64,000 bases of DNA. Source: Symbiodinium sp. CCMP2592 (taxonomy: Eukaryota; Sar; Dinophyceae; Suessiales; Symbiodiniaceae). The notes below the pieces were generated by a model. That model ran no database searches. It had not been told where the DNA came from and saw only the letters and a list, made by a program, of their open reading frames with translations. Positions 1 through 64,000 of this stretch are shown one piece after another (within the stretch, counting starts at the first letter, position 1; each line of letters begins with the position of its first letter). A program made the position numbers and the translations under genes. The stretch covers positions 1 through 64,000 of the forward strand of contig CAJNDT010000007.1 of the NCBI GenBank assembly GCA_905221615.1, in the 5' to 3' direction.

Positions 1-1508
1 TTCTTCCACTGTGAGTACCAGCTAGACCACTGAGAGTGATCGGGTGACATAACAATAATAGTAGGTTCTTGTTCCTTGATGATCCTAAGAAGATTGGAGC
101 GACCTTGCGGTTGCTCAAGATCTAGACCACTACGCAAGTCGACTGGCTGACCTACTCGCAGACCTGACCGGGCAGCCTTGTGACTCATACGGGGAGATCC
201 ACCGTAGAGTTCTAGGAAGTCAATCTTCCCAGTGCTGGTGACCTGCCAGTGACACTCTTGATGCGGAACCGTTAGGTCTGTCGACTGCAGGGAAGCATCA
301 AAGGTGACCATGCAACTTGCGTGATCAGAACCTTCTGACGTCAGAGTTTCCTCATCAGTCGCGAGAGGAATCTCCACATCAGATGTTATGTCATAATTTT
401 TCCTCAGTTTTGAGATATTAACGCGGACGATGCGTGTTCCAAGATCCACACCTACCATGGATCCTCCGAGTTCGGAGATCACCTTTCCTTTTAGCCAAGA
501 TCCATGTTTGGACCCAGTTGATCCAATCTTAGACTTATCCTCTGACCAGTAGAAAACCTTGGCTCCCAGAGAGAAAGGTCCTTCGGTCATTGACAGTCTG
601 GCCGCAAGATCTCTGCGCAGATCATCAGATTGGCGTGCCTCTTGGTAAGCCCTGTTGGCACGCTCCTTAATGGCTCTCGCAGTGACTTCCGTATCAGTTG
701 GATTACCTGTCAACTGATTGGGATCAGCGTTCTCTGGTGTTATAACATCTCGAGGACGCCTAACAAAGGCCATTTCTAAAGGAGTAACTCCTCCATAGGT
801 AATCGAAGAGTTTCTTGCCAAACATGCTTGTCGAACGAGGTTGCCATACTTCATGGTGATTCCGTTATACTGCGGGTCACCATCCTTCAGGATCTGAAGT
901 ATGATCTTAATCTGATGCTTCAGCAATCGTACAGCAGCTTCGGCCCTGTTGGGCCATGGTGTTCCAGGTCCTGTTGCTACAGGCTTGATATTCTGCCGAT
1001 TGTAATAAGCCTCCATTTTTGGAGTCATGAATGCTTGATCTCCAACTACAAACTTTGGGTTGATCTGAAATTTCTCAAAGTAGTCATTCATAATCGACAT
1101 TGTAGTATGCTCTTCTTTATCCTGGACTACTTCGGAAGTCAACAGGTTTGTTGCTCAGTCATAGAGAATAAGAAATATTAAGCGACTATTCTTGCCGGGA
1201 ATTGGAAGCTCACCGTGATCTACGAAGGTGAGATCACCGAAAGTCTCTGATCTTAAACCGGAAATCTTCGCTCTTGAAGGAGCTCTCACGTGTTCCTGAC
1301 AGGCTGAACACTTTTTGACCAGTTGGTCATATAGCTCATATATCTCCTTTGGGATCTGTAAGGCTTTCGTGCGGCGCTTGAACTGATCCGTACTCATATG
1401 ACGGTGCTTAAGGTGAAGCTTATAGAGTTCTACAGGGTCCTTAAGCTTCTCATGAATCATGCGAAGAGCAATGGGAAGGATGGGCGAGGTCTGCGACAAT
1501 CTCTTCAC
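1..1508 (-). pseudogene. copia-type integrase followed by methyltransferase-like segment (3' end off window)
   Basis: Minus-strand reading frame of a Ty1/copia polyprotein. It opens with the GAG-pre-integrase zinc-binding motif (LHLKHRH, then CSACQE). The integrase core follows, with the expected D-D-E residues: D in DLTFVDHG, D in VVGDQAFMTP and E in WPNRAEAAVRLLK. An in-frame TGA at 1155-1157 breaks the frame just after the first Asp, and reading continues open from there to position 1. The last part (about 1-230) reads FLELYGGSPH, then GLRVGQPVDL, then PTIIVMSPDHSQWS. This resembles motif I and the motif IV region of the cytosine-methyltransferase-like domain known from dinoflagellate retroelements, but the catalytic Pro-Cys is replaced by Pro-Asp. 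The RT and RNase H would lie left of the window. The stop codon and the frameshifts in gag mark a dead copy. Integrase identity is firm; the methyltransferase reading is an inference from motif order. Confidence 0.85.
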
Positions 1509-1547
1509 CTGTAGGTGAGTGTAACAGGAGCCGGGATTGCTTCTGGC

Positions 1548-2630
1548 TCAAGTGGGTCTTACCTCCGTCCCGTCATCAGCTCCTGGGACCATAGACTTCT
1601 CCTCAACAGGAGGTTTGACCGCATATTTGCGGGTTTTCTTCAGAAGGTTTTTAAGACCCTTTGGAGTCTTTGTCTTCGCAGGTGGAACCTCAAGTCTTTC
1701 TTCTTCTGTAGGTTCGTGCGGTGCAGATGATTCTGCAGGTTTGTCTCTAGAGCCTGATGATGGTTCCGATGGTTCGGAAGGCTCAGGAGCATCACCAGAT
1801 GGTTCTGGTGGATCAGGTTTCTTGGCAGATGATTCAGCCGGATCAGATGGAAGAGGCTTCTTCTTACCTGGAATGCCCTTCGGTGGTGGATCAGCTGCTC
1901 CTTCAGGTGCTTTGTCGCAACCTTTGAGGAACGTCTGAGGCTTTTTCTGTCCTGCGCAGGCTGGACAGCGACCTTCCGGGATCTTAGTATAAGATCTTCT
2001 TTCTTCCTTTGGCTTCTTAGCTCCTAGAGCAGTCTCCGGCGCACTGAACGACGTACCTGACTTAGGGAGATACTTCCTGGTGGAAGTGAAGCCTAGAAGG
2101 TCCAATACCAAATGGTTATTGGTACTAATCGGAAGGGGGGTTTTGTACAAACCGAAAGCTTCACACGTTGCTAGGTCAGCTGTGGGACTACACTCGAGGG
2201 TCATTCTTAGATTCCTCATCTGTTCGATGGATAACAAAATGGGAACTCTCCCCTGATCCAGAACTTCTATGGTTGTATCTCTTCTTGGAGTTGTGTTGAA
2301 CCATAGAGTTACACGCTCCTTGATAAGAGCTGTTTCACTATCTGCGAAAGAGAACTTCGTGTTCGAAGGTGAGAAAGTGAAATCAATCATGCCTGGGGCA
2401 CGTTGCTTCACGGACTTGATAAGCCTGTTCACCGCATAGCGGGAACCCATAGCCCTAGTACAACCTGAGTCAAGTATGACAAAGGTAGGGTTCTTATCAA
2501 GATTGATCCGCTCTGTGAGAGCAGATAGGACGGTGTGCTGCAACGGAAAAACCGCTGTTGCAGTTTCAACACCTTGCCCCTCGGATGGTTCAAAGACCTG
2601 GGGCACGTAACTCACTGATGAGTTGAACAC
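1548..2630 (-). pseudogene. copia-type retropepsin-like protease region of the polyprotein
   Basis: A 360-residue open frame of the same retrotransposon, between gag and integrase. The retropepsin active-site triad is in VILDSGCTRAMG (Asp at about residue 54), followed by the expected beta-rich stretch with FSFADSET and VPILLSIEQM. After about residue 190 comes a Lys/Pro/Glu/Ser-rich linker with a CPAC cysteine pair, which leads towards the integrase zinc motif at 1508. The protease would cut the Gag-Pol precursor inside virus-like particles. The frame itself has no stops, but the neighbouring parts are frameshifted, so the protein is unlikely to be made as one piece. Plus-strand Ser-rich ORFs over 1537-1938 are shadows of the linker. 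Confidence 0.8.
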
Positions 2631-3507
2631 GGGTTCTTGGTGCGCGCTCGGATCTGTGCCTCTACCTGATGATCCTGCTTGATTTCTTCTCTTCTTTCTC
2701 CTTGTTTTTCTTCGTGAGGCTTGCTCCTCTGTTTTGCTGCATAGATGTATAAGGGGACGTGTGATCGGTCATAAGCGGCATAAATTCCAAAACTGAGTCA
2801 GTTATAATAACTGTCCTCATACCATGAATCCCAGCTCGGGGCGTGGAACTTATAGGCCTGTGGAGAATTACAGTTTGGTCTCCTTGTAAGGAGGCGGACG
2901 AGCTTGTATCCTTACCTTTCCTTTAGACTTGCGGCCTTAGAAGGAGCATTCTGTTATCCCCTTTGTCTTTCCTTTTCCTTTGCCTTTCCACTTTTCCTTT
3001 TTCCTTTCCTTTACCTTTACGAAATAGCTGGAATCAGTTGGATAATGTCTGATTGGTTGGCTCCCACTTTTTTCTTTCCGCGGTATGACCTAAAACGGCC
3101 CCGTCCTTTTCGATTGCCACCTTGCTATTTCGGTGACCGGGACGCATTCTTGGTTTTCTTCCCTTTTTGACCTCCTTGCAACGAAGGCCTCAGGTCATCA
3201 ACTGTCCAGAAAGACAGCTTATTCATCCTCGGCGGCCAAGAAGCCTTCCTCAAGGGTGTCTTCGTCTTGGAGCCAGATCCATCGACTCCATCGTATTCAC
3301 CATGAGAGGATGAGGAAGTTTAGACCTACGCGTTTACGGCGTTTGGTCTCTACCCTTCCATGGCGGTCTTTTGTGAGAAGAGTGCCGAATGTTGGGATCC
3401 TGCCAGACCAGTTCTGGTCGTTGCGAAAACTGATCCGAACATGGTCTGCCGTACAACAGGGTACGTGTAGGTCTAAATCGGTGACCTTGGTTTGGGTCAA
3501 ATGATGT
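2631..3507 (-). pseudogene. degenerate gag C-terminal and linker region
   Basis: This stretch joins gag to protease. Short minus-strand segments still read as gag C-terminus (for example HLTQTKVTDLDLHV near 3500 and SFRNDQNWSGRIP near 3420). Basic, Gly-rich linker text follows (EYDGVDGSGSKTKTP near 3290-3250; GNRKGRGRFRSYRGKKK near 3110). Several frame changes and stops separate them. The plus strand at 2960-3010 is a CCTTTC-rich tract. No separate gene is supported. Confidence 0.6.
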
Positions 3508-4261
3508 TTACAAAACTCCCCGTTGCATCTCATTTAGGTCGGACTGCACTAGGAAGAGGAGAGCTAGGAGATTATCGTTCAGAGGAAACGCTCTTCGATG
3601 ATTGTCAAGGCGTTCCTTGTTCCATGTTTCGAAATAGCGTGCGGCATATGTGTCTCTCTCGGCTGCATCCTGCATGCGCAAGAAGGTTTGGTCTGCTTGC
3701 ACAGCTTGCATGAAATCTGGATGGGCATCCTCCAGAGCTATCTCTGGTAAGAGATCCATCCATGAGTTTTTCACGCGCTGTAGCACGATCTCAAACTTGG
3801 CAATCCAAGTCACAAAGTCTTGGTTGCCCTTCCATGCCTTGAATAGGCCGAGGAAACGCCACAGGAAAACGTACTGTTCTCCTTTCACGAAAAATGGACG
3901 CATCTTCTCCTTGAAGTAATCTACTCCATCTGGGGCTGAAACAGCCTTTTCTCGGTTTCAGTGATTCCTTTTGTACTGCGGTCAATCCGGAGAGCCTCGT
4001 CTTGAGAGACGGACCTCTTTTGGTTTCATCCAGCGTTGTAATGTCACACCAGTCGTCAATCAACTGTTCATACTCAAACCACGAAGTGGTGCCATCATAG
4101 GCAGGCGCGATTTTGGGCGTGATGCCTAGTTGGGCTAGCATGCGGTCAGATGATGCATATGACTGTGCGACATACGTGGCTGGACCTTGTGAGGTCTCTT
4201 CGTCCTCATATCCCCCGGAGGATTGGGAGCTGTCGTCGGCTTCGCTAGGCGAGCTCGACAT
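3508..4261 (-). pseudogene. copia-type gag, frameshifted
   Basis: The N-terminal gag frame starts with ATG at 4261, after an acidic Ser-rich head. It contains the dinoflagellate copia gag signature (PAYDGTTSWFEYEQLIDDW, then TRLSGL). Near 3930-3940 a run of A residues (GAGAAAAGG on the minus strand) shifts the frame. The continuation reads AVSAPDGVDYFKEKMRPFF and runs on as a second open frame (3903-3508) with GEQYVFLWRF, NSWMDLLP and FLVQSDLNEMQRGVL. Together these form a capsid-like structural protein. The shift could be an old indel or a slippery site; given the stop codon in integrase, decay is simpler. No LTR could be recognised upstream of the ATG. Confidence 0.8.
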
Positions 4262-5095
4262 GGTGCTGCCTCAGCCCGCTTTGTTAAGCGATCGGCTGGA
4301 TGCCGACCGCTGTTGCGGTGCTATGTGAAGCGGGCGGCCCTTCCGGGCTCCGCTACCAGAAAACTGAGCCGATACACCCCTTTAGGATTACTCCTGTGGG
4401 AGTGTATGACCAGTTTAAGTCCCGTGGGATCTAAGGCAACGCCCAGCACACGGACAGCAAGTGTTTTGTTCTGCTACGCAGAGAGAGCTTGTGTCAAGTC
4501 GGTAAAACCACTTGAGCCAGCGAGCAACGGACATATATACATGTGAGCATACAACCATGCCATTGCTGAAAGTACCTACCCCTTTGTTTTTATGGGCACC
4601 GGGGGAGATGGTGGAGAGTTGGCGCTGTGAGCGTGGTTATATGATGTCGATTTTCGCCTGGTCTAGGTATGCTTTGATAGTCGTATCGGTTTGGAGAAGT
4701 GGTGGGGGTGGTCCGCTGACTCCCGTGACGACTCCAAAACAAGCAAAAGTGGTAGCCTGGAAGTCCATCCTCATACTCCGGACACCCCTGCCCTGCTTGT
4801 CGCGCATGCTTACTTTTAAAGTGGGACCGTGATCCCTGAAAAGCTTCTGCAACTTCAATGTCTTGTCTCCATAGTAAATACCATGCACAAACACTCACAT
4901 TCACGTAAGCTATCAGTATTTTGAAGCTTTCACAACACACAAACACACCCGCACGCACACATACACGTGCCCTTGTTGGCACGATCATGTTGCTTTAATG
5001 AACTGAACCCAGATTCCCCTCCTCAGCGGAGCCCACGTGCATTGTCATTGCAGGCTCGGCGCCTCCATGCTGAGTCGATGGGGAAAGGAAGCAGT
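4262..5095. other. no confident gene; probable 5' leader/LTR of the copia element, then intron sequence
   Basis: This lies upstream of the gag start in minus orientation and would hold the 5' LTR and primer-binding site, but the matching 3' LTR is outside the window, so neither can be shown. ORFs here (4590-4988 and others) overlap on both strands and look like chance. A (CA)n-like stretch sits at 4930-4965. Confidence 0.4.
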
Positions 5096-5099
5096 CTTC

Positions 5100-6371
5100 T
5101 AAGGCTAAGCGATGTGAAGCGGAAGAGAGACGTCTGGCCTGAGGTGTTGTAGCGATTGTCGTCCGCGTTCTGGATCAGCTCCAACAGGAAGTGCCCCTTA
5201 GAGGCATACAAGTCGATGGCCAGCCTTTCGACAGCAGCCTCAGACAAAAAGCACAACAAAGCGCACACGAAAGACGACAAAAGAGGCTTCCCGCACTTAG
5301 GGTGCTCACCCCGATGCTCCGCTGCATGGCGCTAGCACTTTGCAGCACTGCCGGCGGCACAGTGCTGTAGTCGATGTCCAGGCCACGCTGCTGTCGAATA
5401 TTTCGTAACAGTTCCACAGGCGCGTCCGGTGGTGGCGACCCAGTGTTTGGCGGACTTTGGCCAAACCCGACGTCACCCTTCCCATCAGCATGCACCTCGC
5501 CGTGCAGCTCCGCACGGAGTTGCGAGGAACGCTGAGATCTTTGAGAAAGCGCAGCTTGCACCTGGGCACTGGCCTCCTCAGCAGCACGCTGAGCTTTGTC
5601 CAGTGCCATCTGCAGCTCTGCAATCTGCTCGGAATGTTGCCTACGTCTTCTATCCAGTACGGCTTCCACTTCAGCCAGTCTGGCAAGAGCTTCCTCCCGC
5701 TCGCAGCTGGCGTCGGCGCCATGGACTTGGGAGAGCATAGGCCGCAGGATTTCCAGCCTCTGTTTGCGCTGTGTCCAGTTCTCGTAGGCACAGCGAGGCT
5801 CCCATATTTGCACCTCCTTGCCCGCATGGCTACCAATGGCGCTGTCCAGGCAGGGTGCAGCAGCACGAAGGATTTCAACCAGTGGCAGGACGAAAGGAAC
5901 GTTGGGAAAGTGTTTGTGGGCGGCTTCAACAGAGGCCTTCAGAAGTGGCGCTGCGGCAAGGGCAGGCCTTTGTAACAAGAGCCGAGAAACGGCAAAGCTA
6001 AGGACCGGCACGATATCTCGACCGAAACTCTTGTTGCACGCCGCCGCACCCAGCGGCAGCGTAACTTCTGCCCTCGCTGCCGGTCTTGCAAAGGCCATGA
6101 CAAGGACAAGCGGCGCGGCTTCTGCCAGCTGAGATGCCGCCTGCGCAACCTTCTTCGCTGTGAATACATCTGCAGGCTTGCGCATCTCTTGAATGCACAA
6201 ATGCTGCAGAGGCAGATGGCCATGAGCTCCGCCCGGACGAGTGGGATTAGCTCCTGCATGCAAGCACTGCTGCACGATGTCATCTTCAACCTCCTGCATC
6301 GAGGTCAACTTGGACAACTCCCTGAACAGCAGATCTGTGGCAGCCTGACATCCAGCCGGCACGTGCCACAA
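5100..6371 (-). CDS. NO VEIN/sacsin-like GHKL ATPase, two exons of a larger gene
   Basis: Two joined minus-strand exons are visible. The right exon (6371-5310) encodes about 354 residues: an ankyrin-like stretch (CLHAGANPTRPGGAHGHLPL), an Ala/Leu-rich helical region and a long coiled coil (EEALARLAEVEAVLDRRRR to about QVQAALSQRSQ). It ends with a canonical donor (GTGAGC, GT at 5308-5309). A 70-71-bp intron follows, and the next exon (about 5238-5100) reads AAVERLAIDLY, then GHFLLELIQNADDNRY. ELIQNADDN is the N-box of the Bergerat-fold ATPase in NO VEIN-type and sacsin-type proteins. These are large ATP-binding proteins, often with chaperone or developmental roles. The rest of the ATPase must lie further left in unresolved exons or be cut off by the copia element. 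Family assignment is good for the domain; overall function is unknown. Confidence 0.6.
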
Positions 6372-6610
6372 ACGTGCAAGGTAACGACATCCACAATCAT
6401 TGCAGCCTCTTCCACCACCTCTGCCACTGCTGTGTGGCCACTCGCCTGAGAACGTTTAGAAAACCGGGCTTGAGCCTACGCTCACACCCTGACCATGATG
6501 AACCCCCCTCCTACAAGACCGTGCCTGAGCCGCGGAAAAGAGCGTTTGCTGAGGACCCACCTGCCAAAAGCACCCGAACAGGCAAAAGTGCGAGAGCTGG
6601 AAAGCCGGAG
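6372..6610 (-). CDS. possible upstream exon of the NO VEIN-like gene
   Basis: Just upstream of the large exon, the minus strand shows an acceptor-like TTTCTAAACGTTCTCAG at about 6448. It is followed by GHTAVAEVVEEAAMIVDVV, which looks coding, but in a different frame from the 6371 exon. Either a short intron or a frameshift lies between them. No motif is recognised. Confidence 0.25.
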
Positions 6611-6614
6611 GAAT

Positions 6615-6875
6615 TCATATCTACCTGCCTATCTATCTATCTATCTACCTAATCTATCAAACCCATCTATATCTATCTAATCTAATCCATCTGTCTATCT
6701 ATTTGTCTATCTTCCTATCTACAAGTTTCTCTATCCGTGTGTCTACCTATCTACAAGTTTCTCTATCTATTTACCTACAAGTATATGCATGTAAACATAC
6801 TAACTGTCTGTCTGTGTATCTGCAGTGTATCTGTCTGTCTGTCTGTGTCTCTGTCTGTCTGTCTTTCGAGTGCGG
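6615..6875. repeat. TATC/CTGT tetranucleotide microsatellite
   Basis: Imperfect (TATC)n passes into (CTGT)n. The plus-strand ORFs across it (Leu/Ser/Tyr-rich) are repeat artefacts. Its place between exon-like pieces suggests intron sequence. Confidence 0.85.
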
Positions 6876-6885
6876 CATTTCCTAA

Positions 6886-9800
6886 TCATTCCGCTGCCTG
6901 ACAATCTAAATCATCACGTAGTTTTAAGATGGCGGCAGTATCCATGTGTTGCTGTTGCATATCCCCCTGATTTCGCCACGCAAGCGAAGGGCGGACCTGT
7001 GCGTCTTGTCTGGGAGGCAGAAGCAGTATCTGAGCCAGGGCGTGGCAATTCAAGCAACAAATCGTACGTGCACCGTCCTCAAAGAAGTGGCTGGAACGCT
7101 GATGAATGATGAACAAAATGCACCGTCCTGTCACAAACGTACCCTGCAGGAAATCAGTGACTACAGCCTCTAGCCTGGCAAGCGGCGGGTGAGCAAGACA
7201 CGCTGGGGCCCGAGCTTTGGGATCGTGCTCTCGAAGCATGGCCGACAGCTTGTGGATGTACCCGGACTGCAACAGGCTCGGTTTGTGCAGCTCTCTCTCT
7301 TTCTCTCTCTCACCTTAAAGATGTCCTATCATGGACCACAAAAGACACGGGATGACATCAATTTCTGCAGCGTGAAGCTGCGACGGCTCAAGCAGCTTTC
7401 GGGGCGCGATGCTTCAGATCCTGATTTGGAGCCACCCCTCGCGTGACCTTGGCCATGTCGATCGCCAACTTCCGCAGACTTGCCTTCAGGCATCGGCGTG
7501 CAACTGCCGCCCGTGAACTTGCTGGCACATAGACAGAAGATCACAGGCGGCTTCTGATCCAACGCTTTGACGAGCTTCGGAACAGGCCCACTAACTGCAC
7601 CAGAGCACTCGGAGATTGTTCAAATCCGTTTGAAGGACCTGTCTTCCTCGATCCCAGTAGTTGAAGTTCGGACCTCCACAGCTGCATGAGCTCGCAGCGC
7701 TCGCGTAGATCGCAACAGTGGACTTGAGCTCAGGCAGATGCCAGTTGCACACGGATTGGACACCAAGGGAGGAGACACAACCTAAATCAGGGAACAGATG
7801 ATCACAGCAAACCAAGAAGGTGGAATCTCTAAACTGCCACAATCAAATGGACGGCCTCGTCTATGTACTCGTCGTCGTCGTCCTCCTCCTCCTCTTCCTC
7901 ATCTTCGCCCTTCTCAGGAACGCTGGAGCTGCAAGTTCAGAGTAGGCTTGGGAAGTTCTGAATTCACAACAGCGAAAGCAACCACCCAGAAATGGAACAA
8001 ATTCCTTCATGGCTGCGAATGCACGGACACGAGTCATGGTTTCGCACGGCCTTGGGCATGATCTCCGTATCTGAGCTTGATATGCGCATTGCCTCGTGTG
8101 GCAGCTGCTTTTTGTGCATTCTGCATGCGGCCTTGCAAATGAGCTCCAGGCCATCCATGCACATCCAGCGGAAACCAAGACTAAGATCGCTTGGCAGAAG
8201 TGCCCCCTCAAAACATGAGAACCGCTGACGGCTTTGCCTTGCTGTTCTTTCTAGGGTTCTTGGCTTGAGGCTGGAGCGGCTGGAGAGGACGAGACCCAAC
8301 CCAACACTGCTGTGTCAACTATTGTGACGGCTATGGGAGGAGCCGGACGGCTGAGAGAGGTCATTGCGTCTGGCTGCACTGCACTACGCCATTTATGGCG
8401 ACAACGCCAAAGCTGTGAGTCCTTTTGCGGGTGCTTTGCCGGCTGAGTGTCCTGTTGTCATTTTCAAGCCTTGGGCCCAGAACGGGCCTCAGGCGGCAGA
8501 GCAGAAGATAACTTCCCCTGCGCTGAAAGCTCCAAGCTCCAGGTTCTTTGATCTTCGAACCCCTCGTCCTCCATTGCTGAGTTCCCTGAAGCACCCTTCT
8601 AGCATCTCCTAGGCAAGAACCTGAAGCCTCTGGAGTACTTCATCGCCACCTCCGCCAATGCCTGCGCCGCTCCTTCGGCGGCTCAGGTGGCCACCTGCAA
8701 CTTCAAGCATCGCACTTCGGAGGGTCGACATCTTCCCAGTCCCTGCCTGAATTGAAGCTGTCTCTGCAAAGCAAACGTGCAGTGGGCGGTGAAACGCTGC
8801 CTCCCGCTCATTCCAAGTCATCAGTCCGAAACATTCGAGTTCTCAACGACTGACTCAAGCACACATGAACGTGCCGAAAAGGACACCTAAATCATCAAGC
8901 GAGCTGCGTCCTTTCGGCAACTGCTTGAAAGCATGGTGTGCCTCTGGGTCAACCTGTGCCTCCCTCTGCTCCGGTGGGAACTCGTGGGACAGGTCGATTT
9001 CTGCCGACCTCGCAGGTAGTGTGCAGCTGGCTTTGCTTTCGGGTCCCACGACCACACATGTTCGATCAGAGTCCTCTTTAAATCCGTCACTTTGGGCAAC
9101 AGGCCGACAAAGGCATGTCAACCAAAATAAGAGTTAACATGCTGCAATGAGCTGCACGCCCGTCAGACATATCCATGTCGATGTCTACATCTACGTTTAC
9201 GTTTGTACATGAAAATGTATATGTACGTATCTATGTACGTATCTGCGAAAGAAGGAAGATGTGCATGTCGCAAACATGTCAATGCTGCACAAGGCTTGGC
9301 ATCTCTACCATTGCCAGAATGATGGAACCTCCTTTTCCCAGGGGGGACAGGCTGCCCCGTTTTGGGCCCTCGCCGGTCGTAGGTCACCGACTCTGGGACT
9401 CCACACTCAGCGCCCTGCGCAGCTCCGGATTCGTAAAGGCACCAACTTGCACATGAGAACAGACTGGTCACGCCAAATCGCCTTCCAAAGCTCGGCATAG
9501 ATGCCTTTCAAGAGCACCCACAAATGCCAACACAACGACCTCAGTGCTTCCAGCCTGCCACGGCTCCCAAAAGGCTTTGCTGCTCTGTCTCCTGCAGGCC
9601 AACATCGTCAGCTCACGAGTTTGCAGTTTGCAGCTGTGGCGGGCTCCTTGGAAGTGGAGGCACCTCGAGTCCACATGGGCCTGTTGGCGATGCGAATTAG
9701 ACTCTAAACCATGCGCATTGAATCTCACCGATTCACCCTGCCTCCTTGGCACTTGAAGAGGTGTCGCCCAGCCTGCAGTACATTGCCCAAGAGTCGCTCG

Positions 9801-10130
9801 GCTGTGCCACTTCCTGGTTGGATTTGTTGCAAACGCTTCTCGCCTCCGCTTGCAGACGGGGCCTTGCACGTACGAACTCACAGGTATGGATCGCCGGGTT
9901 GCAATCTGTGCGTCTTCAGTCTCAGATCCATATTCCTGCCTTGATAATCGATGCTCGGCAGGAAAGCGGTGAAGAGAAAGGAGAGCATGTCTGGAACGCT
10001 CTGCGCAGCGTTGAGCATGTTGAGTAAGGCCAGCATCTAGCCACCACCAGACAGACCGAAACTGGCAGCTTCCCTTCTTTCCCGTATGGGCAGCGTCAAC
10101 GTCCGGCAGTATTTGCCGTCCGAGCGCCAC
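6886..10130 (-). CDS. exon-like pieces of an unidentified intron-rich gene (cluster B)
   Basis: Several short minus-strand segments have coding character and are bounded by GT or AG sites. Examples are SGYIHKLSAMLREHDPKAR to TDFLQG at about 7280-7150, ending at GGTACGTTTG; GLELICKAACRMHKKQLPHE with SSSDTEIMPKAVRNHDSC at about 8190-8030; SAEIDLSHEFPPEQREAQ to SSLDDLGVLF at about 9010-8880; and QEVAQPSDSWAMYCRLG near 9830-9770. Between them lie intron-like sequence and small repeats, such as a CGT/CCT-rich tract at 7870-7905. I recognise no family. They could belong to the NO VEIN-like gene downstream or to separate genes. Exact exon borders cannot be set by eye. Confidence 0.3.
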
Positions 10131-11367
10131 ACAGTCTTTAGTTCAAGCAGCAGATGATAACTGCGCTAACAAACGTCTGGGGATGCAGACGTGACATCCA
10201 GGAAGCTCTCATTCCCGAAGGTACGTGCATTACTGCAGTATGGTCTGCAACTCCGATTGCCCTCACCGAGCATAACGGAACTGCAGGGCACAGGCCCGTC
10301 AGAGATCAGAAACTTGTTCCGTCTGCACCTGCAAGCAGGGACAAGTACTCTGCGATTGGAACGAAGGCATCTGCAGATTCTCCCATGCCTTTCCAGCAGG
10401 TACGGCATTGATTGCTGCGAGAGCAACATCCTCCAAGGTCAACGCATACTGATCGGAATAACAATCGCACTGTGCGGAACGACACGCATGCACATAACTA
10501 CTTTCTCTGGCGTGTGCGCAGCCTTCATGATCTCCAAGTTCTCTGCAGAGTCCCATGCCTGCCGCGTGTGCTGACCCGACTCACGAATCGCATCACGGCA
10601 AGACGCTACCTTGAGCTGCCGCGCAGGCCTGGCTGGACATCCGTGGAGTCTCTGCAACGTTGCTAAGACTGTTCTGGCCAGGGGAACACTGCGTAAGCAT
10701 GTCAGGGCTTCTGGCTTTGGCCACGAACGAAAGCCGCGATCTGCGAAGCTGCAAGGCTCTATGTATGCGGTGTCTCAGCAGTGATCAAACATTGGACAGA
10801 ATGCCTGACCACGAGGCACGGAAACCGATGGTGAGTCCTTTCCCGACAGGAAAGAACCAGAACTCTTGAATTAGCTTGCAAGCCAAATGTTGATGAAGTT
10901 GACTCGTACTGGGAACCAGGCTCGCGTCAAGACAGCAAATAACAGTCGTGCCCTCTGGCGCAGTTGCTGCTGCTTTTTTCCTGCTTTCCTGGCAGTGCAA
11001 AATGGGATGTTGTGTCGACAAATGCCGCCCCTCGGCCGCAGCTGACAACACAGCTGAGACAGGAACTTTGAAGCGCCTGCCTTTTGGCTGACAGGAACTT
11101 GAGCAGGAACCTGTTTTTTGCGGGAACGAACACTCTGCACCCGTAACAGCTCATTAAACCTGAGCGCCGCACTTTTCCAAGGAGCAGCAGCTGCTGGGCG
11201 AAGGCCTCAACATGTCCACTGCGCAGGTCTCGCATGCACATCCGACAACGCAGCTGACAGGTATCTGGGCATCAGACACGGAACGACTCAACCGAAGCCC
11301 GCGAAACTCCTTCGTCTGATGCCAAGTTGGCAACTAGGAGGACCTGCGAACCGAAGGCAAGGACACG
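10131..11367 (-). other. mostly intron-like, with weak coding pieces
   Basis: Possible minus-strand exons are MCMRDLRSGHVEAFAQQLLL at about 11240-11170 and SQLHQHLACKLIQEFWFF at about 10920-10850. The rest is unassigned. Overlapping ORFs occur on both strands with no conserved motif. Confidence 0.25.
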
Positions 11368-11720
11368 TCAAGCTCTGTTCTTTGGCGGGCCTCGTGCTTG
11401 CTGGCTAAGGGCTCCAAGATGTCCAGTCTCGAGATCTCCATGGAAATCTGCAAGGCTTCTCCCAACTGGCACAAGACAAGGCTGGCTGGTCGCTGAAACG
11501 GTCTGGCTGAGTCTAGCCTCGTCAGGCACCAGTTGCTGCTTCAGGTGCCACAGCATGGTCCCCTGGCCAGCAGAAAGATCGATAAGACGTCATTCAAGCT
11601 CTGCTACGCTTCAGAACCAATAATCCAAGCAGATCCTTGTCGCCAGGCTTGGCCAAGAGTTTCTGGATCCACTCTTTCTTTGAGGGCACCGGTTCCCCGG
11701 CCTACAGCATGCCGTGAAGA
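11368..11720 (-). CDS. exon pair with a Rossmann-like glycine motif (possible methyltransferase piece)
   Basis: Two adjacent minus-strand coding pieces. The first (about 11690-11595) reads KKEWIQKLLAKPGDKDLLGL and ends in VLKRSRA. The second (about 11590-11400) reads RLIDLSAGQGTMLWHLKQQL, then VPDEARLSQTV. IDLSAGQGTM resembles motif I of class I SAM-dependent methyltransferases, but the other motifs are not seen, so this is only a hint. The pieces sit in the same strand and spacing pattern as cluster A to the right and may be part of the same gene. Confidence 0.3.
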
Positions 11721-11862
11721 GACTTCCATTTGAGTCTGTTTGTTGGTTGCTGTGTAAGCAACAGACCTGCACAGCAATATGAGCAGGAGCCGTCTTTGGA
11801 TCAATATACTTCTCGGCATATGCCCTGTCCTGCCATCGGCACAAGTTCCACACGGCAAAGCA

Positions 11863-12515
11863 TTATTCCGGTGAGACATTTACTTCTACACGCATCCCTG
11901 CGCTCGCTCGATCAAAAGCCACCTCCAGCATGTCCACAATGCCACAAGTCACCTGCTGGCGTGCGAAAAGAACAACTCGAAGTGCGGCACAGATATCTTG
12001 AATCGAAACCACCTTTGACCAACGCAGATCCTTGCACACCTCGCGTGCAGTCGAAATAAGCTCTGGTGACATGTGAAATGCTGTGCATGTAGGAAGTTTG
12101 GTTCGTCGTAAGTGCCGCACCTCATGGAAACCCGCGACAATAGCTCCCTGCCCCGAGTCACAAACACAAGCTCTGGAGCAAAACGGCTGACTCCATGGAA
12201 TACGGCAAAAGCCTTGTAGGCATGGTGCGACACGAGGTTGCGCTCGTGAAATAACAGAAACACGAGATGGTTGTCCTTAGTGATTCACATGTACCCCCAT
12301 GTCTTCACGAGTTGTAGCAGCATCTCGTATTTCTCAGGAGAAAGCCCGGTACAGATCATCCAGAGTAGAACACTCGTCACACTCCTGACCTGTACGAGAG
12401 CCGATCGCACTCTGACTTCCCACAATGACTTCCTTGGCTCCGGACGGGTGACTCGCACAATGTTGGTGCGGCGAGCCTGCGTTTCACTTGTAAACTTTTG
12501 GTCGAACATGCGCAA
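11863..12515 (-). CDS. exon cluster A of an unidentified intron-rich gene
   Basis: Three well-behaved minus-strand exon candidates. 12515-12285 reads KFTSETQARRTNIVRVTRPE, and after a possible short intron starting GTACAG it reads LSPEKYEMLLQLVKTWGYM. 12263-12132 reads ERNLVSHHAYKAFAVFHGVS, then APELVFVTRGRELLSR, and ends at GGTTTCC. About 12110-11893 reads MSPELISTAREVCKDLRW, then VSIQDICAALRVV, then RASAGMRVE, and ends at a good donor (GTAAATG). The text is mixed hydrophobic and charged, like helical-repeat or giant-protein scaffolds. I cannot name the family. Confidence 0.4.
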
Positions 12516-14148
12516 ACCTCACTGTCATGGCCTCCCATGGCACATCTAATATGCTCCGTGCAACAACACGCAGCTGCAGCACAGACCTGTCCAGCAGAAA
12601 AACATACTTGGCAATTCCAGCCAAGGCTGCAAAAGAGACCCGAGCAGAATCGCAAGCAGGGTGCACACCATATCTGAGCGCTCTGGCTAGCTAGTGCTGC
12701 TGCATATGTAATTACTCAAGTGCAAACATCATGGTAAAGTGCGCATCCATGTTCGTTTTTCACTGTGGCCCTAAGACATTCTGTCAAGCTTGAACTGGCT
12801 TGAACCCCGTGTTGCAGGATTACGGACTGGACGCAAACTGAAAGCCGGCGTACAGTAAATGCTCTACAATCATGCTTGTGACAGAGATGAAGTCACTGCG
12901 CTGTCGGGGCACACTTCCTGGCTGGCGTAGATGGCATCTGCACGCCCGTAACCCTGACCATGTGGAGGAAAACTCGATGCAGGTGAACGAACACCTTGTG
13001 GACTTAAACCTGCAGGACACTCCACTCAGAGCAGCACACATCGGGATCCAGAAGATCCTGTAGACTCGAAATCAGCATTGCTTGCGTTCAGTGGCACTGT
13101 GAACAGTGACTGGGTCTCGCCTGCTTCGGCACTAACAATGGATGCGGAGACAAGCGCGAACGCCGAGATGTCGGGTTTACCTGAATGAAGTCATGCATGT
13201 CGCGAGATGGACGTGTTGCACATCAAGAATATGCCTGCCTGGTTGGAATGCTCGTTGGGAACGTCGAAATGCCAATCAATGTCCTGTGTTGCGAGACTGT
13301 CGGACCCACATAAACTCTAGGCACTGTTCGCTTCCTGTGACACACCAAGCGTGGTCTCTGGTCTTTCACATGGCACCTGGTATCATGCACCAACAGTCAT
13401 GACCTTTACATCAGGCGGCGCTTTGTGAATATTGAGGCCGAGACTTGGGCATTCGCAAAGGCCATGCTCATAGCACTAAGATATGGCATCCATTCAGAGC
13501 GTTGCCAAACAACAATGGAAAAACCTGCTGCCTTTTACAAGCTCGGGACATGCTGCGCACTGTTTCGAAAGAAATCGGCGGGGAACCTACTGCATGCAGT
13601 GCGGACACGTGTCTCTCAATACTGTCGTAGTGCTGGCTTGAGAGCAACCGGGCGGTGGCTCGCTGCTTGCAACAACGTCAACGACAACCCAGTACCAATA
13701 CGATCAGCGGTAATGACGCCGTGCTGAGCAGCAGCATAGCAGAAAAGCAGTAGCTAGAAACAGTGAGTAACAACACGTCAACTTTAGACCCAAAGTTTAA
13801 GTACAAGCCACCGCCTAGAAACGCGCTTTGCAAGAGTCACCAATGAGCCGCAACATTTGACGACACTTTCCTTCAGCCTTAACCATCGGCTACCACTCAG
13901 TGCACCATCGTACTGCAAACATTCGTCAATATGCACTTCCATCTTGGGTCTCTTAAACATCCAAACCTTGGTGCATCTGCGCAGACTCCGTCCCACACAT
14001 GTTCGACATCCACTAAAAAAGCAACATCGCCACATCGCCCAATCAAAAAGCTGCGTGACGTGTTACATGTGATTCAAACAGCCTCGAAGCGAAGCAGAAT
14101 TTTCATGTTCGACTTGAATATTTGAACGGAAAAAACATTCTTTCCTTT
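12516..14148. other. no confident gene
   Basis: One possible minus-strand exon (SDFISVTSMIVEHLLYAGFQ at about 12910-12840) is seen. The remaining ORFs on both strands are short and lack motifs. The left end of the tyrosine-recombinase element begins at 14149 with no visible target duplication. Confidence 0.4.
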
Positions 14149-14418
14149 TTAATATCTTGAGCATAAACGGCTGCCGATTTAGGGATCGCACTTGAAGGCT
14201 TAGTAGCTTGGCTTGCGACGCTCACACTCAAGAGAGACACGACACACACAGCACTCCTGAAAGCTTCTGTCGTTTTTCACCAGCGGTGACAAGGGGTACC
14301 TTGGTGCAATGAGGCATTTAGCCTCAAACCTGCAGCTACGGATGGCGGAACGTCATCGCCTGGCGGAACAAACATCGCCTGCAAAAGGATATGTAAACCG
14401 AAATCAAGAATTCTCCCC
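14149..14418 (-). repeat. beta2 terminal repeat of the YR retrotransposon
   Basis: 270 bp, nearly identical to 14837-15106; one T/C difference (CTT/CCT at about 14264) was noticed. On the plus strand it starts with TTAATATCTTGAGC, the reverse complement of a 14-mer near the end of the alpha repeats. Confidence 0.92.
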
Positions 14419-14565
14419 GAGAACGCATTATGAGCGAAGCACGCGCGGTCGCGCTGACCGGATCGGCTGGGGTGTGCAAAGTGATTGGATTCACGCATGC
14501 GGCACTCGGCTGCAAGGGCGTCACTCGCAGCAAGGTCTGAGATGCAATTGGTGTGGGTGGGCGGG
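14419..14565. other. 147-bp unique spacer between alpha2 and beta2
   Basis: Found once in the element. It separates the internal alpha2 copy from the terminal beta2 copy. No gene is seen in it. Confidence 0.7.
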
Positions 14566-14836
14566 GAAAGAAAAATTTCTGCAACCTTACATGTGCAAGA
14601 CTTGTGGCTTGTTCAGTGAAGTCCAGCATAGTGTCACTGACGTTTATGCAAAACCGGCTTCGAGATGCCTTGAGATGACGAGCGCGGGTGACAGAAGATG
14701 CAATATAGCAACACTCGGCGCTCACACAACAGAAAACTTTTGGCAGCCATTTTCTTTAAAAATCCAGGCCCGATTTTTCAAGAAAATTCACGCTCAAGAT
14801 ATTAAGGGACTATCAGCGCTCGCACTGACGGCCTCC
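14566..14836 (-). repeat. alpha2 internal repeat of the YR retrotransposon
   Basis: 271 bp that appears identical to 22995-23265. It abuts beta1 directly at 14836/14837, the junction expected for the internal B1-A2 of split direct repeats. Confidence 0.92.
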
Positions 14837-15106
14837 TTAATATCTTGAGCATAAACGGCTGCCGATTTAGGGATCGCACTTGAAGGCTTAGTAGCTTGGC
14901 TTGCGACGCTCACACTCAAGAGAGACACGACACACACAGCACTCCTGAAAGCCTCTGTCGTTTTTCACCAGCGGTGACAAGGGGTACCTTGGTGCAATGA
15001 GGCATTTAGCCTCAAACCTGCAGCTACGGATGGCGGAACGTCATCGCCTGGCGGAACAAACATCGCCTGCAAAAGGATATGTAAACCGAAATCAAGAATT
15101 CTCCCC
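14837..15106 (-). repeat. beta1 internal repeat of the YR retrotransposon
   Basis: The 270-bp internal copy of the left-terminal repeat. It ends 16 bp from the stop codon of the RNase H frame. Confidence 0.92.
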
Positions 15107-15121
15107 TTCTTATCCGTTGTA

Positions 15122-15814
15122 TTACTTGACTAAGATGCCCAAGACTTCGGACACGATGTCCTCGCACGGGAAGTGAGGGACGGGGCAACCTGACACGGTG
15201 AAGCTTTTCAGCACTTCACGCGAAGGCGTGTCTGCGATGTTCGCTGGTGACGGAACACGAGCGAACCACGAAAAAGTTTTGGCTAAGGATTCCACTGTTA
15301 AAAGAAGTGATGCAAGCGATTTGCCTACATCATTCCGTGATGTGCCACTGATTGACACGTCTCTAGCGGAGTTATTATCCACAAAAATCACAGCAGGTTT
15401 TCCCCTAAGCCAATCTTTCCATAGGACATAAGCGATCACGATTGTTGCAAGTTCCGCCTCGAAGATGATGGTCTTGGACCTTCCCTCTCCTAGTAGACGC
15501 TTCTGGAAACAGGACAATTCTTCGGAGAAAAATCCAAGGGGATGGCCTTTGTGGTCAAAGCAGACTCCGCCTATGCCGCAGAAAGTACCTCCACTCACCT
15601 CGGAATACGAGGCATCAGTGAAGATATACACTGGATCTGCCGACACATCTCTCAGCACGCGCGGCCAGTTGGCTTCAAGCAGGTCGGCAAACTGAAGCAT
15701 AGCTTGCTTCGCGTCGTTGCTAAGGTTTGCCTTGGTCGAGCAACCTTCACCAGCTAGGGCGGCCACGCATAGCCGGCCGGCTCTTCCGAAGAGCTGGCCC
15801 CCTGCGAAGACCAT
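15122..15814 (-). CDS. RNase H domain of the YR retrotransposon polyprotein
   Basis: This 230-residue frame carries all four RNase H1-type acidic residues in order: D67 in YIFTDAS, E119 in IIFEAEL, D146 in VIFVDNNSA and D195 in NIADTPSR. It would degrade RNA in the RNA-DNA hybrid during reverse transcription. The N-terminal text (MVFAGGQLFGRAGRLCVAAL) continues the RT connection domain, so it is part of the RT polyprotein. It overlaps the upstream RT frame by 61 bp in another frame. The join reads naturally from ADDPALTQKDLSRIRGRM, still inside the overlap zone, so a frameshift lies near 15.87 kb. That shift is either an inactivating indel or a programmed one. The beta1 repeat follows directly. 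Confidence 0.88.
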   Translation of the reverse strand: MVFAGGQLFGRAGRLCVAALAGEGCSTKANLSNDAKQAMLQFADLLEANWPRVLRDVSADPVYIFTDASYSEVSGGTFCGIGGVCFDHKGHPLGFFSEELSCFQKRLLGEGRSKTIIFEAELATIVIAYVLWKDWLRGKPAVIFVDNNSARDVSISGTSRNDVGKSLASLLLTVESLAKTFSWFARVPSPANIADTPSREVLKSFTVSGCPVPHFPCEDIVSEVLGILVK

Positions 15815-17682
15815 GCGACCCCGAATGCGCGACAGGTCCTTCTGGGTGAGAGCTGGATCATCAGCTGCATGGCGAGCGTGGCCGAAACCTCCAAGATGCG
15901 CTTGTCCGTATTCTGGAACAGGACTTCCCCTTGCAAAAATCGTTCGAAGCTAACCCGTACCCCAAGCGCAGCAAAACTCTCAGCAAAGGGCTTGTCTTTG
16001 TCCTCCGAGACTTTCCACCCTAGCAACCTGAACAATGATGATATTGCTAGGTCAACTGCTTTGGCCTCGATCTGAGTCGCCAGACTCAAAAAGTCGTCGA
16101 AGAAATGCGACCAAATCAACTTCAGTGCCCAGCACCCAATGTACCACATAGAGTGCGCCACTCTCAAATACGAAAACACCGCTCTGGTCGCCCCGAATGG
16201 GAGCGCAAGCATTTGCCTTACGATCACTTTGCGTTCGCGGTGGCTGAAGTATGCAATGTAAGCTTCCTTGAGGTCGTCTGGAGACACAAACATTTGCCTG
16301 TAGGCGCTCTTTAAGTCGAACGTCTTCCCTAGCATGGGAGTCCCAGGCAGCTGTCTAAGACAGGCCAAGGCCATGGCGGCCACCACATCGAGGGATTGAG
16401 GTTTGGGGCTCTCGGTGGTTTGGACAGACCCATTAACACCACTATCACTCAGGTCGTCTATCAAGCGAATCTTACCTGACTGCTCGATCGCAAACCTCCT
16501 GCTGATTGTGGCGCCTTCCGGCAAATCGGCCGGGTCTATCGGCTCGGACAACCAGCCGAGTTCCACTTCTTCGTCGACCTTTTGCTCTAGCGCTTCATCC
16601 AGGTGACCCTGCGATTTGATCGCATCGATGATCTTCTGGCGGGACTCACTAGCTTTGGAGCGCAGCTGTTCCGAAGTCCTTTTTGCTGGCTTAAAGGCCC
16701 CAGGAAAGACCCCTGTGCAAGGGGTCTGACCTGTCAAGTGCACTCCTTCGAGCATTTCGTCCAGCACTCCAATGTCAGGATATTTGAGATCCTCTAGAAT
16801 CTCACGCCACAATAAAATCCTTTTTGGTAGGACGATCTTCCTGGCGTACTCGGGGAGAGAGCTCTTGAGCTTCTTTTCGTCCCCCGAAAGTTCAGCTGCA
16901 CGTTCGGTCCACTTTGCAAACCATTCGGCTCTGAGGCCGGCTCTATCGGCCGGCGTTGTTTTTGCATTTACGTCTATGCTGTGGCTCAGTGCGGAAGGCA
17001 GTAGCGAGTCAAACTTTTTGGGATGTCCCGCTTGAACCGCTTTATGTATGAACTCTTCTGGAGACCAAGATATGCCCCAAGCCAATTCAAGTCGATCACT
17101 TCCCTTCTTATCCGCTCGGAGTAATTGACTGTGGGCTGGCACGGGCCCAGCAGGCGCGAAGCGCGAGTCAGACCACGGCTCGGGCAGTCGGGCGCGAAGG
17201 GTCGGCAAGGAAGTGGCATCACTTGGGCCGGTCATTACAAGCACAGCTTTGTGCTCGGGGACAAGAGGCGGCACGGCAGAAGCCTTGGGCTGAAGGCCGG
17301 AAGTGGCCCTCATGGCTGCAAGGGAGGGCTCGGCCTCGGGCAGAAAAGTAACTGCTCTAGCGAAGCATTGAGCGATGGCGGTGGCGAGCTGCGGCGGGTA
17401 AGCGCTTGCACTGGCGGTGGCAAAGGAGCCGTCTTCAGAACGACCCCACGGCAAATGTTGGGCAGCACAGGCACCGCCGGGACAGACGCGATGCAAAGCA
17501 TGGAAGGCTTGGTGGTTGTGGCAAAGGCGAGTCCACTTGGGCCGGCGACCGCCAAAGGCACAGTGTTGAAAACCAGTATGCATAGGAGGAGGCCGCAGCA
17601 GCCCAGAAGCTGGTGGACCAGTAGAGACTACTCCGCGGATTTTCCACGGCAATGATGAGGTTGCGGTGATGGGCCTCAGCAC
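15754..17682 (-). CDS. reverse transcriptase frame of the YR retrotransposon, with the end of the methyltransferase domain
   Basis: 642-residue frame. Residues 35-100 (FQHCAFGGRRPKWTRLCHN, HLPWG, then FATASASAYPP) are the C-terminal signature that follows the methyltransferase-like domain in dinoflagellate elements, so this frame continues the 17435-18778 frame after a shift near 17.6 kb. RT motifs are IRLIDDLSDSGVN (about 405-417), the palm Asp in KTFDLKSAYRQM (about 453-464), LPFGATRAVF, and the catalytic FFDDFL (527-532) in place of YxDD. The enzyme would copy element RNA into cDNA. It is preceded by a basic, helical linker of about 250 residues. Apart from the two frame changes, the domain looks intact. 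Confidence 0.92.
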   Translation of the reverse strand: MLRPITATSSLPWKIRGVVSTGPPASGLLRPPPMHTGFQHCAFGGRRPKWTRLCHNHQAFHALHRVCPGGACAAQHLPWGRSEDGSFATASASAYPPQLATAIAQCFARAVTFLPEAEPSLAAMRATSGLQPKASAVPPLVPEHKAVLVMTGPSDATSLPTLRARLPEPWSDSRFAPAGPVPAHSQLLRADKKGSDRLELAWGISWSPEEFIHKAVQAGHPKKFDSLLPSALSHSIDVNAKTTPADRAGLRAEWFAKWTERAAELSGDEKKLKSSLPEYARKIVLPKRILLWREILEDLKYPDIGVLDEMLEGVHLTGQTPCTGVFPGAFKPAKRTSEQLRSKASESRQKIIDAIKSQGHLDEALEQKVDEEVELGWLSEPIDPADLPEGATISRRFAIEQSGKIRLIDDLSDSGVNGSVQTTESPKPQSLDVVAAMALACLRQLPGTPMLGKTFDLKSAYRQMFVSPDDLKEAYIAYFSHRERKVIVRQMLALPFGATRAVFSYLRVAHSMWYIGCWALKLIWSHFFDDFLSLATQIEAKAVDLAISSLFRLLGWKVSEDKDKPFAESFAALGVRVSFERFLQGEVLFQNTDKRILEVSATLAMQLMIQLSPRRTCRAFGVAWSSQGASSSEEPAGYAWPP

Positions 17683-18778
17683 AGATGGTAGTCGTAAAGT
17701 GGTACAGCTGATTAGCCCTGTTGACGCGCACCAGGTTGAGACCAGACAGATGGGGCAGTCCGTCGGGAAAAGTTAGTGATCGCAGCGGGGCGGGAGAAGG
17801 CCCAGGGAGCGCAATCTCCCGGACGCGAGAGCTGGTGCCACACGGTGGAGCGATGAAGACACCCACAACATGAGGGCTGGAAAGCCACATCATTGTCAAA
17901 CGCTGGCCCTCTTGCGTAGTCAGATCGGCCAACAGCACAGGACAGGCAGCATGATCCACGACCACGTGATCAACACCTTGGGCCCCGACAAAGCCACAGC
18001 GACGCAAGGCTGCGGTCACACGAGCTGTACCCGCAAAAATTTCAAGGACCACTGGGAATCGCGAAGCGATGCTTGGGCGCAAAGGCAGGAGCTCGCCAGT
18101 AGACAGGCTTGGCAAGCGAAAGGCAGTGTGCTGAAGAAGCTGGCGGTACTGAGCATCCAACTTGTGGAAATCATTGATTACGAAAGCGGCTAGCACAGTG
18201 CGATTTCCTGTCCACAGGCACGTCGCATGCAGCCGGTGCGCATCGAACTGGATCGGCTCATGCAGTTGCAGAACATGTCCCTTGGCGTCGGGATGCCCTG
18301 GGTCAGGACAAACCTCCTCACCAGCGCCCTCGATCCAAAGGCCACCGGCCTCAAACTTACTAAGCGGAATCAAAGCATTGGGGAAACCCAAATGATTGTT
18401 GAGGTCTTGGTGCGCAGGGGTGAGGGTGTTAACTAAAACCACGATGGAGGTAAACTCCAATTGTGGGAATGTATTCGAAACAAAGCTCGCCAAGACTTTA
18501 GACGAAAGTGGAAAATGATTGAGGTTGTGTCGGAGGCCGACTATGCCGCCATGCACATAGGCTCCAGTGGCCCAACTAAACTCACCAGGGAAGCGAGGTG
18601 ATTCGGGTTGCAGAAAAGAGACCAAGCCCAACACATCCTCAGCACACAAGGCACCGCGGGAAAGCAAGGTTTGGGCGTGCTGTTCACAAGGAGGGGATAT
18701 GGGATTGCATGCATCAGCCAGGTCTCCAGTTGCGACAAGAGACGAGGCAGGCTCAGACAAGAGTGAATCACGATGCAA
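17435..18778 (-). CDS. TET/JBP-like 2-oxoglutarate dioxygenase fused to a cytosine-methyltransferase-like domain
   Basis: 447-residue frame starting with ATG at 18778, 27 bp after the gag stop. Residues 110-200 have the 2OG-Fe(II) dioxygenase signature in its TET/JBP form: H123-x-D125 in TPAHQDLNNHLG, then LSKFEAGGLWIEG (the FxGG strand), a distal His in FDAHRLHATCLW (H184 best, H181 possible) and the oxoglutarate-binding R193 in TGNRTVLAAF. Residues 243-385 carry cytosine-methyltransferase-like motifs: motif I VLEIFAGTARVTAAL, motif IV FIAPPCGTSSR with catalytic Cys313, and motif VI IIAVENP. The domain then runs into the RT frame through a shift near 17.6 kb. Known families: TET/JBP enzymes oxidise 5-methyl-pyrimidines, and PPC-type enzymes methylate cytosine. 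That this protein does either is inference. The fusion suggests the element edits the modification state of its own DNA. Confidence 0.82.
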   Translation of the reverse strand: MHRDSLLSEPASSLVATGDLADACNPISPPCEQHAQTLLSRGALCAEDVLGLVSFLQPESPRFPGEFSWATGAYVHGGIVGLRHNLNHFPLSSKVLASFVSNTFPQLEFTSIVVLVNTLTPAHQDLNNHLGFPNALIPLSKFEAGGLWIEGAGEEVCPDPGHPDAKGHVLQLHEPIQFDAHRLHATCLWTGNRTVLAAFVINDFHKLDAQYRQLLQHTAFRLPSLSTGELLPLRPSIASRFPVVLEIFAGTARVTAALRRCGFVGAQGVDHVVVDHAACPVLLADLTTQEGQRLTMMWLSSPHVVGVFIAPPCGTSSRVREIALPGPSPAPLRSLTFPDGLPHLSGLNLVRVNRANQLYHFTTTICAEAHHRNLIIAVENPRSSLYWSTSFWAAAASSYAYWFSTLCLWRSPAQVDSPLPQPPSLPCFASRLSRRCLCCPTFAVGSF

Positions 18779-18805
18779 AACTGCTTCAGAGGGGATCGAA
18801 GGCGC

Positions 18806-20113
18806 TCAAGCGCCGGCGGCAGCACACTTGCGGATTGAGTGCGGCTGGAAACACCTGGCACAGACGTGCTGGTGAGGGCAGTCAGTGCGCTTGCACTCCT
18901 TCAAGTTGAACGCATAACAGATGCTCTTACCCTCAGGTGTGGTGGCATTTGCCTTCAGGTCAACAAGCTCCTTGGGCATCGCAGGACCACCTTTGGCACC
19001 TTTGCCTCGGCCTTTGCCTTTAGGGAGCTTCGTAGGAGGATCGGGGGTTGAAGGCCGAGAGGGATGACGCTTGCGGTTATTCTTGAACGGGAACTTGCCT
19101 TGGGGAGCCTGGTGCATGAGGGCAATGGACACCTCGTAGGATTCCAAAGCGCGGTGCATCTCTCGGTCAAGGGGACACTCGCCTGCGGTATCCCTCCTTG
19201 GTTTGACACCCCATTCGGCCAGCAGTGCAAACACCTGCTTGTCAGCGTTAACCAATTGTGTCACATTCACGCGATTGAGCCCTGGCGGCGGGTCACGGGA
19301 CAGGTGGTTAAAGAGACGATTCACATACCGATCGTAGGCATCATATGAAATCATCTGTGCAAACACCATGGCCAAACCTCGTCGTCGAAGGGCCTCCATG
19401 GTCTGGAGCGCATTGACCGGTTGATACTCAACGGCATCAGCGTCACTCTCGAGAACTATCTTGGATGCTTCGACCTGCAGCGCCTGATGGGTCGGTCTTG
19501 GATTCGTGAGTTCATGGGTGCGGCTCGTGACCTTCTCAGGCGGGATGTACTTAAGCAAGTTGTCTCGCTCTTGCTGACAACATGAATCCAACAGGGCATT
19601 GCTTGGCATGTTCACGCCCTCCAGCGTGATGCCTGGGAGGGCCGCCCTAAGATCGTTCAGTCTTCGGTCGCGCTCAGCTTCGGGAACACGACGAGGGGCA
19701 GATGATTGAGACCCGGATACTTGGTCGCGCAACTCAGCAACGACCAGAGTCTGGGACTCGAACACGAGCCTTTTCAAGCATGATTGATCACCCAGAGTCA
19801 TAACTGCAGCATTGTCGGCAACCCAATCTCGGAATATGGGTTCCGTGACTGGCTCACCTGGCGACGTGATGGTGTACGCCGCCTTGCCTACAGAGGTAAT
19901 GCCAAGGGCCTGAAGGATCGTCCACCCGGCACTGCTGAGGCCGACCTCATCCGACCGCCTTTTAAAGTGTGCACCGCTATCGATTAACGAGGACATGGCG
20001 AGCAAAAGGAGCTTCGGACAGTCCACTGTGCACGTCAAAACTCCGAGGTACCTGAACAGCAGCTGAAAGTAATGTAAAGCATCACACGATCTAAGATAAA
20101 GCGAGAAGAACAC
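18806..20113 (-). CDS. Gag-like protein of the YR retrotransposon with two C-terminal zinc fingers
   Basis: 435 residues, start at 20113. The N-terminal three quarters are helical without a named domain. A Lys/Gly/Pro-rich basic region follows (KGKGRGKGAKGG). The C-terminus carries two cysteine motifs in tandem: a CCCH finger (C-x7-C-x4-C-x3-H in CYAFNLKECKRTDCPHQH), then a zinc knuckle C-x2-C-x3-H-x4-C (CARCFQPHSIRKC). Basic region plus knuckle is what a nucleocapsid-type RNA-binding Gag needs. The order recombinase-Gag-polyprotein and the tight spacing to the next frame (27 bp) suggest a shared transcript. The frame is intact. The Gag role is inferred from position and zinc fingers. Confidence 0.75.
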   Translation of the reverse strand: MFFSLYLRSCDALHYFQLLFRYLGVLTCTVDCPKLLLLAMSSLIDSGAHFKRRSDEVGLSSAGWTILQALGITSVGKAAYTITSPGEPVTEPIFRDWVADNAAVMTLGDQSCLKRLVFESQTLVVAELRDQVSGSQSSAPRRVPEAERDRRLNDLRAALPGITLEGVNMPSNALLDSCCQQERDNLLKYIPPEKVTSRTHELTNPRPTHQALQVEASKIVLESDADAVEYQPVNALQTMEALRRRGLAMVFAQMISYDAYDRYVNRLFNHLSRDPPPGLNRVNVTQLVNADKQVFALLAEWGVKPRRDTAGECPLDREMHRALESYEVSIALMHQAPQGKFPFKNNRKRHPSRPSTPDPPTKLPKGKGRGKGAKGGPAMPKELVDLKANATTPEGKSICYAFNLKECKRTDCPHQHVCARCFQPHSIRKCAAAGA

Positions 20114-20371
20114 AACATGAACTTCATGACATGATCAAAACATGTTTTATCCTCGGCCAATACTGCAGTAACTCAATGTTCGCACTGCACTCACAAAACT
20201 GCAAGTCAAGCGGAGTCTAATTCAGCACACTGCCGCGCTTCACTGTCCCTGGCAACAACATGTCCCACTGCAGACGATCACTCTTTAACTGGACTCGAAT
20301 CGCAATCAAAGACCTTCTAGGTCCTGGCACTTCGCCCTTCGCCAAAAAGGCGGAAAGTCGGCATCTAGCCT
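20114..20371. other. spacer between recombinase and Gag frames
   Basis: 258 bp with no open frame of note. A splice acceptor or re-initiation site for gag could lie here, but none is clear. Confidence 0.5.
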
Positions 20372-22654
20372 TCAGCGCTTCCCAATCCGCACACAAGCGC
20401 GACACCTCCGGAAACTCATATGTGCTTGCGCCGCTTGAACCATGACCTCTGAGGTCCTTCCGCATGTGGCGATTAGATTTCCACCTCCAGACACAAATTT
20501 CAAGAGGTGAAGGGTCCTGGTCCTGGAATTGGCCACACAGTCGGCGGCATCCCACTGCTCGATTTCCAGGCGGGGCGCTTTGATCGGCGCAATTGACTCG
20601 GACGACGAGTCGGAGTCGTCTTGTGACTCGGAATCGCTGCTTTCGCTGCTACTTGAAGAATGCTGCCCCTCGGACTCAGCCCGCTCGGACGCTGAATCAT
20701 TGATGATTTCAACCTTCGCCTTGACAGCCGCCCTGAATTCGGGCGCTTGTGGCACCACAGTTGGTGCTGGGGGATCTGTAAAGTACAAGGCTCGGGCAGC
20801 ATCTGGGTGGAACGATCCTGCGGCCACTGCTTGGCACATAGGCTCAAGAGCCCTAACAGCTTTCAAGGCTTCCTCCTTAGCATAGACGGGCACGCTTCCT
20901 TTGACACACTTACTGTGACGCCCAAGCAAAGCCAAAATCCCGTCATCAAGACAAAACTTGGAGCCCCAATCAAGCAGGGTTCTCTTCAACGAGTGAGATG
21001 TGACCATTGACACATCTGACCCAGCCCGCTCAAGGACCATTTTCAACATGGTTGCGCACTCCGACGACCTTAGGCTTCGTCGACCTGGGGCAGCATCACC
21101 GGGCCTAAAGGGCCTGAAGAGGCCCGCGCCGACAGTCCCATCCAAGGTGAGGCCCACGCGCTCAAATACATCAGTAGCCAACCCCAGCCAGTCGCCTTTC
21201 ACGATGCCCTTACTTGAAACTATAACCGGCAACAAATCATTTTTCTTTGCAATGGTTTGTGCCGTCTTATGGAATCTGAGGCGGATCTCCAGGTATCCGC
21301 TGCACTGGCGATCAAAGTCTGCTATCACTTCTTCTACAAGAACCAAATCGCTGTGTCTGGCTCTTGCGTAGAGTGCAAGAAGAAGGTAGGCACAGATGGC
21401 TCGGTCCCAGATTGGTGCACTCTCGTCCTCTAGCACGCCATGCATGAAGCGAACCTCTGACACCTTGAGAGGCCGGGCTCGGTTGGTCGCCTTCTTTTTG
21501 ACACCCAGCTGGGCACTGAGGCCCAGAATTCTACGGCTCGCAAGAACCTCGGACACACTCAGCCCCAGAACGAAGTTCGCAAAGCGCAAAGCTGAAATGA
21601 GGGAGGCTGCACGGGTCGGAGCTGCCTTCTCTTTCTTCAAGTAAGAAATGAAGCTCCACACAGAATCCTCACAAAATGGCTTCTCGTAACCTTCCTTGTC
21701 ACACCATCTCAAGTATGCAAGGATCGCGTTGGCGCGCTTCACAACCGTGTGAGGACTACGAAGACCTACACAAGCTGATACGATGCCAAACACTTCGTCT
21801 GTTGCATCTTTGGAAGAGGCTGCTTGTGCAAGTTCAGGTGACAAACGGTCGACATCGGTGCGGCAAATGATGTGCTGCAGTTTGCACACCGCTCGGTCCA
21901 TGACCATATCACGCTCGTCGCTCGGATGTACATCCTTGAAGGATTTGAATGCCCTGCTCGCGATGTCAGCTGAAGGTATGGGAGGCTCAGGGATCTTTGG
22001 CTCCGCCGGCGGCACATGTGCTGGGACTAAGGGGCCAGGCATCTTAAGCACAAGGTTATCAAAGGGATTAGTTAAGCCCTCATCCCCAAAGATGGCTCTG
22101 AAGACTCCTCTCTCCCAAGGCAGGGCAGGAGATGCCACGGCAGTACGTGAGCGCTCATCGCCCACAGCACGAGCAATCCTACCAGGACGGACCTCTTCTC
22201 CAAAGTCTCTTTTGCTGGCACTTGGCACCAATGAAAAATGCGACTCACTCATGGCCCTAACATCTTCATACCAAGCAGTGTTTTCATCTCCCGACCCCAA
22301 AAGGGAAAGGGAAGGGGCTTGCTCATCTGGCTCGCAGAGGGATGCTAAATGGGCCTCGAAGTGATTGGGGTTAAACCCTACGGGAGGGGAAGGTGGAAAC
22401 TCGTGAGTTTGCTGCTGGACTTCGACTTCAGAGACAGGCGCTGTGAAGTCATCGGTAAACCCTTCGAAGTCACCAGTAAATCCTACAAACCCCCAGTTAT
22501 CCGCAGAAGCAGATGCAGGAGATGGATTTGCAGGAAAGGCATCCCCAAGATCGGGCACGGGTGCAAAGGGAAGGTCAGGGGGCCCAAAAGTGGCCTGCGC
22601 CGGAGGCAAGACACCGTCGAGCTGCTCGCGGGTGACACCAGCAAGTTGCTGCAA
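20372..22654 (-). CDS. tyrosine recombinase of the retrotransposon
   Basis: 760 residues. The first 220 are acidic and Pro-rich without a recognised fold. Residues 295-380 resemble a SAM-like core-binding domain (SPHTVVKRANAILAYLRW, SVWSFISYLKKEK). The catalytic domain has the expected order: first Arg in LLLALYARARHSDL (R431/R433), H554-x-x-R558 in VTSHSLKRTLLDWG, H580 in LLGRHSK and the nucleophile Tyr591 in VPVYAKEEA. It would cut and join the circular cDNA at its target through a covalent 3'-phosphotyrosine link. A Ser/Asp/Glu-rich tail follows (SSSSSESSDSESQDDSDSSS). The frame is intact and has all catalytic residues, so this could be an active copy. Confidence 0.9.
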   Translation of the reverse strand: MQQLAGVTREQLDGVLPPAQATFGPPDLPFAPVPDLGDAFPANPSPASASADNWGFVGFTGDFEGFTDDFTAPVSEVEVQQQTHEFPPSPPVGFNPNHFEAHLASLCEPDEQAPSLSLLGSGDENTAWYEDVRAMSESHFSLVPSASKRDFGEEVRPGRIARAVGDERSRTAVASPALPWERGVFRAIFGDEGLTNPFDNLVLKMPGPLVPAHVPPAEPKIPEPPIPSADIASRAFKSFKDVHPSDERDMVMDRAVCKLQHIICRTDVDRLSPELAQAASSKDATDEVFGIVSACVGLRSPHTVVKRANAILAYLRWCDKEGYEKPFCEDSVWSFISYLKKEKAAPTRAASLISALRFANFVLGLSVSEVLASRRILGLSAQLGVKKKATNRARPLKVSEVRFMHGVLEDESAPIWDRAICAYLLLALYARARHSDLVLVEEVIADFDRQCSGYLEIRLRFHKTAQTIAKKNDLLPVIVSSKGIVKGDWLGLATDVFERVGLTLDGTVGAGLFRPFRPGDAAPGRRSLRSSECATMLKMVLERAGSDVSMVTSHSLKRTLLDWGSKFCLDDGILALLGRHSKCVKGSVPVYAKEEALKAVRALEPMCQAVAAGSFHPDAARALYFTDPPAPTVVPQAPEFRAAVKAKVEIINDSASERAESEGQHSSSSSESSDSESQDDSDSSSESIAPIKAPRLEIEQWDAADCVANSRTRTLHLLKFVSGGGNLIATCGRTSEVMVQAAQAHMSFRRCRACVRIGKR

Positions 22655-22681
22655 GATGCTGGCACTAAAGGTATTCAGGGC

Positions 22682-22981
22682 TTAATCTGAGGCAGACTGC
22701 ACGCCAGGCTCAAGAAATACCCGACAGGCAGCCCTCAAGCTCTGAATGATCCCTTCGAGCCACGAGAGACGTTGGTGGTGGCCGGTCTGGTTCACCCAGG
22801 CACGAGCAAGGGACTCTTCCAAAGCTTGCAATGCTGACCTGAGAGTTTGGATTTCAGCACGGAGGGCGTTGACCTCCAATTGGAGTTCGTAAATGTGCTG
22901 ACTGTGGAGCTCGCGGGTGCTGGTAGAGCTGTCCTCGGAACGGCCTGAAGAACCGGCGGCGAGGGCGTCGCCGAAGTCCAT
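22682..22981 (-). CDS. small coiled-coil ORF at the 5' end of the YR retrotransposon
   Basis: 99-residue frame starting 14 bp inside the alpha1 repeat. Residues 28-62 form a leucine-zipper-like coiled coil (YELQLEVNALRAEIQTLRSA, then LQALEESLARAW). It ends 27 bp before the recombinase start, in the same orientation. Function is unknown; multimerisation of the element's particles is a guess. The alternative frame over 22792-23154 reads into the repeat and is a shadow. Confidence 0.5.
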   Translation of the reverse strand: MDFGDALAAGSSGRSEDSSTSTRELHSQHIYELQLEVNALRAEIQTLRSALQALEESLARAWVNQTGHHQRLSWLEGIIQSLRAACRVFLEPGVQSASD

Positions 22982-22994
22982 GGGACGACCCGGC

Positions 22995-23265
22995 GAAAGA
23001 AAAATTTCTGCAACCTTACATGTGCAAGACTTGTGGCTTGTTCAGTGAAGTCCAGCATAGTGTCACTGACGTTTATGCAAAACCGGCTTCGAGATGCCTT
23101 GAGATGACGAGCGCGGGTGACAGAAGATGCAATATAGCAACACTCGGCGCTCACACAACAGAAAACTTTTGGCAGCCATTTTCTTTAAAAATCCAGGCCC
23201 GATTTTTCAAGAAAATTCACGCTCAAGATATTAAGGGACTATCAGCGCTCGCACTGACGGCCTCC
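22995..23265 (-). repeat. alpha1 terminal repeat (5' end) of the YR retrotransposon
   Basis: 271 bp matching 14566-14836 throughout. It is the likely promoter-bearing end for the minus-strand transcript. It contains the 14-mer GCTCAAGATATTAA about 30 bp from its outer end. Confidence 0.92.
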
Positions 23266-23794
23266 GTTATCCTTCCTCCGTTTGTGCCCGTGTTTCAAAC
23301 TTTCGAACGTTGAGAAGCTCAAATTTCCACTTTTCAGCTTTCTTCGAAAACAAAGCAAAGAATTTTCAAAACTCTCCCAGAACAATTAAAGCTATTAGAG
23401 GCAAGCCTCATGTGTCTTATTTTCCTTGGAGCTTTGCTCTAATTATTTCGTATCGGATATTCCAATCATATTGTTCCCAAAGCTATATGGGAAAACAGAA
23501 TCATAAACATAAGAAAATTGCTCAACCTGCCACACGCTTCTTCCTTCCTGCAAAGCCGGAAGGAGAAGTCGTGACATCTCCGCACTGATCGAAGCGAACA
23601 CGATGGATCGCCAAAGAACACTCCATTCACTTAAAGAGATCAATCGTGGCATTGCCACAATCGAACAACGAGGCGACACTCTGCACACTCGCTCCTTTGC
23701 TTGCAAAGTTGCCTTAGCACGAGAATTGGATTATTTGCACTCGGAACACAGCTGAACCAAGGCAGCATCGCATTAGAGTCGCAACTTTCAAAAA
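23266..23794. other. no gene seen; AT-rich flank
   Basis: Immediately outside the YR element, AT-rich with short unsupported ORFs. Confidence 0.4.
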
Positions 23795-24263
23795 TCAACA
23801 AGAGCTGCCTCCACAAATGGTCTTCGGACAATGAGCCTTTTGCCTCAAGGTCTTCATGAGCACGCCGGCCTGGTAAATGAGGTCGTCGGAGACCTGCGCG
23901 TGCTCTTGATCGCCAAGCAGGATGTCGAAGCCGGCGTCGCCCAAGATGCGCACCCTCTGGACGTCGTCGCTCTCCTCGGAGTCCTCGGAGTCTGCCTCGG
24001 CGGAGTCCGTGGGTGCCTCGGCCTCGGCGGGCTCCGTGGCGGCGGCAGACTCCGTGCTTCGGCGGCAGGCTCCAGGATCTTCTCGGGGGCAGCAGCGGCG
24101 GCGGGCTCCATGGGTGCCTCGGCGGGCTCCTCGGCGGCGGCGGGGGCTGCTGCGCGCAAGTGCTCACCTGGAGCGGTGCTCCGGCTTGATAACGGTTGAG
24201 GAACTGGCACCCTTTTTTTTGGCTTGACTGGGCCTCGTCGACTACGAATGTAGCTCTCGGTCC
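23795..24263 (-). CDS. 3' part of an acidic, Ala/Glu-rich protein gene
   Basis: A minus-strand exon begins after an acceptor (TTGTTTGTAG, exon from 24263) and reads GTESYIRSRRGPVKPKKRV. An Ala/Pro/Glu-rich low-complexity stretch follows. From about 24065 the coding text is in another frame (ESAATEPAEAEAPTDSAEA, SEDSEESDDVQRVRILGDAG, DILLGDQEHAQVSDDLIYQA, then GVLMKTL) and ends with TGA at 23795-23797. Either a small intron (a GTGAGC site is present at about 24157) or an indel joins the two. The basic-then-acidic composition resembles a nuclear or scaffold protein, but no domain is recognised. A paralogous exon start lies at 36865. Confidence 0.4.
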
Positions 24264-24394
24264 CTACAAACAAGCAAAACTACAATCCAAACATCAAACT
24301 ACGACAAAGCGGTGAAACAGTAAGCGAAGCTCTACGGAGGGCTGCGGCGCACAGGCTTTGCCGGTGTTAGCCGTTCAGCACAAACTACGGAGCC

Positions 24395-24441
24395 TCAGCG
24401 ACCGGTCAGGAGCAACAATGAGCCGTCGCTCAGAGCTGCCC
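24395..24441 (+). repeat. 46-bp conserved repeat with A-rich tail (left copy)
   Basis: It begins TCAGCGACCGGTCAGGAGCA and ends GCTCAGAGCTGCC, followed by CAAAACAACA. It is nearly identical to 36494-36540 in the same orientation. The two copies bracket the hydrolase-helicase region. Confidence 0.75.
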
Positions 24442-25828
24442 AAAACAACAGGTGGAGCCAAGTCCAGGCTCCGGCTGCCGTTCTAGTCTCGCCAGACAAC
24501 GGACAACCCCTGTGTTTTGTTCCATCACGATCGAGCACACCAAGTCCAAAAGTCCAAGGCCCACTGCATGCGAGGGTGGCTTCCAGATAAGGAGTGCGAA
24601 GACCGGTGCCGCAGGCAAGCAACCCGCTTAAGCGACCGCCGTCATAGGTCACTGGTAACCTGCGTGGGCCACACCCCACGGTCATGCCGGCGACCTACAA
24701 AGACAAAGTGGCTCGACCACGAATCGCTATCGCGCAAGGCTAGCCGCCGGCAGAATCGACTCAATGTCCCACGCCGTGAGCTGGAACACTGGGTCAGCCG
24801 CCAAGACAGGCAGAGATCGCCAAAACGGACATTGACGTGCAGATCACACGCTTCCACAGCATCGTCAAAACCATTGTGGCGGCCATGGCTGCACCTGAAG
24901 AGACCAGTCAGAGGTGGGAACTGACATGATGGACAGGTGAAGGGGCGAGCGACGTATGTCGCAGGCATGCGGCGTAGCTTAGGGGCACACGCCCGCATGT
25001 GGCTGAGGGCGCGTGAGTGCAACTGGCGGAACCAAGTGCGGTGCGGTACTGTCCGCGGTACAGAATGGGGTCATGAAGGCCTGGTAGCGACTACACGGGC
25101 AGCGTCGTGCCGGGGGTGGCGTTCTCCGCTCCGTCAGAACGAAACTGCACCCCGCCCAGCGGATCCGCCACCCTCAAGAACGACACAGTTGACCCCACTC
25201 AATGCAGCCAGGACCAAGGCGAACGTGACAACGACGGGTCGATGTCCGCCAAGGAGATCAACCCAGCGGCCAGGGCCACGTAAGCTGTGGCCCAAAAGGC
25301 GAAGTCTCAGCAGCCCCTATGTATCGTCCCGTCTCGTACGTGCACTCGAGAGCCCAGGTCCGAGCTCAAAGCGAAGGTGCATCACTTGTAGCAAGGGCAT
25401 TTGACCTGGCGGGTGAAAATGACCTCAACGACGTATGTCGTCGGCCGCAACGGCTGCCAGAGGGGGGAAAGCGATCACAGACAGAGATGAACCGCCAAAC
25501 CCCATTTGTTCCGTCACGACCAGAGCCCAAGATCCAAAATTCCAAAGCCCACTGGCAATCGTGGCAAGCATCCGAAAAGCGGTGCAATGGTGGCGCGGGC
25601 CTGCCTGTCCACGCTGTTTGAGCCCAACCTCGGCGAAGCAGAGCTAAAGCCGTGTAGAGCCCAATTGCCGCTTGCTCTAGGGAGAGGAACAGACGCAACG
25701 ACGTATGTCGTTGGTCACAATAGCGGCTGATGATGACAGATGGTCAACTAGAAGAGCCAGCTGCTGCAGAGCGCGGCCAGCTGTCGAGCAGGCGCTGCAT
25801 GTCACGACCGCTCGAAGGAAAGTGACGC
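24442..25828. other. flank of the hydrolase-helicase region with diverged short repeats
   Basis: Two diverged copies of a roughly 60-bp segment are seen near 24515-24570 and 25505-25560 (TTTGTTCC.TCACGA, then CCAAA.TCCAA.GCCCACTG). The near-palindrome GACGTATGTC occurs at about 24949, 25429 and 25697. A minus-strand frame over 24642-25022 reads CPSCQFPPLTGLFRCSHGRH and could be a small exon with a zinc-finger-like Cys/His pattern. Nothing else is supported. Confidence 0.4.
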
Positions 25829-27905
25829 TCATGTAAGAGGTAGGAGCAGCTGGTAATTTCGCTCCCGATAGATTTCCACCCTTTTGAAGGAGTATTGGTG
25901 AGAATCCTGGTCGGGGGCATGCAGATGTGGCATCAGCTCGGTGGATACACATGGGAATTGGAGGCCAGGGCCAAGGCCCCCGTCCCTGAGGAACTCGTCG
26001 GCCGCTGCCTTCCAGCTTTCCTGCGCCCAGGGATGCCCCAACCTGACCCAGGGACGCTCGCCACCCGGCAGCTCCTGCGCCTGATTCTCCTCCCGGGCGA
26101 CCAACCGGTGAAGGAGGACCATCGCTTTGCCGTCAAGTGCGTCGAAGTGCGCGAAGCGCCATAAGCGAGCTGGAAAGTAAAAGTCCTTCTTTTGTGGCCC
26201 ACGTATCCAATAAGCCACGACCGCCCGGAGATCCCATCCATCAGAGGTAGCAGCAGCACGCAGGCGCCACAGTGCACTATTCAACAGGCCCGCCGCCTGA
26301 ATCGAAAGAGAGGGCTGTGCTTGCAGACCCAGTGGGATGTCCGCAAGCGGAAAGAGCAGACGAAAAGTGCCCCGATACGCTCCCGGATACGTAAACATTC
26401 GCGGATCGAACTCGCCGCGTCTGGCTGGAAGGAGTCCACTCTCGAAACACGCCATCAGCCGGTCAGCAATGGCAATTTGGGGCTGGCCCACGAGGGAAGC
26501 CGGCACCTCACATTTGATTCGCACCTCAATGTGTTGTCCGTCACGAGACGGAGTAACGTTGATGAGCTGCAAAAGTGGAGCAGCCGCAGGGTCGTCTGCT
26601 AATGCCCGTGTGACATAAAGCAGCATCTGCACTAGCAATAACACACCACAGTGAAGCAGCGGGGTCCCTTGGTTCGAGTCAAGGCTCGTGCCGCCATCCT
26701 CCGTAGCCCGCCGATGGCTGGATCCGGGGCCACGTCGGCTGCCTGCCGGCAGATGCCCTCGCTTGGGAGCCAAGGACATTTGCACCAAGCTGCCGTCCCG
26801 AACTGGGGACTTCCGTCCTTCCAAGGCACAGGGGAGCAACCCTTTGAGCCCTGCAAGTTCATCCAAAAGCAGCCACCACCAAATCTCCGCCGAGCGAGCT
26901 CATACCAGGACAGGTCGAAGACTCGCCCTTCAGGTAGGCGCATAACTGGGTCGCAAAACTGTGCGAGTGCGACGGATACTGCCAGCATGGGTGTCAGACA
27001 GACGCGAAATGCTTCACCGTCAGTGCAGCGCCGTAGCATGAATGCCCGGTCAGCAAAATCAACCACCTTCGCCCCGAAGTTCTGCGGGCTGAGTTTGACT
27101 TCACACGCAGGCAGGGACAGGGGGAGGGAAAGCAAGGTAAGGCAATCGACGGGGTTGGGCAGCAGATGTTGTAGCGCACTAGCGCAGTCCACTCCCTCCA
27201 CAGGCCTTTGTTGCCTGCCCCGGGCTTGGTAGCGCCGAGAGTATCATGCTGCTCCTCGAAGTCGTCCTCGTCATCTGCTGGGACACACCGGCTGGCAATG
27301 GCTGTAACTCCAGGCACCAAGCGACTAGGAGGGGTCTCCACAGCATTCAACAGGGCCGCCATACGCTGGCTCCATGTAGCCCTAGGGGCAACAGGAAGGG
27401 AGGCAGCGCAACTCTGACTACGCAGCTCCGCGGTAAACGCAGGATCCTCCTTTGCAGATGCGCCTGCCTCCGGGTCCGAGCGAACCTTTCCCGTCCGGTC
27501 ATAAAGGGCACGTGGCAGGCCCGCAGTAGCGACCGGTGGCAACATAACGGTTGCGGAGCTAGAGTGGCGCAACTGTGACGACAACAAGCGCTGCAATCTT
27601 CCCAGCAGAGTCGTGTTAACATTATCCGAAGCGATGGAATAAAGGTAGATACGGTAGAACGTCCCCGGCACGGCGGCCACCAGAGATTCCGCGGAATCTG
27701 TTTGACCTCGACACACGGTCGCAGGCGGGTCAAAATACACGTGCTCCCCTATTAAGGACCAATGGTAAGTAGAACGGAGCGCACTGTATAATCTTTTGGG
27801 AGGAGGCACGCCCACCCCCTTGTGCTCTCGAAGAAGGTGGAGACCAAAACGTGGCGGTTCGGTAAACTCCAGTAGTCCGAAGACTGGGCGGTCGGTGTCA
27901 ATCAC
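25829..27905 (-). pseudogene. C-terminal part of the hydrolase-helicase gene, unrecognised domain
   Basis: Minus-strand frames 27905-26994, 27201-26632 and 26866-25829 overlap in different phases and read as one protein interrupted by shifts. Coding text includes VFGLLEFTEPPRFGLHLLRE, GTFYRIYLYSIASDNVNTTL, FDPRMFTYPGAYRGTFRLLF and RVEIYRERNYQLLLPLT. No motif is recognised. Its position directly after the helicase, on the same strand and with similar base composition, makes it the C-terminal extension of the same gene. The number of frame changes indicates decay or many small introns. Confidence 0.45.
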
Positions 27906-28090
27906 CGGATAAAACGGGCGTGCCGTGATGGATCGGCCACTGAGTCCGCGCTGTGCTCAAGTCCACACCCCGAAGGAGTAGCTGGACCGGGTAGCCGTCC
28001 TTGCCGCAATGTGCAGCGACCGCTGTGGCATCACAGATCGGCGGAATGCGGTTCACCGACCACCGGTCATAGAATTCACGGGCAGTCTCC

Positions 28091-30047
28091 CTATCCTCGC
28101 GCGGCGGGTTTTGAAGTCCAAGCCGAGCTAGCCCGTAGGCCTGGTAGAGCTCCTCCCAGAGGACGTGAGTGTGATGCATGAAGCTCTAAAGCCGCAACGA
28201 TGCCCCACCAATGGGAAGGGGAGGCAATGATCAACGGGCCTGTGGGCCGCGAGCTGCCTGCCGTGAGGCATTGGCGGGCGTCCTCTCCAGACATGGTAAA
28301 GCGCCCAGCCTTGTCAATAAGGCAGATGTCAACCGCACCCGTGGTTCCAGCACACACCGTGGTGGTGAATAGGTCAACAAAGGCGCCCAATTCATTGTGA
28401 TGGTTATAAAGGAAGGTGAAGAGAGATGCAGCCTGCTCCACAGTGGCTAGCCGTCCCGGGGGAGGGAGCTCCGGCAATCGTTGCGCAATGAACTCAGCGA
28501 AGGAGGTGCCCTCTGCGGCAACCCTGTGTGCGTCACCAGTGTCGGCATTGGCCGGGCGCGCGTTACTGAGGCCGAGACCATGCTTCAGGGAGTCAAAGAC
28601 CCGGTGGTCGGCGTGACGACCGTTATTTTCCGGCCTGCCTGAACCGCAAACCGATGTCCGCACACATTGTAAGCCAAAACCAACAGGACACAAAACCACT
28701 CCACCAAGCTCCCTTGGTGTGTGGCCGAAGACGCCTGCTTCGGCAGCCGAACGAAATAAACTCCCGGCTGATGAAAGCCATCGGCCGTGATTCGTTGCAG
28801 CCTCCGCGCGGGGGTGTCCGCCGCCAATTCACCAATCGTAATCGGACACGGAGAGGAGTCAGTGGCCTCGTGCAAGACATTGGACTGCGGATACCGCACG
28901 GCGGTGCTGAGCAGGTAAAGGTCGGCGAGCAATCGCGTGGAGGCGACCAGGGCTAAGTTCAAGCAGACCCCATTGATATGTGGGCACACCCGATCTCCCA
29001 CCCTCGTGACACCGGAATATGGGATGAAGTAGGTAAGCCCTTCTCGGGTAACCCGGCAGCCGCGGAGGTCCCGAAGATCCGAGTCGAGGCCAACCTCTAC
29101 TTCGCCTTCAACTCCAAAAGACACTCCGACAACTTCCGGCATACAGTGAGGCTGGTGCCCTGGGGTGGCTCAGCGCCCTGATGGCCATTGTGGCGGTGTC
29201 TGAGGCTAGACCACTGAACTGTGTGTAGCGGCCCATCCGGGGAGGTAGAGTGCACCAAGCCACGCAGTGCATCGGCTAGCCGCCCCGGGGAGACGGGTTA
29301 AGGAGCAAGCTGAGCAATACCACGGATGCCAACTGGCTTGGCGATGAGGCGGGCCAGTGTACGCAGTTGCACCTCACCTTTGCCACCTCCAGCGGGCTGT
29401 CGGGGGTCACCTGTGCGAATGACAAGCTGGCGCTCAGCATTGGCCAGAATGGCAGCGTAGGAAGGCTGCCCCTCCTGTTGCCCCTCGTCGATCACAATGA
29501 CGTGCGCATTGTTGAGGAAACTCTTTACTTCACTGTAGGAGGCATAGCGGAGCTGAAGCGCGGCTGACCCCTGTGTGAGCAGTAGCATGTGGGCGCTACT
29601 GACCGAAGGTGAAGCATGACGCGCACTGTGCCCCTTCACCCCAGGCTGGGTCGTGGCGACGTCCCCAAGCCCTTCCGCTGCTTCCGTGAAGGGCACGTGG
29701 TCGAAGCACGTGTCGATCATTTCAGCATCGCCAGAGACCCTCCGTACGACTATGAGCGGGCGCAACCATTCCGGGGCATCAGCCAAGAGGTTGGAAGCGA
29801 TACGCACGACTGCGATGAGCGCAGAATGCTGCTGAGCTGTCCAAAACACTGTTTGCTCCAACACAGCGTCCATGCAGACCAGTGCACACCAGAGGGAGAA
29901 GGTCTTGGATGAGCCTGCGCAGCCCAAAATGCCCAGCGAGCTGCGTTCGGTGGCGCGGGCGGCCAGGATGGCCGAGATGTGCCCAATAAGAAGGCCGTCC
30001 GGACTGGCGAGCAACTCATCGATGTGTCGACAAAAGGTCTGTCCCAT
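28091..30047 (-). pseudogene. UPF1-like SF1 helicase domain, in several frames
   Basis: The helicase motifs follow in order on the minus strand. Frame 30047-29298 has motif I LGCAGSSKT (residues 41-49), motif II VIDEGQQ (186-191) and motif III RTGDPRQP (211-218). Frame 29142-28585 ends with ITVVTPTTGSL, the motif IV position. Frame 28699-28091 has FTTTVCAGTTGAVDICLID (motif V) and CLTAGSSRPTGPLIIAS (motif VI with its Arg). The set matches the SF1 superfamily, closest in style to UPF1/ZNFX1-type helicases, which unwind RNA or DNA with ATP. The phases disagree between blocks and motif V lacks its usual Gln, so the copy is probably inactive. It is continuous with the hydrolase frame upstream. 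Confidence 0.7.
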
Positions 30048-30648
30048 AAGGGCGGCTAGCGGCTAGGGCTAGGGTGTGCAACTCAGGCGGGATCAAAGTC
30101 GCAGGCAAACGCCAGTCTTTGCTGAAGGCATCCCGAGGATTAGAGCGCTCGGCCACCAGGTGGAGGGCGAGGATCCTTTTCTTGAGTGCGACAAACTGGG
30201 CCGGTGTCAAGTTCGGGGGAGCTGGGAAGTGAGGAGCTTGGGCGGCTGCCTCAACAGCTTGCAGGAAAGACAGTACAAGGTGTGCCTCAGTAGCAAAGTG
30301 GCACCTAGGCCGAGGCGCAGGTTGGGTGAACGGCCGGACGGGCATGCCAATGGCCAGGGGGACACGCGCCGCAGGCATCTTCAGTACTTGCAGAAAGACG
30401 TCCAGTGCCCCCCCAACTTTAATACACGTCACACTGCGCAAAGCGAGGTCCCAACGGCAAACATGGTCAGGTTGCGGGGAAGCCCCAAGAAAAGCGGGCC
30501 ACTGGCTGACGAGCAGGAGGGCGGCAATGGGGTTAAGGCGGTTGTGGCGGCGTTGTGCCTTACGCTGCTCGCGGGTTTTACCACTGACCTTGTCAGGAAC
30601 CACCAGCTCTACGAAGACTGCCAGGAGGTTGCCTTGACGAAACTCCAT
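30016..30648 (-). pseudogene. linker region between hydrolase and helicase domains
   Basis: A 210-residue frame bridging the two enzymes. It overlaps the helicase frame by 32 bp and the hydrolase frame by 56 bp in other phases. Readable pieces include NRLNPIAALLLVSQWPAFLG, FATEAHLVLSFLQAVEAAAQ and TPAQFVALKKRILALHLVAE, a helical text without known motifs. It is probably part of a single polyprotein. Confidence 0.45.
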
Positions 30649-32791
30649 CCTCAGAAGGCAGCCCTCGGAGGGCGGCCGATTGCCGCTTTGGCGATGCGAG
30701 AACCAGCCAGTGTCCTGTGATGGCGCAAAGCCAGTCCTCCACCTTCAGCACAACCGGTAACGCCGGGTTGAAGCGTCTGGTGGTGTCCTGGTGCGACATC
30801 CGTCTGTTCTCCTGCCCCGTATCCTCAAGCGCCGCGCCTTGGCTATAGACATGGAAGTGCAGAAAATCCACGACGCGCTCAAGCGACAGCTTTCCGAGGG
30901 AGGTCTGGACAGGAGCAGGCAATGGCAGGCTGACCGACTTTGCCTCCTCATAACATCTAAGCCTGACCGCCTGAATGATCCAGGTGCGTAGCTCCGCAAC
31001 ACAATGCGGCAGAGAAGCTGCTGTGACGGTGCGGATGGCCCCGAGAAGAGGCGGGGGCAAGGAATCAATGGCAGCAAGCTGCTTGATTGCCTCCACTGTG
31101 ACGCGGTGCGGGAAGAGTGCATCCATTACCTTTCCAACCTCGCTATCCACAAGACCCCTGCTATGGTAAAAATGAAGGGAGTGGAAGGCCCACTCCAGTT
31201 CTTTTTCCATATTTCGCATGGGGAGGAAGGCACGTGCGGCGGAGACATCCACCTGGGCCGGTAGTGTCTGGTCAGTACGCAGGAGCAAGTGGGAGTAGTT
31301 GTGGCACTGAGGCCCGAAAAGCTCGCCCGGCACATTGACTAACCAATGCATACCTCCCGCACAAATACCTGGGGCGACCAGTATGGCGGCCCGAGCAAAA
31401 TCAGTGAGCACCCAAGGGCACAAAAAGTCTTCGCTCGCATGGATGATGCGCAGCCTACAGGGGAGGCGCAGGAGTGCCTCAAACAGCCAGTCCGGCATGC
31501 CAACGGCACCAATGTCTACGGCTGCTGGCCGCGCAGCCTCGTCCGTCGCTCCCCCGGAGGTGGCGGTCGAACCCACGGGAAGGAAGTGGCTGCTGCCCCA
31601 TAACTTGTGAAGGAGCACTCCCACAAGGCCCGCCGTGTAGCTGCCTGCAGAGAAGCCACGGACGACGGGCCGCCCTGGGCCAACACTTGAAAAGGCAATG
31701 CACAGGGCCGCAAGACACGCGGAATGTGGATCCTGCAAGTGGGAGCTGCGTCGTGCCCTCTGGAGCTGCGTGGCTATCATTCTAGGTTGCGGGCTGGAAG
31801 CAGTGAACTTAACGTCCAACAAAGCGTGCGCTAACTGGATAACCGGCAGGGGTGAGAGCAAGAGACTGGTATACCGACCCGCCGAGCTGAGCCTCGCGGA
31901 GGCCGTCGCCGACAACTTGGAAAATGTCTCCGCAAGACACCCGGTGGGGCCGTAGCACTGCGTGGAACACATGAGCTGCCAAGCGTCGTTGCGAGCCGGG
32001 GCGCGAAATGTACTGGCGCCGGAGCACTCAATGCGAACCTCAGCAGACGTCGAGGGGTTGCCCCCAGGACACTCGTCCTCATCCGCATGAACCATGTCGA
32101 AGCCCTTGACCGCTCGATAGAAGTAGGTTGCCAGCTCTTGGTCGGTGACTTCCAGGGTCCACATGTTCTCCCCCGCGGGGGATGGGGTGGACGCCTCTGC
32201 CATCCGTTGTAACTCAGCTGCCGGCAGGAGAGCCCAAATTCTCCACCGCGCCCATGCGCGCATGTGATACGAGAAGCGTGGCCGCATCGTGCGGCGGAAC
32301 GGGAGGACTCGTCGCGCCCCGGGCCCCTGGAAGTGCTCTGGGGCTACAACGCTGAAGCCCGGGCCGCCCATCAAGCCCAGACCCGATACGGCCCACCACG
32401 GCGGAGTTCCTCGCCACCCCCAAAAAGCCTCAGCTAGGGTGGGCAAGGAGCGGAGACTCTCCAGCTGTGCCAGCGGGGCCTTGCCGTTAGTTCCATAACC
32501 GTGCACGGCCAGGGAAGAGGTAGGGCCCCGGCAGGCTGCACACTCGGCAGCTCGGCAGAGGCTCGAGCTCAATGCGAAAAGGGTGGAGTTAGCGCACTGC
32601 TCGTGGGCCCCTCTGGCCCAGCCCAAGGCCTCCCCGTGCGGCTGCAAGACTTCCCGCAACGAGTCATCGGGATTGGGGGTCTTCATGCTCGCACTGAAGA
32701 AGCCCTGGTCATTTGGAAGGCAGCTGAAGAACGGCTCCCAGGTATGCCCAAGCAGTGACAACATCGCCACTGTGTCGCGCCTGTGCGCCAA
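30593..32791 (-). CDS. alpha/beta-hydrolase-like domain of the hydrolase-helicase gene
   Basis: 732-residue open frame. A serine-hydrolase nucleophile elbow is seen at GFSAGS (S381, in VVRGFSAGSYTAGLVGVLL). An acid follows in HASEDFLCPW (D455) and a His in HNYSHLLL (H501). Order and spacing fit an alpha/beta hydrolase, so it could cleave an ester, amide or lipid; the substrate is unknown. The N-terminal 170 residues (TNGKAPLAQLESLRSLPTL, GWRGTPPWW) recur in the partial copy at 37773-38273. In frame terms the true upstream protein (ending ERRTAELLA) is cut by the 966-bp transposon at 32813-33778, so the apparent ATG at 32791 is unlikely to be the native start. Confidence 0.6.
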   Translation of the reverse strand: MAHRRDTVAMLSLLGHTWEPFFSCLPNDQGFFSASMKTPNPDDSLREVLQPHGEALGWARGAHEQCANSTLFALSSSLCRAAECAACRGPTSSLAVHGYGTNGKAPLAQLESLRSLPTLAEAFWGWRGTPPWWAVSGLGLMGGPGFSVVAPEHFQGPGARRVLPFRRTMRPRFSYHMRAWARWRIWALLPAAELQRMAEASTPSPAGENMWTLEVTDQELATYFYRAVKGFDMVHADEDECPGGNPSTSAEVRIECSGASTFRAPARNDAWQLMCSTQCYGPTGCLAETFSKLSATASARLSSAGRYTSLLLSPLPVIQLAHALLDVKFTASSPQPRMIATQLQRARRSSHLQDPHSACLAALCIAFSSVGPGRPVVRGFSAGSYTAGLVGVLLHKLWGSSHFLPVGSTATSGGATDEAARPAAVDIGAVGMPDWLFEALLRLPCRLRIIHASEDFLCPWVLTDFARAAILVAPGICAGGMHWLVNVPGELFGPQCHNYSHLLLRTDQTLPAQVDVSAARAFLPMRNMEKELEWAFHSLHFYHSRGLVDSEVGKVMDALFPHRVTVEAIKQLAAIDSLPPPLLGAIRTVTAASLPHCVAELRTWIIQAVRLRCYEEAKSVSLPLPAPVQTSLGKLSLERVVDFLHFHVYSQGAALEDTGQENRRMSHQDTTRRFNPALPVVLKVEDWLCAITGHWLVLASPKRQSAALRGLPSEDGVSSRQPPGSLRRAGGS

Positions 32792-32804
32792 AGAGTGGAG
32801 TGCC

Positions 32805-32812
32805 AGCTAAAA
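32805..32812. repeat. left target-site duplication AGCTAAAA
   Basis: The 8 bp match 33779-33786 exactly. The single uninterrupted copy is present in the paralogous empty site near 37751-37758 (reverse complement). Confidence 0.93.
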
Positions 32813-33778
32813 TTATGACATAGAAATCCCGATAGGAAGGAAATTTCTGAATTATTTTATTTTGCAGTTTCAATTCCATTTAAGTTCGGTTGGGCAATTC
32901 GTTTTAAGTTCACCCGGTTTGGGGGCCTTGGAACCCAATGCGATTTGAATTCGATTTGAATTCAACTTCGGTCTACGCGTAGGACCTGCTCTCACGCTGT
33001 AGTGACGCTGGTTATTCTGGACGCCAGAGCCTCCACAGACGCTAGACTTTAGGTCAGAGTTAGAGGCTTCGAGGCTGGCCAGGGCTACTGCGATCTCCTC
33101 AACGTGCAAAGTGCAAGGGCTGCAAGGATCCTGTTTGTTTTCTGCAGCCTCAGGTCAGTGCGACAGGGTTTGGGCACGTTGTGCAACAGTGACAGGGTCA
33201 GGGGGGCCGGGGGAGGGCGGGTGAGGGGGGTAGGGGGGGGGGTGGTGGCACTCGGTTGGGAGCGATCTTTTCTTGCATTGTTTTTGATATTTTTTTGAAC
33301 TTTTTTTGATCTTTTTTTGAATTTGTTTTTGAATTCATTTTGCATTTTTTCTACACTTCTCCGAGGGTAAAGCAAGGATTCCCGCTGCCCCGACCATCCG
33401 CCTGAGGGGTCGGAGCCGCCCCCCTCCCCCCCCCCTCCCCCCTCCACCGCCCTCCCCCCTCCCCCCTCCCCCCCCCCCCTCCCCCCCTCCCCCTCCCCCC
33501 CCCCCGCTCCCCGGAAGCGTGCCGCGCGGTCTTCCGATTCTGAGATACTCAGCAGATCTACTAGCTGAGCATCTGAACTGCTGTGGGAAGAAGCCACCTC
33601 CTGCACAAATGCCGCGGGGATAGGCAGCTTCAAGGGCTGAATCAAAATCGAATTGCATGATCGACCCTGGCAACAAGTTGAATTAAAAGTGAATCTGTTG
33701 ATTGAATTGAAATTGAATTAAAACTGAATTAGAAAATAATCTGGAAACCACCCCACCTAGAGTCTTCCTATGTCATAA
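32813..33778. mobile_element. 966-bp non-autonomous TIR transposon
   Basis: The ends are perfect 11-bp inverted repeats, TTATGACATAG (32813-32823) and its complement (33768-33778). Weaker subterminal similarity continues inwards (ATTATTTT, then CAGTTT.AATTC on both sides). It is flanked by an 8-bp duplication. It interrupts a coding region that is continuous in the related copy at 37.7 kb. The inside is AT-rich at both ends (repeated GAATTGAATT-type text) and has a long C/T tract at 33418-33510. It encodes no transposase, so it depends on another element. The 8-bp duplication fits hAT or P-like superfamilies, but the TIR is not diagnostic. Confidence 0.92.
33418..33510. repeat. homopyrimidine C-rich tract
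   Basis: About 90 bases of almost pure C with T interruptions on the plus strand, inside the TIR transposon. The Gly-rich minus-strand ORF (33335-33676) is an artefact of this tract. Confidence 0.9.
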
Positions 33779-34728
33779 AGCTAAAAGCTCTGCCGTGCGC
33801 CGCTCCTGGGGCCTGGGACGCGGCAGCGTCACCAGGTGCACAAGCTTCGACAGCAGGAGCGGGACAGCCTCCGCGGCCCAATCCGTCAGCGCCGTCGAGG
33901 ACAGCCCATAACGGCGGCAGAGTTGCGAGTCCCTAAGTGGACCCCACTCGCCCTCGCGCTCACAAGCGTCCACATAGGCCTGCCAAGACCCAGGGCCGCG
34001 CATGTGCAGTGGCAAAATGCCAACTTCCGTATGAAGTCGGCCTGGCTCCTTAGCAAAGACAGAGAATCCCCCCTGGGCATCCGTGGACGGCTCTGTAACA
34101 AAGATAACACCAACGGATTCGCCCGATCGCCGACAGCAAGGGCTGCCTTGGACAGGTATAGTAGGCGCAAATGACCATAGAGTATCGTCCGGGGCGGGCA
34201 GGCCAGAAGAAGCCTGTATGTCCTGCGTGTCAAGGCACAGATCCTGCAAGTCAGCGACCTCGAATAGCGAAGTAAGGGCCGCATCATGATGAGACAAAAT
34301 GATGTGCTTGCCAGGGAGCAAGGCTCTAAGCACCCATAACGCATAAACCTTGCCCCACCAGACCACCGCCTTGTGCAAGCCTGTCTGCCGTAGCGGGAAG
34401 AAGACACAGGCGTGCCGCTCTTCGTCCCTCCTGAGCGAATGCTTAGACGGCTGACCAGGAGGCCCACCAAACTGCGCCCAGCCCTGGGTTCGTGTGAGCA
34501 AACAATCACCGGCAAGCTACAGCACATAGCCATGAAATCACGATGACGCACGATCTGCTCCGCCACGCTGGCAACTTGCTTGAACCACACCCTCACCATC
34601 TCGTGGCCCGCCTCCTGCCAGTTATGGTGCAGCTCGATCACAACCAAATTGGCGCGCATGCCCACCGCCGCCATGAGAACCATATCGACGTCACTTGGAG
34701 TGAGCTGAAACTCGGGGTCAGCCGCCAA
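33773..34728 (-). pseudogene. N-terminal part of the hydrolase-helicase gene
   Basis: Two overlapping frames (34728-33886 and 34501-33773) join at a shift near 34.5 kb. The natural reading is VDMVLMAAVGMRANLVVIEL to AMCCSLPVIVCS, then HKAVVWWGKVYALWVLRALL, LPGKHIILSHHDAALTSLFE and ALTDWAAEAVPLLLSK, ending at ERRTAELLA where the TIR transposon entered. The stretch around SHHDAALTSLF looks like a nucleotide-sugar-type DxD region, but this is only a resemblance. The end of this part (ALTDWAAE onward) is repeated at 37640-37751 on the other strand. Function is unknown. Confidence 0.5.
33779..33786. repeat. right target-site duplication AGCTAAAA
   Basis: Second copy of the 8-bp duplication, directly outside the right inverted repeat. 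Confidence 0.93.
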
Positions 34729-35022
34729 ATCGAAGTGACAAAGGTCGCCATCAACAGCAACGCCGAGGCTCGCCCTCTGAGGCGGCAGCCCACCAAGACG
34801 AGCACCGGTGACGGCCTTAAGTTAGCAGAGGAAGGAAGCCACAAGACTGCTCCCAAATTCCTGAGAGGCGGGCAATTGTTTGCACTACCGCGAGAGGATC
34901 GAAAGCCTCGTGTTTAACACGGACAGCTGAGTCGGACGAGCCATATCAAGGCTCCCTTGCCATTGTCGAAAAAAACATAGCCACAGCCTAGCAAGTCTTG
35001 GTTGTGCCCTAGCCCGGCGGCA

Positions 35023-35322
35023 TTAAGCCGGCCGCGATCGCTTCCGTCTGGTCTTCGGCTTGGGTGAGGGGAGGGCAAGCAATTTTGGAGCTAGCATCCC
35101 CCTCCGCAAAGACATCCGTAAAGCCGCCAGCCGCGCTCCCCTGAAGGCTACTCCGAGCGGCTCGGAAGCAGCCTCCGCCGACCCAGGCTTAGCGGAGTGC
35201 GAGCTGGCCGGTGGGAGCGCCATTTGCCTTGCAGCCACTACCAGCCCCTGCCAGCACCGGTGTAACAGATTGTCCATCCACGGTGTACGCTGCCTGGCAA
35301 CGACCATGTGGATGTCCAGCAA
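35023..35322 (-). CDS. 99-residue ORF with basic C-terminus
   Basis: It reads MLDIHMVVARQRTPWMDNLL, then RLAALRMSLRRGMLAPKLL, and ends PKPKTRRKRSRPA, a nuclear-localisation-like basic tail. It lies upstream of the hydrolase-helicase gene on the same strand and may be its first exon or a separate small gene. No family is recognised. Confidence 0.35.
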   Translation of the reverse strand: MLDIHMVVARQRTPWMDNLLHRCWQGLVVAARQMALPPASSHSAKPGSAEAASEPLGVAFRGARLAALRMSLRRGMLAPKLLALPSPKPKTRRKRSRPA

Positions 35323-36493
35323 GTCGAGAAGATGCTGACTATGTGCGGCGGCGCGTTGTATTGATCATGCGGACGTCTCCTCCTCTGATTACATTCATCA
35401 TCGGCAGTTGCTTGCGGCAGATGTGTCTTAGTCCGCATCGGACCGCAGGTGGGCACCAATGGTGGCCATCTGATTTTGGTTCCGACGTAGGTAGGCCGCA
35501 TCCGCAGTCCGAAGTGCCAGGACGATGACCAGTCGGCCGGAGCCCTCACGGAGGGTCTGTGGCCCGCTGACGACCGTCAGCCCCTGGGGCAGCTCCGGTC
35601 GGACATGAGATCGTGGGGCTAGCCGCACGGGGTTGGGGTTTCCTTCGGCAGGGTCAAGGGTTCCTGGACGTCTCCCCCCCGAACGTTGCAGATTGCACCA
35701 TATCCCATCCTAAAATCTGCACTCCGAGCGTCCAGCCTTCTCACGGAATGGGTGCGAAATTTTTCCAGTTATTTCAAGTATGCTGCTGATGATGCTCACT
35801 GGGCAGATGGATGAAACTTTTTCATCTTGACCGTCCTGCCGGCGGCATAGCTAGACATGCCTTGCACTGCATTCGAAGTCAATCTGTCATGGGGGAGGGT
35901 TCCCAACATACCTCGTAACAAGACGATGCCAGTTACCGATCCCTGGCACGCTCGAGGTGAAATATTTCACTCCCTGGCGTCCCCCCCCTCTAATTGTGGG
36001 GGATCCACCAGCCAAGGCGGACCGAGCATGGCGGCACCTCCCTGAGATGGCCACCTTGGTGCTCACCTGTGCTTCAGGATTGAGCCGCAAGCTGCCACCA
36101 CCCGGTGCAGAAGGGACTAGACATCTCCAAGGCCTGCCGAACATCACCTGGCGGGATGGCCCTGGCTATGGTGCAAACGATCCATGCGAAATAAGCAGAT
36201 GACGTATGTCAGCCACCGCGGAAACACGCGATTGCGTGGACCCCACAGCTCGCCCTGGGTCTCCAGCCACCGCCCCAAAAAGTTTTAGACCCACGTCCCA
36301 CGTCACGACACCGAAAGTGCCACGAAGCAGAGTAGCAGGCGTGTTCGTTTCCACGTTTTTCCATTGCACCCCCGGATCAACTCGACACAACCGGGGACCT
36401 GCAACGTTCGGGGAAAGGCGTCCAGAAACCCGTGACCTTGGCGAGAGAAACTCCACTTCCCACTCCAAAAAGTTTCAAACCCACGTCCCACGT
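35323..36493. other. no gene seen; contains a direct repeat
   Basis: A segment CCAAAAAGTTT followed by ACCCACGTCCCACGT occurs twice, at about 36272-36302 and 36464-36493. GACGTATGTC occurs at about 36200. ORFs overlap on both strands without motifs. Confidence 0.5.
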
Positions 36494-36540
36494 TCAGCGA
36501 CCGGTCAGGAGCAACAAAAAGCCGTCGCTCAGAGCTGCCA
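36494..36540 (+). repeat. 46-bp conserved repeat with poly(A) tail (right copy)
   Basis: Differs from 24395-24441 at about two positions and is followed by a run of ten A residues. A short conserved head with an A-tail is how a tailed retroposon 3' end would look. Confidence 0.75.
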
Positions 36541-36779
36541 AAAAAAAAAGAACCGGAATTGAGTGGCATATTCCGAGCCAAGAGATCAGAAAATAGTCGT
36601 GTTTTGCAGACGACCCATTAGTGGAGAGTCTCGACCATTCGATTTGTTTTTGACATATTAAGTCAAAATCTGAGCTTCGGAATGACCCACGTGTTTGTTT
36701 CAACCGTACGTTCGATGTTGTGAGTTGGGTTTCGCGTTTTTTGCGGATGAGATTCCACATTATGAAAACAATGACAGAG

Positions 36780-37118
36780 TCAACTTTTGATTTGACAGAT
36801 TGACGCGCAGAGGTTTTTTTTTGGCGTATGCGGGCCTCGTCGACTACACGCTGCAGCATCGGTCCCTGTAAGAAAGAGAGCAACTAACAAGAAATGAATA
36901 AGCTGTACAAAAATACTCGGTGAAACAGGAGCTGACATACAGACTTGGTCGGCGAAGTCGTTCAGCTCTGATATATACACTGTCTCTTGGATCACTGGCC
37001 CTGCAATGGCCACTATCATCAAAATTGTCAAGTTGGTGGCAGTTCGCAACACAAGAGCAAAAGGTGAGTTGCCATGTGCCCAGTTTCCCTTCCAATGGGT
37101 CTCGCAAGGGCGAATCAC
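36780..37118 (-). CDS. paralogous exon of the acidic-protein gene, with upstream exon-like text
   Basis: After an acceptor (CTTTCTTACAG, exon from 36865) the minus strand reads GTDAAACSRRGPHTPKKN. This is a diverged copy of GTESYIRSRRGPVKPKKR at 24263, and both share the A-run coding for Lys-Lys. Upstream, VYISELNDFADQV near 36985-36945 may be another exon. The downstream acidic part is not found, so this copy is partial. Confidence 0.35.
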   Translation of the reverse strand: MIRPCETHWKGNWAHGNSPFALVLRTATNLTILMIVAIAGPVIQETVYISELNDFADQVCMSAPVSPSIFVQLIHFLLVALFLTGTDAAACSRRGPHTPKKNLCASICQIKS

Positions 37119-37639
37119 TCATTCAGAGAGCCAGTGTCGTAGAGCAGCTCGTCACAAACAGGCCGCTGTATCCCAGGATGTCAGTGCCCTTACAGGGTCT
37201 CGCAAGGGCAAACAGAGAAGGAGCACCACAAGTCCTCCACATCTCAATTCAATAAGGTATCGGAGACCGCAAGCGCTCCTGGGGAGTGCTTGCATCTGTT
37301 GGTGCGCAAGTTAGACCAACCCAAGGTCCACGGCTGTATACCATCTACTGCATTATGGATGGCCGACGCACGCAGAAAGTCAGTGCCCTTGTTCAATCCA
37401 ACCTGTGGTTTGGCGGCCGCTGGGTATGATAGGCGGAGACAGGCCATCCTTCAACGCGCCCACGGACTGCCAGAATACCCTGCATGCATTGATCCAAGCT
37501 TTGGACGCGGACTCGCTGGCAACGCTCCGGCCACAGATGTCTTTGACTGCGGGGTCGCTTCGTGTTAACGTTGATCAGTTCGGCTTTGCCATCTGCAGTT
37601 TTGCGGATAGAGCCATGCTGCGATGCTGCGTTCTGGACT
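37119..37639. other. no confident gene
   Basis: Repeated short phrases (CAGTGCCCTT, TCTCGCAAGGGC) but no open frame with motifs. Confidence 0.4.
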
Positions 37640-38273
37640 GTCCTTGACGGCGCTGACGGATTGGGCCGCGGAGGTTGTCCCGCTCCTGCTGTCGAAGCTT
37701 GCGCACCTGGTGACGCGCGTCCCAGGCCTCAGGAGCGGCGCACGGCAGAGCTTTTAGCTGGCACTCCACTCTTTGGCGCACAGGTGCGACACAGTGGTGA
37801 TGTTGTCACTGCTTGGGCATACCTGGGAGCCGTTCTTCAGCTGCCTTCCAAATGACCAGGGCTTCTTCAGTGCGAGCATGAAGACCCTCAATCCGGATGA
37901 CTCGTTGCGGGAAGTCTTGCAGCCGCACGGGGAGGCCTTGGGCGAGGGGCCCACGAGCAGTGCGCTAACTCCACCCTTTTCGCATTGAGCTCGAGCCTCT
38001 GCCGAGCTGCCGAGTGTGCAGCCTGCCGGGACCATACCTCTTCATGGCCAAAACGCTTCCCCCGGACAGCTGCGTGGGACCGGCGTTCGTGCACGGTTAT
38101 GGAACTAACGGCAAGGCCGCGCTGGCACAGCTGGAGAGTCTCCGCTCCTTGCCCACCCTAGCTAAGGCTCTCTGGGGGTGGCGAGGAACTCCGCCGTGGT
38201 GCCCCGGGCTTCAGCGTTGTAGCCCCGGAGCACAGGACCCGGGGGCGCGACGAGTCCTCCCGTTCCGCCGCAC
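37640..38273 (+). pseudogene. partial inverted copy of the hydrolase-helicase gene (empty site for the TIR transposon)
   Basis: The plus strand matches the minus strand of 33900-33787 plus 32804-32270. It reads SLTALTDWAAE, PRPQERRTAELLA, GTPLFGAQVRHSGDV and then, in a second frame, CLPNDQGFFSASMKT and GALPFRR-like text ending near 38273. Compared with the larger copy it lacks the 966-bp insertion and has a few small deletions (for example after CGPT/GLGLMGG). It is truncated at both ends and has several phase changes, so it is a dead segmental duplicate. It proves the pre-insertion sequence. Confidence 0.85.
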
Positions 38274-38950
38274 GACGCCCTTGTTCAGCGCCAAAAGCGG
38301 TGCCCTCGGCAAGCTTGAGCTGCCACAAGCTGCACGAGGCTCGGGCTCGGAGTGCCCAGCAGCACCAGGCGGCAGCGCACGCCGCCAATTTTCAGCTCGG
38401 TGTCGACCCGGTGGCCCTCATGAGCCCAAGCGATGCCCTCGCCGCGGAGCACCACGCCAGCGACTTCGACCCTCCTCGCCGACCACGCGATCCAGCCGGC
38501 CTCGAGGCGGTCAGTTACATTCTTTGAACACTTGCAGAAGATATGGCTTTATCGTTTGAAGAAAAACAACATGACAAAATGGCTCAGAGAACTGAGTCCA
38601 ATTTTGATTTGTTGTTTTAGGGCTTTTCCTTTACACTGCCTTTTTATGAACTCTCATTCATACATGCTGTAAACAAGTTGAAGAACACATTCGTCCGTTG
38701 CAGCTTGACCTCTCGAAGGGGCAGGAAGCCCTTGAATCGGGCGAGAGTTTTATTTGAAATACCCACCCTCTCCACCCTAATTGATTCGTGGAAAGTGCAG
38801 AGATTGCATCCGTGTTGTGCTACCTCAGGAAGCTTTGGACCTCAGTTTGAGGACACTCAGGTCTGCTTTTGCATACGACCTGGTTCGGGTCTTGGCTCTC
38901 TGCTTCGCAGTTGACTCGGTCTTGCTCGTCTTCGACTGGCAGGCCTTTCA
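38274..38950. other. possible short plus-strand exon, otherwise nothing seen
   Basis: At 38300-38527 the plus strand reads ARSAQQHQAAAHAANFQLGV, DPVALMSPSDALAAEHHASD, then FDPPRRPRDPAGLE, which has coding character but no motif. The remainder is AT-richer and empty. Confidence 0.3.
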
Positions 38951-39583
38951 CTAAGGTTCAGTTTGTGAGCCGTGCACGGCTTGAGAGTGGCTAGTTCTCC
39001 TTTCGAAGGGGACAAAAAGAGTCTTGTGTCTCACAGGACCGACAGTTCGAAGTTTTCTGCCGTGTGCGGTACTTGCTACCCCAACGTGTGAAAATAGCGT
39101 CGAGCTTTGAACTACTTGCATGTGGCATGTGCGAGTGCAAGCATTTATCCCTGAAGGTTCAAACATGATAGACATCAAAACACAAAGCACGATCTTCGAA
39201 CGATAAAAGCGGCTGTCCGCGTGCTGCTGCAAGGCGGTGCCGCGGCGGAACTCCTCCGCGGTGGCGGCCAGGGCCTGCTGCGACAAGATCGCTCGGTCGG
39301 TCTCCGCGGTGATGTGGCGGCGGTTGGCGACGCCCTGGTCGCGCTGGAGCTTCAACGCCGCCAGCTCGTTCCTGTGCCGCGACTTCCTGCGGAAGAAAAT
39401 CGCGAGGATCGAGGTTGCGGCTGTTCTTCTGTGCTGGCTGGTTCGGCATGGCTGCCTAAGCTGCTTATCGGACGAATGGCTTTCGAGCACTGGAGATCTG
39501 AGAGGCACCGGTGCGAACGCGCGGGTGGAGTTGACAATTGGGACTCCGTAGATCCGCCGGCCCATGGTGGCCCGCAGGCCCAC
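38951..39583 (-). CDS. ORF with a helical, Gln/Ala-rich segment
   Basis: 210-residue minus-strand frame. The best coding part (about 39450-39180) reads RHRNELAALKLQRDQGVANR, then HITAETDRAILSQQALAATA, EEFRRGTAL and HADSRFYRSK, probably a coiled coil. Just before it is a short hydrophobic stretch (TSILAIFF). The later part may be intron. No family is recognised. An opposite-strand frame (39564-39893) also has some coding character, so strand is not certain. Confidence 0.35.
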   Translation of the reverse strand: MGLRATMGRRIYGVPIVNSTRAFAPVPLRSPVLESHSSDKQLRQPCRTSQHRRTAATSILAIFFRRKSRHRNELAALKLQRDQGVANRRHITAETDRAILSQQALAATAEEFRRGTALQQHADSRFYRSKIVLCVLMSIMFEPSGINACTRTCHMQVVQSSTLFSHVGVASTAHGRKLRTVGPVRHKTLFVPFERRTSHSQAVHGSQTEP

Positions 39584-39893
39584 TCCATGGCGCCCGCCTC
39601 ACATGTTCTCGGCCGTGGGCTCTCTGGGCCGAATGGTGCGGCGACCTGCCACCTACACTTTTTACATGCTGATGTGCAGCCCGCAGTCTGCGTACCAGCC
39701 GCCGCGATGGGCACCAGCCGGCGGCAGCGCACCAGCTCATCAACCAGGACATGTTGCAGAGGATCTTGGGAAGACTTTGCGCACTGCCGGAAAGATTGGT
39801 GCAAAAGGATTCCAACCGATCGCTGACCTTTTACCACTTCCTCTCTCGCCTTCTCTGTGTGACAGAGAGTGGACATGTCAGCGAGACCTCTAG
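39564..39893 (+). CDS. possible plus-strand exon, unidentified
   Basis: It reads FYMLMCSPQSAYQPPRWAPA, then PAHQPGHVAEDLGKTLRTAG. The Pro-rich then helical text looks translated, but no motif is present and the overlapping minus strand competes. Confidence 0.25.
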   Translation: MVARRPTPWRPPHMFSAVGSLGRMVRRPATYTFYMLMCSPQSAYQPPRWAPAGGSAPAHQPGHVAEDLGKTLRTAGKIGAKGFQPIADLLPLPLSPSLCDREWTCQRDL

Positions 39894-40287
39894 GGCGTGT
39901 CGGGTCACTTTGCGGACTTCTGGAAACTGGGCCACGAGAAACCAGACCGTATCCAGTTTCAAGAGTTCGAACTCTCTTGATGGTCAACGATGTTCCGGTG
40001 ATTTGCTATCTGCCTGCAGGTGAACATCTGGACCTTTTGTCCACGGGCATGCGTTCGTCGCGCGCCTTTTTAAAAAATTGGCTGAACAGCTCCATGCTGA
40101 CGAAGTCCGCACACTGCAGCAGGTCGTAATCCCCGTTTCATTGCTGTTTTCTTGTGTGTGTTTGTTTGTTTATCCGTAGTTTACTGGGACCGCTGCAGCT
40201 GCAGCTAACGAGGCCCGCTGACGCCAAAAAACTAGAAGACAACTAGCCCGAAAGCATCATCAGCGAAGAGTGTGGCGCTACGTCATA
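39894..40287. other. no gene seen
   Basis: Transition into the satellite region. Confidence 0.4.
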
Positions 40288-40552
40288 GAATCCAGTGTAT
40301 AGGGTCATAGAGTCACCGAGTCAAAAGCACGGAGTCACAGAGTCGGAATGTCACATACAGTCAAGAGTCGTACAAGTCATAGTTCATAGAGTCATCGAGA
40401 AATAGAGTCGAGTACATGTCAAGCACAAGTCATAGTTCAAAGAGTCATAGAGTCATAGAGTCACAGTGACACAGAATCATAGAGTCATAGTGTTATAGAG
40501 TCATAGCGTCAGAGTGAGAAAGAGTCATAGAGTCATGGAGTCATCTATGTAC
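40288..40552. repeat. microsatellite of AGTCATAG-type units
   Basis: Degenerate tandem repeat of about ten bases (GAGTCATAGAGTCATAGAGT). A similar text recurs at 42500-42600. Confidence 0.9.
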
Positions 40553-40740
40553 CACGCACTTGACTTGATGTAGTTCACTCTATGAACACTAATGTTCAGG
40601 TTTAGTGGGTTTAGGGCATAGTCCAACATGACGCAGAAGTCTTCCTTTCCTGGCTCCGGAACCTCACTATATAGACATCCCTGATTACTGTGGTTTCAAC
40701 GTGACTCTATGACTCTATGCATGGTCACTTTATGTCGCAG

Positions 40741-40754
40741 CAGTAGTAGTAGTA

Positions 40755-40805
<51 letters not shown>

Positions 40806-40937
40806 CTAGCAGTACCAGTACTAGTAGTAGTGATAGTAGTGGTAGTCGTAGTAGTTGTAGTAGTAGTCGTCGTCGCGTAGTCGCAGTCGTAGTCGTAGTA
40901 GCAGTAGTAGTAGTAGTTGTAGTTGTTGTTGTGGTAC

Positions 40938-40999
<62 letters not shown>

Positions 41000-41090
41000 T
41001 TCTTTTGTAGTAGTGGTAGTAGTAGCAGTAGTAGTAGTAATAATAGTTGTAGTAGTGGTAGTGGTAGTAGTAGTAGTAGTACTAGTACTA
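40741..41090. repeat. (AGT)n trinucleotide repeat
   Basis: About 350 bp of imperfect AGT units with GTC and GTT interruptions. Long Ser-, Val-, Thr- or Leu-only frames on both strands (40696-41224) are artefacts. Confidence 0.95.
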
Positions 41091-42135
41091 GTTCGAACAC
41101 TCGACAACGCCAATCTCTGTGAAAGGTTGCAAGTTTCACCGCAATGCACATCAAAAGTAATAACTTTACCTCGCGTTCGAACACTCGACCACGCCAATCC
41201 CTGTGAAGGGTTGCAAAATTGCAAAATTCATCTCAATGCACATCAAAAATTGCAACTTTGCTTCGCGTTCGAACACTCGACAACGCCAATCCCTGTGAAG
41301 GATTGCAAAATTCATCTCAATGCATGCACATAAAAAATTGCAACTTTACCTCGCGTTCGAACACTCGACCACGCCAATCCCTGTGAAGGGTTGCAAAATT
41401 CATTTCAATGCACATAAAAAATTGCAACTTTACCTCGCGTTCGAAAACTCGACCACGCCAATCCCTGTGAAGGGTTGCAAAATTCATCTCAATGCACATC
41501 AAAAAATGCAACTTTACCTAGCGTTCGTGCATTCGACCATGCCAATCCCTGTGAAGGGTTGCAAAATGCCAATCCATGTGAAGGGTTGCAAAATGCAGTT
41601 GAGCTGCGCCCAAACCCTGTGAAGGGTTGCGCGGCGCCCGCAAAATGTGTAACTTTACCTCGCGTTTGAACACACGAGGAGGCGAATCCCTGTGAAGGGT
41701 TGCGCGGCGCGCCTAAAATGTGTAACTTTATCTCGCGTTTGAACGCCCGAGGAGGCGAATCCCTGTGAAGGGTTGCCGCGGGCGCCTAAAATGTGTAACT
41801 TTACTTAGCGTTTGGGCTCTCGAGAGTTCCAATCCCTGGGAAGGGTTGCGCGGGAACCCTAAAATGTGTGACTTTACCTCGCGTTTGGGCGCTCGAGGAG
41901 GCGAATCCCTGGGAAGGGTTGCGCGGGAACCCTAAAATGTGTAACTTTACCTAGCGTTTGGGCGCTCGAGGAGGCGAATCCCTCAAAAGGGTTGCGCGGG
42001 AACCCTAAAATGCGTAACTTTACCTAGCGTTTGAGCGCTCGAGGAGGCGAATCCCTGGGAAGGGTTGCGCGGGAACCCTAAAATGTGTAACTTTACCTAG
42101 CGTTTGGGCGCCCGAGGAGGCGAATCCTTGGGAAG
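41091..42135. repeat. minisatellite, units changing from about 85-90 bp to about 72 bp
   Basis: About twelve units. The core is CCAATCCCTGTGAAGGGTTG, which can fold into a small hairpin (CCCT/AGGG). The left units carry TCGAACACTCGAC and AATGCACATCAAAAATTGC. From about 41640 the units become shorter and GC-richer (TCGAGGAGGCGAATCCCT, TTGCGCGGGAACCCTAAAAT). The sequence shifts step by step along the array. Confidence 0.92.
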
Positions 42136-42194
42136 CATTCCCGATGGACGACGACGGTGCCACCCTTGGATTTAGAAGAGAGATTTAGATACCG

Positions 42195-42605
42195 AGATGT
42201 AGAGAGTATGTAGAGAGGTAGAGAGTAAGTCAGAGAGTAAGTCAGAGAGTAAGTCAGAGAGTAAGTCACAGAGTAAATCACAGAGTAAGTCAAGAGTAAG
42301 TCACGAGATGTAGAGAGTATGTAGAGAGGTAGAGAGTAAGTCAGAGAGTAAGTCAGAGAGTAAGTAAGTCAGAGAGTAAGTCAGAGAGTAAGTCGCAGAG
42401 TATGTCACAGAGTAAGTCAAGAGTAAGTCACAGAGTAAGTCACAGAGTAAGTCACAGAGTAAGTCACAGAGTCATAGAGTAGTCAAGTGAGTAAGTCACA
42501 GAGTTCTCAAGTTCATAGAGTCATAGAGTCATAGAGTAGTCAAGAGTAGTCAAGTTCGGTCTTAGAGTCATAGAGTCATAGGGTCATAGAGACGTAGACT
42601 CAAGT
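42195..42605. repeat. GAGTAAGTCA microsatellite
   Basis: Tandem GAGTAAGTCAGA and GAGTAAGTCACA units that merge into AGTCATAG units on the right. Confidence 0.92.
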
Positions 42606-44186
42606 GTCAAGTCATAAGGTCATGTGCTCGATTCTATGTTTGTCATCTATGTACTCGTCTACCCGGCTCCGTACGGAAGAACCCTTCGCGACGCTTTCGG
42701 GAAAAAAGTTGAAGGCCGCCGCACCGTCTCGCTCCGTGCACAAGAATCACGAAGTGCATGCATCATTGCATTGAAGGTGCACAGCACATGGAAATGAATG
42801 CAAGCAGGCAGCCAGATCGCCGTATGCAAGCGAAGTAAGGTACTCTCGCACACCAAAAATCGATGCTTTCGCTCCCAAAATTGAGTGCACTGGGAAGCAA
42901 AATCTTGGCTTTCGATCGTGAAAGTCCATCTCGAGAATACAACGCACAAGCATGTGGAGTTTGGAAAACGCAGCAACACAACAGTCGGTTCTTAAGCTTA
43001 AAAGTTAACTTGCTTCGAAGCGTTCTTGCACGCTTGCAACTTTTGCAAAGTGGTGAGACTTAAACATGGCTTCACAGCAGAACCATGCCACAATTCTTGC
43101 AGTTTCGCTGAACGACCTGCAGTTAGTGTCCACTGTTTTGAGAAGACATTCGCTGCAAAGAGTTTTGATGTATTTTTTGCAAACAAAAACTTTGGAAGAT
43201 CCAAGTTGAGACATTGCCATGTTGCAAGAGCAACACCTGAACCTCTTTTAGACGAAGGTAACAGTCAGAAGGGCATCCTGTATGGAGCTTCAACCCACAC
43301 GATGAACCATTCAAAGATCCAGCAAAGCAGTGGTCTAGTCGGCTCTGAGTGGCTCGCGTGAAGGTAATGGTTTTTGCGTGACATCACACACGAAACTTCT
43401 GCATAAGGTCAAGGTCAAATGTGACCAGAGACTCCCAATAGGGGGCCCGTACTGGATCACAATCTAGCCCTACGTGCACTTTACACTCTTTTTTGAAGGT
43501 GAGATGGATGATTCTGTTGGTGACCCTGAACCATGAAAGGCATGGTCTGAGGTCGGAATGAACAATGGCCGCGATTCTTGCATACTTGTGTGACGAGATG
43601 CTGATCCGGCGTATAGGAATAATCGGAGTAGATTTGGTCTCCGTGAGCATCATACCCCCCAATCTGTGTTCCTTCATGCAAGTTTTTCAACTTGAAGGTA
43701 TCAACTAACTAGCCTTTGTACTTTCTGGGCCCCGGCCCTCACTTCTAGTTTTTCAACTGAAGGCGTGGACTTCGTGGGGGCAGCTAAAGGGGAGTCCGCT
43801 CCATTTAGCTTAAGGTGATTACACTTTCGGCGCCAGGTGCGATAGGTTCGTCGTCTGCGCCTACGCTTCCTAGCCCCCGGTCTAGAGGTTTGGTCCCCCC
43901 CCGGTGTTGGGGTCGAGATTGTGGACAGAATATTTTCGATGTAGACTCGAGCTATAAAGTGAGAATGTATTGAGAAGGTTCTAAAGTCCAACAACCGGCA
44001 CCTTTCGACATCGGCTCAAACCATGGCACATGTGCGACTTCCCAGTATGTTTAAGGTTTCAGGCGTCATTCATGAGTTTTGTGAAATAAGTTGTTGCCTT
44101 TCAAGCCTCGCATGTTGTGTGTGTGTGCGTTTGTGTTTGAGATCAGCGTTTCATACTAGACATGCTTCTGTTGCAACAATTCTGCT
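42606..44186. other. no confident gene
   Basis: ORFs on both strands are short and without motifs. One minus-strand piece (about 43900-43760) has a basic run (KRRRRRRTYRTWRRK), but nothing supports it further. Confidence 0.35.
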
Positions 44187-47100
44187 GTGCTGTGTGTTGT
44201 GGGCAATGGAGTGCCAGAAGGCAAGTATCTAAAAACCTTCTTTTGTCAATGGTCGCCACCTGCTGTTGTAGCTGTCAGGAAAGATGGCAAAAAAAGGCCA
44301 AGGTTGGAAGATGTCGCCAGGCCGCGGCCGTCAACACACACGTTCGACATGTGTCCGTATGATGTGTTCAATCAAGGGGATGCCCCAACGCCATCAACTG
44401 CTGCCTCAACGCCCGGCCCGGGTGTTGTTTGCACCTCAGGGCGTGATTGAAGGCTGCCAGATGTGCAGATTCGCAGCACACGCGTTGAGCACAAGCCCCA
44501 ATCGTAACAACCGCAACAGCAAGAAGAATCAGGTTTGGTCATCCCGGAAAGGTGATGTCGGCATCAAGGCTGGCTTCAGGTTTCTGTCGGTGGTTAGCTA
44601 GCGTGTTTCGTCCATGGAAGACAATTGTGTCGTCGGGCAGAAGCACCTATATGCAGATTGCCTCACGGATTTCAATGAATTTAGTTCCGATGATCAGGGG
44701 AGACCGCGGCCGCGCACTCGGTTGTCACCAGATCCGTGCAGATGTAAGCTTGGTACATCGGTTTCTGCCGCATGTGAGGCCAAGCATGAAATCGGGTGTT
44801 GATGGCAGGTGTCGGCTTATTTCCATCTCACAGGGGGCCGGCGAGTGTGCGATAGTGAGTGTACAACTAAGGGACGAGTTTGACCGCCCCGGTACTGTCC
44901 CTCCGGTGAGCCCCCCACGGATGCAGTGTCAGAGATGCATTACACAGGTTTCATTGTGCTTCGCCTTGTGAAATCTGTGTTGCGGCTGTAAATGGCCCCG
45001 AAATCATGCCTGCATGCATACAGTCATATACCTTTGCAGACTGCGAGCAGTCACTAGTTCTGCTTGCATGCTGGGTACCCTGCTGCAGTCGTTGGAGTTG
45101 CATGTCCCTCCACGTTCTTCGTGGATTTGGAAGCCTGCACATGTCTGATTCCCTGGACTCAAGGGGCGAAGCCATGCAGATAGACGACAAACGTCCAACG
45201 GCCCAATAATGTTTCCAACCGCCGAACAGCTAGCTGGCTTCTACCATCTTCTAGCAGTCTCGTCAAGTCCAATTCCAATCATGGCCCTTGGTCGCATGGA
45301 GCCTGGACGAGCAAGACGTCCGAGGAAGACTCTCCCGAGTGACGAAGAAGGGATGACGGTAGCCGACGCAACCACACAGCATCATACTGGTGAAGTGTAC
45401 AGCGTCCCTGCCGAAATTTTTTCATGCGTGAATTTTGCATCCCTCGCCGGCCCGGCTCCAGGCAATGGGTTCGTGTGAGCAGGGCGGTCCCAACAGATCT
45501 ACGGTTCCGTCGTACTGCGCACGCAAAGACGTGTCACATCAGAAGCTGTCCTAGGCACCAGGCTGAAGTGACTGTCGCTAGCCCTTTCGAGCTTCCCGAC
45601 CATCAGTATGCAGAGAACCTCCAAATAAATGCAGTAAGATCCAAATGCGATGCAGAGCGGTGTTCCAGAACATCGACATGTTCGCTTTTTTGGCAAGGTG
45701 AAGTTCCTTGGCAGCGATTGCACCGTTCTGCGGACACGCTTTCGTTTGTGAGGCGCAATGTAAGCAGTTCACTGACCGAAGTAACGACCGAGCCAAGGTC
45801 CTGGCGTGACTGGTTTGCATGTGGAAGGTTTGCCCCTAGCTACATACACTCAGGAGCTGATCAGCGGTTTTCGAGCTGCAACCGGAGTGTTTGGTGTATA
45901 TATTTGCAGCATTCATCTAGTCGTGGCGGGAGTTTGCATTAGGTAGGAGTTGTTTGCATCATGTGTCGGAGTCACTCGAGATCACAACGCATGAGTGGAA
46001 CTGGATCCCGCGGTTCCCTAGGCTCGTGTTGGAGACCGGAAGCTTGTCCTTCTAACACGTTGCTGCAGTGGACCTTAAGCAAAGCAACACGGCGAAAAAC
46101 GATCTCCAACACCACGGCGCCGCAGCTGATAAGGCGGCCTCACGGGCACAAAAACCATGGAGTGTTACCGATGCTTGATTTCGTGACATCAGGCTGGACA
46201 GTCGGGTAGGTTCAAAGGCTTTCCACCCACGCAAGATGGATCTGAGAGCAACTGTGATACCGCTGTTCAACGCGGATTCGCAAGTACAGGGCACCAAACT
46301 GTTGCAGACTGGGAGATTCGAGGTTTTACTCAAGGATGCGTATGTTGTCACTCCGCTGGTTTCCTGAGCTTCGTGCCAGGGCTGTTCTGGGTCTGCTGTT
46401 TTGTTGCCATGCGCTGTGCAAAACGGGTCTTTCACATGTTTTCGCACCCACGGTCAACCGCTGCTGGCTGGGATCGCTGATTCTCTTTCGTGAGGCAGGG
46501 TGATACTCGCAAAGATAAAATCCCGACAAGAGGTGGCCGATCAGCGCTTGCAAAGAATTGCAAAGAAAGATGGTATCAATCTTTCAGTGGTAGCTGGCAG
46601 GCTTTTGGCAATTGGGTGCCGGAGCTGATGCCAGCCTGTGCCAGCCTTTTTCGAAACGTGTGGTGTTTGAGCTGTTTTGTTTTGTGTACAGGGTTTGTCG
46701 TATTTGGACAATGAAAGTGTTTTGCCACCTTCAGCACTCAGCCTGTGTCATGTGGCGTCTGCATGTTCGGCAATGCGTGGGCCTGCTATAGCCACCACGG
46801 AAAATGTGAAATGCAATCGCAACCGCCAGAGCTCTGTGGAGTCGCATCGCATGTGATGACAAATACATGGCCACTTGGGGCCAGAGCGAGCGCAGTGCTC
46901 AGTCGAGCGGCCTACCGGACAAGGTGTGATGCTGCAACGAGGTGAAGGCATCGCCACGGCTTGGCTTGTGGGGAAGGCGGCATGTGCATTGCCCGCGACT
47001 TTGTGGTTCGAAACGCTGCGAATATCGTGCGTGATTGCCGCGTTCTTGGTGGGTTCGGGCACTTCGCGGCCAGGCGATTTACAGAGCGTCACAGCGTTTG

Positions 47101-47200
47101 TTTTTGTGTCACGTTGCAACAGCAACATCGCACTTACACCGAGCTCGTGCTTGTTTCGCCGTGCCGATGTGCCGTGTCGTTCTACACGTTATGCGGCCTC
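44187..47200 (+). CDS. exon-like pieces of an unidentified intron-rich gene
   Basis: Plus-strand pieces with coding character and AG or GT borders: KDGKKRPRLEDVARPRPSTH to YDVFNQGDAPTPSTAAS (44283-44420, after AGCTGTCAG); GVIEGCQMCRFAAHALSTS to NRNSKKNQ (about 44440-44531); KHLYADCLTDFNEFSSDDQG to SPDPCR (about 44640-44743, then GTAAGC); HMSDSLDSRGEAMQIDDK (about 45138-45192); MEPGRARRPRKTLPSDEEG (about 45298-45357); ELPDHQYAENLQINAVRSK (about 45590-45650); MDLRATVIPLFNADSQVQG (about 46234-46290); ILAKIKSRQEVADQRLQRIA (about 46503-46567); and CIARDFVVRNAANIVRDC to AARRFTERH (about 46985-47093). The text is charged and Ser/Pro-rich, like a nuclear protein. No family is recognised, and more than one gene is possible. 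Confidence 0.35.
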
Positions 47201-47854
47201 GTGAAGCAGGCACCTGCGGTGTACATGCCGCGCTACAGTTTATCGTATATCCATAATGTGCACAGTGATTCATGTGGTGTTACATGGTGTTACACAGTGG
47301 TCATATGTTTATTGCTGAATCGGTGCGCATATTAGGTCCGAGCCGAAAACCCCGTGCGGGCAGCAATCAGCAGCCGCCCTGCCACTCTTGTGCCAGCATT
47401 GCTCGCCGTGTGCACTTGTACGCCCGTGGGGAGGAACACAAGTAAAAGGTAAGTTCAAGATAGATTCGTGGCAGAGGGTGCAGCAGTGAGAATCGTTTTC
47501 TGCCGGTTCACACACCCCTCTGCAACGGCACGAAACGTATTCGGTCCGGCCCTTGTGCATTCTGCAGTGCGCGAGTGGTGGCCAGAAGCTCCGTGCAGCA
47601 GAAATGGGCTGTGGATGCCTGTCACCGCGCGGGCAAGCGATTGGCATCCGGCGGGCTGTCGAGCCGGTGCCTGTGCAAGCACGTTGCCGAGGCCGGTGAA
47701 CAATCGACGTTGGCGGCGCCGTTCGGTCGCAACGACATGGTTGCCGTCGGCACGTGTCTCTTGTTCATGCTCGGTATAGCGAGTTGGCCCGCGGCGGCCA
47801 TCACCTTTGCGGTGAGGGGTGTAATGCCCGTCATCCAGGCAACTCCATCAGACG

Positions 47855-48199
47855 TCATGAGACCTTGCCGCTTTTTTGCTGGTCATTCAAGTAGCCTTGC
47901 ACATGCTTTCCGTCATCGCACAACGCACCGCGCTTTGCGATAAAGTCGGCGTTCTCGAGCTCGACCAGGGCAGCAGCACAATTTGTTAATGCCGTGTTGC
48001 ACTTCCGCAACCAGGCCTGCAAGTGTGACATTGCCTGATGAGCTCGGTTTAGACTCAGGTAATGAGTGACGTCTTGGTTTTGCAGCGCTGGGGACATCGT
48101 TGCGTACGCCCAGCCCTTGAGAGAGTAGGCTTGCGCTTGCGGAGGGCTGAGGCATAGGAACTTGCTTCTATCGCCCGTTTTGTTCAATCTCATCCACAC
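47855..48199 (-). CDS. 114-residue helical ORF, unidentified
   Basis: It reads QAYSLKGWAYATMSPALQNQ, then RAHQAMSHLQAWLRKCNTAL, then CAAALVELENADFIAKRGAL. It is a well-formed amphipathic helical text with an initial Met near 48199. It lies opposite in strand to the pieces on its left. No family is recognised. Confidence 0.4.
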   Translation of the reverse strand: MWMRLNKTGDRSKFLCLSPPQAQAYSLKGWAYATMSPALQNQDVTHYLSLNRAHQAMSHLQAWLRKCNTALTNCAAALVELENADFIAKRGALCDDGKHVQGYLNDQQKSGKVS

Positions 48200-49355
48200 T
48201 TGGCTTTTTCACCTTGCATCCATGCATCTCGCTTGCCGTCCTCGGTGGCGCAGGGATGGGCGCTAGCCAGGCGTGGACACCATCCCCTCGTCGATGGCTG
48301 CGTTGCTAGTCATCGCAACGTGGATCACCCATGTCTATGTGGGTTTGCTGCGCACTGGAAGCGCACATTCTTGCAACGCTTGCAGTCTCGGTACTGCGAC
48401 TTGGACCTGATTTCTGATGACAGTGTCGCAGTTCATTTTTGTTTTGCATAGGCAAGACCCGTTCGCTCACGCATGTTGCTGACGTTTGCCAAGCGCAACG
48501 ATCTGTGCTTGCAAAAAAGAGGGCTCAGGGCTCTGATGTAGTCGTCGTCGGTACATTCTTGGTAGCACAACCAAACTGAATTTTTGTTTAGATGTTCATA
48601 GCTGACGTGTGTCCGCTTCCATAGTTCGTTGAGTGGACATGGGCTTGGTGTAGTCTTGGTGTGGCCATTACCCATTCTTTGATGGACGTTCTGCTCGCCA
48701 CAGGTCTGACGCCTAGCATGTCTATGTGGAGCAGCTGTCTGGAGCTTTGTTGAAGCTGCGCTTTTGCCCGCTCCTTGTACCGTGGCGACGGGCAAGGACA
48801 CACCGTTCCCAATTGTTTGGGCTAAGAGCTGCTGACATGGAGCAGTTGTCTGACGAGGCATGGGCACTTCTCGCCGCAGCACCCGCGCAACACTGTAGGC
48901 CTGCTGTCATGCACTGCGTGGCAGGTGTGTGTCAAGCCCAGCGTTCATTGCTGGAACGCTTGACTCGGTGATCTGATGTGGCATGTTTGCCCGTTTTGGT
49001 CTGCAGTTATTGACCGTTATTGACGCAGTTCATATCCACCCCACGTGACGTTTACGCCTGGAAGAAAGCTACGTCTGGTGCTGCGCTTGACGCAAGATGC
49101 CCCCTGGAGTCCCAGTCCTTCGGTGCAAGGACCGAAGCCACTCATACTCCAAGCATCTCCAAGCTCTCTGAGCCCTGATTCCCCCGCTTAAAGCTCCTTC
49201 CTGGTGTGGCTGATGGCAAGCAGCTTGGCTGCCTCGCAGCTTGGCTCTGCGGCTTCCTATGATTTTATACACACATATTTACATATATACATACATACAA
49301 CTGTTTTTGTTGTCCTTTGCATTTTTGTTGTTTTTGGGTTGTCGACAAATCACCC
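48200..49355. other. no confident gene
   Basis: A possible plus-strand exon at 48815-48920 reads LRAADMEQLSDEAWALLAAA. The segment 49265-49300 is TACATA-rich. Nothing else is supported. Confidence 0.35.
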
Positions 49356-50192
49356 TCAATGAAACACGCAACAACCGATCCGCCCCTCTTGTTGAACTAT
49401 CGCCGTCACCAATCCTGCCTCCGGGTTGCATGAGTGGTGTGCTGTTCGCGGGACCAGATGTGCGCATGGCACATCCGCGCCCATCCAGTGAGTGTGCCTT
49501 CCGCTCCACCGCCACCGGCGAGCTGGGACGCGGCGCGGTTGCCAATCGGGCGTCGGCGTTCGTTGCGCAACCGCCGCGATGAGGCCATTCCACCAGCGGC
49601 AGAAGCATACAATTGGTTCAAGATGTGATGTCATAATGGAAAAGCCGCTGTTGTGTGGACATTGATGTTCCTCCACGTCGTTCCACAGGCAAAGCATTTC
49701 CATACGTTCGAAGACAAGCGGCAACATGAAGGTTTGCTCGGTTTCGGCGAGCGCTACGGATGTGCTCGTCGCCAGTAGGCTGTTCGGGCGCTCGCCACGG
49801 AGGCCTTCAAGGAGCGTCGATGCCAAGGCGCGCTGCAACATGCGCAGCCTAGCCTCCCCAACCCCACCACTTGCAATCGCAGCCCGCGCGGCCAGTCCGT
49901 GAATGCCCATGCCTGCAATGCCATTGATCGGGGCGCGTGGCTTCCTGAGACACGTTAGCCGACTGCGTTGCGACCAGAGTTGCCCTCCGTGGGCTCCCAG
50001 AAAAAAGCGACTGAACGGCAGCTGGCACACAGCCGTGGCAGTTTCGGCATAGAGCATGTTACGGCATGCGTTATTGTTAAACACTTCGAAGCCTGCCGCC
50101 TGGTCTGTGTAGCTGCCCAGGCGTCGAAGCCAGCAACACGCGAAAATGTTCCGCACGCATGCCAAGGAGCGACGGAGCACCGCGCTCGCCAC
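49356..50192 (-). pseudogene. LINE 3'-region remnant
   Basis: Minus-strand text such as GMGIHGLAARAAIASGGVGE, MLQRALASTLLEGLRGERP and FCRWWNGLIAAVAQR is like the C-terminal end of dinoflagellate non-LTR retrotransposons (compare RWSGLLAVAAQRAYAATLLE at 54.1 kb). The reading frame is mixed with unrelated text and no poly(A) is seen. Confidence 0.45.
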
Positions 50193-51429
50193 CCGCGCAT
50201 TGCCGTTGGAGCATGCCGTCGCGCGCGTCTGCCGTGAAGCTGGCGCGCGGGTCGCACGCCACGTGCAGCATCAGGCCCAGCCTGCGAGTCCAGCAGGGCA
50301 GCCGAGGCAGCGTCGGGACTGGCGGCTGCTTGCAGCGGTCCCAATGCAACAGAGGCATACAAAGGCCCGGCGGTGCAAAGCCCACCTGCGCACTACGCAA
50401 GGTGGTAGGCAAGTGGAGGTGACTCGGCAGAGTGAGCGAGGACGTCCCTGAGCAAAGGTGGCCCGTCATCGACGATGGCTTTGTTGGCGATTGGCAAGGA
50501 GAGCAAGCTGGTAGCGAAGGACAGAGCCGCTGCCCCGACCATGGCAACGAAGGCAGCGGCAGAGCAGTGCGTGCTCGTGCTCGGGCCAACAACCGGCGAC
50601 CACAACGGAAGTCCATTAGCAATGACCTCAATGCCCCGCTCATCCTGCCTTGCAGCTTGGAGGTTGAAATCGCGGACCAGCACATTGGTAACCACAGTGG
50701 CTCCGGCTTCGCGACACTTGCACTCCAGATTTTTCTTCTGTTTTGCGACAGCACGAAAGCAACCGTCCGGTCCCTCTGCACACTGCAAACTACGAGGACG
50801 AGGATCATGGTGCGGGCAGGCGAGCTGTCTAGCCGGTGCTCGGCGAGCACGTCGCTGAAGTCAGGGGGCGAGCCATCGACGCTGGCAGCGCCGTGGAGTG
50901 GCAGTGACAACAGTGAAGCTGCAGAGGACCTGGCAGCGGCAAAAGCGAGAAACCCAGACCATCGCTGCAGTACTGCTGGCACGCAGGTGGGGGGGTGCGG
51001 ACCGTGCCCGGCTGCGGGAGAGGAGTCGCACGAACTGGACGGCCTCAGTGCTCCAGCGTCCAGCGACCTCGATGGCAAGCAGCCGCCCCAGAGGGGTAGA
51101 CTGTTGGCGATAACCTCGATGCGCCGGTCGTCGTGCCTCTGGGTCGCTATGTTGAAGTCGCGAAGGAAGACATGGGCTGCGACAGTAGCCCCGGCCTCTC
51201 TGCAGATGCGTGCGGCGGCCCGCTCCAAGGGAATGCCGCGACCGCGGAGGAGTCCAGCACCCGAGCAGGCTGCACGGTGATCGCCGAGTGAATCAAGATG
51301 AATGCCACAACGGCAGGCCGCAGCATCGAGAGGCAGTGGGAGGCGCAGACGCCGGAGCAGGAGAACACGGTAAGCCGCTGAATCAACCGGCAGCGAGAAG
51401 CTCACTCCACGCCGGCACAGTAAGACCAT
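50077..51429 (-). pseudogene. LINE C-terminal domain, at least two truncated copies in tandem
   Basis: The frame starts with the post-RT cysteine motif of non-LTR elements (CRCGIHLDSLGDHRAAC). It continues with ICREAGATVAAHVFLRDFN and RRIEVIANSLPLWGG (a restriction-like C-terminal region) and FAAARSSAASLLSLPLHGAA. In a neighbouring frame at 50788-50393 a second copy repeats CREAGATVVTNVLVRDFN and GIEVIANGLPLW. At the left end LLGMRAEHFRVLLA starts a piece of a further copy. The copies run head to tail on the minus strand, each 5'-truncated. They are inactive. Confidence 0.75.
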
Positions 51430-51830
51430 GGTTGGTCAGGGCGACTGCAGCACCTTGGAGCGACGCGAGGCAACGAATGTGGCATGCAGGACCTGCGAGT
51501 TGTTGCAAGAGCTGGTCGCAGAAGTCGCTCTCGCGGGCCGTGATGGCGCGGAGCGAATCTGCCCAACAGGCGAAAAAGGCGGCGGGGGCATGGCGCCCCA
51601 ACCGAGCGCTGTGGCCGCAGAGGCTGGCAGCTCGGCTCGAGCAAGGAGTTCGGCGACACCATGAAGGGTTTCGAAGTGGTTTCGACACCGGTCGAGCAAA
51701 GGACGCATGATGTCGGCGGTGTAGCCCGACGGCCCGGGGGCGAGCGCCGCAAGTTGGAGATGATGGTGGCCCGGGGCAGTGTAAGGGGCGATGCGGGTGA
51801 CCACTGCAAGATGTTGGGGTTAAGGGGCAA
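51430..51830 (-). pseudogene. LINE fragment from just upstream of the RT domain
   Basis: Minus-strand frame 51804-51436 reads APGPSGYTADIMRPLLDRCR, then NHFETLHGVAELLARAELP. This is the conserved 'GPSG..AEH.RPLL' segment that precedes RT in dinoflagellate LINEs. The RT core itself is missing here. Confidence 0.65.
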
Positions 51831-52774
51831 GGCTTCTCGGAGCTGCCGGCCCCTTGGTCCGAAAGGATGCCGTGGCGGAGGGCCGTGGACTGGCGGCGCT
51901 TCCTCGCAGGCCGGGGAAGGTGCGGGTCTCGCGGCTGCAATCGCGGCATGCTCGCCATGTGCCGCACACAGGGGGCGGTCAGCAGCGGCTGTAACAGGGG
52001 ATCGCTGGCTTCAAGGGTAGCATTGCAGCGGAGGCACAACCACTCAGGGGTCCAAGTGCTGTCGGCCCGTTGGAAGGTGGGCGCCCACTCTATGTTGCGG
52101 TCAGGAAGTTCCTCCCAAGCGGCGTCGTCCGTGGCCTGATTTGGGCGCGCCAAGAAAATGCGAGGGCAACACAAAGGCATGATGCGCCGGGGTGGCGAGG
52201 GTGCGTGAGTGGCCCGATGCTGTGCAGAAACGGTGTTGTGCTCGACAACGGGGGGCGGGAGGGAGACGTGCAGTGAACGGCAGGCAGTGTGCAAGAGCCC
52301 AGAGGTTTTGGGGGGCGAGTCGGCCCTGCACGTAGGGCAACGGAGCTCCGCCAGGTTCACGGCCACAAGAGCCACGCACCCGAAGTGAAGCAGGTGACCG
52401 CACCAAGGCCACGGGAAGCGAGCTTCATCGCCCTCGCCATGCGGCAAGTCTGCGGTTGGGCACACGGCAGGGCCACGCCTAAGAATGTATATCGAGGGGG
52501 GGGGGGTACAGCATTTGAAGAAATACATTTCTCTGGCCCGGGCCAGATAATTCGATTTCGAGGGGGGCTGATATACATTTTTGCCGGTTGCCAGGCATGC
52601 TGTACTGAAGCCCAATGCAGCACAAAGCAAAGTGTGTGTGTGTGTGTGTGTGTGTAAAGTGTCAGAACCCTTCACAAGTCCTTCACATGTTGTCATGAAG
52701 CAAGATTTCTGATTTGTTCCAGATGGGTTAGTCCCACTACTGCCCGGTTCATTCACCGAGAGCCGCAACAACAC
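51831..52774 (-). pseudogene. LINE 5' part with RING-H2-like domain
   Basis: Within the long minus-strand frame ending at 51383, residues 105-149 (52318-52468) form a RING-H2-like zinc domain: AVCPTA, then WCGHLLHFGC (C125, H127, H130, C133), then LRCPTCRAD (C146, C149). The second zinc Cys of the first pair is replaced by Ala. RING-type domains are usually E3 ligases, but in retroelements they can also serve as nucleic-acid binders. Downstream text (EWAPTFQRADSTWTPEWLCL, RCNATLE) holds another Cys pair. A (TG)n repeat lies at 52631-52656. The frame joins the RT-upstream segment only through shifts, so the copy is dead. Confidence 0.55.
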
Positions 52775-53710
52775 TCAACAAACAGAATACCTCAGAATAC
52801 TCATAGACGGCTACTGCAGCCCGACTACTGTATGGCGAGTGTATGGCGCATCCACCGAGAACCGGACACACGTAACGTATATTTGGGGGGGTCTGGCTAC
52901 CAATCCTCCTGTTTTTATACATTTCAGCCTTGGCAGACGCCCAGGAGTGCACGAGCATTCCCTGACAACCCTCCACGACCCCTAGGCATGATCTAGGCCT
53001 TGTCGCTGGTGACTCCTGTTACACTCCCACTGGTATGACCGGTTGTGGATGACGATACGGAGAAGACAATAGAACTACTACCAGAAGAGTGCTTGCACAC
53101 ACACGGTCCTGCAAAGCTGCCAGTGCAGCGCCTGTTTTGTTCATGTTCAGCCAGTGTGGGCCTGTCAAAATCGTTTGGGTGAGGGGGTCACACGGCGCAT
53201 TGTCGCACGTCGGGCAGCGCCGTTTGGGGGGCATCCCGGCCCAGCAGCCATGGAGACGTGGTGGGGGCTGCACCGGGTACCCCTGCAGCATTTGGAGCGC
53301 TGACGGACGGCACAGTGAGGGAGCTCCAATCGAGTGCATCTTGGTATGCCATGCGGCTATGGCGCGGGGAAGCGCGGGGCCTAAGCCTACGGAACCCAAC
53401 CTGCAGCTGCGCCGGGCGGCACGGGGATCCGGGGGGCTGGGCACTGCAAACGGTTTGTTTATACTGGGCCGGCCCCCAGTTGTGACACGGGGTCTTTTTA
53501 TCCTCGGTTTCCCTAGGTCCCAAAGCACGACGCCCATCTGCCGCTCTCGCGGCGTGACAGCCTACAACGTCAGTATGTTGAGGGCCTGGAGGCCGTTCCG
53601 GGTTCGGGAAGTGGGCCCCAAGGCAGAACAACCGTTTTAGGCAGAAAAACGACAAGGTACGTGCGCAAAGCGGCACAGGCCTTCCTGTGATGCCTGGACA
53701 GGGCCGCAGT
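52775..53710 (-). pseudogene. LINE-related or processed-mRNA segment behind the spliced-leader relic
   Basis: Minus-strand sequence that follows directly after the leader relics. It ends in a Cys-rich piece at about 53225-53185 (PPKRRCPTCDNAPCD), similar to the RING end at 52.3 kb. The upstream text (53640-53300) is open in two frames without clear motifs. It is probably the 5' region of the transcript that carried the leader. Confidence 0.4.
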
Positions 53711-53722
53711 GTGAGCCAAAAT
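53711..53722 (-). other. second, truncated spliced-leader relic
   Basis: The minus strand reads ATTTTGGCTCAC, which is positions 10-20 of the dinoflagellate leader plus one base. It abuts the full-length leader copy directly. Confidence 0.75.
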
Positions 53723-53744
53723 CTTGAGCCAAAATGGCTACGGT
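53723..53744 (-). other. dinoflagellate spliced-leader (DinoSL) relic, 22 nt
   Basis: The minus strand reads ACCGTAGCC, ATTTT, GGCTCAAG without a gap. It agrees at all 22 positions with the known leader (first base D = A). In a genome the leader normally occurs only in leader-RNA genes, where it is followed by GT. Here it is followed by AT and a second relic, so this is a copy of a trans-spliced mRNA put back into DNA. Confidence 0.92.
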
Positions 53745-53931
53745 GTTTCACCCCCCTAAGGTAGCGAAAGCAAAGCCGTGCTGCTGGAACGAAGTGAAAC
53801 TCTCGGGAATAAGGCTTTGCCACGGATCCAGCCAAGCCACATCCAGAACTTCCAGCCGGCGTCCTCGCCTACGCCTACGCTCAGCACGGATGCGGTGGCC
53901 GCCGATTTACGCGACAGCCGCAGGGGCGGTG

Positions 53932-53948
53932 TTTTTTTTTTTTTTTTT
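53932..53948 (-). other. poly(A) tail of a LINE copy
   Basis: A T-run on the plus strand, so poly(A) at the 3' end of the minus-strand LINE copy ending here. A second A-run of about nine lies at 54389-54397. Confidence 0.75.
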
Positions 53949-54388
53949 CTCACGCACCTTTCTGACGACTGCAAAACAAGACGTCCGGGTCCCTGTGCTA
54001 CCTGCGCATTACGGGCGAAGGAAGCTTCGGGAAGGGACTGCGCGCCTTCACCCCCAGCGCGCATCGGCAAGGACCTCATGCAACGCAGGCATGGGCCCTT
54101 CGCCGAGCTCGGCGGCAGGGGGGAGTTCGAGGAGCGTGGCTGCGTAGGCGCGCTGGGCAGCGACAGCCAACAGTCCGGACCAGCGAGCGACCCAGGAGGC
54201 GACTGCGGCGGACTCCATGCGGGCCGGCACCGACGCTGCCCAATGACCAGCCAAGAGGCGCAGGAAAACCTGCCGCCAACTTCGACGCCGACGACGACTA
54301 GCCGACAGCGGCGCGCTCGGTCCAACTCGGGGTAGGTTTGGGTGTGCTTGCGGCGCGCGTTCTCACGACCCCTGCCACCTTGCCTGAG
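53949..54388 (-). pseudogene. 5'-truncated LINE copy ending in poly(A)
   Basis: Minus-strand text LDRARRCRLVVVGVEVGGRF, then RWSGLLAVAAQRAYAATLLE and GPMPALHEVLADARWG, is the C-terminal end of the LINE ORF, followed by 3' UTR and the poly(A) at 53948-53932. It is nearly identical in parts to 54398-54780, including the segment beginning CTGCGCGCCTTCACCCC on the plus strand. Confidence 0.7.
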
Positions 54389-55248
54389 TTTTTTTTTTCC
54401 ACGCACCTTTTTCCACGACTGCCAAACGAGACGTCCGGGTCCCCGTGCTACCTGCGCACTACCGGCGATGGAAGCCGGGGGAAAGGGGGGACTGCGCGCC
54501 TTCACCCCCAGCGCGCATCGGCAAGGACCTCATGCAACGCAGGGGAGGAGCGAGGCTGCGTAGGCGCGCTGGGCAGCGACAGCCAACAGTCCGGACCAGC
54601 GAGCGACCCAGGAGGCGACTGCGGCGGACCGCAGGTGGGCCGGCACCGACGCTGCCCGATGGCCAGCTAGAAGGCGCAGGAATTGTACTGCTTCGGTACC
54701 AAACCTGCCGCCAACTTCGACGCCGACGACGACTAGCCGACTAGCCGACAGCGGCACGCTCGGTCCAACTCTTGGCAAGTTTGGGTGCGCTTGCGGCGCG
54801 CGGCGGCGGCGACTGCGCAGCCCGGCTGGACGTCGGCGCGCGGGTGGGCCTGGCCGCGTTTGATGAAGGGGGAGACGATGGTCGCATCGACGGCGAGTTG
54901 GGAGCCATGCCAAAGGGGCAAGCCGTTCGCCACAACTTCGATGCGCCGCTCGTCGGAGACAGGAACATCAAGGTTCATGTCTGCGAGCCGCACGTGGCGT
55001 GCGACCCTCGCGCCAGCGTCACGGCAGACGCGCGACGGCATGCTCCAAGGGCAATGCGCGGGTGGCGAGCACGCCCGACGTCGCACATGCGGTGCTGTGG
55101 TCGCCGAGCGGGTTGAGCACACCGTGGCAGCTGCATCTGCGCGGTGCGAGCGGGAGGGGGAGGTACAAGGTGTTGTTACCATAGCAAGCTCTTGATGTAC
55201 ATTGACAAGCTTTCGGTATACAGCCTCAGGCAAACATGAGTTCACCAT
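54389..55248 (-). pseudogene. second 5'-truncated LINE copy ending in poly(A)
   Basis: It starts with VCRDAGARVARHVRLADMN and RRIEVVANGLPLWHGSQLAV (about 55040-54890). It continues with LVVVGVEVGGRFGTEAVQFL and WSGLLAVAAQRAYAASLL and ends in the A-run at 54397-54389. Relative to the left copy it has a roughly 40-bp deletion near 54542. The two copies lie head to tail. Confidence 0.72.
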
Positions 55249-55736
55249 GACAGTTCATCGACTTTGATATTCTTGTGCAGCCGTCATTTAGGCTTTCATG
55301 GAGACTTAGATCTTAGCCATTCATCAGATCACTTCCGCTTTATGTTCTGGCATTATTTCGCTTTATGTTCTGGCATTATTTCGCTTTATGTTCTGGCATT
55401 ATTTCGCTTTATGTTCTGGCATTATTTCTCTCGCCGGGCCCATGGCGACTTCGCAGGCACGGACTCTCATGATATCTGACTGCGCAAGTACCTGCTGCAT
55501 GTACCTGCTCCTGATCATGATGCGAGGCTGCATGTACGATCATGAACTGATTCTGCATGCACGATCATGGACTGATTCTGCATGCACTTGCTGCCGCTGA
55601 TCATTGCCCAGGCATGTGTGCAAGTTGATGCTATTTCAAGTCGGCAGGCAGTCACCTCAAAACGACTTGCAAATGTACAATGCAGCAAGTGTGTAGCTCA
55701 GTTTCATTAAAACCCGAGCTTAGACATTGAAACGGC
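55249..55736. repeat. intergenic; four copies of a 23-bp tandem repeat at 55337-55428
   Basis: The unit is CGCTTTATGTTCTGGCATTATTT without a break, four times nearly perfect. Near 55490-55590 the phrases TGCATGTAC.TGAT and CATGATCATG recur. No gene is seen before the ATG at 55737. Confidence 0.85.
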
Positions 55737-55920
55737 ATGCCGCAATCCCGTCGGAAACTCGACTACTCTGCTTGCGACGATGTGAGTTTTGCAATCAAAG
55801 ATCTCAAGTCGGCGGATTCGGAGTTCCCGCAAGATCTTCTTCGTCCGGCCGCACGTCGTTGGGCTCAGGGTGCTGGCTGGACTCTTGGAAGTTACTCACA
55901 GCCAATCCGATGCCCGGCAG
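55737..55920 (+). CDS. probable first exon of the histone H3-like gene
   Basis: Starts with ATG at 55737 and reads MPQSRRKLDYSACDDVSFAI, then KDLKSADSEFPQDLLRPAAR and WAQGAGWTLGSYSQP. After that the frame runs into a (CTA)n-like stretch and then the 89-bp array, so the exon must end near 55920. The link to the H3-like exons at 58.85-59.62 kb is inferred from shared strand and the absence of any other gene between them. Confidence 0.4.
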
Positions 55921-56033
55921 CTACTGCTACTGCTACTACTACTATTGGAGGTGCCCAGCAATGTCGCGCGACAAGGGTTTGTAACAGAGGGGAGGGACCC
56001 TCGACAACACGGGGTTTTCACCCACGGCCTGAA

Positions 56034-58796
56034 TGCAGGAATAAAGCCAAAGGAGCCTCACTTCACGGTTCTGATTTGGCAAATCGGCTGAAATGCGCTT
56101 TCTTTGCCTTTATTCTTGTGAATGCAGGAATAAAACCAAAGGAGCCTCACTTCACGGTTCTGATTTGGCAAATCGGCTGAAATGCGCTTTCTTTGCCTTT
56201 ATTCTTGTGAATGCAGGAATAAAGCCGAAGGAGCCTCATTTCACGGTTCTGATTTGGCAAATTGGCTGAAGGGTGCTTTCTTTGCCTTTATTCTTGTGAA
56301 TGCAGGAATAAAACCAAAGGAGCCTCATTTCACTGTTCTGATCTGGCAAATCGGCTGAAATGCGCTTTCTTTGCCTTTATTCTTGTGAATGCAGGAATAA
56401 AGCCAAAGGAGCCTCATTTCACGGTTCTGATCTGGCAAATCGGCTGAAATGCGCTTTCTTTGCCTTTATTCTCGTGAATGCAGGAATAAAGCCAAAGGAG
56501 CTTCATTTCACGGTTCTGATTTGGCAAATCTTCTGAAATGTTTTTTCTCTGCCCTAATTCTTCTGAATGCAGGAATAAAACCAAAGGAGCCTCACTTCAC
56601 GGTTCTGATTTGGCAAATCGGCTGAAATGCGCTTTCTTTGCCTTTATTCTTGTGAATGCAGGAATAAAACCGAAGGAGCCTCATTTCACGGTTCTGATTT
56701 GGCAAATTGGCTGAAGGGTGCTTTCTTTGCCTTTATTCTTGTGAATGCAGGAATAAAACCAAAGGAGCCTCATTTCACTGTTCTGATCTGGCAAATCGGC
56801 TGAAATGCGCTTTCTTTGCCTTTATTCTTGTGAATGCAGGAATAAAGCCAAAGGAGCTTCATTTCACGGTTCTGATTTGGCAAATCTTCTGAAATTTTTC
56901 TCTGCCTTAATCTGAATGCAGGAATAAAACCAAAGGAGCCTCACTTCACGGTTCTGATTTGGCAAATCGGCTGAAAATGCGCTTTCTTTGCCTTTGTTCT
57001 TGTGAATGCAGGAATATAGGAGCCTCATTCACGGTTCAAATGGCTGAAGCCTTATTCTGTTGCAGGAATGCTTCATTCACGGTTCTGATCTGGCAAATCG
57101 GTTGAAGGGTGCTTTCTTTGCTTTTATTCTTGTGAATGCAGGAATAAAGCCAAAGGAGCCTCATTTCACGGTTCTGATTTGGCAAATCGCCTTTATTCTT
57201 GTGAATGCAGGAATAAAGCCAAAGGAGCTTCATTTCACGGTTCTGATTTGGCAAATCTTCTGAAATGTTTTTTCTCTGCCCTAATTCTTCTGAATGCAGG
57301 AATAAAACCAAAGGAGCCTCACTTCACGGTTCTGATTTGGCAAATCGGCTGAAATGCGCTTTCATTGCCTTTGTTCTTGTGAATGCAGGAATAAAACCAA
57401 AGGAGCCTCACTTCACGGTTCTGATTTGGCAAATCGGCTGAAATGCGCTTTCTTTGCCTTTATTCTTGTGAATGCAGGAATAAAACCACAGGAGCCTCAT
57501 TTCACTGTTCTGATCTGGCAAATCGGCTGAAATGCGCTTTCTTTGCCTTTATTCGTGTGAATGCAGGAATAAAACCGAAGGAGCCTCATTTCACGGTTCT
57601 GATTTGGCAAATTGGCTGAAGGGTGCTTTCTTTGCCTTTATTCTTGTGAATGCAGGAATAAAACCAAAGGAGCCTCATTTCACTGTTCTGATCTGGCAAA
57701 TCGGCTGAAATGCGCTTTCTTTGCCTTTATTCTCGTGAATGCAGGAATAAAGCCAAAGGAGCTTCATTTCACGGTTCTGATTTGGCAAATCTTCTGAAAT
57801 GTTTTTTCTCTGCCTTAATTCTTCTGAATGCAGGAATAAAACCAAAGGAGCCTCACTTCACGGTTCTGATTTGGCAAATCGGCTGAAATGCGCTTTCTTT
57901 GCCTTTGTTCTTGTGAATGCAGGAATAAAACCGAAGGAGCCTCATTTCACGGTTCTGATTTGGCAAATTGGCTGAAGGGTGCTTTCTTTGCCTTTATTCT
58001 TGTGAATGCAGGAATAAAACCAAAGGAGCTTCATTTCACGGTTCTGATCTGGCAAATCGGTTGAAGGGTGCTTTCTTTGCTTTTATTCTTGTGAATGCAG
58101 GAATAAAGCCAAAGGAGCCTCATTTCACGGTTCTGATTTGGCAAATCGGCTGAAATGCGCTTTCTTTGCCTTTATTCTTGTGAATGCAGGAATAAAGCCA
58201 AAGGAGCCTCATTTCACGGTTCTGATTTGGCAAATCTTCTGAAATGTTTTTTCTCTGCCCTAATTCTTCTGAATGCAGGAATAAAACCAAAGGAGCCTCA
58301 TTTCACTGTTCTGATTTGGCAAATCGGCTGAAATGCGCTTTCTTTGCCTTTGTTCTTGTGAATGCAGGAATAAAACCAAAGGAGCCTCACTTCACGGTTC
58401 TGATTTGGCAAATCGGCTGAAATGCGCTTTCTTTGCCTTTATTCTTGTGAATGCAGGAATAAAACCAAAGGAGCCTCATTTCACTGTTCTGATCTGGCAA
58501 ATCGGCTGAAATGCGCTTTCTTTGCCTTTATTCTTGTGAATGCAGGAATAAAACCAAAGGAGCCTCATTTCACGGTTCTGATCTGGCAAATCGGTTGAAG
58601 GGTGCTTTCTTTGCTTTTATTCTTGTGAATGCAGGAATAAAGCCAAAGGAGCCTCATTTCACGGTTCTGATTTGGCAAATCGGTTGAAATGTGCTTTCTT
58701 TGCTTTTATACAGGAATAAAACCAAAGGATCTTCATTTTACGGTCCTGATGTGGTGAATCGGCTGAAGCGTGCTGTCTTTGCTTTTATCTTGAAGG
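56034..58796. repeat. tandem array of about 31 copies of an 89-bp unit
   Basis: Unit landmarks are GAATAAAACCAAAGGAGCCT, CACGGTTCTGATTTGGCAAA, TCGGCTGAAATGCGCTTTCT, TTGCCTTTATTCTTGTGAAT and GCAG. Most copies are 89 bp apart. Copies near 57008 and 57062 are shortened. Variant units (TTCTGAAATGTTTTTTCTC; TGGCTGAAGGGTGC) recur every four or five copies, so there is a higher-order pattern. Each unit has a CTGAAAT, a pyrimidine-rich tract and GCAG|G, the look of a 3' splice site. ORFs of about 60 residues here are repeat artefacts. Confidence 0.95.
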
Positions 58797-58851
58797 TGCA
58801 CTCATGTCGGTAGCTTGCACGTGGAATATGAAAAGCAATCCTCCCAAGCCA

Positions 58852-58915
58852 GGAGACTGAGAAAGCGAAGCCCAAAGCCAAGGAGCAGCCAAAGAGAAAG
58901 AGAAAGAAAGCCGAG
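58852..58915 (+). CDS. possible Lys-rich exon of the H3-like gene
   Basis: It reads ETEKAKPKAKEQPKRKRKKA, then ED. It is a basic, histone-tail-like stretch ahead of the acidic exon. The border signals are not canonical, so both ends are tentative. The other frame (starting GTG at 58815) is less likely. Confidence 0.4.
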
Positions 58916-58971
58916 GACACACAGCGAATTTCGTGTTGTTCTGAGCTTTCTGCTGCTACCTGTTCCCATGC

Positions 58972-59622
58972 GAGGAGCCTTGCGAGGCCTCAGAAGCCGA
59001 GGAAGATGATACAGAGGTGTTCACAGAGCCTGACGAAAGTGCCCGCCAGATGATGTTGCGACAAAAAGCACCTCTCGACCAGACAATCTCGGCAATGGAG
59101 GGCCGCTGTGAAGAGCTGCCGCCGCAGATGCGAGGTGGCAAGCGTGTCACCGGACAGAGGCAGCACAAGCCGAAGCGGAGCAAAGAGTTTACAATGGAGT
59201 GTTCCTTGCACGGTCAAGAGAACAAGCAAGAGTTCATGATCCCGCAAGCGGCGTTCAGGAGGCTCTTCAAGGAGACTGCCGAAACCGTGACCGCTGCCTT
59301 AGAGGCAGATTTGGAGCAGATGGCTTTGCTTCCTGAAGAGAAGAAAAAAAAAGGACGAGGACGGCCCCGCAAAGAGCGATGCCTGACGGTTCCGCAATTC
59401 CCCAAGAGTGCGACCCGCATCGCGCAGTACATGGCCGAGGACTTTCTGCAAGCCAGGTTCTCCGACGCGAGTCGCCTCGCCCAGCACTCAAAACGAGAGA
59501 CGACCATGTTGCGAGACCTCAAGCTGGCAGGGGAGCTACGTGCTGGTGCGCTGGAGAAGCGCAGAGAAGACAACGAGTTCCGTGTTTACCAGTCGGTTCT
59601 GGCAGAGCGAAGGCGGCGGTGA
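58972..59622 (+). CDS. divergent histone H3-fold protein with AT-hook insertion
   Basis: The exon starts about 58972 (an acidic head, EEPCEASEAEEDDTEVF) after an in-frame stop upstream. Counting from codon 59017 as 1, the histone fold is: alpha1 at about 74-92 (FRRLFKETAETV against FQRLVREIAQDF of H3), alpha2 at about 131-160 (ending FSDASRLAQHSKR against FEDTNLCAIHAKR), loop 2 ETTM (VTIM) and alpha3 LRDLKLAGELRAG (PKDIQLARRIRGE). Loop 1, normally about eight residues, has an extra 30 or so residues with KKKKGRGRPRKER, a classical AT-hook for the DNA minor groove. H3 pairs with H4 in nucleosomes. Dinoflagellates keep diverged histone genes though bulk chromatin lacks nucleosomes. The tail is far from canonical H3, so a specialised role such as a centromere-type or transcription-linked variant is possible but not shown. 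Confidence 0.75.
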   Translation, partial: EEPCEASEAEEDDTEVFTEPDESARQMMLRQKAPLDQTISAMEGRCEELPPQMRGGKRVTGQRQHKPKRSKEFTMECSLHGQENKQEFMIPQAAFRRLFKETAETVTAALEADLEQMALLPEEKKKKGRGRPRKERCLTVPQFPKSATRIAQYMAEDFLQARFSDASRLAQHSKRETTMLRDLKLAGELRAGALEKRREDNEFRVYQSVLAERRRR

Positions 59623-59978
59623 GCCTGCTAAAGTCTCACTTGTGCCGTTGGGCACTTCAGGGTGCACTTTAAGGCTGGAGATGTGGTTCCTACTTGAAGC
59701 TTAGAATAAAACAAGAACACCACCAGTGGCATCAGCTTAGGACCCCAAAAACCACATCCTGAACCTTAAAAAGGGAAGCTGGCAATCGCCATGCCTTGCA
59801 GATTGCCGCCGGGGAAGCAAAAAGTTGTTCGGCAGAAGCAGGTCCTGTCGCAGTGTGTGCGTGTGTCCTTGGCGTGGTGCGCACAAGTTCTTTGTTGTGG
59901 TGTGGTTTTGCATGTCTTGGCGTGGTTGCAACGCCCCCTCCTTGCGCAGACTTCGCTTGTTCCTGCCACCGAGGCATT
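59623..59978. other. 3' flank of the H3-like gene, no gene seen
   Basis: Contains GCTTAGAATAAAACAAG at about 59700, which echoes the GAATAAAAC of the array units. No supported ORF. Confidence 0.4.
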
Positions 59979-60295
59979 GCCATGAGGTCATCGCCAATGG
60001 TCGGCCGCTGTGGGGCAGCGGCGAACTTGCAGTCAACAACACCACGCCGCTCGTCTCCCTCAATACTTCTCCCCGCGCAGGGCTGGAGGCCGTACTGCCG
60101 GAGCTGCCTTGCTCGCTAAAGGACAGGCAAACAGCGCACCTACCTTGAACTCTGCAGGACCGACGGCTGCAGGCTCACGGTCATTGCTCTTGAGATTGGG
60201 GGCGTTGGGATGCCGTGCCGAGTCCCTTTCGCAGCCAGCCTGTTGTCCTTGCTTTTCACTGGCATGGCCAATGTTGAGGGGGAGCTACGACTTCT
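59979..60295 (+). pseudogene. LINE C-terminal fragment (plus strand)
   Basis: It reads CHEVIANGRPLWGSGELAVN at about 59979-60040 and, in another frame at 60210-60290, PFAASLLSLLFTGMANVEGE then LRLLSDIPL. These match the C-terminal segments of the LINE copies at 50-55 kb. It is truncated and frameshifted. Confidence 0.65.
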
Positions 60296-61090
60296 GAGCG
60301 ACATCCCGCTCGCCAGCCATGTGGCGTGAATGCGCTTTGCGCACGCCGCTATTGCCGCTCCTTGCCGCAGACATCCGTCGACTGTTGCCTTGGCTTTGAG
60401 GGACCGAGCTGCTTTGGACGTCGGTAGCTTTGGACGACTTGTACGTTCTCACGATGGTCACATCCGATGCGTTTGCTTCTTGTGGCATTGCTCCCGACCT
60501 TGGCAAGATGCGGGTTCTCGTCGTGGGCCAAGAAGCGCCGTCGCCAGGGAGTGGCGAGTTGAGCGTCGTGCGGGGATAAAGTGCCCTTAAAGCGAGGCAC
60601 CGTTGTGCTCGGCACTCCCCTCGGCAGCTCGGAGTTCTTCGGAGCTTGCGCCGACAAGCGGACACAAAAGAAGCAGCGCTTCGTGCTAGAACCACCCCAG
60701 GTGCCCATGCAACTTACAGCGGTTGGGCTTGTGCGCCGTCCTGCGGGCCAACCACGCCATTTGCACGGTCCCGCCCAACGTTGTCGCACCGTATGCTGCA
60801 GCACACGATGCGCTTGGCGTGCTTCGGAGGTGCACCGCCGGATACTGCGGATCAGGTCCCGGCGCATGGGCTGATGCCTTCGCGGCTTTCTGCGTGCAGG
60901 CAGCAGGCGCTGGAAAGACCCTGCGCGGCCAACATGGCCTGGCTATGCCTGGCTCGTCGCTACTCCTCCATCCGGTTATCCCGGAGCAGTGCTGCGTGCC
61001 ACGGCTACGGCCCGTGATGCATTTTTCGGAAACCGTGCATGTGTTAAGCGTGCAGCCGCGTGCCCGGCAGCCCTCGCTTTCCAATTGTTA
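60296..61090 (+). pseudogene. LINE RT fragment (plus strand)
   Basis: It reads VALDDLYVLTMVTSDAFASC (60426-60483), with the LDD in place of the RT YxDD. It continues CGIAPDLGKMRVLVVG, then RGTVVLGTPLGSSEFFGAC (about 60594-60650) and, after a phase change, RANHAICTVPPNVVAPYAA with HDALGVL (about 60745-60820). This is the part of the LINE from the RT active site to the post-RT region. It follows a C-terminal fragment, so the copies are again head to tail. Stops and shifts make it inactive. Confidence 0.7.
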
Positions 61091-64000
61091 ACGGGGAACT
61101 AGTTGGAGCGTAATCGCTTTCAGGCAGGGGCACCGAGACAGAGCCAAAAACGAAGAGGCACGGATGGCATCCCATGTACACAACACCGAACGGAGCCGTC
61201 GCAGGATCGAATCAGAAGAGAGACTGCCGGAGCGGAAGCAAGCCGGAGTCGAGTTGGCGATGGGACCGGAACAGACAAGCAGGCGAACGAACAGCGCACC
61301 GGAACCCCGAACCCGCAGATTTCCAGTGGGTTTTTGGCATTGCACAGAATCAGGATTTCATTCGCTTCGTGTTGCATGTGCCTTGTGACTTGTGTTCGGT
61401 ATGAAAGCTAAAGCGAATCGATATTGCGTGGCTGACGGCTTCCATCAAAACACGCTAAGCGTTGAACGCGATACAAGCAAACACTGATACCGACCGCTGT
61501 AAGAGATTCGATTCGCTGCAAGAGGTTTTTTGCAGCCAGTCCATTGTCCAGTCGGCAAATGCATCTGAGGCAAAGACAAAGGATGCGGGCACATTGTTCC
61601 CGATGGAGGCCGACGTCTTTGTTACAGAGTTGAGCGATGCCGGTATATGCGATAAGGTTTTCGAGGCGTGTCCATTGTTTCTTGCTGAGTTTACAGTAGC
61701 ACTTGCTCCGTTTTTCTGGTCATAGCCAGCAACATCAGCAATCCTGCGGCAGGTATGCCAGGCCAAATACTTTCGGTTTATCGCACCCATCTCCGTTCCG
61801 CGGATGATCTCTGCCCAGGCCTGGGTTCGGACGGCAAGTCTTTTGAAATAACACGTCTATAGGTGACAAAAAAACAAGTAATGGGTTCGATTGATCTGGC
61901 GATTGTTTCATAATTCTCATGCCATGACACTGGACACAGCTTGAGCGCATGTTTCGCCAAACGTTCACAGGTGATGACGTGAGTTTCCTCAAGGTGAGGA
62001 TTCGGAATGCTTGTTTCGTGGCACTGTGGCCTTGATCTGGTTCCTGAAGGACTGGGACAGTCGCCAATGCGGTACGGAAATGGCAGTTGACGTGCAGGCC
62101 AACATTTCCGATCTACATCCATGACGAAGGTTACAGGTTTCAGGCGGTATTCGTCGTGCACACGCGAGCTGGGAGTGTGTCGCAGCGTGCGACTGTTGGC
62201 GAGAGGTTGTGCTGCCACGCCCACAAGCTGCCAATGTTCATGCCGTGATCAAGGAGGCAACAATGGGCAATGCATATCCGGTCACGGACTCACCTGCCCC
62301 GTCATGATTTGAATGCCCGAAGACCTGGTCAAGCAAGGCCGCTTTTCAAGGAGTGCCGTGCACTGGAGCCGAAGCCTCAGATTTTCGCACCTCGTGAAAA
62401 GCACCTTCCTCATGTGTAGCAACAGGTTGTCAAGCGCTGGTTGCCGGACAGAGGCACAATACCTGCTGTACTATGAATGCATACCAAATTTTAGAATTGG
62501 AGGTTGACTGCAATGCTCGTCAGGCTATGGATTCGTTAAACCGGACACTGGCGGAGCAGCAACTTGGACCATGTTGCCTTGGTCAAGACCTCTTGGGCAA
62601 TTTCGAAAATAAGCAACAAGTGCCGCCAAGGACATTTATGTTCACCAGTCTGCCTTGGAGGGTGTGGCCGCACTCAGCTGTGGCGACCACGTCAGCTTTC
62701 TCAGGCCGATTCTTCACCGGCAAGACTCACAGCGATTTCTGAAGAAATGTGTGGAGGAGGATGCAGGAACGGCAGGAAGGCAGACAGACGAACAGACTAC
62801 TAGAATGGTCCTGCCTTTACTCAGTTGCGCTACGGCATGTATTTCACTAGTTCTTAATCCTTCCACACTCAATGCCCCACTCCGTTACCCACCCGCCCAC
62901 CACCCACTGACTCATTCAGCGGTAGGGGGGCGGGATCGCTTGTGTAGTTGACTCCGGATTTTGCCAGGGTTTCTGGAGGTTTTCCCAGATTGAATTCCAT
63001 AACCAGGTAGGAGCTGGCCAGATGAGCTGGGTATGCCTACCACCTTCAGGGAATAATTGCTAAAGCTCGAATTTGAATGCCTTCCTGCCTTGAGGATGCG
63101 GGTTCGACTCGCTGGCTTTCTTTCCGTTCTTGTATTTCCATGGCCGACAACATGGGACTAGCTATGCCGCTACTTGTAGGCGAAGTAATGAAGCCCAGAT
63201 GTGCCCGGAAACTTTAATTACTGGTAGTTTTCGTGACACCAGTATGGCAGCAGCAGCAGCAGCAGAAGAAGGATGCCAAGTAGCCATATGCCAATTTTGT
63301 TTCGGGCCTGCAATCGACAAGAAAAAACAATTTGATCAATTGACCTGCTTCTTGAGCCCGGCTGTGCTCGCAGGCTTGCCGATGTTCAGGCGGGAGTTGC
63401 GGTTCGCGATGGCTTTGTCCTCGGCAAGAGTCGAATTTGCTGATGCCGTTGGTCATGACGGTGCAGGGGCCAAGGAACATTGTGCAAGCACGTGTGCACC
63501 CCTCCATTGAAGCAGTGTCACATGATGGCCAGGGCCAGGGAAAGTTCAGAGCTGCCCAGGCGACTCGGACAACTTAATGCCTTAGGGCGTTCTGGTGTGA
63601 CCAGTTTGTATGTCTAACGACCGCCTGGTTGGCAGCATCTGCTAAGAGGCGACGCAGTTCCAACCGACGAACATGTCGGGCGTTCGGACAGGTCTCGGTG
63701 ATCCGCTCTGGCAACTTGTTCCAGGATCTTCCGCCGCACCCGATAGTGCCAGTGGCCTGGATAAATTCAGGAAGCCGGGTCTTGGAAGGACTTGGTGACA
63801 GCAGGAGCTACTTGTTCGGACAGTGCTGCAGGTTTGAGCTTGGTGTTCGCTGGCGGAAGCATGTGTCCCGAGGAAGGGCCCGTGGGAGAAGCATTGCTGC
63901 TGCAGCTGGCGCGGGAGCAGGCCCGCGGTTGCCGCGCAGCACATCGTGACTGTCGTGGAGTGCTGACTCCTTTTACCGAGCAACAAATTTCATGACAAGC
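61091..64000. other. no confident gene
   Basis: ORFs of 60-126 residues occur on both strands (for example 61462-61725 plus against 61455-61790 minus) with no recognisable motif and no clear strand. A GCA/CAG run at 63246-63268 codes for Ala or Gln by chance. A B-box-like GGTTCGACTC lies at about 63106-63115, without a foldable tRNA. Exons of an intron-rich gene could be hidden here. Confidence 0.35.

Follow-up and report, generated by a model that had tools for sequence, protein, structure and literature searches.

The tyrosine-recombinase retrotransposons described here, found in the dinoflagellate Symbiodinium sp. CCMP2592, appear to carry in Pol, ahead of the reverse transcriptase (RT), a TET/JBP-like 2-oxoglutarate (2OG) dioxygenase and a miniature C5 methyltransferase (MT), and with them to act as self-marking writers, a reading given a probability of about 0.57. 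That both domains are DNA- or RNA-modifying enzymes is very probable, confidence in this identity being tempered because P4H-type oxygenases score near CcTet. With one part of Pol resembling an enzyme that adds marks and the other an enzyme that oxidises them, the elements may place chemical marks on their own DNA, and they offer a means of testing whether such self-labelling by a mobile element occurs. Precedents exist for DNMTs in DIRS elements and for TETs in DNA transposons; the literature searched yielded no retrotransposon described as carrying a TET/JBP-like dioxygenase.

The window analysed comprises 64,000 nucleotides of contig CAJNDT010000007.1, and all features below lie on its minus strand. 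Self-comparison delineated a tyrosine-recombinase (YR) retrotransposon of ∼9.1 kb (14149..23265; 9,117 bp) in the order A1-YR-gag-(TGA)-2OG-MT-RT-RNaseH-B1-A2-B2. Direct repeats A1 (22991..23265; 275 bp) and A2 (14562..14836) are 99.6% identical, as are B1 (14837..15106; 270 bp) and B2 (14149..14418); the element is a young copy, yet a frame-broken one. At the B1/A2 junction (14792..14850), the inverted arms GCTCAAGATATTAA and TTAATATCTTGAGC flank a core of ∼30 bp, forming a candidate recombinase site. The same junction, apart from a single change in its right arm, is present in L031, a copy on a different contig that aligns at 98.2% to the window element, shares its left boundary and stops 127 bp inside B2. 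Split direct repeats (A-B-A-B) were found in the window copy, L031, L032, and L033, and together with RT and RNase H motifs they constitute the DIRS-order traits of the family, the Pfam matches to RT and RNase H being subthreshold. No DDE integrase family was matched in Pfam scans of the window and of relatives' frames.

The 5′-most ORF (20372..22681; 769 aa stop to stop) encodes the tyrosine recombinase; its catalytic set (R442, K472, H563-S-L-K566, H589, and Y600) is invariant across the four subfamilies whose YR was read, the proteins of the others among these four being 23 to 31% identical to that of the window. The dinoflagellate tyrosine-recombinase setting proposed in the earlier note is borne out by a spliced-leader 21-mer, the split repeats and the YR residues. 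A gag-like ORF (18806..20134) ends in a CCCH zinc-finger-like motif, spotted by eye; neither this ORF nor the YR ORF of the window matched a Pfam family. The in-frame TGA separating gag from pol (18806..18808) is kept in 28/28 loci, namely those in which pol is preceded by a frame of at least 100 codons, and was additionally seen in L035, L050, and L051.

Pol frame A (17435..18805; 456 aa stop to stop, with homology ending at ∼17.58 kb) holds the 2OG domain and the N-terminal portion of the MT. It opens at 18805, nine residues upstream of the start at 18778 assumed previously, so that the residues then numbered H123, D125, H184, and R193 are H132, D134, H193, and R202. Frame B (15754..17772) supplies the MT end, a linker and the RT (FDLKSAYRQ, LPFGATR, and FFDDF, motifs by eye), and RNase H returns to frame A (15122..15949; TDAS, FEAEL, VDNNS, and IADTPSR; RT_RNaseH E = 0.01, below cut-off). 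The earlier note had placed all these domains in one frame, which holds for the 2OG and MT motifs through ENP; because the remainder of the MT and the RT lie in a second frame and RNase H in the first again, the window copy is broken by two frame changes. Intact pol frames of 1215 to 1285 codons are present at other places in the genome. Frame B matched nothing in Pfam, and RVT_1 was detected below cut-off in relatives (P0012, E = 9.5e-6; L034, E = 9.8e-5). A Pfam scan of window frame A detected neither the 2OG nor the MT domain (neither PF12851 nor PF00145), and the analysis therefore turned to relatives, using their profiles and folds. Searched against PDB sequences, frame A gave 0 matches and profile A5 gave six, among them no oxygenase and no C5-methyltransferase; one, 7qcb, is METTL27.

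The 2OG dioxygenase-like domain (18110..18658; frame A residues 50–232) was examined in 52 distinct aligned sequences, of which 47 cover each position. The iron-ligand motif H132-x-D134 (18404..18412) is conserved in 46/47 and 45/47 sequences, respectively, the distal iron ligand H193 (18227..18229) in 46/47, and R202 (18200..18202), expected to bind 2-oxoglutarate, in 47/47, while H190, a neighbor of H193, is kept in 30/47 only. Exceptions are L012 (D to G), P0033 (D to E), P0042 (H to G), and L015 (H193 to R). The motifs read earlier (HxD, distal His, Arg, FAGT, PPCGTS, and ENP) are all present, save that the supposed FxGG is in fact FEAGG, i.e., FxxGG. Models in which all four residues are present match the 2OG fold, and the domain recurs in related elements. 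In Foldseek searches with models of the window domain and of the relative P0003, CcTet was the top oxygenase, above AlkB; for P0003, P4H/PKHD types came next, within a factor of ∼2, and had higher target-normalised TM. VIA-align of the window model put ALKBH5, ABH2, and AlkB level with TETs, within 1 Z. Among family members, Pfam reported Tet_JBP in nine and 2OG-FeII_Oxy_3 in one. The Tet_JBP match in the pol of L035 (subfamily F5) reached 26.7 bits (E = 3.6e-6) and the best PF12851 score in a genome scan was 29.6 bits, below the curated cut-off of 34.9 bits, which no family member attained. The domain is, on sequence grounds, TET/JBP-like without standing as a filed PF12851 member; the assignment in the earlier note may hold, given the CcTet ranking, but is tempered by the closeness of P4H, the AlkB tie on the window model and the Pfam cut-off.

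The short C5-methyltransferase-like domain (17360..18058) is split between the two frames: frame A encodes motifs I (placed by eye), IV (PPCGTSS), and VI (ENP), and frame B encodes motifs VIII (FGGRRPKWT) and X (AYPPQLATAI). PPCGTSS, ENP, FGGxRPK, and AYPPxLA occur in order in F1 and F2. Departures are ENP for ENV throughout, APC in F4, a shortening by ∼40 residues in F3, and an X pattern unmatched in F5. The predicted fold of P0003 (pLDDT 86.6) resembles DNMT3 and M.HhaI in its MT part, DNMT3 being nearest, and VIA-align of P0003 returned methyltransferases in its best 50 matches and was uninformative for the 2OG part; this model of a relative points to a C5-MT catalytic-domain fold in the family. 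No match to PF00145 at E ≤ 1 was obtained among 36 family members. The proposed fusion of 2OG-like and C5-MT-like domains in such an element is upheld by folds, residues and the Tet_JBP match in F5.

Of 7992 database candidates scored, 17 proteins matched frame A at E ≤ 1e-3, the best at 6e-119. Frame A also matched at least 96 sites across the genome, one of them its own; 40 of the 96 listed matches lie in open frames of at least 1200 codons. These homologues, the genomic matches and the residue conservation rule out a chance motif match. The order 2OG-MT-RT-RNase H was found in four subfamilies, each read to the end, and a fifth (F5) shows 2OG-MT followed to the start of the RT, covering 70 residues of the region used to compare RTs. 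A sixth has the order MT-2OG-RT and a seventh has the MT without 2OG, one copy of each being read. Domain order is accordingly not fixed (L051), nor is the 2OG domain common to all relatives (L050); an MT fold accompanies it in all six 2OG-bearing types read. The 2OG, MT, and RT regions co-diverge among relatives, and dN/dS medians are far under 1 (23/34 loci, after removal of those with identical starts and of frames shorter than 500 codons, three short ones being retained). As a group, these dinoflagellate tyrosine-recombinase retrotransposons are numerous and diversified long ago. A pattern search of IMG/VR gave 34 matching stretches, 0 of which were confirmed as relatives.

The fusion of MT with oxidase is ancient, purifying selection acts on it, and both domain orders have been maintained, which suggests a joint function; "writer" and "oxidiser" may be one serial pathway rather than two opposed activities. 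Readthrough of the conserved TGA after gag would produce Pol, and the enzymes would therefore travel with the RT; the MT would methylate cytosine in the cDNA or circular form of the element, the dioxygenase would then oxidise the added methyl group, and element DNA would bear a 5-hydroxymethylcytosine-type mark prior to recombinase-mediated insertion. A comparable pairing of C5-methyltransferase and TET/JBP enzyme occurs in some phages. Such action in series falls somewhat short of an even chance. A wider proposal is offered tentatively and is improbable as a whole: that Gag-Pol first methylates and then oxidises cytosines of the cDNA it makes (or else hydroxylates its thymines), that new copies insert with a self-made oxidised base, and that the elements could be a source of nuclear 5hmC/5hmU, since an intron-blind scan of the genome found Tet_JBP-like matches only in them.

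Among known systems, SymbioDIRS-Dnmt3 retrotransposons of Symbiodinium (de Mendoza et al. 2018, PMC5890265), counted by PF00145 and clustering with Dnmt3, share the dinoflagellate host, A-coding-B-A-B split repeats, a separate tyrosine recombinase ORF and a cytosine methyltransferase in Pol with RT, with domain and ORF orders reported as shuffled. In contrast to those PF00145-positive elements, the present family scores 0/36 at E ≤ 1 although its nearest fold is DNMT3, and the 124 PF00145 matches listed for the genome, compared by eye, show no overlap with the 96 family and four Tet_JBP matches; "dioxygenase" and "TET" have 0 occurrences in the main text of that paper. L049, an ordinary PF00145 element considered as a possible SymbioDIRS-Dnmt3, was dropped, having no 2OG match and one match (E = 0.2) to F1/F2/F4 pol. 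DIRS1/PAT/Ngaro elements (PMC3266345) likewise have YR, gag, and RT-RNase H, with a methyltransferase in DIRS1 pol and split direct repeats in PAT, but their MT is Dam-like and follows RNase H, whereas here a C5-type MT precedes the RT, the YR is 5′-most on the same strand, and a 2OG domain is added. Fungal DNA transposons (Kyakuja and others) also bear a TET/JBP-like dioxygenase; these are DDE transposons and Helitrons, with no fused methyltransferase described in the available part of that 2025 study, which notes that none of the fungal retrotransposons bears TET/JBP and attempts an explanation (PMC12730594). The phage base-hypermodification cassettes covered there resemble the present pairing of C5-MT with TET/JBP but are phage genes accompanied by glycosyltransferases, rather than a single retroelement polyprotein; no glycosyltransferase family appeared in Pfam scans of the window and relatives. 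Orchid Ty3/Gypsy elements captured a 2OG dioxygenase as well, a functional AlkB acting as m6A RNA demethylase, but are LTR elements with the AlkB type in an additional ORF and, in the accessible portion of the report, no methyltransferase mentioned (PMC9289625).

The self-marking reading competes with several others. The dioxygenase could instead erase host 5mC on integrated copies and so allow escape from silencing, the MT having a separate role such as self-marking of cDNA; the Tet_JBP-like match and the same action proposed for fungal TET-bearing DNA transposons (PMC12730594, available part) speak for this, but fusion in both orders and location in Gag-Pol favor action on cDNA during replication, leaving erasure unlikely. 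Marginally less probable is a JBP-like thymine hydroxylase yielding 5-hydroxymethyluracil, by which cDNA would mimic 5hmU-rich host DNA. In Breviolum, 5hmU is enriched on repeats, according to the available part of the mapping paper (PMC11071213); neither "JBP" nor "dioxygenase" appears in that paper, and the elements offer many natural open-frame candidates for the maker of dinoflagellate 5hmU. Consistent with this, four Tet_JBP matches reached E ≤ 1e-3 in the 1.1-Gb genome, all of them in frames of such elements, and no host TET/JBP gene was seen, in an intron-blind scan that would miss an intron-split enzyme; the coupled C5-MT is left unexplained. An AlkB-type RNA or repair dioxygenase that clears element RNA of m6A or m1A, following the orchid Gypsy precedent, draws on the VIA-align tie but is disfavored by the Foldseek ranking in both models, the nine-to-one Pfam tally and the fusion to a C5-MT fold, and is rather improbable. 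A P4H-type hydroxylase of Gag-Pol or a host protein, with base marks not involved, would suit the P0003 scores but is hard to reconcile with the F5 Tet_JBP match and the accompanying MT fold, and is quite improbable. Captured noncatalytic passengers, structural or decayed, are suggested by the shortened F3 MT, the lack of 2OG in F6 and the broken window copy but are very improbable, given near-invariant active-site residues beside a drifting His and the low dN/dS medians.

In the window copy of the element, the 2-oxoglutarate dioxygenase-like (2OG) and cytosine-C5-methyltransferase-like (MT) motifs reported in the earlier note are present in one frame, 18805..17435 (−), 456 aa from stop to stop. 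The glycine pair of the motif given there as FxGG was found, but its spacing differs, the actual motif being FEAGG (i.e., FxxGG), and the earlier residue numbers equal the present ones minus 9. A gag-like frame (20134–18806 (−)) lies upstream in the same phase, with a single TGA in between (18806–18808 (−)). Homology within the 2OG–MT frame stops at ∼17.58 kb; the remainder of the MT and the reverse transcriptase (RT) occupy a second frame (17772–15754 (−)) and RNase H lies in the first frame again (15949–15122 (−)), so the window copy is frame-broken at two places.

Self-comparison placed the coding region between split direct repeats, A1 (23265–22991 (−)), B1 (15106–14837 (−)), A2 (14836–14562 (−)), and B2 (14418–14149 (−)), and the 99.6% identity within the A pair and within the B pair indicates recent insertion. 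Inverted arms surround a core of ∼30 bp at the B1/A2 junction, plausibly a candidate recombinase site. The 5′-most ORF (22681–20372 (−)) encodes the tyrosine recombinase, which matched no Pfam family; its R, K, HxxK, H, and Y residues are invariant in four subfamilies, the recombinases of three of the four compared being only 23 to 31% identical to the window protein. The A-B-A-B layout recurs in loci L031, L032, and L033 (repeats 99–100% identical), while L034 reaches its contig end with the B pair alone visible. L031, on a different contig, is 98.2% identical to the window copy over 8990 alignment columns, stopping 127 bp inside B2, and its recombinase frame is broken. Layouts of DIRS1 and PAT have been described (PMC3266345). 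At the end of the B repeats, AGCCGTTTATGCTCAAG (14837–14860 (−)) resembles by eye the spliced leader toward its 3′ end, possibly by chance.

Subfamilies F1 (the window copy and L031), F2 (L032), F3 (L033), and F4 (L034) share recombinase, gag, TGA, and a single pol frame of 1215 to 1279 codons reading 2OG-MT-RT-RNase H. F5 (L035) has gag, TGA, and a 2OG-MT frame, of which the 709 codons read extend to where the RT region begins. A sixth type (L051; G000:C2416 in the host assembly) carries MT at frame residues 35 to 356 and 2OG at ∼436 to 637, followed by the RT start, whose continuation matches RT protein P0012. Among 87 match rows, 29 frames of 1258 to 1310 aa share the L051-type RT match to the same query, and this order, read in one copy, may be numerous. 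In a seventh type (L050, or F6; G000:C703), MT immediately follows gag with RT downstream, and the profile detects no 2OG; 15 frames of 1024–1025 aa match the RT query, 13 of them with the same RT score, indicating that the type, read in one copy, probably multiplied recently. Database protein P0019 (864 aa) joins 2OG-MT to the initial portion of RT within one frame, and P0027 appears by eye to read RNase H-2OG-MT.

In 28 of 34 audited loci, several of them near-identical copies, pol came directly after a frame 100 or more codons long, and the intervening codon was TGA in 28/28; in the other six, pol was cut by a stop elsewhere or the upstream frame was short. TGA also occupies this junction in L035, L050, and L051. 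Since the first pol methionine falls at residue 305 (L031), 92 (L032), 96 (L033), 53 (L034), 35 (L035), 147 (L051), or 37 (L050), pol is probably made by read-through, and the recurring codon suggests a conserved read-through signal.

A search of the host assembly (1.098 Gb in 5383 contigs) yielded at least 96 matches including the window's own; some copies are represented by two fragments, and certain identical pairs may reflect duplicated contigs. Counted by eye, 40 of the 96 fall within open frames of 1200 codons or longer, the matched stretch being stop-free (F1, 3; F2, 16; F3, 10; F4, 11). Openness of a frame does not establish function, as one of those in F1 (L012) has lost the expected active-site residue D134. 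Median Nei-Gojobori dN/dS over pairs, which are not independent, was 0.062 for 2OG in F1 (72/78 pairs with dS 0.03–1.5; range 0–0.44) and 0.127 in F2 (21/28), 0.172 for MT in F1 (64/78; range 0–0.71) and 0.046 in F2 (23/28), and 0.227 and 0.083 for linker-RT (21/28 and 22/28). With one F2 copy, 2OG identity correlated with that of MT at r = 0.83 over 28 pairs and with that of RT at r = 0.88 over 15 pairs; with three, r was 0.95 and 0.98. Because 2OG tracks MT and RT, and RT identity among compared types falls to 25%, the pair is old in this group; given the two domain orders, either one domain has changed position or it was acquired on two occasions, the pair being preserved.

DNMT-bearing DIRS and LINE elements are known in Symbiodinium, and cDNA methylation by the DNMT of SymbioDIRS-Dnmt3 was proposed by de Mendoza et al.; the excerpted account mentions neither dioxygenase nor TET (PMC5890265). 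Excerpts of PMC6338049, PMC11453091, PMC12344493, and PMC12477816 likewise mention no retrotransposon-borne TET/JBP, and none appeared among the open-licence literature matches listed, subscription papers and most preprints lying outside that scope. Both domains are very probably DNA- or RNA-modifying enzymes, and our overall explanation has a probability of roughly 0.57; both estimates were lowered slightly because protein-hydroxylase-like (P4H-type) oxygenases also matched 2OG. On the leading, though tentative, reading, the two would act in series: MT would methylate cytosines in element cDNA and the dioxygenase would then oxidize the methyl group, so that a new copy would have an oxidized mark before insertion. 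This is favored by placement in Gag-Pol and by the occurrence of the fusion in either domain order, and phages offer a precedent, pairing C5-MT with TET/JBP (PMC12730594). That 2OG instead erases silencing is unlikely. Slightly less likely is a thymine hydroxylase, marked down a little owing to the P4H-type matches; 5hmU maps to repeats in Breviolum (PMC11071213). An AlkB-type RNA enzyme is improbable; AlkB has been reported in an orchid Gypsy (PMC9289625). A protein hydroxylase, which the P4H-type matches favor, is more improbable still. Selection disfavors mere passenger domains, which we consider very improbable.

Elsewhere in the window, an exact match to a 21-mer of the dinoflagellate spliced leader lies at 53723–53743 (−) (0.00 expected, 100 shuffles) beside degenerate frames at 49 to 54 kb, and is either a copy of a leader gene or the relic of a retrogene. 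One degenerate frame (50077–51435 (−)) contains a CRCGIHLDSLGDHRAAC stretch, which resembles the C terminus of LINE reverse transcriptases. Broken frames at 29298–32806 (−), with a superfamily-1/AAA_30 helicase-like piece below the cut-off (E = 3.4e-4), are perhaps another decayed mobile element. In the host assembly, 32 of 124 PF00145 matches fall in similar frames of 530 to 608 aa, perhaps corresponding to the SymbioLINE-Dnmt elements that de Mendoza et al. described.
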